Origin: Symbiodinium sp. CCMP2592
Taxonomy: Eukaryota > Sar > Dinophyceae > Suessiales > Symbiodiniaceae
Assembly (NCBI GenBank): GCA_905221615.1
Contig: CAJNDT010006024.1
Span: forward strand, 558,001 to 622,000
Length of the DNA: 64,000 bases
Direction of reading: 5' to 3'
A program made the translations under genes and the position numbers. Positions 1 through 64,000 of the stretch are shown in pieces. How positions within the stretch are numbered: the first letter of the stretch is position 1; every line of letters begins with the position of its first letter. Under the pieces are notes generated by a model that made no database searches, had not been told where the DNA came from, and worked only from the letters and a program-made list of their open reading frames with translations.

Positions 1-261
1 GAGCAGCTCACCAGACCTGGCAGTCGTAGTAGACTAAAGTAGTACAGTATCATAGCACATGTAGGTTTCGCACATTATGCCACTCTCGCATATAATAGTT
101 TCACTGTGTTTTCTGTGCTCAAGTGGTGCAATCCCGGCGACTCGTAGCCAGCACTGCCCTGCCGAAAGGTATGCGCTGAAGGGCGGCTACCTCTGCATGG
201 TTGCGGGAAGCTTGGAAACAGCACGTATTGTGCCTGCACATATAGTCATATTCATATTGAT

Positions 262-265
262 ATCG

Positions 266-330
<65 letters not shown>

Positions 331-396
331 GTATATATATATATATATATGCATGTATTGTATACACACACATATATATATATATATACGACTGCA
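262..396. repeat. TA/TATG microsatellite
   Basis: Runs of alternating TA interrupted by TATG and CACA. The open frames across it are Tyr/Ile repeats produced by the dinucleotide and are not genes. Confidence 0.95.
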
Positions 397-639
397 AAAT
401 ATGTAGGTTACAGCTACGATGTAAGCATCATTGTAGTATTTCGCAATCTACGACATGGTTATGTTGTGGCCGAATGGTGCAGTTCACCTTTCGCTGGTGC
501 TCATGGATAGTTCATAGCATCAGCACATCGGTGCTTTAGCAACAGAACTCAGTGGCGAGTGATGTTTTTGAGAACACACGAACATGATGGTCCACGAGCA
601 GTAGCGTCACAGTCCCGGCGCTAGCACCGTTGTATGGGA

Positions 640-1950
640 GTTCGGCATCTTAGGTAATATAACATGGTAGAGCATCATAACATAACATAGCATAACATAA
701 TGCAGTGTTAGATAGGGTGAGATGAGACCACACACTATAGTATACAGTAACAGTAGCCAACAGTACCTCATAATGCCATGCCCTTTAAGTTTTTTTCGTG
801 CAAGATCGTATGTTATAGCCTGATGAAGTATAGTGAAACAACACGATACAATACACAGCGTAGACAGTAGAGAATAGTAGGATACAAGATAACGTAAGGT
901 ATGACAACATCACTATGCTAACATGGGGTAGTAGCTAGTAACATGATACACATTTATATATATATACACACACATATGTTTCCATCCAGGATAAGAGGAG
1001 ACAAGACGAGATAGTATAATGCATGATTAGCAGGTCATGTTACAATATAGCAGAATTTTGCATAGCCTTCATTAGTGTGATATACAACAGTGCAGTATGC
1101 CATGATATCATGCCATCCAGCATTCTAAAAGTGTTACATCATAACGCAGGACAAGTTCTAAGATCTACTACCACATGCTATCATTCAATAGAAGGTAGTG
1201 TAGCACAGTATGGTATGATATAGTATGACACAGTTACAGTATACTACCTTACATGAAATACTGCATTGCAATGCGATGTAATGCAGTACCATATAATAGG
1301 GTATAGTATAATGCGACATCATGCAACATCATACACTATAGTGTAAAGTTACTAGAATCGAATACAACCTAGTATAGCATGTTGTAGCACGGTATCGCGT
1401 AATTGAGTAGACTGTGCAAAAATAGGAATGGATTGGACAAGATAGAACACAGTCTCAGATAATAGAAGGGTAAAGATTGTAATACAGTATAGTATGTTAT
1501 AACATAGTATAGTATGCTGTAGAGTAATATAGTGTAGTGTAGTATAGCATAGTAGAATAGTGTAACATATGCAATATGAGAGAATGTAGCCTAACATAGT
1601 ATAATACAATATAGTACAATGTAATACGACATGTTATATAAGCGACGGTAGAATTATGAAGTATCATAAAGTAGAGTATATAATTGCTACAATATGCGAC
1701 GGTGCAGTATACTATCGCAGATGATAGTACATCGTAGTACACTCTAGCAACACAACATCGGCATAACATGACCTAACATCTTATAACACAACAAGAACAT
1801 AGCATAACATTGCACAGCACGACGCGGCATACCAGAGTGAACCATTTTATGGGACGGTATAAAATTTCAGTATCATGCAACATCATTTCGTGTCATGCCA
1901 GCTCATCTCATGTCTTACTAGTCATATCTTAGCAGATCATGTAATGTAAT
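640..1950. repeat. Degenerate AT-rich repeat domain
   Basis: About 1.3 kb made of loosely repeated words such as ATAGTATA, ACATAGTA, ATAATACA and AACATAGCA, without a fixed unit length. It reads like an old, diverged satellite. The same texture returns at 26.9-28.1 kb. No coding frame looks protein-like. Positions 1-260 and 400-640 hold nothing recognised. Confidence 0.6.
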
Positions 1951-2552
1951 ACGGTATCGCTATAGACAGAATCAGAGCTCATGATGCCACATCTCTCTTC
2001 TGTTAGGTGACCTGAAGCCACCTTGCACTCTCAGGTCGTGGCCCTCAGTTCAGCGGCTTCGCCCCTGGTAACCAACGAAATCTCCATGCTGGTCACCGGC
2101 GTGCGCGGGTCTCAGCGTGAGGGACTTTTACCTTCATTGTTGTAAGAACAAGGGGACTTTCATCCTGCCCTAGCCTGCTGTGGCTCTTCCGACAAGCATA
2201 CACAAAGCTTGAGCTTATAGACCCGTAGAGTGATGACCTGAACCGTAAATGCGAAAGTGAGGTCCTTACTTCGCTCATCGCACACATTGCAGAGCACCGC
2301 CTCGCGGGGTTCCATGGGCCAGGCGGAATATCGGTTTTCTGCGCAACGATTCTGCGGAAAGCTTCTGATTTTCTCGGCTTCGTATTTTCGCCGACATTGT
2401 CGGAAAGCCTTCGGTTTCATCAGCTGTCAAAGCTTTTTGCAAGGATTTTGGATTCGGGGTCTGGCTTCCAGCGCAGTGGCACAAGAAGCGAGCCGCAAAT
2501 CCACGCCTCGACAAGCGAGCCGCAAATCCACACCTCGTAACGCGAAAATGCT
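1951..2552. other. Stretch with no recognised gene
   Basis: Mixed-composition DNA. Open frames on both strands overlap each other and show no domain. The direct repeat AGCGAGCCGCAAATCCAC occurs at about 2488 and 2514. Confidence 0.4.
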
Positions 2553-2826
2553 ACGCCACCACTACCCCTACCACTACCACTACCACTACCACTACCACTA
2601 CCCCTACCCCTACCCCTACCCCTGCCCCTGCCCCTGCCCCTACCCCTACCCCTACCCCTACCCCTACCCCTACCCCTACCCCTACCCCTACCCCTACCCC
2701 TACCCCTACCCCTACCCCTACCACTACCACTACCACTACCACTACCACTACCACTACCACTACCACTACCACTACCACTACCACTACCACTACCACTACC
2801 ACTACCACTACCACTACCACTACCAC
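2553..2826. repeat. ACTACC / CCCTAC hexamer array
   Basis: Tandem hexanucleotides: ACTACC units, then CCCTAC and CCCTGC units, then ACTACC again. The change of unit inside one array suggests spread of point variants by slippage. The plus strand reads Tyr-His/Tyr-Pro and the minus strand Val/Gly; neither is taken as a gene. Confidence 0.95.
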
Positions 2827-2829
2827 GAC

Positions 2830-3448
2830 GACGACTTCTACTACTACTTTTCCTTCATCTTCTGCTACTACGTTTGCTATTGCGAATAGTATTGCAATAC
2901 TACGAACACTTGAAGCCCAAACAGGCCGTGGCCTCTGCAGTGCTCCCGCTGGCGGCTGCAGCGTACGCCTTTCAGCTGCTGGCGATGCCTTGGGCCTCAG
3001 ACTGATCGCGACAGAAGTTTCCCAGTCCTGGATTTTGAGTAAGTGTTTTTGTTACGACCTACGACTGCGCCTGTGACTCTGTGGTTGTCGGGTTTGCGTC
3101 CGGGTTTCAGCCTTGCTTTCCACTTCGAGGTCAGTTCTGATTCTTCACGTGTTCGCTGGTGTACGATTGTCATGCAACCTGGTTTGTTACAGATGGTGGT
3201 TCCCCCAACACTATGCTCCATCTGTAGTGTCATTCCGGCGATGTCTTCACTGCACGTTCACATTCAGATTCTTTGCCGGTGTTCTTCGGCTTGGGAATCA
3301 AGCAAGAGCCTTCGTTGCCTTCGGGCTCTGGCAGATGTGTACGAGGGCCATGTGCTGCGTCGGTCCTCGAGGACTCTGTGTCGTCTGGCGAGGGTGTGAT
3401 GATTGTGAGACGATGATGATTGGGACATGGGACTGCTACCACTACCTC
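2830..3448. other. Stretch without a recognised gene
   Basis: A plus-strand frame is open from about 2868 to 3100 with ordinary amino acid composition, so an exon is possible. No domain is recognised and no splice sites decide it. Confidence 0.25.
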
Positions 3449-3460
3449 TGGCTACTGCTG

Positions 3461-3491
<31 letters not shown>

Positions 3492-3712
3492 CACGACCAC
3501 GACTGCTACCAGTGATAAACAACGGTTATGATAATCATAGTCTTAGCAGTAGTCATCGTATCAGCACTCGAGTAGAAATGACACTAATCATAAGCATTAT
3601 CATGGTCACGAGAGTAGTGGTAGTAGTAGTAGTAGTAGTAGCAGTAGTAGTCGTCATGACATTCACCATAATACACACAGAAATGATAATGATGATATAT
3701 ATATATATATAG
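3449..3712. repeat. CTA / TAG triplet and TA repeats
   Basis: CTA triplets at 3455-3490, TAG triplets at about 3617-3650 and a short TA run at 3696-3711, separated by degenerate triplet sequence. Confidence 0.9.
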
Positions 3713-3859
3713 TTTAGCAATCATAATGGTCATATTAATAGTAACTATGGGAACAACAGCGCCAACAATCAGAACATGGTCATAATAATAACTTCGACTT
3801 CGACTACGACGACGACGTAGCACTAACCTCCTATCGCTACCACAAATCGGTGTTGTCTG

Positions 3860-4920
3860 TCTGCTGTTGGCAGTTTCCAAGGCGTTACTTCAATGCAGAC
3901 ACGGTGAGCTACAAGGGGTCTCGCTGGCATGGAGTACAGAGTCATGCCAGCGGTGTTGGCCTGGTGATTTGAGCTTTCGGTAGGCTAGCCGTTAGATTGC
4001 ATCAGACCGCTCAACACCATCGTCCAACTCGCCGTTACATCAGGCCGCAACAACTGTGCAGCGAGGAAACACTCCCGCATGTACGTTGCTCAACGAGAAA
4101 TTGCCACTGACGAAACGCCAATGCCCTAGCAAGATCCTGTAGAATTCCCCCGCACGGTCTTCGATACTCCACGAATTTTAACAAGTTGACAAAGACGGCC
4201 ATTGTCAAAGTGACTCGCCTTTGTGGTTGTGGGCCAGCATGGAGCAGCAGAGCCTGGTGGATGAAGACCGCCCGAAAGAGGAACCAAAGGAGGTCGGTTC
4301 ACAGAGCAGGATCCGGCTCTGCATCAGAAAAATGCCGTCGCGAAGTCACATGGAGGAGAGGCAGATCAAACGCAGCAGAGAGGATGGAACAAGCTTAGGG
4401 CAACGGCAGGTACTCGACAATCTTGAAGCTCGGTGGTTCTGTGTAGGTAAACCCTAAACCGAAACCCCTAGACCCTTAACACCAACTTCGCAGAGAGTGG
4501 AAGTCACGGAAGACGTTCTTGTTTCCACGGAGGCTTCGACGAGTTGTCCTTTGTTGGAGGGCCCTTTTTGTTCGCATCTGATCGAGCCCAGCCCCTGTAA
4601 GCCGGGAAACTGTATGGCTTGCAGTCCAGGCCATAGAAGACAAGGTCTTGACAGCTCTCTTCTGGAAAGCATGCTCATGCAGAGAGAGCTTCCCTTCCCA
4701 GTACAGGGGCAGTCGTGCCGGCGCTGAGCATGTGCAATCGAGCCAATTTCCGGTTCTGCCAATCTTCATGACTTGACTCCAGGTCATATGAAGCCACCAA
4801 GTAGTCGCAACCTGACACAGCGCCAGGCACGGATCGCGACTGGCAGACGGGAATGAGTTCGGCACGGAGGTGTCTTCCGTGCGGCTTGTCGTGAAAGAGA
4901 TGAAGAGGCCTGGCTTCTTT
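3860..4920. other. Mostly unassigned; possible exon 4239-4446
   Basis: The plus-strand frame from the ATG at 4239 to about 4446 is charged and protein-like and is followed by GTAAAC, a possible donor. A second small frame at 4497-4727 is Cys-containing. Neither matches a family I know. A short telomere-like stretch (ACCCTAAACC) lies at about 4449. Confidence 0.2.
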
Positions 4921-5013
4921 GCTTAGCTTTGGTTAGTAGGGAATGGAGGAATGGGGTACAATTATAACTACTGTTACTACCATTCTTCGGTTCCCTACTA
5001 ACCAAGGGTAAGT
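4921..5013. mobile_element. Family H hairpin element, copy 1
   Basis: Terminal inverted repeats of about 30 bp. The right arm ends CCCTACTAACCAAGGGTAAGT and the left arm, GGTTAGTAGGGAATGG, mirrors its inner part. The core GGTACAATTATAACTACT is shared with copy 2 (5146-5237) and, inverted, with copy 3 (20451-20541). The size and lack of an ORF fit a MITE-like non-autonomous element. Confidence 0.75.
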
Positions 5014-5021
5014 TTGGGAGT

Positions 5022-5143
5022 GCTGCAGCATCAGACAGCGTGGCAGCCCGTTCTCCCTCCAGGAAGCGAAGAGAGAAGGTGAGGCAACTCCTGAACAACA
5101 ACAGCCAAAGCAACCGGCTCAGAGTCTGCAGGGGCTGCGCCTG
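5022..5143 (+). CDS. Possible exon between two family H elements
   Basis: The frame between hairpin copies 1 and 2 is open and reads as a basic, Ser/Asn-rich peptide (contains PSRKRREKVRQLL, then two CxxC-like cysteines). A CAG acceptor precedes it at about 5025. Real coding is uncertain; the family is unknown. Confidence 0.25.
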
Positions 5144-5145
5144 TC

Positions 5146-5237
5146 CTTACCTTTTGCTAGCAGGGAATGGAGGAATGGGGTACAATTATAACTACTATTA
5201 CTACCATTCCTCCATTCCCTACTAACGAAAGGCAAGT
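5146..5237. mobile_element. Family H hairpin element, copy 2
   Basis: Left end CTTACCTTTTGCTAGCAGGG and right end CCCTACTAACGAAAGGCAAGT are inverted repeats. The core is nearly identical to copy 1, 130 bp away. The outer ends face outward with a splice-donor-like word (GGCAAGT here, GGTAAGT in copies 1 and 3). Confidence 0.75.
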
Positions 5238-5239
5238 GT

Positions 5240-6052
5240 CTGGTCATTCTCTGCAAAGTCTCTGCTCCGAGTGGCTAAGATGCTCCTAAGGTTTCGATGT
5301 TGGCACGCAGCGCGCGTGGTTTACGAACATCTTGTGGGCACCTGAGCCTCGAAACCGTTTTTGGTCGTTTGGGGGCCACGGCCTTGCGCTTTTGCTGCTG
5401 TTCTCTTGCTGATATCTTCAGATGACTAAGTTTTCCAACCTCACCAGTGAGCCCGGGTCAGCCAGTGCCCCAGTGACAGGGAGCGAGCATGATGGAGGCA
5501 TCAAGAGTAGATATGAGATGCGATGCCATAAATAGGCACTTTCGGCGTCAGTGCGACTCAGCTAGGCAAGCTTCATCGGGAGCGTTTCAGGTCGAATCCG
5601 CAGTTCGAGCTCCCGTCCAACTTGAACCCAGCAGCGGCGGACCGCGACCTGCACCACTTATTGCGAATACAGCGTTTCATGGTGGAATATTTTGTGATGT
5701 ATACAATGTTTCATAGGGAAGTGAAATGCATGTCCCAGCACCTGAGGCTTCCTAGTGTAAATTCCTTACTCGGATAGACCTTGCTGTCAGACTGGTCTAG
5801 CCCCCCCCCTTCCCCGAAGAGTTGCCTTGTGCTCACATGTGCGACTTCTGACTAGAGCGAATGCCGAACCGGGTCCGGAAACCAATGATATCCTCGTGCC
5901 GAACGGGATTCTTGCAGGCCTCCAAGGGCCAAACTCAACTATTTCAACCGAAAGCGGCCTTGAGAGAAGCGTCTGCGCACCGGCAGGGCAGCGACCGAAC
6001 AGACAACATGCCTTTCCCTGTGGCCTCCCGGTATTTGCATGGATAGATCGCA
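5240..6052. other. No recognised gene
   Basis: Mixed sequence with short overlapping frames on both strands (for example plus 5489-5716). None shows a domain. A C-rich run lies at about 5801. Confidence 0.35.
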
Positions 6053-6171
6053 GGATGAACGCCCGGCTGCTGTGGTGGAGTACAGCGAGTCCTGGGGAAA
6101 AGTGCTGGAAAGCTACATGGAGGGCAAGAGCATCGAGGAACCACGGATGATGTCCTTGCCTGTGACAGCTC
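6053..6171 (+). CDS. Candidate internal exon, unknown protein
   Basis: After a CAG at 6050-6052 the frame reads an acidic, well-mixed peptide (contains AVVEYSESWGKVLESYMEG). It precedes a family B element that would then lie in an intron. The product is not recognised. Confidence 0.3.
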
Positions 6172-6184
6172 ACGTACTATGGCT

Positions 6185-6279
6185 GCCTAAATTATTACCA
6201 ATACCATTTTTGGGGTTCCTTATGATATTTACGGTATAATGGCCCCCAAAACCCTGTTCTAATTATTCACGCTCCTATA
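6185..6279. mobile_element. Family B TIR element, copy 1
   Basis: Carries the family core TATAATGGCCCCCAAAACCC and the ends CTAAATTATTACC and TAATTATTCACGCTCCTATA. It lies between two exon-like frames. Confidence 0.7.
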
Positions 6280-6374
6280 AAAGCTGTACGACGTGGATAG
6301 GACTGGCTTTGACTTGCGTCCTGCCACTGCACCGCATTGACACGAGCCATCAGCAACATGGCTTGCCGGGCTAG

Positions 6375-6491
6375 GAGTACGTCATCGTGGACTGCCACAA
6401 CCACGTGGTGCCACTTTTCCAGACCTCCGTGAACCCTCCGAAAGAGGATTTCCCACTGAGGGTGATCCACAAGGCTGGAGCACCAGAGTAA
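6375..6491 (+). CDS. Candidate terminal exon, unknown protein
   Basis: After CTAG at 6371-6374 an open frame of 38 codons ends in TAA at 6489. The peptide (contains EYVIVDCHNHVVPLFQ) has balanced composition, unlike the surrounding noncoding DNA. It could be the 3' end of the gene that includes 6053-6171. Function unknown. Confidence 0.35.
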   Translation, partial: EYVIVDCHNHVVPLFQTSVNPPKEDFPLRVIHKAGAPE

Positions 6492-7058
6492 ACACGGTAG
6501 TATACTGCACCATAGTATAGGGCTTCGCTGCTATACTACTGTATCAGAAAATCCGCTTGCTCGGGCTCGGCCTTCCCAACGTCATCCGACGTCGAAAACC
6601 TTGGCCAGAGGAAAGCGATAAAGCTCCCTAAGAGCCTGCTATGTACTGCTAATGTAGGGTTTCAAACAATGACCAGTGTTGTTCCTTCGGCTTCCGTATT
6701 GGAATTGCGGCGTATTTTACCCCGAAACCCATTCCAATTGTTAAGGCCTCTGTACCATGTTATAGTAAATTGTAGTACATTGTCGCACACGACAGTATGC
6801 GAACATATTACGAGTATTACTATTATTCTTATTACTGTTGTTATTCGTGGTATATGACTATCATTCTTATATCATCATCGCTATTGTCATTCTCTATGTC
6901 ATGATATAATGTATGTTACTCTTATATCACCGTTATCGTCATTCTTTGTTTCATTATGTAAAGCTGAAGGCTAAAGCTCTCGCCAGGGACGCGGCCACGC
7001 ACCGCGCACGCTTCGCCGGGCCCCGCTTCCTCGTCTTCTAGGCTCCCCCGAGGGGGGC
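6492..7058. other. No gene seen
   Basis: AT-leaning sequence with ATTATT-type triplets at 6800-6960. Nothing else recognised. Confidence 0.4.
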
Positions 7059-7260
7059 TTAAAGGATCATGGGACTTAGTAACTATAGGGGTTACTTAAA
7101 GGGCTCCTTTAAAGGGATCTGTAAGGGGTCTAGAAGAGGGTTCTTAGGGTACTTAAATGATCATGGAACTTAGTAACTAGGCTTATAATTAGGGTTACTA
7201 TACTTATAACCCCAATTAGGGTACTTCTAACCTTACTTACTAGGTCCCATGATCTTCCAA
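7059..7260. mobile_element. Family A TIR element, copy 1 (composite)
   Basis: GGATCATGGGACTTAGTAAC at 7064 starts one left end. A second left end (GATCATGGAACTTAGTAACT) follows at 7159, and one right end (TTACTAGGTCCCATGATC) closes the block at about 7254. This fits one copy inserted beside, or rearranged into, another. Runs of G flank both sides. Confidence 0.8.
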
Positions 7261-7261
7261 G

Positions 7262-7360
7262 GGGGGGTGAGGTTCAGGGTTTCCGAGTTTGGGGCATAGA
7301 GGTTCAGGGGTTAGTTAGGCTTTAGGGTTTGAGGCTTGCGGTGTAGGCGTTGAGGGTTCA
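7262..7360. repeat. Telomere-like degenerate repeat
   Basis: Loosely repeated GGGTTT/TTTAGGG-type words. Confidence 0.5.
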
Positions 7361-7721
7361 GCGTCGTTTGCAGGTACTTGCGAATGAGTTCGGGATGGTG
7401 CGGGAACTTGATTTCAAGAGTTTCAGGACATGAGATATGTGGTAGTTGCGATCTGCTCGAGTCAACACTGGAAGCTCAGAATCGCCCTTGTGTTCAGGCC
7501 TGAGACGGGGCGAGGAGGCCAGCTGTTACTTGTAGCCTTCGGCACACCGCAGTGAGAAAAAGACTTTCCCCTGAACTTCTGGCAGCGAATTCAAGCCCTC
7601 CCCGTGTCCTTTTCGGTGTCCTCCATGTCCAGGAATTTGATTCAGAGGTCTTGGAGCCGGACCCTGAGCATGGGCATGCGAAGCTGCCAACGTGTTTTGG
7701 GGGTAGCGCTTACAGTAGGGC

Positions 7722-7834
7722 TTATCATGGGACTTAGTAAGTAAGGTTTTAGGTGCCTTAATAGGGGTTATACGTGGTCATAAACTTGGTTACCCGAAAT
7801 ATAACCCTACAGTCCTAGTCCCATGATCCTTTGA
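7722..7834. mobile_element. Family A TIR element, copy 2
   Basis: ATCATGGGACTTAGTAAGTA at the left and its mirror CTAGTCCCATGATCCTTTGA at the right, about 110 bp apart, no ORF inside. The stretch 7361-7721 before it holds only short frames. Confidence 0.85.
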
Positions 7835-10417
7835 CTAGGGCCGAAAGGCTACAAGCTACAAATAACAGGACTGCCTTCATGCTTCCTGGCAGCTGTTGTC
7901 AGCCGGCTCTTTTTCGTCGGTCCTCCGGTGGTGCCAGTACAAAAAGCCCATATGCTTCTGTGCTTGGAAGCAGGAGGTGTGCTAGATTCTGCTTGAGTTG
8001 CAGTTGGACTCCGTGCCGATCTCTTCGTCAAAAGTAACTGCCACGAGATATTCACCTGCGTTGCCATGGCTCCATCGCGCACTTCGAGACGCCGCTGCAT
8101 CCGTCTGCTGACAGGCACGGGGCAGGCGATTGTCAGACAATGCTGCTCGCATCTTGTTCTTGGGAAAGGCACAGCACTGGCGCTGCTGGCGCTGAGAGCA
8201 CTGAGCTTCGTGGCCCCGCGAGGCACGCGGGGCCAGCATGCCGGTGATTGTTGTGCTGGAGAGTGCAGCAGATACCGCACTTTGCGGTGATTTGCAATGG
8301 GCTCGGCTGGGCTTTCGTATTCTACGGATGAGCTCTTGCTCTAGACGACCCTCAGGATGCGGGAAACTACTACTGGATTCAGGAAAATGATGCCACCGCT
8401 TGACTCGCAAAAGCCATTGTAGAACATGTGCAGGCCCTTATCAGTCAATTTGCACCGACATTGCTAGCAAGTTTTATCCCAAGCTTGTGAGCCCGGAGCC
8501 GTAGTCGTCCGTCACATTCAATTCCAAGACTCCGTGGCCTTTCCCTTTCCAAGAATCTGGCGTGCCTGCGACCCTGACACGGCGCCACGCCGTGGAGACG
8601 GCAGAGCTGGCAAAGGAGGAGGCATCCAAATAGGTTGCGATCGAGGGTCGATTCATGTCGTACGAAGATGGAATCGCAGTGATCTGTCGCGTCGCAACTA
8701 CGACGATGACGGTCGTTTGCTGCTGCTGCTACTGCTGCTATGACAGGAACTGCTAGAGCTGCTCGAAGAAGTTCACGGACCGCCGCACACGGAGCTATAC
8801 CCCCATTGAAAGATCATTCAATTTTGAATAACAGATCCAGCAGAAGCCTCTCATTACCTGCTTCCAATAATTTTTTTCCGCATGCCATACCCGTATCATG
8901 GCAAATAAAACGAACTGATCGCGCCAAGCAGGTCCCTACCAAAGAACACCCTAAGCCGACTCTTCTGCAAAACCTATCGAGCCGTGATTCGCATACCACA
9001 GGAATCTTCCCAAGCACGGCAATGCCTTTGGAACGAAGACTGTAGATTGGTTCTGGAAGTTTAATGGAGAGGGCAAATGAGTTGGGGCTTTATGTGGGTT
9101 CAGCAGCTTTGTTAGCCATGTTGAGGAATTCTGCCTCAAGCAAATCAAACTGGCAGCGAACATCCTTTGAGCCGTGACCGAGACGTCAGTCGAAGATATT
9201 TTGCACGCAGGCGCCCGTGGACGACGGCCGCGTCCTGGATGGCTCTGGAATCGTCGGGTCCGTTGGGGCATTGGTTCTGGCCGTTGCGCTGCTCCCCTAT
9301 GTAGCAACCTGACTGAAACTGCAAACCGTAAACCTGCACGCATCGGGAAAAGGCTCTCAATGTGAAAACAAATCTTGCATTTCTGGCATTTCTTTGACCG
9401 GTCTTTGTCCGAGGCCCTCAGCCTCTATAGTGCTGCCCAACTGGCAACACAGGGCCAGGCAACTTTGATGCAACCGATATGGTGGGGGTCGGAGTGATGA
9501 GTACGAGTATCCACCGATAGGTCAGTCAAAAAGCATGCCGCGATACATCCCCCCAACCCCGTTCGCATTGGTAAGGCCCCTACCTTGTAAGCACGACGCA
9601 CGTCAATGGTCTCAGTTTCATCTCATGGGTTCCTGGCACCGATTGTCGGATTTTTTCGACATGTAGGCTTCTAGCAGATGGAGCCCAAGTCCTGCTCCCC
9701 TTGGCCGAAGATGTTTCCGCCCGGCCCCCACCTATCCTACTCTGTGGGGGCGAGGTCGAGGCTCTCAAGCCTTTACAAAAGCATCGAAGGAGTCGTAGAG
9801 TGCAGTATATGGTATTCAAAACCGCGAGAGAAAGTCCGGGGATACAGCCATCGTCACAGTCATTTTTTATTGTTAGTAGTATTATTATAATTAATATTTT
9901 TTATCACTATTGTGATTACCATTATTGTTAAGAGATGGTGGCAAATTATCAGCAGTGTACTGGGTTCAGGCCTTCGCGCCCATCCTTCTCAACGGGAGCC
10001 TCGGTCCAACCGGTGTCCTGGGTCTTGGAGAAGGCCGAGAGATTCGAAGGGGGCAGTCTTAACAATAATGGTAATGTCAATAGTAATAAAAATAAAAATA
10101 ACAATAATAATACTACTAACAATAAAAAATGATTTTCAAGAATTCTTATCCTTGTCGAGAGCTAGGCGCACCCTCGCCCCCAGCGAGCGGCATAAGCAGA
10201 GTCAGAGTGAGGGACTTGTTGTTGGGGGATTCTGTCCGTCTCTTCGGTTCAGTATCAGATTGATTGGACTGATGCCTTCAACGCCTCCTTGCTCACGGCA
10301 TGCTTCAGCTGTTGGGATATGGGGCTTACTGTACTCGGGGTCTTCCGGTCGATATCAGTGCGATGCAAAGGCTGGCAACTGTCCTTCTTGCAAAGCATCT
10401 GCATCTGAATCAGAGCA
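7835..10417. other. No recognised gene; AT microsatellites near 9.9 and 10.1 kb
   Basis: Several overlapping frames on both strands (for example minus 7982-8410, plus 8740-9045) have no domain. ATT/AAT triplet-rich stretches occur at 9870-9930 and 10063-10130. A Cys-containing frame (QCDAKAGNCPSC) at about 10348-10440 just before the next gene could be part of it. Confidence 0.3.
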
Positions 10418-10748
10418 TTGTCACCAAAGCCGAGTCCGCCCAGCCTCTTCCCCCAAAACGGGCTCTCAGCAGGCATCGGCGTGGTCGTCGTTTTTGGCGT
10501 GTCGCTTTGGTCTTTCCTCTCACTGCTGACCCGCGCCATGTCATCAGACTCGAGGTTGTACGTTGCTGACAGCTGGGTGGTTGTCAGAATTAAGGTCCCT
10601 TTTTGGCACCCTAAATGCTAGGTGCCGTGCTACATTAAGGACCCCAAAAGGGACCATAATTTTGACAACCACCCAGTTGCTGGGCGGTAGTGGGGAAGTC
10701 TCATTTGGTGTCCTTGCGCTTGAGGCATCGACTCCAGGCCGAGCATAA
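10418..10748 (+). CDS. Small membrane-protein gene interrupted by a family D element
   Basis: Exon 1 (about 10418-10576) encodes a hydrophobic stretch (GIGVVVVFGVSLWSFLSLL) that looks like one transmembrane helix, followed by a polar tail. The frame runs into a 100-bp TIR element. Removing 10577-10676 (GTGGTT...CCCAG) keeps the frame and joins it to an open exon 10677-10748 (contains GGSGEVSFGVLALEAS) that ends in TAA. The 5' end is uncertain; a Cys-rich frame upstream may belong after an unseen intron. The function is unknown. The gene matters because the intron equals the transposable element plus the AG of its target duplication. Confidence 0.45.
10575..10674. mobile_element. Family D TIR element, copy 1, probable introner
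   Basis: Inverted ends GGGTGGTTGTCAGAATTAAG and CATAATTTTGACAACCACCC, 100 bp. The flanks AGCT (10571-10574) and AGTT (10675-10678) look like a 4-bp target duplication with one change. The element begins GG|GTGGTT (donor) and is followed by AG (acceptor). Confidence 0.8.
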
Positions 10749-11109
10749 CATGCATAACAGAGCATGAGTTTAGTCGGATGTAGTTCGGGGGGGATGCTTC
10801 TATTTCGCCCCCGAATGCAATTCAAGTGGATGCCCCCTGCAAGCAACTCGAGGGTGATTTGGATTGAGGAGCCCCGAACAATCTCATGAGATTCTGCGGA
10901 CTTACTTGGGGATCCTAGCATCACGCACTAACACGGTTGTCAGGATGTAAAGGGTGATAAAGAGGTTCCAAGCAAGTCTGTCAGCACTGATCGGATATCT
11001 CGAGGTAGGAGGCTTCCAGGTTTTCGTGGGGTTCTGTGGCAGTTCGCTTAGTCCGGCTTAGGGCAGCTGTTGTTTTGCTCAGGTCTGAAGCAATATAGAG
11101 GCGAAAAAA
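10749..11109. other. No gene seen
   Basis: Unstructured sequence. The minus frame crossing it is a shadow of the hairpin and the neighbouring exon. Confidence 0.4.
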
Positions 11110-11197
11110 GTTACCTAGACCATTTGGGGGTTCCTATTATAAGTATAGTATAATGGCCCCCAAAACCCTATTCGAATTATTAAGGCCCCTATATTAG
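11110..11197. mobile_element. Family B TIR element, copy 2
   Basis: Contains AGTATAGTATAATGGCCCCC and the end AATTATTAAGGCCCCTATAT of the family. The left end is worn. Confidence 0.75.
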
Positions 11198-11314
11198 CTT
11201 TGGAAGAACCGTTCAGGAGTCGGACCGGTTTTGCAGGCTACGCCCTTACGTGCCTGTCGAGGTTTCAATAGGCTCAAAACGCAGCCAGCAAGCCTCTTGT
11301 GGTTTGCGGCGGCC

Positions 11315-11575
11315 CCAAACCTAAAACCGGTTCGAACCCTCAACCCGAAAACCAAAACCCGAAACCCTGACCATAAACCCTAAGCCTAAACGGCCCTAAA
11401 CCCGAAACCCTTTCTCGGAACCCTTCGCCCAAACTCGAAACCCTAAATTCGAACCCCAAGCTCGAAACCACAAACAAGGCCAAAACTTGAAATTCTAGAA
11501 CTCAAGCCTTAAGCTCAAAACTCCGATACCCTGCACCCTAAACCCGAAACCCTAAGACTCTGAGCCCGAAACCTT
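11315..11575. repeat. Degenerate CCCTAAA telomere-like repeat
   Basis: Repeated ACCCGAAACCC, CCCTAAACC and TCGAAACC words: the Arabidopsis-type telomere unit in diverged form. Confidence 0.7.
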
Positions 11576-11590
11576 AAAGCACCCCCTCCT

Positions 11591-11621
11591 GGCATGAGCC
11601 TTATAGTGGCCTTAATAATTA
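11591..11621. mobile_element. Family B element, left remnant at the LINE insertion
   Basis: GGCCTTAATAATTA is the mirrored end of family B. The rest of the element resumes at 20234 beyond the retrotransposon. Confidence 0.6.
11609..11621. repeat. 13-bp target-site duplication, left copy
   Basis: GCCTTAATAATTA, repeated exactly at 20234-20246 on the far side of the retrotransposon. Confidence 0.7.
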
Positions 11622-13017
11622 GGCTCAACTCTCAAGCGACACCTCCAGTGAATTAGGCACACGGTCTTGAGCGGGAGGAGGGGTAGTACTCCTGCAGAGT
11701 TCGCTTGCTTGCTGCGCCATGGCGCCTTCTAGCAGTGGCGGCTGCTGTCCCTGGTTGTCAGGATTGCATCAGCTGCTTGGCGATGGTTTCCAGATTTGGC
11801 GAAAAGGCACGGGCGACGGGGATCCTCACTGCCGGGGGGACCCAGACCAGCTGGCAGATGCTGAGGGCGGCATGGCCAGCAAATACTTTGACGAAGCAGG
11901 GTGCGTGATGACTGGGAGTGCGAAGCAACAGCCCATTTTGGCCTTTGGGAACAGCCGTCGAAGCATGGCTGACATGGCTGGTGAGCGTCTTTGCTGGACC
12001 AGCCGACAGCGTTCAGATGATGAGGACAGATCGACAGCAGTGGCAGGTGCGAGCCCAGGGCCGGCAGAGGGGTCTTCTCTTTCAGCCCGTTTCGCCAGTG
12101 GTTTTGGCACCAACCAGCCTGACAGCAGCGGAGCGGCTTTGTGGTTTCGAGCAGCTTCGCGACATTCAACACCATGGTGGTTCAGGCAGGGGCCGGGCAC
12201 CAGTTCGACAAGGGCATTGTGGGCGGCGGGTTCGAAGACGCACCGGCCACTACAATGGGCGGCGAGACACGTGGGATTCCCATTCCTGTCTCCGTCCTCC
12301 TCGCCGCCTGAGACGCGGCAAGGTGCGGCGAATCGTGACCAGGCAGCAGCGGCGCCGATCTGGTTGTGGGATTTGTGATGGCCGAGCGGGCGATGTGCTT
12401 GGGCAACACCCACTCTACATGACTTTGGGGGCTGATGGCGCTCTGCCGGTGCGGGGCCCTCTTCGTGGGCCTGACTTTGGTACGACTCCGAGCTCCTCGT
12501 TTTCAGACGCTCGGCTTGAGTGTAGGCCCGGGGCGTGCCGTCAGGGTTCACTTCGGAGGGGGATTGCTGTGTCGTGGGACCGGACCCGAGGACCGAGAAC
12601 AGTGATCAGAAGAAAGGTGAAACAACGGGACCGGACCCCAGGACCGAGAGCAGTGACAAAAAACGTTGAACAAGATCCCAAAGAGGACCAAGAGCAGGGT
12701 CGGGACCCTGCCCATGGCACCCGGAGTGCCTACCATAGCTCCGATGGGCTCCCCAGGGATCATGTTGCGCCCGTGCCGTCAGCCATGGATGGTGCGATGC
12801 CAGAGGTGCCAGCTGCTGCGTTTCAGCACGAAGAAAACGACGGGATGATCGACAGTTCGGGGTCGACTTTCTTGGGAGGAGCTGCCAGCTGCTTCTATTT
12901 CCATTTTGACTTCTACCTCTGGAGACGCTCAGCGCGCAATTGCCCAAGTTGGTCGAGTTGCACCGAAAGGGCCGAGTACATCCACTGGGGCAGCGCTGCG
13001 GAGCGGACTGGTGCTGA

Positions 13018-13895
13018 TTGCAGGGCAAGGGCGACGATGATGCGATGCAGCGTCCTGCTAAGCCTGGAAAAAGTAGCGGAGCCGCTGCTCGTGAGAAGCA
13101 GCAGCCTCTAGCCAGGGAGGCAGACGAAGGCGAGTGGAGGCTCGTCGAGCGGAAAGCGACCGGAAAGGACTTCGTTCTTAGACAGCAGGTTTGGGATGCG
13201 CCCCTGATCTTGTATGGTGAGGTGTCGGCTGCACTTGACAAGATCAAGCAGGACGAGGTTTTCAGGGCAGCTGTTCGTTGCGATCCGAGTCAAAGGACTT
13301 TGTTGCAGAGGGTTTTGCAAGGTTCCAGCCGAAAGCACAGTGTTCTTGCCGTCACCATCAGCAAAGAGGACGACCAGGATCCCAAGACCCAGCAAGGGGT
13401 GCCCGGCAAGCAAGGGGACGCCCTGGTTTTCCGTGCTGCCACGGTTGTCAAGTTGACTTCTCCAGAGCAGTGCGCGCCGCAGCCGAAGGGCATGCAGCAG
13501 GCAGCGGTCAAGCTTGTGAAGAAGCCCACGGAAGTGCTGGTGGTCAGGGTCAGCAAAAACTTTGCCACCAAGGAGCTTTGGGATGCCTTTACCACAAGCC
13601 CTCAACGCAGTGTCCAACAATGGCTGGCCGACAGGCACGTGAACGCATTGGACTCTTTCTCGTGGAAAGATGAAAAGGGCGACAGCCATGGCCACCAATT
13701 GTATGGACTTGTCCGCCTTTTGCAGCCCGAAGCACTTGCGATTCTGGGCTCGTCTGGACAGGATGGAGTGTTCTTGGATCCCACTAAGTCGATGGGCGTC
13801 TCGGGCCGCATCACTTGGGTGGAGCGGAGCTCCAAAAATGAAAGCCACGGCGACTATCACGCCAGAGCCATCAAATTTGGTTTCCGTCGATCCTG
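13018..13895 (+). pseudogene. Retrotransposon ORF1-like segment
   Basis: The open frame reads a basic, hydrophilic protein of about 290 residues with Lys/Gln-rich linkers (for example VLVVRVSKNFATKELWDAF) but no recognised fold. At about 13860-13895 the sense frame shifts to the next, which continues towards the OTU domain, so one indel lies here. By position it corresponds to the nucleic-acid-binding/linker part of the element. Confidence 0.55.
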
Positions 13896-14760
13896 AACAG
13901 GCGAAGGTGATCCTCGAGAGGTACTTTGCCGATGTGACGATGATGCGTGCCAGAGGCTTTAAGGGGGAGAGGACCTTCTTCTTCAAGGCGGCTCATCCCA
14001 GCGACCCTAACAGCGATTTGGTTCCCATCAATTTGGACACTGGCGACGGCGTGATCACCACGTGGGCTCGGGTTGCACCGCCGAGGACTGAAAAGTTCAA
14101 GCAGCGGCAGCTGCCCACCACGGCTCTGCCCTTGGAGCAGAAGCAGACTTTTAGGGCGGCGAACCCCGTTGCTGTTCCAGCTGCGTCGGCCGCTGATGCC
14201 GACGACTTGGAAGCCCAGGACGGCGCTGGAGCCGATCAAGCTGACAAGGATGGCAAGAGCCGGGACAAGCCGGCCGAGGATGCTCCCGCTGCGAAGTGCG
14301 TTGCAGTCGCGCCGGAGGTGCGGCCGATCCCGAAGGGCCTTCGCAAGGAGGCCCAGCCCAGAGACGGCGCCTGTGGGTTCCACTGCTTTTCGTCAGGACT
14401 CAAGATCATCAGCAAGGGAAAGCTCGAGAAGCACCCGAGAATCTTGAGAGCCGAATGCACCGAACATATGCAGAAGCACTCCGACGAGTACAAGGCGGCA
14501 TGGGACAGCAAGGGCCTTGACGGAAGGGTTCTTGACTCGTGGGACACTTACATCACTGAGATGAGCTCCGAAAGTGCGTACATTATAGCGACCTCGAGCT
14601 GAAGGCGATGGCGAGGCTCTACGACGTCAAAGTGGTCCTGGTGCCAGAGATGGCATGCTTCCCGCCTGTGGTCTTCCACTCAGGCCAGAAGTCTCCGAAG
14701 CGGCGCTTGATCCTCTGGTACTCAGGTCGTCACCTTGACTTGTTGCTGGTGGAGGATGGC
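13896..14760 (+). pseudogene. Retrotransposon OTU-type cysteine protease segment
   Basis: The sequence RDGACGFHCF (about 14360-14388) matches the OTU nucleophile block DGxC followed by an aromatic. Then come a helical stretch (ECTEHMQKHSDEY) and, after a frame change near 14575, LELKAMARLYDVKVVLVPE and YSGRHLDLLL, which supplies the catalytic His. OTU proteases remove ubiquitin-like modifiers; the role in retrotransposons is unknown. The domain is split between two frames and so is dead in this copy. Confidence 0.7.
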
Positions 14761-15835
14761 AAGAAGATTCCCAAGGAGATCGCCGAGGTCACCGCCACGA
14801 TTAACTTCGAGCTGCGGGTGGGTGGTGAATCTTCGTCGGCATCTGGATCTTGGGGACCACGAACGGTGCTCACGCAGGACCGTGGTTCTTCGTGCTCGTG
14901 GCAGTCGCCGGCGGGCACAGTTTGGACCAAGCGTTCAGGCGCAGCTGCTGCTGGGCCTGCTACTTCCGGTGGCCTGCGCGCTAAGGCCACCGCGTCTCAA
15001 GGCGCTGAGACCCTGGACGAGGTTGCTCCCGAGCCCAAGGCGTCCGCCCGTCGTGTCTTCAACTGGCAGCAACACGGTCGTAAGGTTCCTAAGTATTTCA
15101 GGTGTGGGCTCTGCCCGTACGTCGTCGCCGTCAAGGATGCTAAGGAGCTGTGTTGGAAACGCAGCAACCGCTGCAGGCGATTCCACAACGGCGAGTGGAT
15201 ATCGCAAGAGGACCGGCGAGTACATCACCCCCATCAAAGGCCCTCGTGCACATTATGCTTGTCCTTTTCCCCTTTGCCCTTACGGTTTGGCCAACAAGCT
15301 CCGATCGGCGCTGACAGCCACTACGGTGCTCTTGGCGAAGAGGCGCCGCCGGGAGGAGCACCATCCGAGGATCACTCCGGCCAAGTGGAATCAGCTTTGT
15401 GTTCCTCGTGGCCAACGGCGTGCAGCGCAAAGAATCACCAAATTCAACTGCAGTGTGGCCAAGAACCTCGCGGAGGACGTGAAGAGGCAGGCTGAGGGAT
15501 TTCGCAGGTTCACGTGGCCAGTTCGCAAGTATGCTAAGGGGACCGCTCAGATCACGGGAGTCAAGTTTCGCTCTGCTTGGTCGTGCACTCGTTGTGGTCG
15601 TTGTTTTGGTTGTCGCACAGCGCTGCCAGCTCACCGCAAGACCTCACGACACCATCCCAACCCGTGCTCTAGGGATCGAGTCCGGAGGGTGCGCAAAACT
15701 CACTTGACCCACCTTGCTCGGCTGGAGAAGTGGTGCCATCGTGATCACAGCCGTCACGGCTTTCAGAAGGAGTCGCTCGACAGCATTTTTCAGGAGGCAC
15801 GGGCGGTCATCGGAGGTGAGTACGTGCAACCATGA
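14735..15835 (+). pseudogene. Retrotransposon zinc-finger segment
   Basis: Frames in this part carry spaced Cys pairs: FRCGLCPY near 15100, and CTRCGRCFGCRTALPAHRKT with His residues near 15583-15652, which fits a C2H2-like finger. The region is Arg/Lys-rich, as expected for nucleic acid binding ahead of the endonuclease. It overlaps the end of the OTU frame, another sign of an indel. Confidence 0.5.
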
Positions 15836-16608
15836 CTGCGGCTAGGTCAAGGGAGGACAGCAATAGCACTCTCAATGTTGATAGGGCTGGTGCTTCAAAG
15901 TTTTCCGAGACCAGGAGTTTCATGGAACATTTTCAGGCAGATGCCTTCTCTTTGCAACAGCTCGACATTGCCGATGTGGAGGTGGCGAGCTACACTACAG
16001 CGTGGAGGCAGACTGGGGCTCAGATCATCCTCTCGAGGCCGGAGTCCCAAACGGGTCGACGTAGGGTGGGCTTGATCACAACTCTGCACGCTCGAGCTCT
16101 CCGGATGCCTCCTGAGTCTTTGGCTGCCACTCGTGTTGCAGCCGCCATCGTGCAGGTCCAGTCTGGTGGGCGGCCGGTGCCCCTGGTGCTTGGCGCCCTC
16201 TATGGTGTTTCGGAGGCCACGGACCAGGTGGTGCAGCAGTTTCTGGAGGTTGTGAGGCCCATGCGATGCATGTATGTGCTCTTCGGGGACTTCAACTGGC
16301 AACGGGGCGAGGCGGGGTTGATTGACTCGTTGTTGTCGACAGGGCGCCTTCGGTGCCTGGACGACGACTTTGCGGGGATCCTTCCTATAACACTTCCCCA
16401 ACAGGACGCGGAGGATTGACTTCGCCGTGGCCCACCCGGCAGTGGTGGCCAGTGCGAGGCTTGCCATTTTGATGGGCCGGCGGACCATGTTGCCGTCGGC
16501 TACACGCTTGACCTCGACCTCAATTTCTCCGGCCACCGACTTCTGCTTCGGGCTGCAGTGGCAGCGGAGTTAGATGAGGAGGCCATTGCCAACCGGTTTC
16601 AGCAATAA
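15832..16608 (+). pseudogene. Retrotransposon endonuclease (EEP/APE-like) segment
   Basis: The first frame (to 16419) has the middle of the exonuclease-endonuclease-phosphatase fold, including VLFGDFNW (the GDFN block). Further conserved pieces follow in other frames: RRIDFAVAHP near 16412-16441 and DGPADHVAVGYTLDL near 16471-16515, with the SDH-like His. At least two frameshifts therefore fall between 16380 and 16480. This domain would nick target DNA for target-primed reverse transcription. Confidence 0.75.
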
Positions 16609-16638
16609 GTTTGGAACGTAGGTGACTTTGAGCATTGT

Positions 16639-18403
16639 GTGCAACATGGCCAGATCGACGACGCATGGGGATGCCTTTCAGGCGCTGCTGAGCGGGCTCT
16701 CAGTGTCAGTCCTGGTACCTCGGGGCCCCGGGCTTTCGATCCCGTGCCGGTGCCTAATGAGGCCGAGTGCCGACGACTCCGGCGACCTCGGCAATCTCGC
16801 GGCCTAGGTGGGTTACGGCGCCTCCTTCGACGACTACGCCAGCTTGAGATGGAGCCCGAGGACCAGTGTCTCCGTAGATCCATCAAGGCCTCTCTGGTGG
16901 ACTTGCGCGAGCTAGTGCCCGCGCTGCCTTATTTCCCTGGGAGGCTGGAGGCGAGGTGGCTTAGCTTGTTCAGCAATACGAGACCCAGGAGTCTGAGGCC
17001 AGATTGGATGCGTGGCGCAACACCGACAAGTCCTACACGAAGAGTTGTGCATGGGTCAAACGGAAGGCCGATGAGGCACAAGCGTGTTTCGGGCAGCCTA
17101 CGGAGCTCAGGGAGGCTGTGGCTACACATCCGATTCAGATTCTTCGTGAACAGAGTGCAGTGTGGAGTGCTTTGTGGACACGTTCCCGGGAGGCACCATT
17201 CGATCCTGGACCTCTTCGTCAGGTGCTTTCGGAGTTGCCTCGGCCTCTTGACACCCAGGTCGACCTTCAGGTTTCAGCGGAGGGGTTGTGCAAGGCGACA
17301 CAACGCATGCTGAAGAAAGCATGCGGCAGTGATGGCTGGGAGGCTCGCGACCTCCTGCGTTTGCCGCCAAGCTTCTGGGAGGCCACCCCCACTTTGTGGA
17401 ATCGGGCTCTTGAGATTGGCGTGCTGCCATCATCATGGACTTCAGCTTTGGTGGTCTTGCTGCCTAAGGCCGACGGTCGCACGAGGCCGGTGGGTCTCCT
17501 TTCCATTCTGTGGAGAGCTGGCGCACGGTGCCTTGTCAAGCAACTGCGAGGCTGGGTCGGGTCATGGACCACGGCCCAAGCCATGGGAGGCATCGCTGGT
17601 GTGGGGATTGCCGACACACACCTCCGTTTGATGGGCGCACATCGGCGCGGCTGTCGCGCCTTCGTGAAGCAAGATTTGTCTCATTTCTTTCGCTGACGTT
17701 GGACGTTCTGCTCCCATTGATGGAACACTACAAGGCGCCGGCAGCGTTGTGCAGGCTGGTGGAAGCCATGTACTGCGACTCGCGGCGACTCTTCAAAGTG
17801 GAGCAGTTCACTTCTTCGGGCTTCATCACGGCAAACCGTGGAGTGGTTCAGGGGTGTCCTTTGAGTCCTGTCCTCTCCTTGTTGGTCGGTCAAGCATGGG
17901 TTTCGTACAGTGTTCTTCAGACGCCGGAGATCCAGTCGCTAGTGTACATCGATGACAGGCTGTTGTGGCCCGTGTCGTGGACTCGCCGCGCCGAGGCGGC
18001 GATGCACAATGTGTTGCAGCGGTCCGACTACTTCGATGCTGCCATGGGCCTCCAGTGCAAGCCTGAAAAGTGCGCGCTGGCGCACCACGCTCAGTCTACT
18101 GAGCTGGTTCCATTGATGCAGGAGCGCGGCTACCCTTGTGGCAACACTCTCGAGTTCCTTGGCATTCAGTTTGACCTCACGACGCTTCAGTGCGTCCCAC
18201 TCAAGCTGAATCTGGAGAAGGTCAAATGGCGCCTTCGGTACCTGCGACGCGCGGGCGTGACCTTGACACTCCAGAAGCTGCTCCTGTCTTGTCTGGTTTC
18301 GTCTGCTTTGTTCTGGGCAGGTGGGGTGGCCAAGCCCTCGATCGGACGGAGCTGTACTTTTTCTTGCAAGGGAGTTTTCTTAGGGAGGCCCCCAAAGTCT
18401 TGA
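16639..18403 (+). pseudogene. Retrotransposon reverse transcriptase segment
   Basis: Fingers and palm motifs appear in order over three frames: LVVLLPKADGRTRPVGLLS (motifs 1-2), FVKQDLSHFF (motif A Asp), a frame change near 17695, RGVVQGCPLSPVLSLL (motif B), LVYIDDRLLW (motif C, YIDD in place of the common YADD) and LEFLGIQFD. The thumb-like region follows to about 18400. It is clearly a non-LTR RT but is broken near 16990-17010 and 17690-17700. Confidence 0.85.
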
Positions 18404-19115
18404 TTCATGAGCTGATGGGTTGGAGGTCCGAACCGCAGTTTGCTTGTGACATCGCCGCTTTTCAGGCTGTGACGCGCCATCTCTCTCGCACGCCTGAGTG
18501 GAGAGACCAGGTGCCGTTGACTGAGGCGTTTGACAACTGGCAGGACGTGCTTCCCCTGGCGGTGCAGGCAGCGGCGAGGTGCGGTTGGCAAGTTGTTCGG
18601 CATGGACGGGCACTGCAACGAGTTGATGACCAAGGCAGGCTGAGGACCTTTGAGTTCGGCTGGGAGTCCATCGAGGTGCTCGAAGACTGGCTCCGCATGA
18701 AATATCGGCGCAGGTATATGACTCGATGTGGCAGGGTGCAGAACAGCTAAAGTCTTTGGCAGTGCTCCTTCTCTGCCGCAGCGGCGGGCTGCCGCGGCTA
18801 CCGGCGGCACCGTGTGGCATTGGACGGCTGGCAGCAAGCTTGAGCAAGGGGACCCTCGGGTTGTGGGCAGTGGGCTCCCTCGCAGGCCCACCTCACGTGG
18901 ACGTGCGAGTCCACAGCCGTGTGTAGAGCTGGAGTTCAACCACCAAAGCACCGGGCCGAGGAACGTCTCTTTGCCCGTGGGCTGCCGCAATGGCCACCAG
19001 CTCCACTTTCACTGGACGAGGAAGATTTCGTCGAGGGCATCGCTGAGGCTGTGGGTAGTGCGGCGGCCGAGTTTCGGGGGGTGCCTCGAGTTCCAGGACT
19101 TCTCGCCTCCAGAGG

Positions 19116-19730
19116 ATGGTGGCAGCGACGGATGGCTCGGCACGTGATGGAGTTGCCGGCTACAGCGTTGTGTTTCCTGGAGGACGTGGCGGAGGCACAG
19201 GTGATGGGAGCGAAGACCAGAGCTCGTTTCGTGCCGAGCTCAAGGCGCTCCTCATCCTCTTCCGGGCGGTTAGACTTGCTGGTGAGAGTGGGTTGTCACC
19301 ACGTGTGCTGTGGGTCGTCGTTGACTGCAAAGCGGCCCTCGATAGTCTCGCAAGTCCTGGCACGTGCAGTCTGCCTTTGCTGGCAGCTGCTGCTGCTGCT
19401 GACAACTTGAAGTTTCTGAAGCACGCCGGCTGGCAGGTCAGGCCCTTTTGGTGCCCGAGCCATGGTAAACGACTGGACTGGCGAGCCCCTCATCCTCTTC
19501 GCACAGACATGTGCAGACTCTTGAACGAGGCTGCAGATGGCGAGGCGAGGAGAGCCATGGAGCGTCGTCGTGCAAGTTCTCTGCGCAGCCGCTGGCACGC
19601 TGAAGCCGCACAGGTGTGTCAGTGGGAGGAGAAGGCCATCCTGGCCGCTGCCCATGCGGGCCAGGTCTACGGTGAAAGTGTCCTCAAGGAGACCCAACAA
19701 CTTCGTGCTGGTGCGGACGGTGGCGGATAG
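19116..19730 (+). pseudogene. Retrotransposon RNase H segment
   Basis: One open frame of about 200 codons carries the RNase H set: ATDGSARDGVAGYSVV (first Asp), FRAELKALL (Glu), VVVDCKAALDSL (Asp), WCPSHGK (His-containing loop) and NEAADGEA (last Asp). All catalytic residues are present, so this is the best-preserved part. It stops at 19728-19730. About 500 bp of 3' noncoding sequence follow before the right flank. RT and RNase H are joined by frames 18190-18750 and 18728-19147, which have no recognised fold. Confidence 0.8.
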
Positions 19731-20233
19731 CTGCCGGGACAACTTGGTGTTTCGCTGAAAACCTGCAATGAAGGGGCGACGTGCTTGTCCCCAAACATGT
19801 CGGCTGCTTCGTGTCTGACTGTCCTTCTGCGGTGGGGGCTGGGCTGGCGCTGGCTGTGGTTGGCTGGTGGGGAGCTTGGCATCTGCTGCAGGTCTGAACG
19901 CAACCTTTGTGAAGCGAGCACTCTCGACGGCTGAGCGGGGCGCTGTGGCGAGCCTCACTGAGTGCGAACGGCGAGGCCTACTGAGAGTGCTGTAGTACCT
20001 TTTTACCGTTGAACTTCTTAACCAGGGACTAGAAGTTTTGCAGCTGTGTATGCTGTCTGCGTGCCAGCTGCTGTAGCTCAAGTTTCGCTTGGGCGACGAA
20101 GGCCGTCACTCCACAGTAGAGCGTGCTTGTGACACGTGGCCGGAGTTTCACGAAGTGACCAGACAAGGACTCCTGGCCTGCGGTGCGTGCTTGCTGCGCG
20201 TGCCGAGGGGGTCGGGAGCGCTCAGTGAGTCGA

Positions 20234-20300
20234 GCCTTAATAATTATTAGACTAGGCCTTTGAAGCCCGGTAGTTATCTACAATTATAATAAGGAAACCT
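20234..20300. mobile_element. Family B element, right remnant at the LINE insertion
   Basis: Starts with the second copy of GCCTTAATAATTA (20234-20246), then continues the mirrored family B sequence to CAATTATAATAAGGAAACC. Confidence 0.6.
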
Positions 20301-20450
20301 TAAACCCTAAATCCCATAATATGGAAGCCCCCAAAATCTGAGCCTCCCAAGGCGGCGCAGGGCTCCCTGAGGGACCTCTGAGCCTCTTGGGCCTCACGCA
20401 GAGCCTGTCTTTCGCCGCAGCCTCGACTCTTTCCGGGAGTTTCCGGCTTT

Positions 20451-20541
20451 ACTTACCTTTTTTGTAGGGAATGGAAGAATGGTAGTAATTGGTGTCATAG
20501 TTGTACCCCATTCCTCCATTCTCTACAAACCAATGGTAAGT
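20451..20541. mobile_element. Family H hairpin element, copy 3
   Basis: Begins ACTTACCTTTTTTGTAGGG and ends CTCTACAAACCAATGGTAAG. The core is in the opposite orientation to copies 1 and 2. A short TTTAGGG-like stretch follows to 20585. Confidence 0.75.
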
Positions 20542-20828
20542 TTAGGGGTCTAGGGGTTTAAGGGTTGGGGTTTAGGGTTTAGGCGAGGGCTTTTCTTCTG
20601 CGCTGGGTCTCCTGTGATTTTGAGACTGGTGGAGCATGTTTATGAGTTTTGGGAAATTTCAGCCGTGGGATGTGCATGTGCATGTGTACGTATGCATCTA
20701 TGTGTGGGTGTGGGTATGTAAATGCCACATGTACGTAACTTTATGTGTACGTATGTGTATGTAGGTTGGTAGACTGGCAGGCAGGCATGTAGGTATACGT
20801 ATATGTATATATGTATATATGCATATGT

Positions 20829-21200
20829 AAAGATATATAGATATATAGATATATAGATATATAGATATATAGATATATAGATATATAGATATATAGATAT
20901 ATAGATATATAGATATATAGATATATAGATATATAGATATATAGATATATAGATATATAGATATATAGATATATAGATATATAGATATATAGATATATAG
21001 ATATATAGATATATAGATATATAGATATATAGATATATAGATATATAGATATATGGATATATAGGTATATAGGTATATAGGTATATATATATATAGAGAT
21101 ATATAGATATATAAAGATATATAGATATATAGATATATAGATTTATATAGATATATAGATATATAGATATATAGATAATAGATATATAGATAGATATATA
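20829..21200. repeat. AGATATAT octamer microsatellite
   Basis: Nearly perfect tandem AGATATAT over about 370 bp, degenerating to TA and TG repeats at both ends (20680-20828 and 21200-21440). The minus-strand Ile/Tyr frame is produced by the repeat. Confidence 0.97.
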
Positions 21201-21535
21201 TATATATATATCTGTACATACGTATGCACGTGGGTATGTATGTGTGTATATTGTAGATGTGTAGATGCATATACTAGGTGTGCATGATTGTGAATATAGG
21301 TGTTTAGAAATGTGCAGATGTGTACGGATTTGCAGAAGTGTGTGCCTATGTGCACATGTGTGTACTTATTATGTGTATATGCGTGTAACTTATGTGCCTG
21401 CATATGTGGATTGTGTGTGTATGTGTACATATATATATATAAACAGAAAATAAGATGGTGATAGAAGCTGGCAACGTCGCTGTGAATATGAGATCGTTTT
21501 GCAACCCTGAATTTGAAACCAGGTCAGTGCACTGG

Positions 21536-21741
21536 TGTTTGCCCTGGCCGGCTTTGTCAATGGCCTGGGTGAGGCCTCAAGGGCTGCGGGAGGTGTGGGG
21601 CTTGGGGTTCAGTGTGGAGGAATCTATTTGCAGTTTGTTTCAGAGAGCTTGGAGTTGCTCATGACTTGGAGTATGGCTTGCACGGCTCTCCGTAATTTTA
21701 TGTTGTCTGCCGTAGGTTGCGCAGTCTGGAAGTCGCACAGG
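21536..21741 (+). CDS. Possible exon, Gly-rich unknown protein
   Basis: The frame reads a hydrophobic and Gly-rich peptide (contains FVNGLGEASRAAGGVGLG). Composition is protein-like, but no domain or splice sites are certain. Confidence 0.2.
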
Positions 21742-22110
21742 TAAGAGTAGTAATAGTAGTCAGTAGCAGTAGCAGTGGTAGTAGTAGTAGTAGTAGAAGT
21801 AGCAAGAGCACCAGGAGTAGCAGTAGCTAGCAGTAGCAGTAGGAAAAGGAGGAAGTAGCGTCAGTGTTAGTAATAGTTTTAGTATTAGTACTCTTGTTAC
21901 TAGTACCATTGCTATCATCAGTAGTTAGTTGTCGTTATTGGTGCAGTTGCATCTGCAGTTCAAGTCGCAGTGGCAGTTGTAGGGTCAGTTGCAGTTACAG
22001 TTGCTGTTGTTGTTGTTGTTGCCGTTGCTGTTGGTCTTCTTTTTTTGTTGTTGTTTGCTATTGTCATTGTATTCGTCGTCTTTGCTGTCGTAGTTGTAGT
22101 TGTCGTGGTA
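21740..22110. repeat. AGT/GTT triplet-rich region
   Basis: Imperfect AGTAGC, TAG and GTTGTT triplets. No gene is taken from the Ser/Val frames. The stretch 22111-22670 holds short frames of unknown value. Confidence 0.8.
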
Positions 22111-22675
22111 CAAGCAGGAGCAACAGTCGCAGGAGTGAAGAAGCAGAGATGCTTTTCGGGAAAGCACGCTTACTTGGCCAACAAGACGATATTGAGTAGC
22201 ACATGGTCTAGCCAGTCTAGCCGTCGAGGGGTTTGCCCCAACGACATCTATCTGATTACCTGTAGGGTCCATGGCTCGGGGATCCACCAGACGTGTCCCA
22301 GAATGGCGACCTCTGACCTAAACTCAAAAGCAATGGACCGAGGAGAACCCGGTTCGTGGCATCAGTCTGGGAGCCTCGCCCGCGCAGCTTGAGCAAGTGG
22401 ATTCTCGGCTTCGGTGATGTCCTGGCATGCCGGATTGTCAACACTTCAACTGATGCAAGAAGAATGTGATCTTAAGCTTCAACGAATGTGCAGCATGCTT
22501 GTGTCGGTGTTCGGCTGAATCTGCTAGAGGACCTGCAACCCTGAACATCGCGCCAGTCAGGCATCCAAAAGCGGAAAGCTGCTGACAAAGGCCAATGAAG
22601 AGGCACCAGCATGTGGAATCGTTGTTGCTTCGTAGCTTCACCAGCGGTGCTGCTGCTGCTGCTGCTCCTGTTACG

Positions 22676-22746
22676 ACCCGCCATTACCGCAACAGCAACT
22701 GCCTGTACGTAATGTACCACTACGACTACGACTGCGACAACTGCTG

Positions 22747-22796
<50 letters not shown>

Positions 22797-22891
22797 GCTA
22801 CCACTACTGCTACCACTACTGCTACCACTACTACCACTACTATTACGACGACGACGACGACAACAACTGCTACTACTACTACTACTACTAT

Positions 22892-22977
<86 letters not shown>

Positions 22978-23060
22978 GCTGCCACCGCCCTTGCCCGACG
23001 ACTACGACGACTACTATGCTGCTGTTGCTGTTGCTGTTACTGCTGCTGTTTATGCTGCTG
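22676..23060. repeat. ACT / CTG triplet microsatellite
   Basis: Long TAC/ACT runs at about 22750-22940, then TGC/CTG runs to 23060. Frames in it read poly-Tyr, poly-Leu, poly-Ser or poly-Val. Confidence 0.95.
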
Positions 23061-23149
23061 CCGCTGCCGCCGCCGCTTTGCTACTGGCGGTTGGTACCAG
23101 CCGTCAACACATTGCATCAGCATTTGCCCTTGGCATGGTTTCTGCACCG

Positions 23150-25444
23150 CCACAACAAGAAGAGAGTCTGCTTCCGTCCTGTAAGTGGAGCACCTCTCAG
23201 GGGGAGTGAGTATCTGTGTTCGTTTTACGAAACCCATCATTCAACGTGTCGTGAGTTTGCAGGTTGCCCGCATCACGGCAGAGCCGCGTGCAGAGTTGGA
23301 GGCAAAATTGAAGGAGGTGGAGGCAAGCAGTCAGGGGGGGCCATGTAGAAAGGCAGCTTCTGGCAACTCCGATGTGCAGTGACCTCGAACCCAAAACCGT
23401 TGATGCGCCTGGCGGGACTCAAGAAGCAGCTTGCAGGAGCAAGCCTCGACTGAGTTTTCCAAGACGCCAGCCGCGAAGGCAGGCAGCTTGCCGCTATCCC
23501 GCGCAAGGTTTGGAAGATGACAACAAACGGTGACAATTATCATGATTTTACTGCTGACAACGAGAATAACCATGACAGTGACAGTTGTTTCCTGGTCCTT
23601 CATGCTAGTGTCAGTGATGATAGCTAAGGCCGCCGTTTACTTTGCAAGGAAGGTTATTGATACTTGTGCATCCTACTGTTCTTGTGGTTGTTGTTCCTGC
23701 TAGCAGCAGCAGCAGCAGCGGCAGCAGCGGCAGCAGTTAGCAGTTAGCAGTAGCAGCAGTAGCAGCAGTAGCAGCAGTGCAGCAGTAGCAGCAGTGCAGC
23801 GGTAGCAGCAGCAGCAGCAGCCGCGGCGGCGGCGGCGGCGGCGGCAGCAGCAGCAGCATCAGCCGCGGCGGCGGCGGCGGCGGCGGCAGCAGCAGCAGCA
23901 GGAGCAGTAGCAGGAGAGTAGCAGTAGCAGCAGCAGTAGTAGCAGCAGCAGTAGCAGTAGCAGTAACAGTAGCCGTAGCGATAGCAGTAGCCGCAGCGGG
24001 AGCAGGAGCAGGAGCAGTAGCAGGAGCAGTAGCAGGAGCAGGAGCAGTAGCAGGAGCAGTAGCAGTAGCAGTAGCAGCAGCAGGAGCGCAGCAGCAGGAG
24101 CAGGAGCAGGAGCAGTAGCAGTAGCAGTAGCAGTAGCAGCAGCAGCAGTAGTAGCAGGAGCGGGAGCAGTAGCAACAGCAGCAGTCGTGGTGGTACTCAC
24201 CATTGTAGTTTGTAGTGGTTGGGGTGGTGGGGGTTGCCGTTCTGGGTGGTGGTCGTCGGGGTGGGGCTGCTGGCGGTGGCGTCCGTGATGTTCAGGAAGT
24301 TTAGTTTTCTTACGGGGAGATGTTGTGACGCAGGTGAAGCTCCCGGATGTCAAGGCGCCCGACGTCAAGCTTCCAGACCTTCCGGACGTCAAGCTTCCGG
24401 ACGTGAAAGTTCCAGCGTTCAAGATGCCGGACTTCAAGATGCCAGACGTGAAGATGCCAGACGTGAAGGTCCCAGATGTCAAGATGCCAGCCTTCAAGGC
24501 CTGCGAGCTGCTCTGATGGCAGGCGCCCGCCAACCCCATGGGATGCTGTCCCTGCGCAGGTTCCGCAGATGAAGCCACCGCCGGCGAAAACACCAGAACC
24601 TGCCGAGGCTATTCTTCTGGTGTGGGATTGTTTTATCCATGCATTCTCCGAAGTATCTGGAAGAAGTGCAGTGACGGAAATCCGAAACACGACGAGGAGC
24701 AGCATCATAACAATCACTACGGGCGATAGGCGGCTTCTCCTCCACTGACAGCCTCTGCTAGTCATACTACCAAGAGCAGGTGGTGCAGTCGTAGTAGAAT
24801 CAGCAGCGCCTGCAGCAGAACTGGCAGCGAGGTGATAGCAGCAGTAGTAGTAGTCGTCGTCGAGGTTGTAGCCGTACCAGGAAAAGCAGCAGAAGCAGCA
24901 AACAGTAGCAGTAGCAGTGGCAGTACTAGTAGCAGCAGCCGTAGCAGGCAGTAGCCCGTAGCCTGCAGCCCGTAGTGCGTATCCCGTGCCGTAGCCGTAG
25001 CAGTAGCAGCTGTAGTACTTTTAGAGCTGATACTACTCGGACTGCCGCTGTCCTCCCTGCAGCTGCTACCACGACTGCTGGTAGGACATCAGTGACATCA
25101 TGGGCTGCCATGGACATGACAAGCTTGTGTTTGTGTTTTTGCGGTTCGGAACCCAATATCTTAAACCCCAAACCCTAGAGCACCTATACCCCATACCCCA
25201 AAACCCTAAACCCTATACTACCTGAACCCGAAACCCTAAACCCTCTACCACCTAAACTTAACCCTAAACCCCCTACCACCTAAACTTAACCCTAAACCCT
25301 CTACCACCTAAACTTAACCCTAAACCCTCTACCACCTAAACTTAACCCTAAACCCTCTACCACCTAAACCCAAAACCCGAAGCCTTAAGCGACCAGGCTG
25401 AGGACGAGCCCGAAGCGCCAGCGAAGGAAGAGCCGGCAGCGAAG
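23150..25444 (+). CDS. Pentapeptide (xPDVK)-repeat protein gene, partial
   Basis: At least five blocks join in phase 0. (a) An exon ending at 23199 just before GTAAGT (contains HNKKRVCFRP; its start is unclear). (b) 23263-23322 after TTTGCAG (RITAEPRAELEAKLKEVE). (c) 24334-24498 after GACGCAG, about eleven copies of a 5-residue unit such as KLPDV, KMPDV, KVPDV or KMPAF. (d) 24560 onward after GCGCAG (VPQMKPPPAKTPEPAE). (e) 25397-25444 (AEDEPEAPAKEEPAAK). Introns b-c and c-d start with GC; a-b and the one after e start with GT. The repeat resembles the xPDVK-type repeats of AHNAK scaffold proteins in pattern only. The protein is probably extended and unstructured. Intron b-c is almost all AGC-type microsatellite. 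Start and end of the gene are not found. Confidence 0.5.
23702..24190. repeat. AGC/GGC triplet microsatellite inside an intron
   Basis: AGC, AGT and GCGGCG triplets over about 490 bp. The minus strand reads poly-Leu, poly-Ala or Ser/Cys. It fills most of the predicted intron 23323-24333. Confidence 0.95.
24334..24498 (+). CDS. Exon: xPDVK repeat block
   Basis: Fifty-five codons of near-perfect VK-LPD/MPD repeats. The DNA repeats too (GATGTCAAG, GACGTGAAG), but synonymous changes keep the peptide pattern, which argues for selection on protein. The frame meets TGA only past the GC donor at 24499. Confidence 0.6.
25159..25390. repeat. CCCTAAA-type array with a 31-bp higher-order unit
   Basis: CCCTAAACCC repeats. 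From about 25215 a unit CTAAACTTAACCCTAAACCC plus CTCTACCAC is repeated about five times. Confidence 0.9.
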
Positions 25445-26190
25445 GTCCGATCCGGGGGCGTTTCAAAGGGTTTTGAAGATTTTGGGGAAACGGGTTTAGG
25501 GCTGAAAAGGGTTTGTAGGGTTTTGGGGTTTAGGCTTTAAATGGTTTTAGGGTTTAAAAGGATTTAGGGTTTAAAAGGGTCTAGGGTTTTAGGGTTTAGG
25601 GTTTTAAAGGTTTCAGGGTTTTAGGGCACATGGTTGAGAATTCTGGGGTTTTATTTAGGATTTTAGGGTTTTCGGTTTTGCGCTTTAAGGGTTTTAGGAT
25701 TTTAGGGTTCAGTTTAGAGTTTTAAGGGTTTAAGGTTTTCAGGGTTTTAGGGTTTAGAAGGATTTAGGGTTTAAAAGGGTCTAGGGTTTTAGGGTTTAGG
25801 GTTTTAAAGGTTTCAGGGTTTTAGGGTTTCACAGGGTTGAGGATTCTGGGGTTTTATTTAAGGGTTTTAGGATTTTAGGGTTTTCGGTTTTGCGCTTTAA
25901 GGGTTTTAGGATTTTAGGGTTTTAGTTTAGAGTTTTAAGGGTTTAAGGTTTTCAGGGTTTTAGGGTTTCCGGGGCTGAAGCTTCAAAAAGGTTCAGGGCA
26001 TTGAGGGTTTTAGGGGTTTCCGGTTCAGGGTTTCGGTGTTTCCGTTCGGGGGTTTTGGGCTTGGGTGCTTCCGGTTTAGGGTTCGGGGTTAGGGTTTTGG
26101 GGGTTTTCCGGTTTAGGCTTTGGGGTTTAGTGTTTCGGGGTTTAAGGTTTCTGGGTTTGGGTGTTTAGGGGTTTAGGGGTTTAGGGTTGA
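25445..26190. repeat. TTTAGGG-type array, opposite orientation
   Basis: About 750 bp of GGGTTTTAGGGTTTAGGG variants. A segment of about 190 bp at 25559-25745 is repeated at about 25747-25965, including the same odd spacers (TTCTGGGGTTTTATTTA and TTTTGCGCTTTAAGGG). Confidence 0.9.
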
Positions 26191-26880
26191 GGGTCTTGGA
26201 GCAGGTATCGATTCGTTGTGAACTTATCCTGACATGATCTTTTGCTGGAGTCTGAAGTTGCGCTTTGGGATGGGCACCTTTGCTTTTGAAGTCACGACAC
26301 GCCGGCATGCCATTGCGTTTTTGACCCCTCGTCCCTTCTCAGGCGGAGGAAGCGGACCTGTTCGGATGAGCTCGCATGTGCTCCCACTGAAGCCATGCAT
26401 GACCGCTCCCCTTGTAAGTAGATAGAAGGGTATTGAATTGTCAACATGACAGTGCAGTTTGGTGGCTTCAACCAGCTTCATCGCTGGCTTCCGGGCTTCC
26501 GATGTAGCAAATGTGATAGGGTTTCAGGGTTTGCAGGGTTTAGGGTTTGATTTCATGTGATTTGCTTTGCATGCCTCGCTGGTAGATGTCGCTACATGTC
26601 GAAATCAAGAAGTGCTTTATGACATCGCCAGGTCGCTGGCAAAAACCAGCCTCTGATTTAGACATTTTTTAAAAGTCAGGGTCGATTTCAATGCCCCGGC
26701 GCAGTCTCCGTAGTTTCCGAGCTAATGTGACGGACCAATCGCTTGCAAAGACAAAAGCTCGTCGCATCATTCTACGGCATTCATGTCTTAGAGTGGGCTG
26801 TTTGACATGTTTCGCCATATTCCGCCCTAGTGTTGAACATACCCGGCATGCAATGACAGAACAACGAGCTCATGAATACG
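26191..26880. other. No recognised gene
   Basis: Short frames at 26234-26425 and 26691-26885 have no domain. A brief TTTAGGG stretch lies at 26520-26550. Confidence 0.35.
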
Positions 26881-28130
26881 AATAGAACAGAATAGAATCG
26901 AATAGTACGGTGTGTCAGTTATATGGTATGAGATGGTATAGTACAGTACAACATAGTGCTTATCACATAATACCACACAATACAATGTAATTCATATGTA
27001 ACAAGTTGTATTTTCATTTTATTGTACAAAATTCATACAGTGATGTAGCATAACGTAGCACAACACAACACAGCTAAGCAACATATGTTATGGTATGAAT
27101 ATAACACAAGATACTGCCGTATACTGCTGGAGCATGGCGTAGCATAGCACAGCATGATCTTAGGGACAATGCAATATAGCAGTAGACTCCCACAAGATAC
27201 AGTGCGATACAATGTAATGCAACTTAATACAGCATAATACAATATTGGACAGTATAATGCAAGAAAATGCATGTTTGATACAATATCGAACAATATAGTA
27301 GAACTCAATACAATTCAATACAGTATAATGCAAGACAATACAAGTTTAGACAATAGAACAAAGCACAGCACCAGAAAATGCAAGAACACACATTATGTGA
27401 TATTTGTATATGGTATGACGTGATACGATATAGTGCGGTATTATGTAATGACACATATTGACACACAACGATATGTAATTACACATAATGGTATCTAATG
27501 CAATCTAGCTATGTTTGGCCTAACAGGATTTAATACGATTGTGTGCATATACTCACATATACATACATATTGCCGTATACTGTGACATGGGAATGTAATT
27601 TAATGTAGTATGAGGTGTATAATCTGATGTAATGTGGTATCATGCATTATAGTTTAATGTTGTGTAATGAGGAATGCAATGCAGTATAACATACCGTAGT
27701 ACAGTGTAGTATCATGTAGCAATATCTTACATGGCGTGAAACGAAATTGCATTACGCTCCGTGTTGATGCGTTACATTATGTTACATTATATTGCACGAC
27801 GTTGCATTGCACATGTTTGCCTAATCATATGAAGTAATTAGTATGTAGTGTAGTGCTGTAGTATGTTCTACGTATCTGTGTATGTAATCGTGTACGTACT
27901 GGTACGCGTATGTGTATGTATATGTGTCTGTATATGTACAAGCCGATCGCTTTCTGTATGTAAGTATACATGTATAAGTATGTGTAAGTGTGTATGCATG
28001 GCCAATTCTGCATGACAGCGGTCAAAAGCATTATTGTATTGTGTCATGTTGCAATGGCTATGCATGTATACATTTATACATATATACATATATGTATGTG
28101 TATATACATATACACACTGCATATCAGAAG
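26880..28130. repeat. Degenerate AT-rich repeat domain, second copy
   Basis: Same texture as 0.64-1.95 kb: ATACAATATAG, TAATACAAT and GTATGAT words without a fixed unit, ending in TATG/TACA microsatellite at 27870-28110. Confidence 0.6.
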
Positions 28131-28350
28131 ACTTAATGAACCCGTGTGCCTTTGAAGGCCCGAAGACGCTTGCCTCGTGCATGCTTCCTTTAGGGTCGCG
28201 CCAGCTGTAGCATCCATGTTCTCAGCCATGTTGCAGCGTGGCCTCCATGATCCACAGAATCTGATCCTGAGCTAGAGGCGACAGCAGAAAATGAGTGCCC
28301 GGCAACGCTGTGGAGACCTGGCGTCTCAGCCTTTTTGCTTGCACCCAAGC

Positions 28351-28464
28351 ATGCGGTGGCTTGCGGTGTTGGCCTTCCTGCTAGCTGGACGCTGCAACTC
28401 CAGGCATCAGATGGGGTTGGCCGCCGCCTCATTGGACGCTAAAGTACTCAGGGTCTCGACATAG
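28351..28464 (+). CDS. Possible signal-peptide ORF before the glycosyltransferase
   Basis: ATG at 28351 starts MRWLAVLAFLLAGRCNS, a good secretory signal peptide. The frame is the same as the glycosyltransferase exon but hits TAG at 28462. Either an intron (acceptor GGGCAG at 28474-28479) removes the stop or this copy is disabled. Confidence 0.35.
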   Translation: MRWLAVLAFLLAGRCNSRHQMGLAAASLDAKVLRVST

Positions 28465-28479
28465 TATCAGCTAGGGCAG

Positions 28480-28786
28480 GATTTTGTATCTACTGAGGTC
28501 ACCATGCACTCGCCTGAAATTATGTCTTACGCGAACATGACGGCAGCTGGTAATGCCAGATATGCGAAGAGGCACGGCTACGGCTTTCACATCCTCGACC
28601 ACGTTATCGACCAGTCACGAGTCCCTCACTGGTCGAAGATCCATGCCATTCTGAGCCTGGGCTTCTCGGGGGTTTTCGGAATAGTTTGTTACGAGGTTCA
28701 TACCGTAGAGGAGTCCGGGTCCTAGTGCCACTAAGGGTGTAGCGGAGGGTCGCTTAGAGTCGGAGGAATTCCGATTCCAACGGCAG

Positions 28787-28817
<31 letters not shown>

Positions 28818-29723
28818 CCTCCCTCCCTCCCTCCCTCCCTCCCTCCCTCCCTCTCTCTCTCTCTCTCTCTCTCCCCTCCCTCCCTCTCTCTCTGTAGGAG
28901 GCCAGGGCATGATGCGTTCCGATGACAGAAGCCCAGGATTCACTTGGCAGATTATGACTTCTTGTTTTGGATCGATGCAGATGCAGTGGTGTATGACCAG
29001 GCACAGCAGTTGGAGGACGTTTTTGACATCGACTCATATCCCAATGCTCACATCTGGGCACAGGACATCTGGCCAGACTTCCCTGCGATGCAACGGGAGG
29101 AGCTAATGGATGGAGCAACGGTCTTGTTTCGAAATAGCCCATGGACACGCCAGTTCCTACTGGAGATGTACCACTTCCCCGAATGTCAGGACTACTTGAA
29201 TTGGACGGAGCAATACTGCCTCACCGTGGCCTTCAAGCACAACCTCTTAGATGCTAAGTCGAAGATCGTCGTGCTGCCAACCCCTCGCATCAACCACCAC
29301 CGGATTCCATCTGCCGCGGAAAACCGGAACCTTTTCGTTTTTCATTATGCTGGAAGGTCGTCGATGGCCCGAACTCGGCATTTCAAGCTGCTGCACGAGG
29401 GATTCCAAGATGTCTTCCAACAAGATCGATACAAAGACTTTTGGAACTTTCACGAGCTGTTTCGGAGGCACAACTTCGGTGGATTAGCCTCGGTGCAGCT
29501 CTGCGTTTTCGGAATTGGGGAGCGACATCAAACCTTCTTGGAAGGTATCCTGTTCCACTTCCCCTACCTCACAGGCTTTATCGTGGTTCTACAAGGAGCT
29601 CCAGGCCTCTTTTCCCAGAGTCCTGGCTGTTTTTGTTGGCATATCTTCCCGTCTTCAGGTGCTGTTTCGGGGCTATCTAATCTCGTCTTCATGCTTCTCC
29701 TGCCTGTGTGTCTGAAAGGATGA
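28480..29723 (+). CDS. GT34/MNN10-like glycosyltransferase
   Basis: Exon 1 (28480-28660) encodes SPEIMSYANMTAAGNARYAK, HGYGF and VPHWSKIHAILSL. Exon 2 (from 28951) encodes DYDFLFWIDADAVVYD, with the DxD nucleotide-sugar/metal motif, then an EQYCLTVAF block, INHHRIPS and FVFHYAGRSSMAR. This order fits the galactosyl/mannosyltransferases of the GMA12/MNN10 group, Golgi enzymes that extend glycans. The intron 28661-28950 uses a GC donor (GG|GCTTCT) and the acceptor TTGGCAG. It keeps phase 1 and contains a CT microsatellite. After about residue 29480 the sequence leaves the family pattern, so the last part of the frame may be intron. The N-terminus is uncertain. Confidence 0.65.
28788..28893. repeat. 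CT / CCCT microsatellite in the intron
   Basis: CT dinucleotides, then CCCT tetramers, then CT again. The Arg/Glu minus-strand frames are produced by it. Confidence 0.95.
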
Positions 29724-30340
29724 AGAAATCGGACGAGATTGGTGAAATGTTTGGTACGCGCATGGCCGCCATGGACATTCAGGAGTTTCAGCTGGGGCGG
29801 ACGCGGGATGGGAAGGAGTTTGTAAAGAGCTTCTTCTGTGACCTTCTGCTGGTTGGAGTTGAGAGTTGGAGGCATCTCCCTCAGGGTGCTCCGGCTTTGG
29901 TGCCCTTTGTGACGGGAGGATTGGAGCCCTTCTCCGGGAGAAGGGGGACTGGCTTCGGCTACTCTGCTCTCAAGGACGCTTTCTTCATCTTGCTGGACGA
30001 CGGCTGCGAGGGCCGATCACAGGCTCTGGGTGGCCGGGGTATGACAGCCAGCAAGAGCATGTCCCTTGACAAGGATGATGAGATGGGCAAGGACCTGGCA
30101 GCAGCCTGTCTTTTCATGGATTCGCTCCACAATTCCCTCGCGGACGTGATCGGGCAAGCTCGCGAACACAGCGAGCGCTTCCTGAACTCCGACACTGACC
30201 TCTTTTCGCCCTTGGCTGCTGAGAAGAGAGAGAAGACGGGTGTCGGGAGCCCACTGATCCGGAGTGAACCCGGCACCTGGGGTTCGAAGATGCTTGGGAA
30301 GGTGACGATGTCACGGGTCCCGCGGCTGGCTTTCGTGTGA
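29708..30340 (+). CDS. Unidentified ORF, about 200 codons
   Basis: An open frame with balanced composition, best in its second half (DKDDEMGKDLAAACLFMDSL, then HSERFLNSDTDLFSPL). No family recognised. It partly overlaps the end of the glycosyltransferase frame in another phase, so it could hold later exons of that gene or a separate gene. Confidence 0.35.
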   Translation: MSERMKKSDEIGEMFGTRMAAMDIQEFQLGRTRDGKEFVKSFFCDLLLVGVESWRHLPQGAPALVPFVTGGLEPFSGRRGTGFGYSALKDAFFILLDDGCEGRSQALGGRGMTASKSMSLDKDDEMGKDLAAACLFMDSLHNSLADVIGQAREHSERFLNSDTDLFSPLAAEKREKTGVGSPLIRSEPGTWGSKMLGKVTMSRVPRLAFV

Positions 30341-30439
30341 TCACAGTCCTGACTTGCTTTTCCATGCCATTGTGGTGGTGGAGGTGGCCGTGGTGGTGGC
30401 GGCAGTTGTGGTGATGTTCCTGGGTACTTTTCTGGCAGC

Positions 30440-30922
30440 GCCGCCGCCTCCTCACCGGAATCACTGATGACCGCGGATGAGATGAGCGCACGCTGCAAGA
30501 CCTTCGATCATCGAGATGCGCGGCCCCTGGATTCGATTCCCATCAGTCGACGGCTGCCGTTCTTCCGCGGTGTGACAGTCGGTGATCGATCAGCATTGAG
30601 ATCCGGCGGTACCAGAGTGATCTCGAAGAGGACGGAGCAACAAAGCAAGATGAAAAAGGTGAACACTCAATGTTTTTCGGGTGTGACAGAAGCAAATGTA
30701 GGGTCAGAACGACGACGGATGGGAGTCTTGCTTGCTCATGATGTGTTTCCATGTTCACCTGTCGCCGTAGGATCCGTCAGCCCCGACATTGTAAGGTCCG
30801 AGATGACTGAGCCGCAGAAGCAACAGACCGTCGGGAGCTTGGAGCATGCTGCTCGTGGCACAACCAGCAGTTTTGGGGCACAGAGTATGGCGTACGCTCG
30901 AATCTTACACGAGGGCTGCTGA
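30440..30922 (+). CDS. Unidentified ORF
   Basis: The frame with ATG at 30467 is open from about 30368 (Gly-rich start) to 30922. It is Ser/Arg-rich and polar with no domain. The overlapping frame at 30360-30440 reads a hydrophobic AIVVVEVAVVVAAVVVMFLG stretch, which is produced by GTG triplets. Confidence 0.25.
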   Translation, partial: AAASSPESLMTADEMSARCKTFDHRDARPLDSIPISRRLPFFRGVTVGDRSALRSGGTRVISKRTEQQSKMKKVNTQCFSGVTEANVGSERRRMGVLLAHDVFPCSPVAVGSVSPDIVRSEMTEPQKQQTVGSLEHAARGTTSSFGAQSMAYARILHEGC

Positions 30923-31430
30923 CTGCCCAATAGCTCAGCAAAGCTGTTTGCTCTGTGTAGTTGTTCTGCCATACACAGTGGAGGAGATTAGTACTGGCAG
31001 GACTGATGTCCTGCCAACCTTGTAGATGGACCTTTTTGTAGCAACAAGCTGTATTGTATTGTATCTTGTTGATCCTGAACGTCATTGTGATGCTATGGTA
31101 TGCTTTGCTGTCGACTAGCTCGACATTGATATAGAGAGTCTCCAAGCGACAGGCGCCTAGCAGTCCTGTGGGTGCAGCGCGAGAATCTCAGGCAGGGACG
31201 GTTGAGGGCGAAAGTTCGTGTCATTCCCGAATTTTGCATTAAGATCTTTCAGGCTCCGCATGACGCCCGATTTCTTTGCAGTGCTTTTTTGCAGCATCGT
31301 AGCTCCATAGTTTCAGAAGAGACTGCGTCGAGTACTCCGCGGGACCTGGCAGTCTTTGCAGAGGTGACTGCGCCGAGCGCGCCTCCGACAGACACAGAGC
31401 GGAGGCCTTGGTCGGAAGCCAGCAGGCTTG
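30923..31430. other. No gene seen
   Basis: Unstructured. The plus frame 31172-31636 runs into the TA repeat and looks accidental. Confidence 0.4.
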
Positions 31431-31434
31431 TACT

Positions 31435-31530
31435 ATATATGATATATGATATACATATATATATATATATATATATTTGCACACAAACATTATATATATA
31501 TATACATGTGTATATATATATATATATAGA
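31435..31530. repeat. TA microsatellite
   Basis: ATATAT runs with ACACAA and TGTG interruptions. Confidence 0.95.
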
Positions 31531-31709
31531 TATGTGGATTATGTGCGCGACGACATTTCCTATAAGTAGGCTAAGGCTGCGGCTGCAGGGTTCAAAGAGA
31601 CGTGGTCGATGCCCGGTCTCCGAGGCCCCGTCTTGAACAGGATGAGAATCCAATCCTGGAGTGGCGTTCGGATGCCGTGGTGGGTCAGCAGCTGAAGTGA
31701 GGGGGGTGC

Positions 31710-31824
31710 TTGGAGGATCATGGGACTTAGTAATTAAGGTTATAAGTACCTTAATTAATTATTCGGGGTTATAAGTATAGTTGCCCTAATTTTAACCCTA
31801 GTTACTATGTCCCATGATCCTTTC
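31710..31824. mobile_element. Family A TIR element, copy 3
   Basis: GGATCATGGGACTTAGTAAT at the left and GTTACTATGTCCCATGATCC at the right. The outer left end reads GGGGGGTGCTTGGA, mirrored in copy 4. Confidence 0.9.
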
Positions 31825-31829
31825 ATTGG

Positions 31830-34800
31830 TGTTGTCTTTCTGCGTTTCGACCAAAAGGGTGGATCGACCAGCGATACGTCTTTCCATGCTGATGCCTTCG
31901 AGGTTCAGCCACCGCCAGCTGAAGTTCAGGTGTACAGTATAGAGATCTAGACAGTATAGGCTTTACAGCATCGCAAGTCCGGCAAGGGCCTTCTTGAACT
32001 TTCAGGAAGGATACTGCGGAGGGCAGGGGGAGCCCTGAGCTGCCGACCCTCGCCCTCCCTGCTGCGCTTGCGATGGTTCCGTGCTAGGACCAAGGCGGCT
32101 GCAAAGTCTGCCGCATAGAGATTATTGTCAGAGAAAGTATCCCGAGAAGCCCCACTTATAATCTCTAAAGGCTCAATAAGGCTACCAGAATAGTCTATGG
32201 CATATGCTATGGTATATATAGGTATGTGACATACTTCCATTTTTTTCAGCAGTCTTCGCCTCCTTCCGGGAGAGCTCTGACTCTGGCAAGTGCTTGTAAG
32301 GGTATTGCCAGTCGTGGTCTGGCCACCAGAGCCGGTCCTGCAGGGGTTGCCGCAAAAAGCGGCCATCTTTTTCCCAAGTTGAGGACAGAGGAGCAGGGCT
32401 TCGTCTGGAATGCCCCCGCAAAAACACATTTTGGGATGGGATCGCATCAATACGACTTCTTGATGTTATCATGTCCTGAAGACGGGATTTTGTTGATGCC
32501 GTGCAAGTTGCAACTCTCGTGTCCTTTGTTTGAAACCTGGCAAGCTTGCTCTCGTCTCAACCGTATCCCTGCTGCTCCTGCAGCATAATTTGTTTTCTGA
32601 CGATTTCTGCTACACCAGCTTGCACCAGAATTATGTACTCCGCGGCGAGATGTAAAACGTAAAGTGGTCAACATCTCGCAGAAAGACCGAGTTGCAGACG
32701 TGCCTCTCCATTCGCTCCGTGCAGTTCAGCTGCCACTTTTGAGCAAGACTGCTTGTACAGTGGCCGAGCCCATGTTTATGGGAAACCGCAAGGCGAATCG
32801 CAGGGATGCTGCTGTGCTTGAGTCCTTTCTAGTCTTTTACATCGGAAAAACACTGGGCTTCGCCATTCCTGGCATCAGGGCTGATGCTGCGAGCGTTTGG
32901 TTTTGGTTCGTGTGTGCAGCTGGCTGATCCATGGGGCAAAGGGACGGACGAGGAGACTAACTTCGTATTCATGCACGCGGAAGCTATGGTGTATGGTGCC
33001 AATCAGTTTCTTGCAGCATTGTTGCATATCTCAGGACAAACACCGTACTTATTCCTGTGGTTCTTGAGATGTTTTGGTCGTGGGTGCTTGTAGTCAAGTT
33101 TAAGTCTAGTCGGCCGAAATGATTTGTCATTCTTGTTATGATAGAAACGCAAGGCGTTCTTAAGAGACTTTTTGGGATCCAAGAACCCACGGGGCTTATG
33201 GTCTTCCCACGTGCAAAGTTCTTCCTGAAGTGATGTGATTTGACCTCGGCACCATGGAGACGTACAGCGCGCAGTATTAGAGCTTGTTTTCAATGGAGAT
33301 GATGCAGGTTTCAGTCCTTGAAGCTTGCTTCCGGCCTATGACAGTATAGTCCATGGAGGCAAAAGCATTGAGCAAACTTCGGTTCCGCTAAGAACAACAG
33401 GCGCTAGTGCCTCTCAGCTGGAAGCTTGTGTCAAGTCAGGCATTTGTCAGTAAGGTGATTGTTTGTGCTCCACAGAAAGACACCAGCTTGATTCTGCCAA
33501 CAGTTGACGGACGACTGACAAGTGCCCCAGCCACGCCTGCTTAGGCCCCCTTCCGGCCAAGGGCAGCAGCATAGGCTGCGTTGTCTCACTCGACCCGTGC
33601 TCCCCCCGAAGGGGGCTCACCGTTAGGATCGAGAAGTGGCCGTGGGACACACGGGACTCCGTGGTCGACTGTCCGCTTTGAAGCGGCGACGAGCAGAAAG
33701 CGAAGGAGCGCAGTTCAACATCCACGGGAGACCCGCGTGCCTACTCTGGAAAACGCCCCGTTCCTGAAGGGATGATGGGGTGGAGGATGTCTGAATGACT
33801 CGCTTTTCCCCATCATCCTTTCGTTTAGAACCCAAGCTCTGAGGGCAGGCCGGCAGAGCCCGTCCATACGAAGCAGGGCCCGGGGCCTAAAGTTTCTAAA
33901 AGTCCTAGAAAGTTTGAAAAAAATCTGCTGGCTACTTGGAAACTGAGGCGCCGAGAGCAGACTGCAACATTGTGGACGGACTGGTGCTGGCTGCTTGGCC
34001 TGCACACGAAAGCGAAAGGCCAGAAGCATTGCGTCTCATAGCTGAAAGTCTGGAACCAAGGAACCCCCGACAAAGGGCAGGCGAAGGAAAGCAAAACAGT
34101 TTCACTGAATGACCGTGCTGGTGTCTTGTGCTGTGCTTCCTTGCTATAGGTCTCAGCGTATTAAGGACAGAGATCCCAAAAAGCACGCCAACTGCACACG
34201 TACGCCCGTATCCTCAGCTGTTTGGCTCTTTGCAGACTTGCTCTGCAAGCCCCCTCTTGTCGCCGCGTGCATTCTCTCCGTTCCATCCTCAGCCCAGGTA
34301 GCTCCAAGATAGTGAGAGAAAGGGATGGGAATGCGCGCTTAGCGCGAAACTGGCAAAGCGACCTCCTGGCAATGCCCCGCATGATCATCGGTTTTCCTTC
34401 TGTGCTGCTGAGGTTACCTCTTGTCAGCCATGTCCGCTCTCAACGTCGAGCTTGCTTTGTGCCCTGGCTATATTGCTCACGGTCTGCAGGACTGGAGGAT
34501 AGTCCTTGGCATCTTGCATTCTTTGCACACAGATTTGGCCTTGCAATCTATGTGAGGTCTCATCAGTGCGGCGCCGTGGTGTTGGAGAGCGACATGCACA
34601 GCCGAAGTAGTAGCACCTTGCCGGCATGGCACGTTCTGCTGTTGGCTCTAAGAGTCGTCGGACCACTCGTCGGACCACGGAACCTTGGCAGTTTGGACTG
34701 TCTGGTCTGAAACCCAGATCGTAGACTTCAGGTACATGCATTGTGGGATGGTGGGACCAAAGCCAGGATGTCAGTTAGTCCGTTAAGGGCAAGCTCTCGA

Positions 34801-35400
34801 TCCGGGCACCGTACCTCAAGCAGAACTGGGGCTCTGAAGACCTTGTGTTGCGACTTATGGACGGATGTGCAATTGGGCATTTAGTTCACTGGCATGTCAA
34901 TGTACTTGCGTCGAGAAGCAACGAGGGAGTCGAGAACCATATTCCGGCACGGAAATGCCAGGTGTCTAATGTTGGTTGTTGAACCTCAAGACATTTTCCA
35001 TCTGCATTGCTTGCAGGCAGTCGAAGTAGTAGCAGCAGCGGGATGCTCAGCTGGGACCTGCAATTGCAGAAGCACATGTTTCTTTCATGCAAGAATGCCG
35101 CAGCCACAGCTGTTGCAACGTGACCAGGATGAATAAGACTTCACCTAATGGCCGGACGACTTGGGACCCCGAGCTCCTAACCGACTTTGCAAGTGCAAGT
35201 CCCATCATAGTAGACTTCTGACCAATACCTTCCTTGTACTACAGTATCAGTAGCCAAATCAAATTTGCCTTTGCTCTGTACCAGCATTTTCGCGACTGCT
35301 GTTGCTGCACGCGCACGCCAGCATCCCCTAGTGGCACTCGGTCACCATTTTGGAGCATAAGATGGGCATGAGGAACCGGCAACAAATTGTAGCTGGATCA
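31830..35400. other. Mostly unassigned; exon-like frame at 32920-33040
   Basis: After a pyrimidine/GT-rich tract ending TGTGCAG, the frame at 32920 reads LADPWGKGTDEETNFVFMHA followed by AMVYGANQFLAA, which is convincingly protein-like but not recognised. Other frames (32226-32588, 34222-34710) are weak. Confidence 0.3.
33766..33825. repeat. Short inverted repeat
   Basis: GGATGATGGGG and CCCCATCATCC are separated by about 30 bp; a small hairpin, possibly a worn TIR element. Confidence 0.5.
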
Positions 35401-35426
35401 ACATTGAGCCCAAGACACCGATCAAA

Positions 35427-35520
35427 ATGGGGGTGGCGGGGTGGGGTAGGGGGAGGGGCGGGAGGCGTTGGGGTAGGGCCGGGTAGGGCAGGCGCAGGGG
35501 GAGCGGCAGCAGGAGGCGGG
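35427..35520. repeat. G-rich tract
   Basis: Many GGGG/GGGTAGGG runs on the plus strand; could form G-quadruplexes. Confidence 0.7.
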
Positions 35521-35784
35521 AAGGGTGCTATTTGGTTGTGCATCGTTCTCGTTGCCAGTATCACTATCAACAATTTGGTCAGCTCTTCTCCAAGCCGCCC
35601 CCCACGACTTGGCCTTTAGCGTTGCGGCAGTGCTGTGACCCTCCGCATCTTTGTCAAGGTCGGAGTAGTAGCAGTTGCTGACTGCATACTCCGACATGGC
35701 AGACACCACGGGTGCCAGGATCCCAGCCTTGAAGCCCGGACCGTGGGCCCTGCGAGAAATGTCTGAAGCTCGAGGTTGACATGC

Positions 35785-35920
35785 CGAACTCAGCCCCGCA
35801 GCCAGCTCGAGCCCCGGCAGCGGGATCACGAAAGCGCGGTCTTTTCCCTGGCGCAGCAAGCAAGCCTGAAGCTCCCTCAAGGTGTCCAGGGGTTTCTTTC
35901 GAACTGTCTCAATGCTGACT
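35785..35920 (-). CDS. Candidate minus-strand exon, unknown protein
   Basis: The reverse strand reads ETVRKKPLDTLRELQACLL and then RQGKDRAFVIPLPGLELAAG in one frame without a stop, after CAACAACAG or GTCAG. It looks like a real protein segment but is not recognised. The frame stays open to about 35422, ending in a Pro-rich part produced by the G-rich tract. Confidence 0.35.
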
Positions 35921-35929
35921 GTTGTTGAC

Positions 35930-36850
35930 GGTGTTCAGGCAACAGGCTTCACGACAACCTTCTGACATGAAGGGCAACAAAAAGCAAACTTCAGAACAGC
36001 AGCCGACTGGCAGGAGAAGCCGGCTCGAAGGGAATTGAAATCTAAGTCCAACATTATCTTCGTGCTGACACACTGCTGCGCTGCTTGTTTTCAGGCCCGC
36101 CCCTTCCGCAAACAGGGGCTGCAGCAGGGACTGCACGGGCCCTGGACTGTATCCCAGTATTTCGAACGCGAGGACTTTGACGGCGCTGGCAGTTTCGCCA
36201 GGGCTAGGCGATGATTCTCAGCCTGGGGCAAACTGAATGGCCTGCGCTCTAAGACTATAAGATCCATGCTGCTGAGGGGAGGTGAGCTGTCGTCTCCTTT
36301 TTCAAACCTGATGTAGTGGCAACACTAAACCCCCCTCAACCCTAAATCCATGACCCTGAACCAAAGAGGCCTCTTAAAGCCCTGTTGTTTCGGGGGATCC
36401 TTGTTATAAGTATAGCAAACAAAAATGTCCCTAAGCCAGAGCCCAGGACCCGCCTGCAGCTGCTCTTGGCCCGGCTTCCTCAAGAGCACCGTCCAGAGCC
36501 AAGAACAGGAGCTGGGAGCTAGGGGTTTGGGGTTTAGGGGTTAAAGCTTCAAGGCTTAGGGTTGAAGACTTATTTAGGGTTTAGGGTTTAACAATTAAGG
36601 GTTTAGGGTTTAAAACTTTCGGGTTAAGGATTGAAGCTGGGAGGGGTTGCACTAAGCGTTTCTTGGGCTACTCTTGGGGTTTATCGCTGTGAGGGCCTTT
36701 GACTAGGCTTCAATGGCTGCTTCGCGTGAAGCGGGGGTTTAGCGTTTGGGGTTTAGGATCGAGGTTTCTCTTGCGGTGTTACGAGTAGGCCAGGAATTTC
36801 AACGATTGTTTGGGTTTAGGTTTATAAATTCGGGGTTTGGGTTTTTGATC
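35930..36850. repeat. Unassigned DNA with telomere-like repeats
   Basis: CCCTAAA-like words at about 36326-36360. GGGTTTAGGG-like words at 36520-36620 and 36735-36845. No gene seen between. Confidence 0.6.
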
Positions 36851-37012
36851 AAAGTACCGGCCGAGTGCTGACCCTAATACCTTTGAGGTCCAGGTATAAA
36901 AGCAAGAAGTTATCAAGAAGGGTCGCGCTGTGTTCAGTAGTGGTGGCAACAGCACCTGTGATCATAGTCGTCGCGGGTCGGGACAAGGAGAGTCCTGTTT
37001 TGTCGTCGCCAC

Positions 37013-37215
37013 CATCCCACCCACCATCCCACCATCCCACCATCCCACCATCCCACCATCCCACCATCCCACCATCCCACCATCCCACCATCCCACCATC
37101 CCGCCATCCCACCGCACCATCCCAGACCATCCCAGACCATCCCAGACCATCCCATCATCCCATCGTCCCATCATCCCATCATCCCACCATCCCACCTTCC
37201 CACCATCCCACCATC
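37013..37215. repeat. CCATCCCA octamer array
   Basis: CATCCCAC repeated about 20 times with CATCCCAGAC variants in the middle. Reads Pro/His/Ser on plus and Gly/Trp/Met on minus; not a gene. Confidence 0.95.
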
Positions 37216-38150
37216 CCACCACCAGCACCACCATCATCGCGATCATCATCATCATCATTATCATCATCATCATCATCATCATCATTGTCGTCATCGTTTT
37301 CATGTTCGTCATAGTCGTTGTCGAAGCCGTCATCACCACGAACATCATCGCCAACAACACCTCCGTCATCATTACAAAAACCCATTACGTCATCATCTTC
37401 ATCGTTCTCCTCCTCCTCCTCCCTCCTCCTCCCCCTCCCCCTCATCACCATCATCATCATCATCATCATCATCATCATGACTATCATTACCAACATCATC
37501 CTCCCATCATCACCATCCTCATCATCGTCCTCCTGCTCCTGCTCATCCTCCTCCGCCTCATCATCATCGTCATCATCGTCCACGTCCATATCCTGATCTA
37601 CGTTTGCTCCGCATCGTCATCATCATCATCATCGTCATCACCATCATCATCATCATCATCACCAACATCATTGTCATCATCAGCCTCAGCATCATTAGCA
37701 TCATCACCGCCATCATCATCATCATCGTCATCATCATCATCACCACCATCATCATCATCATCGTCATCACCATCATCATCATCGTCATCACCACCGTCAC
37801 CATCACCATCCTCATTCTCTTGATGATCAACATCATCGTTATCCTCCTCATCACTACCATCACCACCGCTGTCGTCATCATCTTCCCCATTCTCACGGTC
37901 AGCATCATCCTCATGTTTATCCTACTCCTCATCGTCATCGTCATAGTCACCATCATCATCACCATCATCATCATCATCATAGTCGTCAGAGTTATCAACC
38001 TCGTCGTCATCATCATGGTGATGACCATCTCGGGTTTCCATCATCTTCATCATGCTCAGCCTTATCATAGTGATGATGATTATGATGATGATGGTCAGAA
38101 TCATTGTCAGCACCGTCATCGTCATCATCACCATCACAACCATAATCCCT
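37216..38150. repeat. CAT triplet microsatellite domain
   Basis: Over 900 bp of ATC/CAT triplets with frequent single-base variants. All long frames here (poly-Ile, poly-Ser, poly-Asp, poly-Met) are artefacts of it. 38150-39016 holds no recognised gene. Confidence 0.95.
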
Positions 38151-39016
38151 TTTGTAGCGCCCCCCGTTCGTCTTCTTGAGATCTCTTCCGGCAGCATGTG
38201 TGTGACTTCGTGACGGTACGGGACGGATTCTCGGCCAAGGTCTTCAAGCCTTGCAGTTTCTCTCAGAGACACTGCGCCGCTCCTTGCTGAGACACGGCCG
38301 CAGCAAGAACTAGCTGTAGCAGCTTCAAAGATTCCTCAGGCTTTTGCAGGCTGCCTGTGATTGCTCTCAGCTTTTCGGGTAGATTTGTGTGTCCTATGTT
38401 GCTGCTTAGCTTTGGCTTCGCCGAGGAAGCATATGGAGCTGCAGCACGTGCAGGGCTGGAGGCATGACGTGTTCTCCGTGCAGGGTTTCAGTTTGGCAAG
38501 CAAGGTGTCTTCCCTAGCTAGCGACGCACAGGAGTCAGAATGACCGGAAGCGCAAGCGTGACAAATCAGTGAGGGAGCCTCTCGGCGGGATATTGATTGG
38601 ACTCGTTAGGTTGCAGGTGAGGGTGCCCTTTGCCTGTAGCAGATCTGAATCTGCCCGTGTCTGAAATTCTGCATTGCGATTAACTGAACTCGCATGCGAT
38701 TGACCCCGCACATAGAATCTTGTATCATGACATCAATGCCAAGCGGTGATATTCAAGCACTGCTCTATATAGATATTGCGCTCAAACCTAGGCGAGAGTT
38801 TAGGCTTCGCGGTCTTTCTTGGTCGGTCCGCTAATTAGTCGGTTAGGATGCTGGTGGGTTCCGCAGATATCATCGTTATCCTGTTAGTCTTGCTGTGGTC
38901 GATTGGTCGCTGCATCTGCGTTGCCGATGCTGCATCAATATTTGTATGAGCTCGCTTGTTTAATTTGCTTTGCTGTACTCTTGCGGTGCCGTGGCAGAGG
39001 ATTTACTTTTTTCGTT

Positions 39017-39447
39017 ATGTCTGCAACACTGCACGAACTAGTTACCAGTTCTAGTTCCAGTCTGGCAGGGTCAGCCCTGGGTATAAGGGAAGTCGGCATA
39101 AGGCCTCGCCCTGCAAAGAAGCGGAGTGCGAGAAGCCTGCTGACGTTCACCAAGGACGACGGGGGAAGGGGCGGTGCTTTGAATTCCGAAAATAGGGGTA
39201 CCTTATTTTATGGGGTTCCTTATGATAAGGGTCCTACTATCTGGGGTACTCTATTAGGATCCCCTATTTTCGGAAACTCCCCCTTTTGGTGTTCGGAGAA
39301 GGAATGGAAGCGAACCGCGCAGTTGATTTGAAAGACTTGTACAGGGCTGCAAAAGCAACCTGCGGCTTGGAAGTCTTTCCTAGGAATCCAGGGCTGCGAA
39401 AAGCTTTTGATACCCATGTTGTTTTGAAGGATGGTTGCGATGATTAG
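39017..39447 (+). CDS. Small gene split by a family C element, unknown function
   Basis: Exon 1 (ATG 39017 to 39173) ends in a basic, Ser-rich stretch and TFTKDDGGRG. Exon 2 (39302-39447) reads MEANRAVDLKDLYRAAKATC and ends in TAG. Removing 39174-39301 (GTGCTT...GAGAAG) joins the two in frame (phase 1), giving about 100 residues. Without splicing the frame runs through the TIR element and stops. The product is not recognised. The start is chosen as the first ATG in an otherwise longer frame. Confidence 0.4.
39178..39280. mobile_element. Family C TIR element, copy 1, probable intron body
   Basis: TTCCGAAAATAGGGGTACC at the left mirrors CCCCTATTTTCGGAAACTCC at the right. It fills most of the predicted 128-bp intron 39174-39301. 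Confidence 0.8.
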
Positions 39448-39499
39448 GGTGTCCAAACTACGGCTTGGGCCCACCCCTGTGCGAGCATCACTAGTCGTT

Positions 39500-39640
39500 G
39501 TGGTCGCGTAGTCGTAGTGTTAGTGGCAGTCGTCGCGGTGGTGGTGACGGTGGTGGTGGCGGCGGTGGTGGTGGTAGTAGTAGCAGCCGTAGTCGCAGTC
39601 GTCGTCGTTGTACTGGTAGGAGTAGTGGTGATTCTCAGCG
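39500..39640. repeat. GTG/GTA triplet repeat
   Basis: GTGGTGGCGGTGG-type triplets. Poly-Val frame not counted as a gene. Confidence 0.85.
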
Positions 39641-40450
39641 GTAATTACTGGCAGGCTCAGCTACCACGGCTCAATCGCTCTAGCCGCTCAGTGCCCTGAC
39701 GGCGTTGTTATTGGTGGAGAGTAGAGCGGTTATGCACAGCAAGAAGATCCTACTTTGCGCGTGGGACTGCCGGGCTATCCTGAATCAACCCAACACGCTG
39801 GTTCTTGGGGGGTAAACAACGCCAAAGTCTGCGTCTTCAGCTCGTACGGTGCTCAGAAGACTTTCGACAGTTGGTAGTAAGGGGGCTGTTGCCTCAGCTG
39901 ATTCCAAAGAATAATGGTAGGACCTCCACAGAACTGCTCAGAGGCCACTGCTTCGTATCGCTTAGTTTGCTAGGCTTGGACACAGCATCTTGAGAGGAGA
40001 AGCAGAAGTCTGGCCCCGGCCGTAGAGACCTCAGTGCCTGTGTGGGCTTCAGGCTTCAGGAGTTCGGAGAAGATCTGCAGAGCCGGGAGAGGGGCACCAC
40101 AGCCGAAGCGTTACTTACGTGGCAAGTGGAGGAGCACGGTGAAACGGCTCAACCCCAGAAGAACCCTTGAGCCACAGACAGCTCTCAAACCCGAAGCCGC
40201 TCACAACCTTCTGGAAGCGCCGCTCAACTGCCTCCTTCCTCCGAGTTGCTCCAGGTGGAATCTGCATCATGAGATCCGGGAATGGGGTCCGCGTCTGCTT
40301 CTCGACGCAGCGATTCTGTTTGATTGTGGCCACGGGAATGAACTTGGTTTGAGCCTCCATGTCACCGCCCCTAAACCCTAAACCCTAAATCCCTTAAACC
40401 CCTACACCCCAAATTCCTAAACCCTAACCCCTAAACCTCAAACCCAATCG
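39641..40450. other. No recognised gene; telomere-like repeat at 40370-40450
   Basis: Frames on both strands at 40034-40381 are open but show no domain. CCCTAAACCC words follow. Confidence 0.4.
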
Positions 40451-40776
40451 GAGGCTATTTTGCCAGGGCCATCATCGCCGGCATTGCGATCTCCTCACAC
40501 TGTGCCTCTCGGCTCGGGCGGACGTATGACCTGCTGCAACCGTAGGTCGTAGAGCTGAAGCACCGAATTCCTCGAAGATCCCCCAACACTGTAGTGAACC
40601 CAAGCCCCGAAGCCGTACACCTCGCACCCTAAACCTCAAAAGCCATGTTGAACCTCCTGGCCTGTGGTGCACAACAGGTTCGCGGCGAAGAAGAGGCCAA
40701 AGCTCTGAGGGACTTCTTGGACAAGGCCCATCTTTCTTCACCGCTCTGCTTTGGGATTTCGGTTTTTCGGGAGCTA

Positions 40777-40893
40777 CAATAGGGGCCTAAATAAATACCA
40801 ATACCAGTTCTATTTTGGGGGCGCCTTATTACAAACATAGCATAATGGGCCCGCGAACCCTATTCATTCTATTGCTGAGGCACCTATATTAGG
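40777..40893. mobile_element. Family B TIR element, copy 4
   Basis: Left AATAGGGGCCTAAATAAATA; core CATAATGGGCCCGCGAACCC; right GAGGCACCTATATTAGGG. Confidence 0.85.
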
Positions 40894-41634
40894 GTTTTGG
40901 AGTTCAGGCTTTCGGGCTTTGTGGGTGGATTTGGCTCTCCCTACATGTAGCTCCCCGACATGAACACCACTTCGGCCTCAAAACCCAGCAATATCTATGA
41001 GTCTCAGAAGGTTCAGGGCTTATGACAGAACTTTCCGAAGCTATACTTGAGCTAAGAATGATCATAGAATTAAGAGTAGGTGTCGGATACTGGGAGTGGC
41101 AGGTGTCTTCTTCGCGCTGGCAGAGCTTGGTGGAGCCGGACGCAGGAGGTCTCCAGCTCAGGGTGTTCAGGGTTCAAAGGACTCTCAACTGTTTTTCCTC
41201 ACGTGTGACCAGAAAGCCCAGCTTAAGCCGAGACCAGAACCCCCAAACTTCACCACCACAACCTCAATCCTAGGTCCTGATGAAGCCCAAAACCCGAAAC
41301 CCTACACTAAATCCTAAACCTTAAACCCTAAACCCCCTGAAGCCTTCCTTCGACTCGAAACTCCGCAACCCGCCCAAAAGCCAGCGCCCGAACGACCTGG
41401 CTCCAAGGGTTTGGGCTCCTGCCGGCCTTCGAAGGCCCCTGCCAGGCACCGCGGGTTCAAGGTTTTTCGGTGTCAGGGTCTTGCGTTTAGAGGTGTTAGG
41501 AGGTTGCAGGCTTTCGGGCTTATACAGCCTAAGATTTCAGGGGTTTGGGGCTTTTAGCATCTTGGGAAAGGGATTTAGGCCTGTAGGCTGCTCAGCTTAG
41601 GGTTTACGGTTTTGCGTTGTGTGGAGAAGTAAGG
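40894..41634. other. No gene seen; telomere-like repeats
   Basis: Short CCCTAAACC words at 41285-41335 and GGGTTT words at about 41590-41605. Confidence 0.4.
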
Positions 41635-41796
41635 ATGCAGATCTTCTTTGTAGAAGCTCGTGAAGTCAGAAGGGTATTGGCAGGGTTGCGCCCGAGGCAG
41701 GCCCTTGCTTGTGCAAACTTCTCTGCCCAAGAAGTTGTGGATGTTTTGCTGCCATTAGTGGAGAAGTCCAGCTTCGCTCTTGTTGACGACTTGTGA
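41635..41796 (+). CDS. Short ORF or first exon, unknown
   Basis: ATG to TGA, 53 codons, with a convincing mix (MQIFFVEAREVRRVL, later NFSAQEVVDVLLPLVEKS). No family known. It may be one exon of a larger gene. Confidence 0.35.
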   Translation: MQIFFVEAREVRRVLAGLRPRQALACANFSAQEVVDVLLPLVEKSSFALVDDL

Positions 41797-42313
41797 AGCG
41801 TGAACTGTAGTGGGCCGACTGTTGTACGCTCGACTTCGTCAAGACAGTAGTCATAGCACGAAAGTCTCGCCATCGGGACGATTGTCTGCCAGGAAGCCCC
41901 TCGCCTGTGGCGCTTCCGCGCAACTGTCGACGCACGCCGTTGGGTGGGCCGGGTGCACAGAGATCCGGGAGCGCGAGCACGACAGTGCTGAGCCAATGTC
42001 CAAACAAGCATTTGGGAGCGCGGCACAGAGTTGCAGTGCTTCTGTGTAGCACCCTTAACCGCAAATTATGAACTAAAGCCCTAGACCCTGAAGCCCGCCA
42101 GGAGCGCCAGTAGTAGCAATGAGGCAGGAAGCTGAAACCTTAAGCTCTAACCTCCCAACCGCAGACCTTGAACCCTAGACCCCCAGCCCAAAGCAAGGCG
42201 GAGCGGGAGCGGAGCCGGGGTTTCCGAGATTCGATCCCTTTTGGGACTCTGAGGTCGCACCTTGAGCTCCCGGCAGGTGGCTTCGCTGGGGGAGGCTCCG
42301 GGCTGTACTTTTT

Positions 42314-42388
42314 GGGGGCCTGAATAACTACCGATACTATTTTGGGGGCCTCCGGATCATACTTACGGTATCCTGGGCCCTATAAAAA
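42314..42388. mobile_element. Family B TIR element, copy 5
   Basis: GGCCTGAATAACTACCGATA then ACTATTTTGGGGGCC. The right half is worn. Confidence 0.65.
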
Positions 42389-42492
42389 TGGTGGTCGAGG
42401 AGTTCGGGAGTTTCGGGTTTTGGGTTCGAGGCTTGCAGAAAGTCTTCAGACAAGCTCTGAAAACAACCAATGTAACAAGAGCCGCAGGGTGT

Positions 42493-42593
42493 ACTATAGG
42501 GGCCTAAATAACTACCTATACTATTTATTTTGGGGCCCCCTTTTTGTAACATATCCCAACACCCTATTCTAATTATTCAGGCCCCTATATTAG
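42493..42593. mobile_element. Family B TIR element, copy 6
   Basis: Left CTATAGGGGCCTAAATAACT and right AATTATTCAGGCCCCTATAT, mirror ends of a 100-bp element. Copies 5 and 6 lie only about 105 bp apart. Confidence 0.9.
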
Positions 42594-42599
42594 ATGTAT

Positions 42600-43550
42600 C
42601 GACACCATGGCCCATGGCTCGGCCTATCTTGGTGCCGTTTCAGGTCGGAGTCTAGAGTAGGTTTGAGCCCTCTCCATAGTGCATAAGCACGATGCTATGT
42701 GAAGTCTGAGCCGCCGCTTTCGCAGGAATGCCGGCTTGACTCAGGTCTTTCGGAAGCCATATCATATTCGCAAGGCTTTGTTGTCGGTGTGTCTGTTTGT
42801 TCGCGGCCGCTATCACAGGTTTGCCAGGCAGAGAATTACACTTCTTTCGCAGCCGTATATTTGCTTGAGTTGGGACGATGTCATCTGCCTGACAAAAGCT
42901 GGCTCACCAAGAGACATGGGAACTAACTCAGCATCCGGCATGTCGACGCCGTATCAGATGAGCCGCATCCCCAAGGGCATTGGTTTCTGTCACATGTTAT
43001 GCTTGTCAGTGGTCCCGAACTCTTGCTTACAATTGTTATTTTGGGCCACCCTGAACTTGTGTAGACCGAGCACTGCAAAACCAAGCTGGCCTAACGTGTC
43101 GTGCAATACTTAAACTTAAGACTGTTTTGACTCCGCTTGGAGTGCTTGGCATGCTGCTGATGTCGCGCAGCAGCAAGCGCCACAAAACCGAGCCGGAGCA
43201 TCCATCGGAGAGTCTTGGGCAGGAGCGCTTTCTGGGACAGGGCTACATAGCCTTCTCAGAGGACCCTTGTAGAGCCCACAGAGTAGCCTCACAATACTCT
43301 TATGGTGACCTTATCTAGCTGGAGGGCCGAAGCATAGAGGCGTACTGTACCGTTGAGAAGCGTCATTCGGCAGCTGCACCTCAGATGTCATTTGGCTGTT
43401 CAAGGGCGCCAACGTGCCGCAGAGCTGTTGCTGAAACTGTTCATCCATTTTCCAAGCTTTCTCATGGTGACTGTTCTTGTATATCCCGAGATACAGAGTT
43501 CAACGGAAGCACAATTACGAGTGTAAGTATGCCTGTCATTTGTAAGCTTT
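42600..43550. other. Unassigned; weak frames
   Basis: A frame at 43127-43318 (contains SSKRHKTEPEHPSES) is polar and could be an exon. No domain. Confidence 0.25.
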
Positions 43551-43551
43551 T

Positions 43552-43700
43552 TTGAGCATCATCTCATCATCATCAGCACTATCATCAGCTCCATCATCTT
43601 CAGTGCTTCCGTGGCATTACCCTTATCAACATCATCATTCTCATTGTCATCGCCATTTTCATTGTCTTTCCAGTAGTCATCAGTGTCACCATTATCACTA
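43552..43700. repeat. CAT triplet repeat
   Basis: ATCATC-type triplets with variants; 43701-43997 holds nothing recognised. Confidence 0.8.
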
Positions 43701-43997
43701 TCAGCTTCAAGCTTCAGTCAGTCGTGACATGGGCGAGAACGCCTTGCCCGGTTCCAGGCCTTTGTAAGAAGAATATGAAAAGAGTAGGAATAATAAGAAC
43801 TGTATTAGTAGCAATAGTAATACTCGTAATGCTTATGACTGCGAGCAAAAAAGGGTGATGATGCTTCGGACAGGAACCCTTTCAATTGAAGGAACCCTAA
43901 ACCCCAAGCTATATCACACCCTATAATATCCCTAAGGAACCCCTGAAGGAATCTTGGGCCCCTAGGCTTTCGGGTTTAGGAAGCTGAGGACCCCTTC

Positions 43998-44104
43998 ATA
44001 TAGGGGCCTAGAAAATTACTTATGCTATTACTATTTTGGGGGGTTCCTGATTATAATTAGTGGGCCCCAAAACCTTGTTCTAATCCTTAAGGCCCCTCTA
44101 TTAG
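43998..44104. mobile_element. Family B TIR element, copy 7
   Basis: ATATAGGGGCCTAGAAAATT ... TCCTTAAGGCCCCTCTATTA. A TTTAGGG stretch lies beyond at about 44265-44285. Confidence 0.85.
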
Positions 44105-44509
44105 AGCACCCTTATAGTAAGCCCTTTAAAGGAGCCCTATGAAACCCGATTCTAAGTCTTAAGGCCCCTATACTATGCCGCTGATGGCAGCCTCGGCAGG
44201 CTTGGATACGCCGCGCCAGGAGCGAGCATGTCATTGCCGCCGAGGATGAGGTGCTGAGGGTGGGGGTTTAGGGTTTAGGGTTTAGTGGGTGAGGTTGGGA
44301 ACAGACAGGTGCAAAGGACCGTCGAAATATGAAGGGATGTCGTCTTTTCGTAGATTTGCTAGTCCTTTCTTATCCTAGCTAGTCAGCTAGACAGCTTGCT
44401 ATCCTGGATCTAGCTCGAGCTTCAAGGATGTAGGATGGACCCACCATCCGTACAAGAGGCCTCGCTTCGTAAGCATAGACCGCAATGGTAATTGTGGTAA
44501 TCGTAGCAA

Positions 44510-44574
44510 GAACAGGCTCAGAAGTCGGAATAGTAGCAATCGTCATCACCGTCGCCATCATTGTCATCATCATC

Positions 44575-44610
<36 letters not shown>

Positions 44611-44645
44611 CAGTATCTTCATCGCCGTCGTCATCGTCATGAACA
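44510..44645. repeat. ATC/CACC triplet repeat
   Basis: GTCATCATCATCACCACC-type triplets. Confidence 0.85.
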
Positions 44646-44723
44646 TCACTGTCACCGTTTCGATTCATCCTACACCACTTTTCGCACTAATGTTTCCCGC
44701 GAGCTTGCAGCAATGTTGAGCTG

Positions 44724-45080
44724 TTGGGATACTCGAGCTGCTCGGATGTCGTTGAGTTGATGGTCTCGATTTCGCAGCAAGAAGATCGCGTAGAGGTCGT
44801 TCCGGCCCATGTGCAGGCCTGCCGCCACCACACTCACCGCCAAAGCGTGGATCCAGAATTTCTGGAGGAGCTAAAAAGAAGGCAAGCCCGCAAAGAAGCG
44901 GCTTTCATGCCTCAACCTGCCCATGTGCAGGCATGCTGCGTAATGCCATCGAAGCAGTAGGCATGCTTGTCTTCCCACAAGCCTTTGCCTCCATGTCCTG
45001 AAGGCGGGAAGAATACAAAAAGAAGAAGGCAGCTGCAGCCCGGCAGAAAGTTGACCCAACACACTTTTCATGACGTTCAC
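44724..45080 (+). CDS. Exon-like frames of an unknown Lys/Arg-rich protein
   Basis: Frame 44724-44960 reads VVELMVSISQQEDRVEVVPA and then SVDPEFLEELKRRQARKEAA. A second block near 45010-45080 reads REEYKKKKAAAARQKVDPTH and ends in TGA. Both look coding and may be exons of one gene. The joining intron is not resolved. No family recognised. Confidence 0.35.
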
Positions 45081-45131
45081 ACTTTTCTTTGAGAACGGGT
45101 GCTGTCGGTCCCTGAGCGAACAGCCACAGAC

Positions 45132-45144
45132 AACCCCTTCATTG
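45132..45144. repeat. 13-bp direct repeat flanking family A copy 4
   Basis: AACCCCTTCATTG, repeated exactly at 45272-45284. Confidence 0.7.
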
Positions 45145-45153
45145 CCCCCCTAC

Positions 45154-45260
45154 TTAAAGGATCATGGGACTTAGTATCTAGGGTTATAATTAGGGTAGCT
45201 ATGCTTAACCTCAGTTAAAGTACTTATAATCGTACTTACTAAGTCCCATGTTCCTCCAAG
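45154..45260. mobile_element. Family A TIR element, copy 4
   Basis: AAAGGATCATGGGACTTAGT at the left and TTACTAAGTCCCATGTTCCT at the right. The outer right end CCAAGCACCCCC mirrors the outer left end of copy 3. Confidence 0.9.
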
Positions 45261-45283
45261 CACCCCCAAGTAACCCCTTCATT

Positions 45284-45292
45284 GGTATATAC

Positions 45293-45327
<35 letters not shown>

Positions 45328-45332
45328 TATAC
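45284..45332. repeat. TA microsatellite
   Basis: TATATA runs just after the second 13-bp repeat. Confidence 0.9.
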
Positions 45333-45355
45333 CCCAAGTAAAACCAAGCTAAGAG

Positions 45356-45425
45356 GCCGACCAGAGCAAAGTGCTCAGCTTGGAGCAGATTGCGGAGGTC
45401 TTCGGCCCTGAGGCAGAAGAGTAAA
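45356..45425 (+). CDS. Terminal exon, unknown protein
   Basis: The frame EADQSKVLSLEQIAEVFGPE ends in TAA at 45423-45425 after an AG-rich acceptor region. It faintly recalls an EF-hand edge, but this is too short to assign. A family C element starts 9 bp after the stop. Confidence 0.4.
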
Positions 45426-45433
45426 GGGATCTG

Positions 45434-45534
45434 GGAGTTTCCGAAATTAGGGGTACCTTATTTTGGGGGTCCTTCCAATAAGGATCCTACTATTTAGGGT
45501 ACTATATTAGGGTCCCCTATTTTCGGAAACTCCC
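45434..45534. mobile_element. Family C TIR element, copy 2
   Basis: Best-preserved copy, 101 bp: GGGAGTTTCCGAAATTAGGG ... CCCCTATTTTCGGAAACTCC then C. It is flanked on both sides by ATCT (45430-45433 and 45535-45538), a 4-bp target duplication. Confidence 0.92.
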
Positions 45535-45539
45535 ATCTG

Positions 45540-46320
45540 ACTCCTTGGCCTTGCAATCTGGCTCTTGACTCTGGGCTTCCTGCGTGTAGGCATGCATTGC
45601 TTTTCGCGCGTTCTGCTGATGTGTTATGTTATGTTTGGAAATGCTAAGTATGCGCGTGCATAGGTAAGATTGTGCGTAGTAAGCATTTAAAGTTTGTAGT
45701 TGCCAGTATGTATAATTTCATGAAGTGTCATATAGCGCATGTAATGTAAAGCATGTAATGTATGTGCGAACGATCTTTCTGCAACGACGGATTTGTGTAT
45801 GAACTCCTTGGAGCCTTCGCCTGCATGCTCATCTTAAAGGCCCATGCCTGCATGTCTCTCCACGGCAGCTGTGTTACAAGCCCTTGCTCGTCAAGAGCTG
45901 CAGTTGAGCATATGTTTAATCAGCATGTAAACTGGAATCTGCAGGTATGTGTGCCGCGTCCCCTTCTGTATTGATGTTTTTACACTTAAGACCTATAAAA
46001 ACACCCAAAACCCAAAACCCTAAACCTTAAACCCCAAAACCCAAAACCCTAAGCCATTCGATGGGATCGTGGAACACCTTCGACTGCAGGGCTCCTTTGC
46101 TGTCCGTGGGGAGCCCCCGACGGATGGCTGGCGATTCTGCGGCAGCCAGCAAAAGATTCAGGGCCTTAGGGTTGAGGGTTTTGGGGTTTAGGGTTTAGGA
46201 TTTGGGGTTTTAGGGTTTGGGGTTTTAGGGTTAGAGGGTTTTAGGGTTCAGGGGTTTAGGGGTTTAGTGTTTAGGGTTCAGTGATTCAGGGCCTTCGGCG
46301 GTTGTAGGGTCTCTTGCTTA
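45540..46320. repeat. Unassigned DNA with telomere-like repeats
   Basis: CCCAAAACCCTAAACC words at 46000-46055 and TTTAGGG/GGGTTTTAGGG words at 46160-46290, again facing each other. The frame at 45762-45974 is not recognised. Confidence 0.6.
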
Positions 46321-46321
46321 G

Positions 46322-46920
46322 AACGTCTGGCGTCTGTATAGGGCATACTCGGATGAAGGTATTCCAGCTCTTCGGTTGGATGCCTGCGTCGGGCCCGATT
46401 CCATCTTGATGGGAGTCATGAGTCTCTTCACCATCTGGCAGAAAGCCTGTCCGAAGTTCATGGGGGGAAACGAAATTGGAGCCATGCTTATATTTGCAAG
46501 GTCTCTTAGCCCTGAACCCAATGTGCTTCGCGACCCCGAGTGCCTAAGTCCGAGCCTTCCTACTAGCAGGGGCTCCGCATGCTTTCAGAGTCTCGAGCAC
46601 TCTCTCAACCAAACAAGCTACATGTTCACCTGCTGGCAGTACCAGGCCGCCAATCCAAAAGCCACAGCCGCCAAAATCAACAGATGGGTAGTTCTCAAAA
46701 TTTCCCTTTTTGGGTCCCTAATTTTGTACGGCACCTAATATTTAGGGTACCCAAAAAGGGGCCATAATTTTGACCACCCATTTTGCTCTTGTTGATTGGC
46801 CAAAGCACGGTGGGAGAACAAAAGAAGCCTAAACCCGACAAGCTCAAGGCAACGGCTCTTTCAGGTCAAGCTGTACAGCGCACCCTTTTCGTAGACACGT
46901 ATGAACCCAAAATCCTAAAC
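46322..46920 (+). CDS. Unidentified gene fragment with a family D element in its intron
   Basis: After TTGCTTAG the frame at 46322 reads NVWRLYRAYSDEGIPALRLD and then SILMGVMSLFTIWQKACPKF, clearly protein-like for over 60 codons, and stays open to 46687 (TGG). Taking GTAGTT at 46688 as donor and GAAG at 46824-46827 as acceptor joins it in phase 0 to KPDKLKATALSGQAVQRTLF. The removed 140 bp contain the family D element. No family recognised. The last part of exon 1 is less convincing. Confidence 0.35.
46686..46779. mobile_element. Family D TIR element, copy 2
   Basis: GGGTAGTTCTCAAAATTTCC at the left and CATAATTTTGACCACCC at the right. Similarity of the arms continues outward (AAAATCAACAGA against TTTTGCTCTTGTTGATT). 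Confidence 0.8.
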
Positions 46921-47380
46921 CCCAGGCCCCGAAACATCACAAAACCCACCCAAAAGAAGTCCTGAGCCAAAAGGCCGAGACACCGAAGCCACAAGCCCAA
47001 AAGCCTGATCCCCGAAGCCCGAAGCCCCACTGCAGATCACCAGGATCTTCAGCGCCTACGAGGATCCCTACACCGAGCGAGCCTGGAGTTTTCTACCCGA
47101 AGATGGTGGCAGCCTTCATCAGGCAAAGAGGGGCTGTTGAAGCTCTCTTTGGGGAGTTCCGACCATAGTCTTATAAGATCTTTTGTGTGTGTGTGTGTGT
47201 GAGTATGTACATATACATATATCCGGTATACATACACCTTTGTAATGGTATGTCTAGCAGGAGAGATTGTATTTGTAGATCAAGGTTTACGGAGCGGGCG
47301 CAAGTTTCGGATTTTGGGCTTCAGAGGCCTTCATGTTGCGCTGGAAGGAATGCTGACTTGTAGTATCAGAAGCCCAAATC
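46921..47380. other. No certain gene; TG repeat at 47183-47202
   Basis: A frame near 47085-47170 (YPKMVAAFIRQRGAVEALFG) looks coding and ends in TAG, but its neighbours conflict. The rest is unassigned. Confidence 0.3.
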
Positions 47381-47453
47381 GGAGTTTCCGACAACAGGCG
47401 ACCCTAAAAAAGGATCCCCCAAAATCAGGTACCCCTAATTTTCGCAAACTCCC
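47381..47453. mobile_element. Family C TIR element, copy 3
   Basis: GGAGTTTCCGACAACAGG ... AATTTTCGCAAACTCC, inner part inverted relative to copy 2. AAATC flanks both sides (47376-47380 and 47456-47460). It ends a few bases before the first PP2C exon found. Confidence 0.75.
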
Positions 47454-47465
47454 CAAAATCTGAAG

Positions 47466-47564
47466 GAGGGTGTCTGCAACGAGAGCACCTTGGCCAAGAC
47501 CTGGGGAATCGCCGTCGCCAGCTGCAAGGGCTGTAAGTCGCCAAGCGACACCACCGTCGGCCAG
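47466..47564 (+). CDS. PP2C exon (WGIAVASCKG)
   Basis: Starts after CTGAAG just past family C copy 3. Joined at 47564 to 47770 it reads TTVGQDNFAVAQ, matching the NQD block, but that needs a GA donor (CAG|GAAACG). A GTAAGT at 47533 is the alternative and would need an unseen exon. Confidence 0.6.
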
Positions 47565-50500
47565 GAAACGCCGGGTGGTTCGGTTAGGGTTTAGGGTTTA
47601 GAGTTTAGGGTTCGGGTCGGGACACCCAAGATGTGCAGATTCGCAGATACATGAGTTTTTTCAAGCCTGGGGCTAGACTTGATCCGCGGCAGTGCCACGA
47701 AACGGACGGGAGGGAGATCATCTCGTCCTTGGCAGGACTTAGTATCTGTGTGTACATGTCACTTTGCAGGACAACTTCGCAGTGGCCCAGCTGCTGCTTG
47801 GACCGATTTCTTCGGCAGAGCTGTACAATGTACACACCCTTCCGCAAGAAAATTGTCGGATCGCTTTTGCAAAGCACCAGCGATGCACCTAGCGAGGTGC
47901 TAGCATTCACTTACTGGAACTAGCTGAGGTCCTGCGGCTGGAAAGCACTTTGTGTCTTTGATGGACATGGCCACAATGGCCACTGGCCTGCCCTGCGTGC
48001 TGCACAGACGATGCCGTATTTCCTCCAGCAGGCCCGTTACGAATCCCTCAGAGAGCAATTGCAGACCCGCTATAGACCGCTTTGAGCAGAACTTTCGATG
48101 AGACATCCAATCATCCTCCCGATAGTTGGGGCAATTCATGGGGACAGGACGATTTCGCAGCTTCTCCGATTGTTCAAGCATGGTCAGGGCAAGACGAAGA
48201 GAATACCGTCAGTTTCAAGTGCAGATGTGCAGTGCGTGCGGTTCTGGGTGTTCGTCGATTACACAGATGCGGAACAGAGACATATGCATATGCATCGGCA
48301 AAATATGCACATGCATATGAAAAAATATACGTGTGCATATCTAAGTGTTACGGTTCTTGACGCATTCCCTTTGCAAAAGACTTGGCGGGCACCAGAAAGT
48401 TTTCGCCTCCGGAACCATGCCAAAGACCCACAAACTCCTTTGAACAGATGCTGCGAGCCTGACCTTGTAGACAACACCCTCAACCCATCACACCCCGAAC
48501 CCTGAACCCAAAGTACTCTGAACCCTAGACCCAAACACTCTGAACCCAAAACCCCAAATACCCAACCATAAACCCTAAACAGCCAAACACTTGAAGGGTG
48601 TTTCAACCGGAGGCACCCTGCTCGGATGCCCTGAAGTGCGGGCAAGTCGCGGCGGCCTTGACCTCTGCGTTTCGCAGTGTACAGGAGGAGATGGAGGCCG
48701 GTCCGATTAAAATAAGAAGCTCGAATAATTAGGAATATAGGGGCTTTAAAAATTAATTACCTGTACTATTTTGGGGGGGTTCCTTATTATAATTATAGGT
48801 GACGACGCCTGGTGTGCGTCCTGTACGTCCTCTCGCATATCTGGGGTTGGGGGGTGGGGGGCTAATTCCGGCCAGTCCCGGCCCTTAACTCCCAGAACTG
48901 CGGACTTCTGTCGCAGGCAGGCCCAAGCTCTAGTTCTGATCGAAGCCATGTTTCCTTAGGGTCACATGCCGAACACACCGGTAATTACGGTGTGTTCGGC
49001 ACTTGCTACAACCCACGTCGCCCAAACCATCCATTGGTGGTCCATGTTATTGACGCAGAGCATCCATGGGTCAACCTTTTTTTAATTACTATATAATGGG
49101 CAAAACCCCACTCTAACTATTAAGGCCCCTACAGTGGTTGTCTGACTTCTTCCTTTTGTACTCAGTTCTAATGATGAAGGGACTCCATGAGGAGAAGGGC
49201 TCCGCCCAGCAGTCAATTTGTTGCAGGGGCACAGTTTGAAATATATTCGGGATATGGAGCGTGGCTTTGCCAGGTTAACTTCGAGTCTGTAGCACGCTGT
49301 ATGACACGACGGTATCACAATAGATTTAGCAACACAAGGGAGGATGGCGGGGTCGGCTGTATGCCCCGACGTACGAGCGCTCCCCTTGTGCTTTGTCAAG
49401 ACCCAGCTGCAACTTCGAAGCCCTCAAAGAGTTCCAAACAGCCTACGACCCCGAACCCAGGCTGCGGCGGTCGTCCAAGAGCATGACCTCCACCTTTGCG
49501 GAGCTACAGGCACCGTGGCGCTCATTGCCCCAGGCTTCTTGGCAAGCGACTGGCAGTAGCAATACTGTAGCAAGAGTCTTGATGGGGCGGCACTGGAAGC
49601 AATTGTCATAGACTTGCCTGCCGTGTGGATGCTGGCTCTGCTCCGTGAGCTGCAGCATCCTTTGTGCTGTGCAAGGGCAATGTTACTTCGTGTGCTTCTC
49701 TCCTGCTGATTGTGGCCTGTGTCCAGACAATTCCGTCATAAGGTCTTGCTGAGCTTGACAGCCATGCTGGCAGTAGCCGTGGTCGTTGTTTTAGTCTTAG
49801 TCGTAGTAGCAGTAGCATCGTCGTCGTCGTAGTCGTAGCCGTCATCGCCGTAGTAGCAGACGTAGTAATTAGTAGCAGCAGTAGCAGTAGCAGTAGGAGT
49901 CGTAGGAGTAGGAGTACTAATACGAGTACGAGTACGAGTTTCAGCAGCTGTAGCGGCGCAGTAGCAGTACCAGCCTCAGCAGCAGCAGCAGCAGCTGTGA
50001 GAATGATACTTGTCTTCATGTGTGGATGCGACACGAAACGTGACAACACTAGTAAGCACAGTAGCATAACTCAGATCAATATTGTCACAGTTACCACTGC
50101 AAGGCAGTCGTGGACATCGCATGTCGAACAGCTGGCATCAAGAACACTGCACAAGCAATAGCGCTGCTCTGAATTGAGTTACCACAACAACAACAATCAT
50201 CCTCGCCCTTGTCGTCGTCATCATCAACGTCATCGTCATTGTCGTTATCAGACGTGTGTTTCAAGTCTTGGCCGACTGTGTTTTGCAACGCCCCCCAACA
50301 CAATCTAAACATAAAAGCTGATCACCCCCCTCCAATGCACTCCAGTAGAATCTAAACCCTTAGACCTGAACCGCTTCTTTTTCTTGCTCTAGAGGTGGCA
50401 AGTCTGTGTGGGTGGCTACGGTCGGAGACTCGCGTGCTATGCTCATGGAAGGTGACAGCAACACTGTGTGCCTTAACTTCATATGAAGAGTTTAGGAGTT

Positions 50501-51109
50501 CAGGATTCAGCCGCATGCTCGAGCTTTATGGTCGGTAGGGTTAAGGATTTCAGTTTGAAGCGGGATTTCGATAAGTCACAATGGTCGACTGTGCTTCCCA
50601 CGAGACACATTTTTCCCACAGCTAGACTAGCAACGTGGCAAACATATCAGTCACAGCGGTCAACAGCGAGACCAAAAAGCAGCGGGGGAACACGCACCGA
50701 GAGCATTGGCTTCTGTGTTGTTAGGCAGTTTCGTTCGGGCTTGGGATTTCGGCATGGTAGGGCCGAATGAAATCTTCGGGCCAGGCCTAGAGATGATGCC
50801 TGGTCAGGAAGACTTTCGAAGGATGTCGTGACATGTTTGCTGGGGTTCCCAGCCCCTCTCGGATGGTGTTACCGCAAAAACCGTCAGGATAGTGAGTAAG
50901 ACTTACAAGTAGGAGTCTGGAAATAGGAGCAACCTCTGCAGCCTGACCTTTAGGGTTTCCGACCAGGTATCAGACATCTGATCACAAAGTGTCGCGAGAC
51001 GATGAAGCTGCACGGATCAAGCAAGCCGGTGGAAAGGTCATCATTTCCGAATATGCAGAGGCTTGGCTGCAGGTATACAGTCTGGAGAAGATGTCTTGTT
51101 CTCTCGCTC

Positions 51110-51141
<32 letters not shown>

Positions 51142-52374
51142 GCTCTCGCCCTCGCCCTGGCCCTCGCTCTCGCTCTCGCTCGCTCGCTCTTTCTCTTTGT
51201 TTTCTGTGTGCAATTACTGTGGCAAGTAGAGAACGGAGCTTGCAAGCACTAGTTTGTGAGGCTTGGTTAGTGGATAGGTTGATCGATTGCTCTTTCTGGT
51301 TGCAGGTACGTAGGTGCATGTGCATAATCTGCATATGCATATGCCCACGCATGCATGTGTGTCGCGAGATACGCAGGTACGTAGGCACGCTGGCAGGTAG
51401 GTCTTCATAAAGGTACGTATCAATCTGTGTATGGTTAGGTCTCCAGAATGCATGTACATACGCTACATACGTATGTGTACGTGTGTATGTGGATGCATAT
51501 TCATATGTATATGTTGTGTATATGTATACGTATGTGTATATTAGCAATTACGTGTTGTGTGTATGTCTATGTGCCTGTATGTGTTCAATATGCGCACTTG
51601 TATATACGTACATGTACATGTAGTGTACATGTGCATGCACATACACAGACACACATACATACAGATGCACATACATATACGTACACAAGTTCATGTGCAT
51701 GTACAGGTACATGTATGAATACATAGATGCACGACACAACTCATACATACATACAGCTGTATATCTGCATATACACATACATCTGCTGACATCGACTTAC
51801 ATGCTTATCATATGCACGGTTGATATACTGTAATAATCTTAGTATACTAGCGCCCAAACCCTTTTCTAATTATTAAGGCGCCTATATTACTCGGTTTTTG
51901 CATAGAAGACAGTAGAGAGTCGACTCCGAGGATGGGACTCGAGACTACCGGGTTGCTCCGAAGGACCGACCTGACCATTCTGCCAGGATTCCCTTTCGGT
52001 TTAGGGTTTAGGGGAGAGCCGTGCTCACCACATCTACCATCTACTCTGGTGTATTGTGGGTCTCAGTTTCAGACAGGGAGCATCGTTGCTGGTCTTGTCA
52101 TGCAGCTCTGGATGCTAAACTGCTGAAGAATGGCAAGGACCGTTTCCAACTGGTGGGATGGCCCAAGTCCAGCATGACCTCAGAATCCTACCAGAAACGA
52201 AGCAATCGGACTTCTTGCGCTTGACAAGTGCCCGCTCGCTCGAGGACTTGTCCTCACCTCAGATCGCCATCTCGCGATCGTTGGGAGACCTCATCTTCAA
52301 GGCCCTTTCAATGAGCACTGATGCCGAAGGTCTCAAGCCGCAATATACATATACATATATATATATATATACAC

Positions 52375-52415
<41 letters not shown>

Positions 52416-54508
52416 TGCGCCCGCCTGAGAAGGCAGGTCGGCACGTGGAAAATATGAGCCCATGGCACGCTTTGCACAGGACTCTGGGGTCATTGCGGCC
52501 CCCGAGATCGTGGAGTGGCAAGTGAAGAAGCCGTCCGATGCATACGTGCTCGTATGCAGTGACGGCACCTTGGATGCAGCAAAGTCTCGTGCAGTGAGGG
52601 GCGGCTTGCTGTCAAAGGCACCCGCTAGAAACTGCCAATATGCGTGCCAAGCCGGAGAAGAGCAATGTAAGCAAGCTAAGCTCGCATGCCCGTATTTCAA
52701 TATGACGGGACGTGAAGATCGCAGAGTGCAACAGTATAAATCAGGACAACGCCAAATAATTACCGCCGGCACAGCCCGAGCAAAGTCAGCTTTAGGCATG
52801 CTGGACCTGCAAGCGCGACAGCTTCACAGACGTCCGTCCTTCCACTGTGTCAGTGTCCGAAAATCCTCGCCTCTAAAGCTCTACAAGCCCGTATAAAAGT
52901 AAAGCCCTAAACCCTAAAGCCCTAAAGCCTAAACCCTAAGCCCTGCAAGCCCAAGGTGTCTGGGAGTTCCTGAATGCGATGGACCTCCGGGGCTTGACAC
53001 TGGAGGCCATGGATCTGGGTTCAATGCGTTGGCAGAATTAGCCCTTTTGAAGGTAAGGGTTATTCGTTTCGAGTTTAGCGTCATTGGTTTGGTATTTGGG
53101 GTTGTTGGTTTCGGGTTTGGGGTAGGTGGTTTAGGGACGGCTACTTCTTTAGGATTTGCGAGTTTGGGCTTTGGAGCCTGCGTTTTTCGGGGCCCAGGGT
53201 TGCGCATTCACTTACGGGGCTGTTTTAAGGATTTTTTTGTAAACCCTAATCCTAAACCAGACCAGAGTCAAGTCAATTTTCAGCTGCCAGGTCGCTTCTG
53301 GATTTCTTCTGCATTCGCCTTTTGTTTGTTAAGAAACCCCACAGGTTTCCCTACAGAAAGGACTGTTGTCGCGTGTATAGACAAGCAGATTTTACAGGTT
53401 CAAGAGTAGTAACCCTAAACCCTATACCCAATAGTTTCAAAGCCCTAACCTCAAGACCCTAAATACTAGCCCACAGGTTTTGAAGCATAGGCTAGTCTTA
53501 GATGACCTTTGCGCAATTCCTTCCATGAGCACGTTCATTCTCGGGCTAGGCACGAGGAGGAAGCATCGCACTTATCCTTGTGTCTTGCCACAAGAGCCCT
53601 AACCTCTCAAAACCAAGAAAAGTCCAAGGATCCCTGCAGAAGTCGGCCCACATCACTCCCGTTGTTTCAGGAGCGTGTGTAAAGACCTGTGTCCCTTGAT
53701 CTCACTTTTTCTCTCTTGCTTGTGTCTGCAGGCTTTGAGATCGGAAGGTGCCTCGGCGACCGAGGTGCGGAAGCCCAGAAACCGCCCGTGGGTTTGGGGG
53801 AGCTTGATGTTGGGGTTGGATGTCGGAAGTTGGAAGTTTGCGTCCTGACGACTCGGTGGTTTGAGGTTAATGGCATGGACGCTTCCACACCACCTCCTTC
53901 GACTATTCTACTTCTTTGCCCCCCTCCTCCCTGGAACAATCGAGGGGCTGTTGTCATAGAACACGCACATCAAGAAGGATAGCGTTTGAGGTGTGCGAAA
54001 TATGCACCCATTGGAACACAAAGCTGCGCAGAAGCTATACTCGGGTTCCAACCCTTGTGCAGAAGTAAGACAGCGGATGGGAGCAGAAGGATTGGCCCTT
54101 TCCGGGGCTTCGGACAACCAGGACGGTTTAGACAGAATGATCGTTCATGACGTTTTCAATCATCTTGTCTTGGAGCGGTTTCTAGACTTCGCGGGACCTC
54201 AGCTCTATGCAAGAGCAGAAGACCACAGACTGTCTCAGGTGGTACGTGGGCTCCTGCAGCGTGCCAAGCAGACTTGGAACGACATGGAGGCAAGAGTTCT
54301 CTTTAGAGCTTGATCAATCTTCACTGCGCATGGGCCAGACAAGCAGCTGTAAAGCGGTCTGCATAAAACAATGTGCCCTGGAGAGGAGTACTACTGTGAC
54401 GACATCACAGTGATGCTGGCCAGCATGAGCGGCGGGCTACCCGCATTGCTGAGGGCTCCCAAAGAAGGCTGCCCAGGCTGTAAGCAGGGGTCGTGTCCGA
54501 CACAATGA
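47466..54508 (+). CDS. PP2C-type Ser/Thr protein phosphatase, multi-exon
   Basis: PP2C (PPM) phosphatases are metal-dependent enzymes that remove phosphate from Ser/Thr. The family motifs occur in order in separate exons: WGIAVASCKG; QDNFAVAQ; ALCVFDGHGHNGH (metal-binding DGHG); CGATGTVALI; VWVATVGDSRAML; SDHKVSRDDEAARIKQAGG; IAISRSLGDLIFK; GVIAAPEIVEW and YVLVCSDGTLD; QVVRGLLQRAKQTWNDM; EEYYCDDITVMLASM, then the stop TGA at 54506-54508. Most junctions keep frame: 47822/47929, 49533/50395, 50451/50954, 51072/52263, 52301/52480 and 54289/54386. Several introns begin with GC. Parts not resolved are the 5' end, one exon between 48082 and 49461, and the 52560-54100 junction. Introns hold TIR elements and CT, TG and TA microsatellites. 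The metal-binding Asp residues of DGHG, SDG and DD are present, so an active enzyme is plausible. Confidence 0.82.
47770..47822 (+). CDS. PP2C exon (QDNFAV)
   Basis: After CTTTGCAG. Contains the first metal-site Asp of the family. Ends before GTACAA in phase 2 and joins 47929. Confidence 0.65.
47929..48082 (+). CDS. PP2C exon (DGHG)
   Basis: LCVFDGHGHNGHWPALRAAQ is the signature block, followed by MPYFLQQAR. The true donor is not clear; the frame is open to 48082. Confidence 0.8.
48484..48590. repeat. Telomere-like CCCTAAA repeat
   Basis: ACCCTAGACCCAAA and ACCCTGAACCC variants inside a PP2C intron. Confidence 0.6.
48737..49136. mobile_element. Family B TIR element, copy 8, split by an insert
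   Basis: The left half (TATAGGGGCTTTAAAAATTA to TTATTATAATTATAG, 48737-48798) and right half (TAATTACTATATAATGGGC to TTAAGGCCCCTACA, 49083-49134) match one family B copy. About 285 bp of other DNA, including a perfect 14-bp hairpin, lie between. TAATTA occurs at both junctions. Confidence 0.65.
48967..49001. repeat. Perfect 14-bp inverted repeat
   Basis: TGCCGAACACACCG, spacer GTAATTA, then CGGTGTGTTCGGCA. Could be a binding site or the end of a small element. Confidence 0.85.
49461..49533 (+). CDS. PP2C exon (GATGTVALI)
   Basis: Starts after GAACCCAG and ends before GCTTCT (GC donor). It joins 50395 to read ALIAPGGKSVWVATVGDSRA. Just upstream, another frame reads NFEALKEFQTAYD, the helix expected before this block, which hints at a frameshift near 49457-49470. 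Confidence 0.65.
49785..50000. repeat. AGT/AGC triplet repeat in intron
   Basis: GTAGTAGCAGTAGC-type triplets. Confidence 0.85.
50395..50451 (+). CDS. PP2C exon (VGDSRA)
   Basis: Preceded by TTCTTTTTCTTGCTCTAGAG. Encodes WVATVGDSRAMLMEG. Donor GTGACA after 50451. Confidence 0.75.
50954..51072 (+). CDS. PP2C exon (DHK..EAARI)
   Basis: After CTGACCTTTAG. Reads TRYQTSDHKVSRDDEAARIK, the block following GDSRA in the family. Donor GTATAC at 51073. Confidence 0.8.
51101..51190. repeat. CT / CTCG microsatellite
   Basis: CTCTCT and CTCGCTCTCG runs inside the PP2C intron 51073-52262. TATG/TACA repeats follow at 51300-51780. Confidence 0.9.
51825..51890. mobile_element. Family B TIR element, copy 9, worn
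   Basis: ACTAGCGCCCAAACCC and AATTATTAAGGCGCCTATAT match the family; the left end is degraded. Confidence 0.6.
52263..52301 (+). CDS. PP2C micro-exon (SRSLGD)
   Basis: 39 bp after TGTCCTCACCTCAG, encoding IAISRSLGDLIFK. Ends before GCCCTT (GC donor). Phase 0 on both sides. Confidence 0.65.
52349..52422. repeat. TA microsatellite in the 178-bp intron
   Basis: ATATAC/TATATA repeats fill much of the intron 52302-52479. Confidence 0.9.
52480..52560 (+). CDS. PP2C exon (PEI...SDG)
   Basis: After TTTGCACAG. DSGVIAAPEIVEW and DAYVLVCSDGTLD match the family. The 3' limit is uncertain; the frame stays open to 52896 but loses the family pattern. Confidence 0.7.
54090..54289 (+). CDS. PP2C exon (C-terminal helices)
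   Basis: Reads VFNHLVLERFLDFAG and QVVRGLLQRAKQTWNDME. Ends before GCAAGA (GC donor). The start may be any of several AGs between 54089 and 54136. Confidence 0.6.
54386..54508 (+). CDS. PP2C last exon (CDDITV)
   Basis: After CTGGAGAG. Reads EYYCDDITVMLASM, the last metal-site motif, and a Cys-containing tail ending in TGA. Confidence 0.75.
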   Translation, partial: EYYCDDITVMLASMSGGLPALLRAPKEGCPGCKQGSCPTQ

Positions 54509-55200
54509 GGACAAAGCCCTGCTGCAGACTTGGCGGGTACACATTCCCAGAATTCCTTTAAAGGTTCCGGTGTAAGCTCCGGTCATTCCAGTAGCGTCTC
54601 TGCCGTGGCATTTAGTCATGGGGCCGCGAGATACTGTCCAAGCTGTGCGCATGCAGAGCAATGCCTGGCATCAGCACAGAATCTTGTCTCGCCAAGGGCC
54701 AATTTAATTATCCGCTGCCTCAGATCGGATCAAGTCGTGGAGTGCCCCCTTGAACGTGCCATGTTGCAGGCTAGTCACTCTAAGAACCTCAGGCGTTGTT
54801 CAAGGGCAGCGCCCGCGCAACCTAAGGGTCCGAACTGGAGCTCGGCGGTTACTGCTCGGTATGGATGCTTGTAGAAGATCGCAAATCCGGTGTTGCAAAC
54901 AATTGTTCCAAGGAGCCATACCTCAATCGTTCACGTTTTCTCGACGAATTCAATCATACCAGCCCTACTAGCTACTGCTACTGCTACTGCCACTGCTACT
55001 GCTACTGCTACTGCTGCTACTGCTGCTGCTACTACGACGACGACAGCGACTACACAACCACGAGGGAGAGGATGACGGCGGCGCCTGCTCCTACCTCCTA
55101 CTCCTAGTCCTTAGCCTTAACCCTATTAATCTTACCATTATTACTATTGTATGAATATTTGTCGAATTTGATATTGTCATTGTCATTGTCCTATATTTTT
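54509..55200. repeat. Unassigned DNA with CTA/CTG triplets at 54966-55040
   Basis: Short frames at 54530-54874 show no domain. The triplet stretch reads poly-Tyr/Cys. Confidence 0.5.
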
Positions 55201-55207
55201 ACGTTTA

Positions 55208-55319
55208 CTAGGATGCCCAGTAGTACCCTTATTCCCTTTTTGTAGTCCTAGGTTCCTTATAAAGTTACCCAATACCAAAAAGAGAGGCCTTTTTATTCTT
55301 AGGTTACTGGGTATCCTAG
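55208..55319. mobile_element. Family F TIR element
   Basis: CTAGGATGCCCAGTAGTACC at the left and GGTTACTGGGTATCCTAG at the right, 112 bp, flanked by TTTA on both sides (55204-55207 and 55320-55323). Single copy in the window. Confidence 0.8.
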
Positions 55320-55336
55320 TTTAGGAGCCGCCAGAG

Positions 55337-55431
55337 AGCCCACAAGCTTGGATTTTCTCGACGGAGCCGAAGAGGCGCTGGAGCTCAAGCAGCAGCTTGA
55401 GATGGCGCGCCAGCAAGGCAAGCCGAGCTAG
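55337..55431 (+). CDS. Candidate terminal exon next to family F element
   Basis: Reads LDFLDGAEEALELKQQLEMA then RQQGKPS and TAG, a typical charged helical C-terminus. The gene it belongs to is not identified. Confidence 0.4.
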
Positions 55432-55433
55432 GC

Positions 55434-55925
55434 CTTAATAATACTAATAGTAACAACAACAGCAACAATAAGTAATACTACTACTACTACTACAAATAAT
55501 AATGATAATAGTAATAAGAATAATAATTAAAATAACAATAATAATAGTAGTAATAATAGTAGTAATAATAATACTAATAATAATAACAAAATAATCATAA
55601 TCATAATAATAATAAAAAAAATAGTAATACAAATACTACTACTAATAATAATATTAATAATAATAATAGTAATAGTAATAGTAATAATAATAATAATACT
55701 ACTACTAATAATAATACCAATAATAATACTACTACTACTAATAATAATAATAATAATCATAATAATAATAATCATAATAATCATAATAATAGTAATAATA
55801 ATAACAATAATAATAATAGTAATAATTATAATTACAAAAGCAACAACAACAATAGTAGTAAGAACAACAACAATATTAGTAGTAATAACAACAACAATAA
55901 TAGTACTAGTAGTAATAATCAACAA
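55434..55925. repeat. AAT/AGT triplet microsatellite
   Basis: About 490 bp of AATAAT with AGT, AAC and ACT triplets. Confidence 0.95.
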
Positions 55926-57160
55926 CAGTAAGAATGAGGCAGGGTGAGCTTTTGGGGATCTCACGCGAAGGAGGGCTCAAGAGGGCTTTTGCAGGGTTAG
56001 GGGCCTTAGAAATCAACATAATAATTTATGGTGATATTCATAATAATGTAAATAGCAATAATCAAGAGGGCTTTTGCAGGGTTATAGGTTATAATGGGAG
56101 GCTTAGGCAGACAATGACATTTTGCTCGTCGAGCAAGGAGAATGACACGACACACAGTGGCCACCACGATTTGAAGATGCACCACCGATAAGGCGAGGAA
56201 TAGTATATTTATATCAATAACAGTATCATGCCATCAAGTAGACTCGAAAATGTTGCCACTCACGCCAGCGCTGACACTTACGGATACGTGCAACAGGCCT
56301 TCTTGTTGTCGCCGTTGAGCAGACTTCGTACAGTTATCAGGATCATATGGTGCGAAACAAGCCCCCAAAATCGTGCAACATGCGGATCGAAGGTGTAGGC
56401 TCTAGTCGCAGGCGTCGCGATGGTCAACACACCAAGACTTTCAGCCTAAACCTGAGACCACAACAAGTCCCAGATCCAAGTTCTGTGGCCCGTGGTGTTC
56501 AGGATTAGGCTTAGCCGCCAGCATGCTCAGATGAGGATGAGATAAGGAGTCTTCATTGCTCTTTTTGGCTCACGCACTCTTCGTGCTCTCCACCCAGAAC
56601 TTGTTCAGGAACTACTAACGCCCAGGAACTAGGACCAGGACCTAGGAGTCGCGACACGACTCTGTGCATGGCCCTGCCTTTGTTTCAGGATGGCCGGCAC
56701 TTAAAGCAGCCTGGATTCGCTGCATGCAGGTGGGGATGGGGGCTTTGAGAGCGCTCGGTTGCAATTTGTTGTTTAGAGGAGGCCAGCCGCAGTAGCCCTC
56801 ATCCATGGCAAAGCCCGTTCCTCGGGTATGTAATTGCAGAAGCTAGAACTGGGTCGAGTTGCCGGCGGACCTCTCGCTCATGACGCCCCGAACCTGGCAC
56901 TGTTGTCTTTGCGTCTCTAAGCCTTGTCTGGCCTCGTCGAAAGCCCAACAAGAGTCAAGAGAACGAGATTCGGCCCAAAATCAATGGCTCTTGGGTCATG
57001 CTTTAACAAAACACGCCTTCTGCAACACTGCTACGATGCGGTCTACTATTTCGGTTCCTTAAAGGGTTCTACAACAAGGTTACCACTAGGGTTCTATAGC
57101 AGGTTCGACAGTAAGGCGACGAAAAGGCTTCTACAAGGTTTCAGAACAGACCTCAGAAGT
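55926..57160. other. No recognised gene
   Basis: Only short frames. TGCAGGGTTA-containing repeat words at 55988 and 56067. Nothing else noted. Confidence 0.4.
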
Positions 57161-57164
57161 CTCA

Positions 57165-57257
57165 CCCTAAACCTATACCCCTAAACCCTAAAGCCCTAAG
57201 TCCCAAAGTCCTAAACCCTAAAGCCCCAAACCCCCGAAGCCCTAAACCCCGAAGCCC
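57165..57257. repeat. Telomere-like CCCTAAA repeat
   Basis: ACCCTAAAGCCCTAA-type words. Confidence 0.75.
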
Positions 57258-57357
57258 GCGATTCTATGCAGACACCGCCTCAAAGCCGCCGCTTCGGACA
57301 TCGCGCCGTCTCTTTACGCGAGGTAGCCTTGGCAGAATGGGACAGCTTCGGGAGAAC

Positions 57358-57481
57358 ACTTAAAGGATCATGGGACTTAGTAGCTAGGGTCATAACTTGG
57401 GTAACTATACTTATAACTACTTACAACCCCCATTAAGGTAATTAGCTATAACTTTACTTACTAAGTCCCATGATTTTCCAA
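57358..57481. mobile_element. Family A TIR element, copy 5
   Basis: CTTAAAGGATCATGGGACTT at the left; TTACTAAGTCCCATGATTTT at the right. Confidence 0.9.
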
Positions 57482-58250
57482 GGGACCGTAACATGAAGCC
57501 AGTGCTTCCCGAAATACGATCTCAACTTTGTTTACATAAAAAGATCTCATGTGGTCAAGACGATGCTAAGTCCGCTTTCAGGGCCCGTTTGGGTTTGGCG
57601 CTTTCTGTTAAGTTTTTTGTTCTGCAGTATTGGACGGACATGAAATATGCTGGAACACAGGTTCAGGAAGATCAGTACGGTAGCACGAGAGCAGTATGTC
57701 CCGAAATTTGAATATCACAAGTTGGAGTACATTAGTAATTGTGGCCAACAACCGGGACTTAAAGCTTCTTGCTAAGACCGACCCAAGATACGTCATCTTC
57801 TGCTGCCCCAGCATTCTGTGTCCAACAATCCTTCACAACAGATCAGCTTCCTCATCGTTCCCCGCCCCAACAGCAGCCTCCTGCGCTGTGCTGTACTTGC
57901 ACCCGCCCAGAACAGAAGTATCGACTAATCCAAGAATCGATGGGCCCAATTCGAAAGGATCGCCCGAATCCATTGTGCAGATGGTTACAGCTTTACGCAT
58001 GTATATGTATGTGTGGGGCGTGTGGGCCGTTTGTTGCTTGCACGAACCTGCATGCATGCATGCATGTCTCCAGGTATGTGTCAGCATTCTAGCTCCAAGA
58101 AATTCTGCCCTGGCTGGATCAAGCTTGCTTGAGTTCTCACTCTTGGTCACAGGTGCAGTGCAGTGCAGAGAAAAGTAGAGGAGAAGGGTGGACAAGTAAC
58201 AGGCAAGATGTCTCATCTGAACTCCGGTTTCTTCCTCTGGTTTGCTTTTT
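57482..58250. other. No recognised gene
   Basis: Short frames on both strands (57696-58178, 57833-58216 minus) without domains; likely the upstream region of the ankyrin gene. Confidence 0.4.
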
Positions 58251-58252
58251 AG
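58251..58252 (+). promoter_or_regulatory. Candidate trans-splice acceptor
   Basis: A pyrimidine-rich tract (TTTCTTCCTCTGGTTTGC then TTTTTAG) ends in AG 24 bp before the start codon of the ankyrin gene. Dinoflagellate mRNAs receive a spliced leader at such sites; use here is inferred. Confidence 0.4.
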
Positions 58253-58276
58253 CGCAACTCCTCACTCTCACTGGAG

Positions 58277-59526
58277 ATGCTGCATGTTACATCGCTCTCC
58301 GGGGAGAAGTACGCCGTGCCAGCGAAGGACTACAGCGATGGGAGGGCGCTGAAGACGTACTTCAGTCGTACCCACGGCTTTCCGCCTCGCTTCCAGCAGC
58401 GGATGCTTCTCGAAGGCAATGAACTGGAGGACAGCACCTTTGTCATAGTTGGGTAACATTTTACATTTTTATGGGTACTTAAGCCCCAAAAAGGAATAAC
58501 AGTTTGGATTTTTAATCATCCTATCCCAACCAACCATGAACCAGGCACCGGGCTGGAGGCGTCCATGGAGCTGAACCTGCTTCTGCTTCCTTTGAGCTGC
58601 ACGGAAACAGAGAAGCTTTTCGCTGCCATCGATGAGGGATCTGCAGCCCAAGTGGAAACCCTCTTGCAGATCCCCCAGGACCCAAATCAAGCTGACGCAG
58701 ATTCCAGGCTGCCTCTGCAAATCGCAGCCGCTGACGGGAATGTTGACATCGTGCGCTTGCTGTTGGAGGCTCATGCCCACACTAACTCCGCCGACAGAGT
58801 AGGCAGCACAGCTCTCATGCGGGCCTGCGCACGGGACGATGCAGAAGTGGGACGTCTGTTGCTGGAGGCAGGTGCTGACACAGACTTAGTGGACATTGAC
58901 GGTTACACCGCCTTGATGCGTGTATCCGGCAAAGGCCATGCCACCGTTGTGCAGTTGCTCTTACAGGCCGGTGCTAGCACAAGCGTTGTCAGCCAAAATG
59001 GCCACTCAGCTCTGATGTTCGCAGCGACACGCGGCAAGGAAGAAGTGACACGTTTGCTTTTAGAAGCTGGTGCCGACCCCAACTTTATCACAGAGAAGGG
59101 TCTCCGCGGCTACACACCTCTCATGAACGCATCCAGTGCAGGCCACGCTCCAGTGGTGCAGTTGCTCCTTGCCGCCCGAGCTGACCCGAATGTTGTCGGT
59201 CACGTTGGCCTCAGAGCTCTGTCGGGAGCGGCTAGCCAGGGCCGGGTTGAGGTGGGAGTCTACCCTTTTTTCGGAGTCCTTATAACAAGAAGCCTAGTCT
59301 TTAGAGTTCTATACTGGGGTCCCCTACTTTCGGAAACGGCCAGGTGGTTCGCCTGCTGCTGGAGGCCAGGGCTGACCCTAACTTCTCGGACGAGTCTGGC
59401 AGCACAGTCCTTGACGATGCAGCAGACCATAAGGAAGTTCTGGCCTTGCTTGAGCCCCACGTGGAAAAGCCTCCAGCCAACACGGGAGAGCGCTCAGCCA
59501 CCGGCAGCAGTTGCCAGGTGTCCTGA
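58277..59526 (+). CDS. Ubiquitin-like plus ankyrin-repeat protein
   Basis: Three exons, 58277-58433, 58545-59251 and 59344-59526, give 348 residues. Residues 1-65 form a ubiquitin-like domain (MLHVTSLSGEKYAVPAKDY then RMLLEGNELEDS). Six or seven ankyrin repeats follow (for example VDIVRLLLEAHAHTN, EVTRLLLEAGADPNF), then a Ser-rich tail. This layout is a common dinoflagellate family; ankyrin repeats bind proteins, and the cellular role is unknown. Intron 1 (58434-58544) is GC-AG and joins NELEDS to TGLEASMELNLLLL, the expected end of the domain. Intron 2 (59252-59343) is GT-AG and is a family C element. Its removal restores GRVEVVRLLLEARADPN. Unspliced, the frame shifts inside the repeat. The start is the first ATG in frame. 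Confidence 0.88.
58434..58544 (+). other. Intron 1 with TIR-like ends
   Basis: GC-AG intron of 111 bp. GCACC occurs at both junctions, so the splice point can slide. Inside, TCATAGTTGGG (58443-58453) is a partial mirror of CCCAACCAACCATGA (58525-58539). It may be a decayed element of another family. Confidence 0.5.
59252..59343 (+). mobile_element. Family C TIR element, copy 4, acting as an intron
   Basis: Element 59254-59341: GGGAGTCTACCC at the left, CCCCTACTTTCGGAAACGGC at the right. AGGT flanks both sides (59250-59253 and 59342-59345). The left AG|GT gives the donor and the right AG|GT the acceptor, so splicing leaves no scar. Confidence 0.85.
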
Positions 59527-59624
59527 GACCAGAATAGCTGTCAGGCTCCGTTTCACAGCCACTGTCCTTGATGTGAAAAAGCATTCGGCCGTCTGCAGAC
59601 CAAGTAATGTAGGGACATGAACTT

Positions 59625-59716
59625 GTAGAATAAGGTTCGGGGTTATACTCTAGTCATAGTAAGGAACCCACAAAACCCTATTCTAATATATTCTAATTGT
59701 TAAGGCCCCTATAATA
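59625..59716. mobile_element. Family B TIR element, copy 10
   Basis: AACCCACAAAACCCTATTCT and TAATTGTTAAGGCCCCTATA, in the presumed 3' region of the ankyrin gene. Confidence 0.65.
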
Positions 59717-59885
59717 TACTATAATACCCTTATAGATCCCTTATAGTAGCCCTTATATAGAGCCCTTGAACGACAAACCTCATTCGAATGATTGAATTTA
59801 TAAAGGCTTATATCCTTAAATCCCTTGAAGTACCCTTTTAGTATCCCTCAATTGAGCCCTATAAAGGAACCATAGTCTAACTAGG
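59716..59885. repeat. CCCTTATAG-type repeated words
   Basis: CCCTTATAGATCCCTTATAG and similar words, related to the tandem repeat at 60691-60925. Confidence 0.6.
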
Positions 59886-59932
59886 TCACACGCGCGTGAG
59901 GCGCCCTGTTACGTTGCAGGGTCTGAATGTGC

Positions 59933-60050
59933 TTATTTCCTGGGTTTTGGTATGATTTTGGTGTAAATTCAAGTTATTATCAGGAGCCCCCAACTATTCT
60001 TTTTTATTGATAAATCAGCTAATTTACACCAGGAAATGCTGTTTTTGGGG
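59933..60050. repeat. Hairpin element (single copy)
   Basis: ATTTCCTGG and GTGTAAATT at the left, 17 bp apart, are mirrored as one contiguous AATTTACACCAGGAAAT at the right. Confidence 0.6.
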
Positions 60051-60368
60051 TGTGGTTTTCTCTTTTCTTAGACACTCTGAACCCGAAAGACTCGCAACCT
60101 GCACGCCAAAGTCGCACCGTAACCTGAAGGACCACAGAAAGCCCTGTACCTAGGGTTGAGGCCTGGGGTGACCCAGCTACAAGTCTGGAGCAGAAATTCG
60201 CAAAACATATCTCAGACGCTTGACCGATGCCTTGTCGCTCTGTGAGCAGCTGACATACAAGAAACTTGAAATCTTGGTCTGTAGATGCCCTAACCCTAAA
60301 AAAAAACCCAAAGCCCTAAACTTGAAATCTTGGTCTGTAGATGCATACGAGGCCAGAGGTCGTTCTTA

Positions 60369-60404
60369 ACCCCCCCCCCCCCTCCCCCCCTCCCCCCTCC
60401 CCCT
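60369..60404. repeat. Poly-C tract
   Basis: Thirty-six bases, almost all C with four T; possible G-quadruplex on the minus strand. The sentence-like duplicate TTGAAATCTTGGTCTGTAGA occurs just before at 60266 and 60321. Confidence 0.9.
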
Positions 60405-60449
60405 AATGGAAGGCACGATATATCGTGGCGCCTGGTGCGCGTGTAACCA

Positions 60450-60545
60450 ACTATCAATATAGTATATACCCTTATAGTATCCCCGAAAGGAACCCTACAA
60501 AAGGAACCCTGGTCTAACTATTAAGGCCCCTATACTATAGTACCC
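60450..60545. mobile_element. Family B-related element, copy 11, worn
   Basis: ATATAGTATATACCC and CTAACTATTAAGGCCCCTAT ends; the middle differs. Confidence 0.5.
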
Positions 60546-60587
60546 TTATAGATCGTAACCCTGATAGACCCCTTTAAAGTAAGCCTG

Positions 60588-60690
60588 TCATGGGACTTAG
60601 TAAGTAAGGTTATACGCATCTTAATTGGGGTTTATAAGTATAGTTACCCTAATTATAACCCCAGTTACTAAGTCCCATGATCCTTTAAGT
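60588..60690. mobile_element. Family A TIR element, copy 6
   Basis: TCATGGGACTTAGTAAGTAA at the left; AGTTACTAAGTCCCATGATC at the right. Confidence 0.92.
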
Positions 60691-60925
60691 AGTCTAACTA
60701 TGAAGGTCCCTCTTATAGAACCCTTACAGACCCCTATTAAGGAGCCCTTTAAGGAACCTGATCCTTCCCCTCTTATAGAACCCTTATAGATCCCTATTAA
60801 GGAGCCCTTTAAGGAACCCTGTAAGTAGTCTAACTATGAAGGCCCCTCTTATAGATCCCTTATAGATCCCTACTAAGGAGCCCTTTAAGAAACCCTGTAG
60901 TTACTAAGTCTAACTATGAAGGCCC
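60691..60925. repeat. Tandem repeat, about 3 units of 75-80 bp
   Basis: Each unit has AGTCTAACTATGAAGGCCCC, CTTATAGATCCCTA and AAGGAGCCCTTTAAGGAACC. Confidence 0.85.
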
Positions 60926-60927
60926 TT

Positions 60928-61048
60928 AAACCCTAACCCTAAACCCTTAAACCCTAAACCTTAAACCCTAAACCCTAAACCCTCTAAACCCTAAACCCTA
61001 AACCTTAAACCCTAAACCCTAAACCCTAAACCCTAAACCCTAAACCCC
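60928..61048. repeat. CCCTAAA telomere-type array
   Basis: About 16 nearly perfect CCCTAAA units with a few CCTTAAA variants: the cleanest block in the window. 61049-61206 separates it from the reverse transcriptase stop. Confidence 0.95.
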
Positions 61049-61209
61049 TACGTTACTTCCCGCCCTGCGAAGGCCGAAGCCAAGGCTTCCGAGGCCGAGC
61101 GCCGTGCGGAGGAAAGTCTGGGCCTCGCACTTTCGGGTTCCGGGTACTCGTATGTGGGTTCAGGGGTTTACATTTTCCGCATTTCAGTGCGATCAGTGGT
61201 GTACGCCGC

Positions 61210-64000
61210 CTAATTACTTGCAGATGCTGCCCTGAACACGCGGAAAGGGCGTGATACAGGGTGGTTCCAGAACGCCTCGGGCGCTCTCAATGTACACATT
61301 TGCCCTGCAAGCATGGCTTTCCATGCTTCCTGCAGGGTACTAGGGATCAATGCCATGGGCTGATCAAGCACGGCTGTGTGTACAAGTGCTTCCCTTTCCG
61401 CCTCCCACTCAGCTTCCCAGGATGACGACAAGGCATACAAAGCACCAGTGTGGGTCTCGTACTTACTCAAGTGCCCTCGGATGGCCTCTTCCCAGTCCAT
61501 CGCTTCAACCTGCTCATAGAAGGCCTCGAATGTCTGCCCTTTGTCTGATGGAAGGCTCCCAGCTTCGCCAGCAGTCTGCACTTCCACTCGTAAAGCTTCC
61601 AAGGCCTGCAGGGCAGCCTCGAACACTTCAGGGGACCAATGTCGGTCGTCCTCGCACGCCGCAAGGAATTGCATCTCCGACATGACATAGTCAACCGCTC
61701 CTCCAATCTCGGTGGGGTAGACAGGGAACCGACTCAAAATCCTCCGGGCCTGAGCCGCAAAGTCGCCCTCCGTGAAGTCCAGGGCCGCCTCGCAGAGGTC
61801 GTTGTAGAACTCACGCTGTAGTCGTGGCCACTTCTCCTCCGTGACTGGCGGCTCCGGGACTCCCAGGGGCTCTGGCACAGCAGGCGTGAACTGGTCAATC
61901 TGCTGTTGTCGAAATTTTCGGCTCCCGAACCCTGGTGCCAGGGTGGTAGTCGGCTTCCCATAGGACCGAAGCCATCGCAGACAGGGTTCCGATGATCGCA
62001 GGTGGGCCGCAAGTCGGCCACCACTCCAAAACTGCTTATTACAAGCAGCACAGGTAGTCCCGCTCACGAACTGCCGGAACTCCGCCGCTCTCCCATGCAC
62101 CTTGAAGAAATGGACAGTGAGGCGGGCCTTGGAGGCAAAGAGCCGCTGGCAAGGCCAGCATTTCCACAACAGGCCTTCATTCCTCGGAGCAATCGGCTTC
62201 TCGAGGGTGGCCCGAAGGGCCCATTGGCCCACCGCAATGACATCTCTCTTGCCTTCTTCGGCATGCGTGGCCTTCAACCGCCGCCCAACCCGTCGCTTGA
62301 ACGCGGCGGGGTGCTCGCGGATCATGGCAACCCACAGAGGCCAGGATGCACCATCCAGGCCAGGCCAATCCGCCTTATCAGGTCCAACCACCCAAGCGAG
62401 GTCTTCCTGCACCGTCTGTAGCCACGTTTGCTCCGCCTGGAGGGCCGCCCAGAGGAGCTCCGGCCCGGACGTCACCAAGGAGACAAGGAGGCTTAACCGA
62501 GCTCGTCGGGCAACAAGGCTCAACTTCCAGCAACCAGTGACCAAATGGGCAACAGGGAGCGGGACGTGGAAGATTCGATCTCCCTTTACGGCTGTGCATA
62601 AGAGCCGCCTGACCAGCCTGGAGTACGCATTGGCCAGGAGTGCCCATGCTTTCCCTCTCGGTACCCACAATCCAATGTTGAACAAGGAGGAGGTGACCAC
62701 AGTGCTGAAGAGGGCAGCTCGAACTGGTAGAGCAAGATCACGGCGATTGAGGAGAAGTTTGCCCGCAGACTCATAAGCCTGCGTGGCCAGGGCTATTCTG
62801 TGGCGGGCCTCAACGATGCCTGTGTTGTGGAGGTCAACAAATCCTCCAAGGTGACGGTATTGAGGGACAATGGGGACGCTGAGACCAATGTCGTCAAGCG
62901 CCAGCAATGAGGCACCGCCCTTGAAGAAGTGACGACGAATCTTAACAGAGTCTCGGCCCTTCAGCTTCAGCATCATGCTGGTTTTGCCCACCTTCATATT
63001 GGGGCACAGTCCAAAGGCCCGACACGCATCCAACACAACTGTGGTGAGCCTGATGGCCCTTCGCATGATCTCCCAGCCAGTAGTAGCCGCTGTCGGGAAG
63101 GCACTGTCGTCAGCCCAAGTGCCATCCCATCCTGGCTGTCCAAGCCCTTGGAGCCCATCACCGTAGACGCCCACATCCAAGTCGGCCGGGAGGGTCACAA
63201 CGAGGTCCTCGACAACAGCCTGCTCGAAGATCAAGCACAACATCTTGCTGTAGATAAAAGCAAAGATGGTGTCAGCGAAGCTCTCGCCAGGTCTCGATCC
63301 TGCATAGGTCTTGCAGGCTTTTGTGCCATCCGTGTACCGCGAGCAGAACCACGTGTTGTAGTGGAGGTCTCTGATGACCTGTCGAAGGGCCGCCGGGACC
63401 CCAGCGTGGTTCATAAGGCCGCCTTCGCTGATCAGAGTCATGAGCTCCTTGAGCTCATCCGGGCCCATGTTGAACCTGCGAAAGATGTCGATGACCGTAG
63501 AGTCACGGCAAATATCTCCAACCGCCAGTTCTCGAATGACACTGTAGTAAGCACTCTTCGTGTCCAAGAACAACACGGCGTAGTTGAGCCCCAACTTGTT
63601 GCATCGGCGGATGTGAGCCAGGATGTACATCTCTGGAAACAGCACCGGCGCGGACTGCCGGGGTCCGCAGTGGAGGGGGTGCAGATTTTCCTGGGTGTAC
63701 TTACTCACTTTATTGCGGACCAGCCGGTGAAAACACTTGCCGACCGTGCTGCTCACGAAGAGGCTCCGGAAGTTTGCTACGTCTTGGCACGTTCCGGAGT
63801 TCTTGAAGGCCTCGTATAAGAGGCCCCCTCTCCACTGCGTCGGCTGCTTGGCCCAAACCATGGACTTCACGAAGAGGGGCAAGTACAAGGTCGCGAGCTC
63901 CGTGGAGGCAGTGGCCAAGACTTCCCCCGGGACATTGTCCAAACCCGGGGCCTTCCCTTTCGGTGTGGCCCGCATGACCGCTGCAACCTCAGAGTGAGTG
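61210..64000 (-). CDS. Non-LTR-type reverse transcriptase, intact ORF, cut by window edge
   Basis: The frame is open for 921 codons from the ATG at 63975 and continues in frame past the right edge (THSEVAAV precedes it), so the true start lies outside. RT motifs: KAPGLDNVPGEVLA (residues 8-21), AVLFLDTKSAYYSV (133-146, motif A), AGSRPGESFADT (225-236, motif B), TWADDSAF (286-293, motif C with WADD) and YRHLGGFVD. Two zinc-finger-like units follow: CWPCQRLF with His 622 and His 627, and CAACNKQFW with His 658 and Cys 665. The last 250 residues are acidic and helical with no known fold. No endonuclease or RNase H is seen in this part. Unlike the 11.6-20.2 kb element it has no stop or frameshift, so it may be young. 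The closest clade is not assigned. Confidence 0.85.
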   Translation of the reverse strand, partial: THSEVAAVMRATPKGKAPGLDNVPGEVLATASTELATLYLPLFVKSMVWAKQPTQWRGGLLYEAFKNSGTCQDVANFRSLFVSSTVGKCFHRLVRNKVSKYTQENLHPLHCGPRQSAPVLFPEMYILAHIRRCNKLGLNYAVLFLDTKSAYYSVIRELAVGDICRDSTVIDIFRRFNMGPDELKELMTLISEGGLMNHAGVPAALRQVIRDLHYNTWFCSRYTDGTKACKTYAGSRPGESFADTIFAFIYSKMLCLIFEQAVVEDLVVTLPADLDVGVYGDGLQGLGQPGWDGTWADDSAFPTAATTGWEIMRRAIRLTTVVLDACRAFGLCPNMKVGKTSMMLKLKGRDSVKIRRHFFKGGASLLALDDIGLSVPIVPQYRHLGGFVDLHNTGIVEARHRIALATQAYESAGKLLLNRRDLALPVRAALFSTVVTSSLFNIGLWVPRGKAWALLANAYSRLVRRLLCTAVKGDRIFHVPLPVAHLVTGCWKLSLVARRARLSLLVSLVTSGPELLWAALQAEQTWLQTVQEDLAWVVGPDKADWPGLDGASWPLWVAMIREHPAAFKRRVGRRLKATHAEEGKRDVIAVGQWALRATLEKPIAPRNEGLLWKCWPCQRLFASKARLTVHFFKVHGRAAEFRQFVSGTTCAACNKQFWSGGRLAAHLRSSEPCLRWLRSYGKPTTTLAPGFGSRKFRQQQIDQFTPAVPEPLGVPEPPVTEEKWPRLQREFYNDLCEAALDFTEGDFAAQARRILSRFPVYPTEIGGAVDYVMSEMQFLAACEDDRHWSPEVFEAALQALEALRVEVQTAGEAGSLPSDKGQTFEAFYEQVEAMDWEEAIRGHLSKYETHTGALYALSSSWEAEWEAEREALVHTAVLDQPMALIPSTLQEAWKAMLAGQMCTLRAPEAFWNHPVSRPFRVFRAASASN

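Follow-up and report, generated by a model that had tools for sequence, protein, structure and literature searches.

The gene studied here lies on the forward strand at 58277-59526 of the window, i.e., the whole 64,000-nucleotide stretch of Symbiodinium sp. CCMP2592 DNA that was analysed. In the spliced model it encodes a product of 348 amino acids, in which ankyrin repeats follow an N-terminal part that is ubiquitin-like by eye, and it contains two predicted introns (58434-58544 and 59252-59343). The exons were delimited by comparing the spliced model with the homolog P0002. Exon 1 of this ubiquitin-like/ankyrin gene (58277-58433) begins with the ATG at 58277, exon 2 (58545-59251) carries ankyrin repeats, and exon 3 (59344-59526) holds the last ankyrin repeat and the C-terminus and is closed by a TGA stop. 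In a protein-level alignment, P0002 and the 348-aa product matched without gaps both ways, with 280 of 348 residues identical (80%). The identity of exon 3, whose spliced frame is free of stops, was similar to that of the whole protein (45 of 58 residues), and the match of the unspliced translation (P0001) to P0002 ends at the junction residue. In the host genome itself, the three best other ankyrin loci (50-54% identical) run uninterrupted across the position of intron 2; as ankyrin registers are loose, these same-genome loci were weighted below P0002.

Directly 5' of the ATG, a pyrimidine-rich stretch with a TTTTTAG end (58240-58276) resembles, by eye, an acceptor for spliced-leader trans-splicing, and such an acceptor before the ATG is typical for dinoflagellates. 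Downstream of the gene, C-rich runs, telomere-like CCCTAAA repeats and repeated TATAGAACCCTTATAGA-like units were seen at 60300-61050, with five units of the CCCTAAA repeat at 61010-61044.

The two predicted introns

Intron 2 (59252-59343, forward strand) is predicted to be a GT-AG intron of 92 bp in phase 0 and represents a decayed copy of a MITE, family C, with the element proper at 59254-59341. The preceding exon ends in ...GTTGAG, the intron runs from GTGGGAGTC to GGCCAG, and exon 3 starts with GTGGTTCGC. The earlier note had reported AGGT on both sides of a family C insert, and the two copies were found at 59250-59253 and 59342-59345 of the forward strand. The GT of the left copy would form the 5' splice site and the AG of the right copy the 3' splice site. 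A target site duplication (TSD) of 4 bp is the rule in this family and the junction falls exactly on AGGT, which agrees with the proposal in that note that the duplicated target gives both splice sites. The boundaries of intron 2 thus coincide with those of the element and its TSD, a mark by which introners are recognised.

Before the insert, the ankyrin reading follows frame 1 of 58457-59620, and VRLLLEARADPNFSDESG after the insert is in another frame. Removal of 59252-59343 yields the peptide GRVE|VVRLLLEARADPNF in phase 0, gapless against P0002, so that excision does restore the ankyrin repeat as had been claimed. The frameshift expected on retention was likewise borne out, both by the length of 92 bp, which is not a multiple of three, and by the new frame: translation continues in the wrong frame without an early stop and the C-terminus is replaced. 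Since this frame stays open over 410 aa, an unspliced protein could still be made.

The description of 59252-59343 as a TIR transposon holds for the family rather than for this copy. It belongs to a family whose TIRs are clear in its sister copies, but its own TIR has been lost: a search of 59200-59400 for inverted repeats with a length of at least 8 found none, the 5' TIR is short of some 14 bp, and the 3' end reads GGCC, not CTCCC. In RNA folding, 198 of 200 shuffles folded at least as well as the ankyrin copy (z = +2.0). Such a loss of the TIR and hairpin is to be expected if the intron, once its gain was fixed, persisted after the transposon features had gone. That splicing requires the hairpin was also considered and is unsupported, the ankyrin copy having lost its own.

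Intron 1 (58434-58544, forward strand) is predicted to be a GC-AG intron of 111 bp in phase 1. The element that formed it, at 58438-58544, belongs to a second family (F2) and has the TSD GCAC at 58434-58437 and 58545-58548. The GC 5' site comes from the TSD and the 3' AG lies within the F2 element; exact removal of the intron gives ELEDSTGLEA, the same as in P0002. F2 is unrelated to family C. At least 41 further places in the genome match it, with up to 92% identity among the matches listed, and 371 exact 5' ends with a non-C first flanking base were counted. The F2 copies extend from CTTTGTCATAGTTGGG as far as AACTAG or AACCAG, the TIR having been read by eye, and 13 of 21, the ankyrin-gene copy included, have a perfect 4-bp TSD. 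Removal of another F2 copy (L126) joins the peptide RPETAESLFY|LYRMTG, which we take to be a glycosidase (GH47) motif. With F2 in intron 1 and family C in intron 2, both predicted introns of this gene are derived from transposons, by two routes.

Family C and its insertion targets

Two other copies of family C were detected in the window, both on the forward strand, at 45433-45534 and at about 39184-39281 (nhmmer E-values of 2e-11 and 1e-6, respectively). The former is intact, with TIR arms of 30 bp at 87% identity, a TSD of ATCT at 45429-45432 and 45535-45538, and a strong hairpin (-57 kcal/mol in RNA folding; z = -7.3 against shuffles). The latter has a degenerate left end. The intact copy lies just 3' of a TAA that closes an upstream frame (45380-45540, by eye) and is possibly part of a 3' UTR.

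Intact elements are about 102 bp long and their TIRs start with GGGAGTTTCCGAAAATAGGGG. The ankyrin insert shares 78% identity over 82 bases with the nearest window copy, and in the 1.098-Gb genome searched (5,383 contigs) it matched 39 other places at 81-87% identity among the 40 scored of 1,281 candidates. Counted where the first flanking base is not C, the exact 21-bp family C end occurred 8,875 times genome-wide, and the reversed control not once. ATAT was the commonest flank among the 100 places listed for such ends. When the 39 copies chosen by similarity, with their flanks ignored, were inspected, both ends were found in 37 and a perfect 4-bp TSD in 20, all 20 of which were ANNT, mostly ATAT and ACAT/ATGT. 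With a pattern one base shorter than that used for the 8,875, 73 exact ends were flanked by AGGT and 90 by ACCT (163 in total); these flanks therefore make up about 2% of the exact ends, the larger count being from the pattern one base longer.

Short, non-coding and of high copy number, with TIRs and a fixed 4-bp TSD, family C has the characters of a MITE. Since targets of the ATAT type dominate and AGGT/ACCT account for only about 2%, splice-ready targets are a small minority, and on its sequence features family C is a general MITE that follows an ANNT target rule and lies mostly outside introns. Its TIR was also searched for in contigs of viral and prokaryotic genomes, and no match was obtained.

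Coding context of AGGT-flanked copies

The coding context of copies at AGGT was compared with that of copies at other targets. Of the 73 AGGT-left copies, identified by an exact left TIR, 70 were fetched; 39 of these also had AGGT at the right and were kept, including one near-identical pair (L013 and L014), and 31 were dropped. The controls comprised 37 of the 39 copies closest to the query, with both ends found although some ends are doubtful, and seven of eight other copies with non-AGGT left ends; removal of L092 as a duplicate of L090 reduced them from 44 to 43. Open reading frames across the joined sites were required to have at least 20 codons on each side and at least 50 in total, and were scanned against Pfam, some peptides being trimmed to 55 residues either side or otherwise. 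In the AGGT set the first ten frames were chosen by eye, and the remaining 21, scanned later, gave no match.

A Pfam domain (E <= 5e-5) extended across the junction in 6 of the 39 AGGT copies, all 31 sense frames having been scanned, and in 33 none did; among the 43 controls no domain passed over the junction at E <= 0.01 in any of the 37 frames on both strands (Fisher p = 0.0093). Under the stricter frame threshold the count was four of 39 (p = 0.047), and under Pfam's own cut-off it was three of 39 vs none of 43 (p = 0.10). The three matches that reach the Pfam cut-off are a Helicase_C domain in L070 (6e-26), cut inside ATDVASR|GLDI, an ankyrin match in L067, and an Ion_trans match in L032 that reaches no more than about five residues beyond the junction. 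The other three, slightly below the cut-off, also span the junction: an ammonium transporter in L024, ubiquitin in L060 and ankyrin in L065. In L020 (FKBP) and L046 (PPR), which are outside the six, the domain adjoins the junction. The domain-splitting copies represent five kinds of gene, and such similar putative introns at non-homologous sites are likewise a mark of introners. Predicted intron boundaries coincide with element/TSD boundaries also in L020, L024, L032, L060, L067 and L070.

The 172-aa FKBP protein of L020 has six homologs that are continuous over the junction, among them a 98% match from Symbiodinium sp. CCMP2456, an MMETSP transcript and one from Alexandrium monilatum. Retention of the insert would bring an in-frame stop in all ten of ten hand-picked AGGT copies. 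Among the coding cases family C occurs in both orientations, as is expected where the target alone supplies the splice sites. No domain match was obtained from the five antisense frames scanned of 23 in the AGGT set. Plain frame length over the junction separated the AGGT and control sets poorly: with at least 30 codons on each side and at least 90 in total, there were 11 sense and five antisense frames in the 39 AGGT copies and 15, both strands together, in the 44 controls. A test for all-open sequence over +-120 nt discriminated weakly if at all, the sense and antisense counts being 5/39 vs 2/39 for family C and 5/21 vs 4/21 for the second family. Four AGGT-flanked inserts (L016, L065, L073 and L076) were about 183-198 bp long instead of the usual 105 and contain extra internal sequence; when the longer insert of L065 was removed whole, the ankyrin reading was rejoined.

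Proposed origin of the introns and comparison with known introners

Based on the results of this study, 59252-59343 is best interpreted as an intron born through the insertion of a MITE into an AGGT target, with a probability of about 0.87, splicing itself being predicted from the DNA. Among the alternatives, the insertion may be unspliced and exonic, in which case the locus would be either a pseudogene or an allele whose C-terminus is new. The open retained frame of 410 aa would be in line with this; however, with 78% of 82 bases shared with its closest counterpart in the window, and 87% identity to the best other match among the 40 scored, the copy looks old, and in spite of this age exon 3 has stayed stop-free in the spliced frame, with 45 of its 58 residues as in P0002. 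An unspliced insertion is therefore improbable. Somewhat less credible again is an older spliceosomal intron at the same position, inside which the MITE landed and replaced the older sequence. Dinoflagellate genes are rich in introns according to the portion of PMC11453091 consulted, which speaks for this alternative, but intron 2 is made up of the element and a single copy of the target, no older intron sequence being left, and the same exact fit is seen again in other genes. It is this lack of any other sequence inside intron 2 that disfavours the older intron.

It could also be argued that a repeat came to lie beside AGGT by chance and that the frame was restored by luck, given that one in three excisions preserves the frame and that AGGT is recurrent, by eye, in these ankyrin codons (GAG GTG). 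This explanation was ruled out, and is negligible in probability, because a 4-bp TSD is the rule of the family, with the junction exactly on it, and because domains are spanned in 6/39 AGGT copies vs 0/43 controls.

In the preferred reading, that of intron birth from a MITE, a non-autonomous TIR DNA transposon of about 102 bp with an ANNT preference would have inserted at AGGT in the second coding exon. Repair of the staggered target would have duplicated AGGT, giving a transcript of the form AG|GT-element-AG|GT, from which the spliceosome would excise the element and one target copy exactly, leaving the protein unchanged. Because both ends carry similar TIRs, the element should work in either orientation. 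After establishment, the interior would have decayed, with loss of the 5' TIR and the hairpin, while GT and AG were kept. We infer the splicing, the transposase that moved family C and the order of these steps; the element copies, the TSDs, the exact restoration of the frame and the domains split by sister copies can be read from the DNA itself. Intron 1 would have had the same general origin, from a second family with its own 3' AG, the TSD supplying the 5' site only.

A general MITE would thus become an intron in those cases in which its ANNT target is AGGT. The earlier note had regarded the insert as an introner-like precise intron, which is supported by the exactly restored protein, by the 4-bp TSD as the family rule and by the AGGT sisters that split domains in frame, but the family is mainly non-intronic. 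We consider it somewhat probable that family C is an incidental introner without splice signals of its own, whose ANNT rule simply takes in the proto-splice site AGGT and a small share of whose insertions are instantly functional introns in either orientation, and that two such families, each by its own route, gave rise to both predicted introns of this gene. If this is correct, introns would be a by-product of target choice. As an example of intron birth the locus is compact and open to testing, with two predicted introns, two transposon families and two routes to splice sites in one gene. Moreover, family C serves as its own control, since the same element occurs in thousands of other targets and with AGGT or ACCT at 163 exact ends, and this allows one to ask if the target sequence alone suffices for an intron.

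The introners of Micromonas and Aureococcus are reportedly of the MITE type, with the TSD helping to supply splice sites. By this description they are similar to family C in being MITE-type elements with TSD-derived splice sites, and their hosts differ. The work on these two genera (Huff et al. 2016) is cited in the parts of PMC10522408 and PMC10666404 that were consulted. The text of PMC9860276, as far as it was available, terms some algal introners MITEs and describes family 1 of S. microadriaticum (Gozashti et al. 2022), which has 4-bp TSDs, TIRs and its own 3' site. Compared by description, family 1 resembles family C in its dinoflagellate host, short element, 4-bp TSD and TIRs, and F2 in drawing the 5' site from the TSD and the 3' site from the element; however, family 1 carries a 3' site, whereas family C carries neither site and takes both from the TSD. 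In Florenciella sp., according to the same portion of that source, neither splice site belongs to the introner and both are co-opted from the insertion site, just as in family C, although the hosts are unrelated. In dinoflagellates, Polarella glacialis among them, many introner families per genome and high intron gain were found (Roy et al. 2023, as summarised in PMC11453091), and by description the Polarella introners are like those of the present host in both respects. In a literature search that covered full texts in part, a description of the family C element was not found. Intron-making transposons with 4-bp TSDs and TIRs are, by the portions of these sources consulted, already known for Symbiodinium, and family C is a further example.
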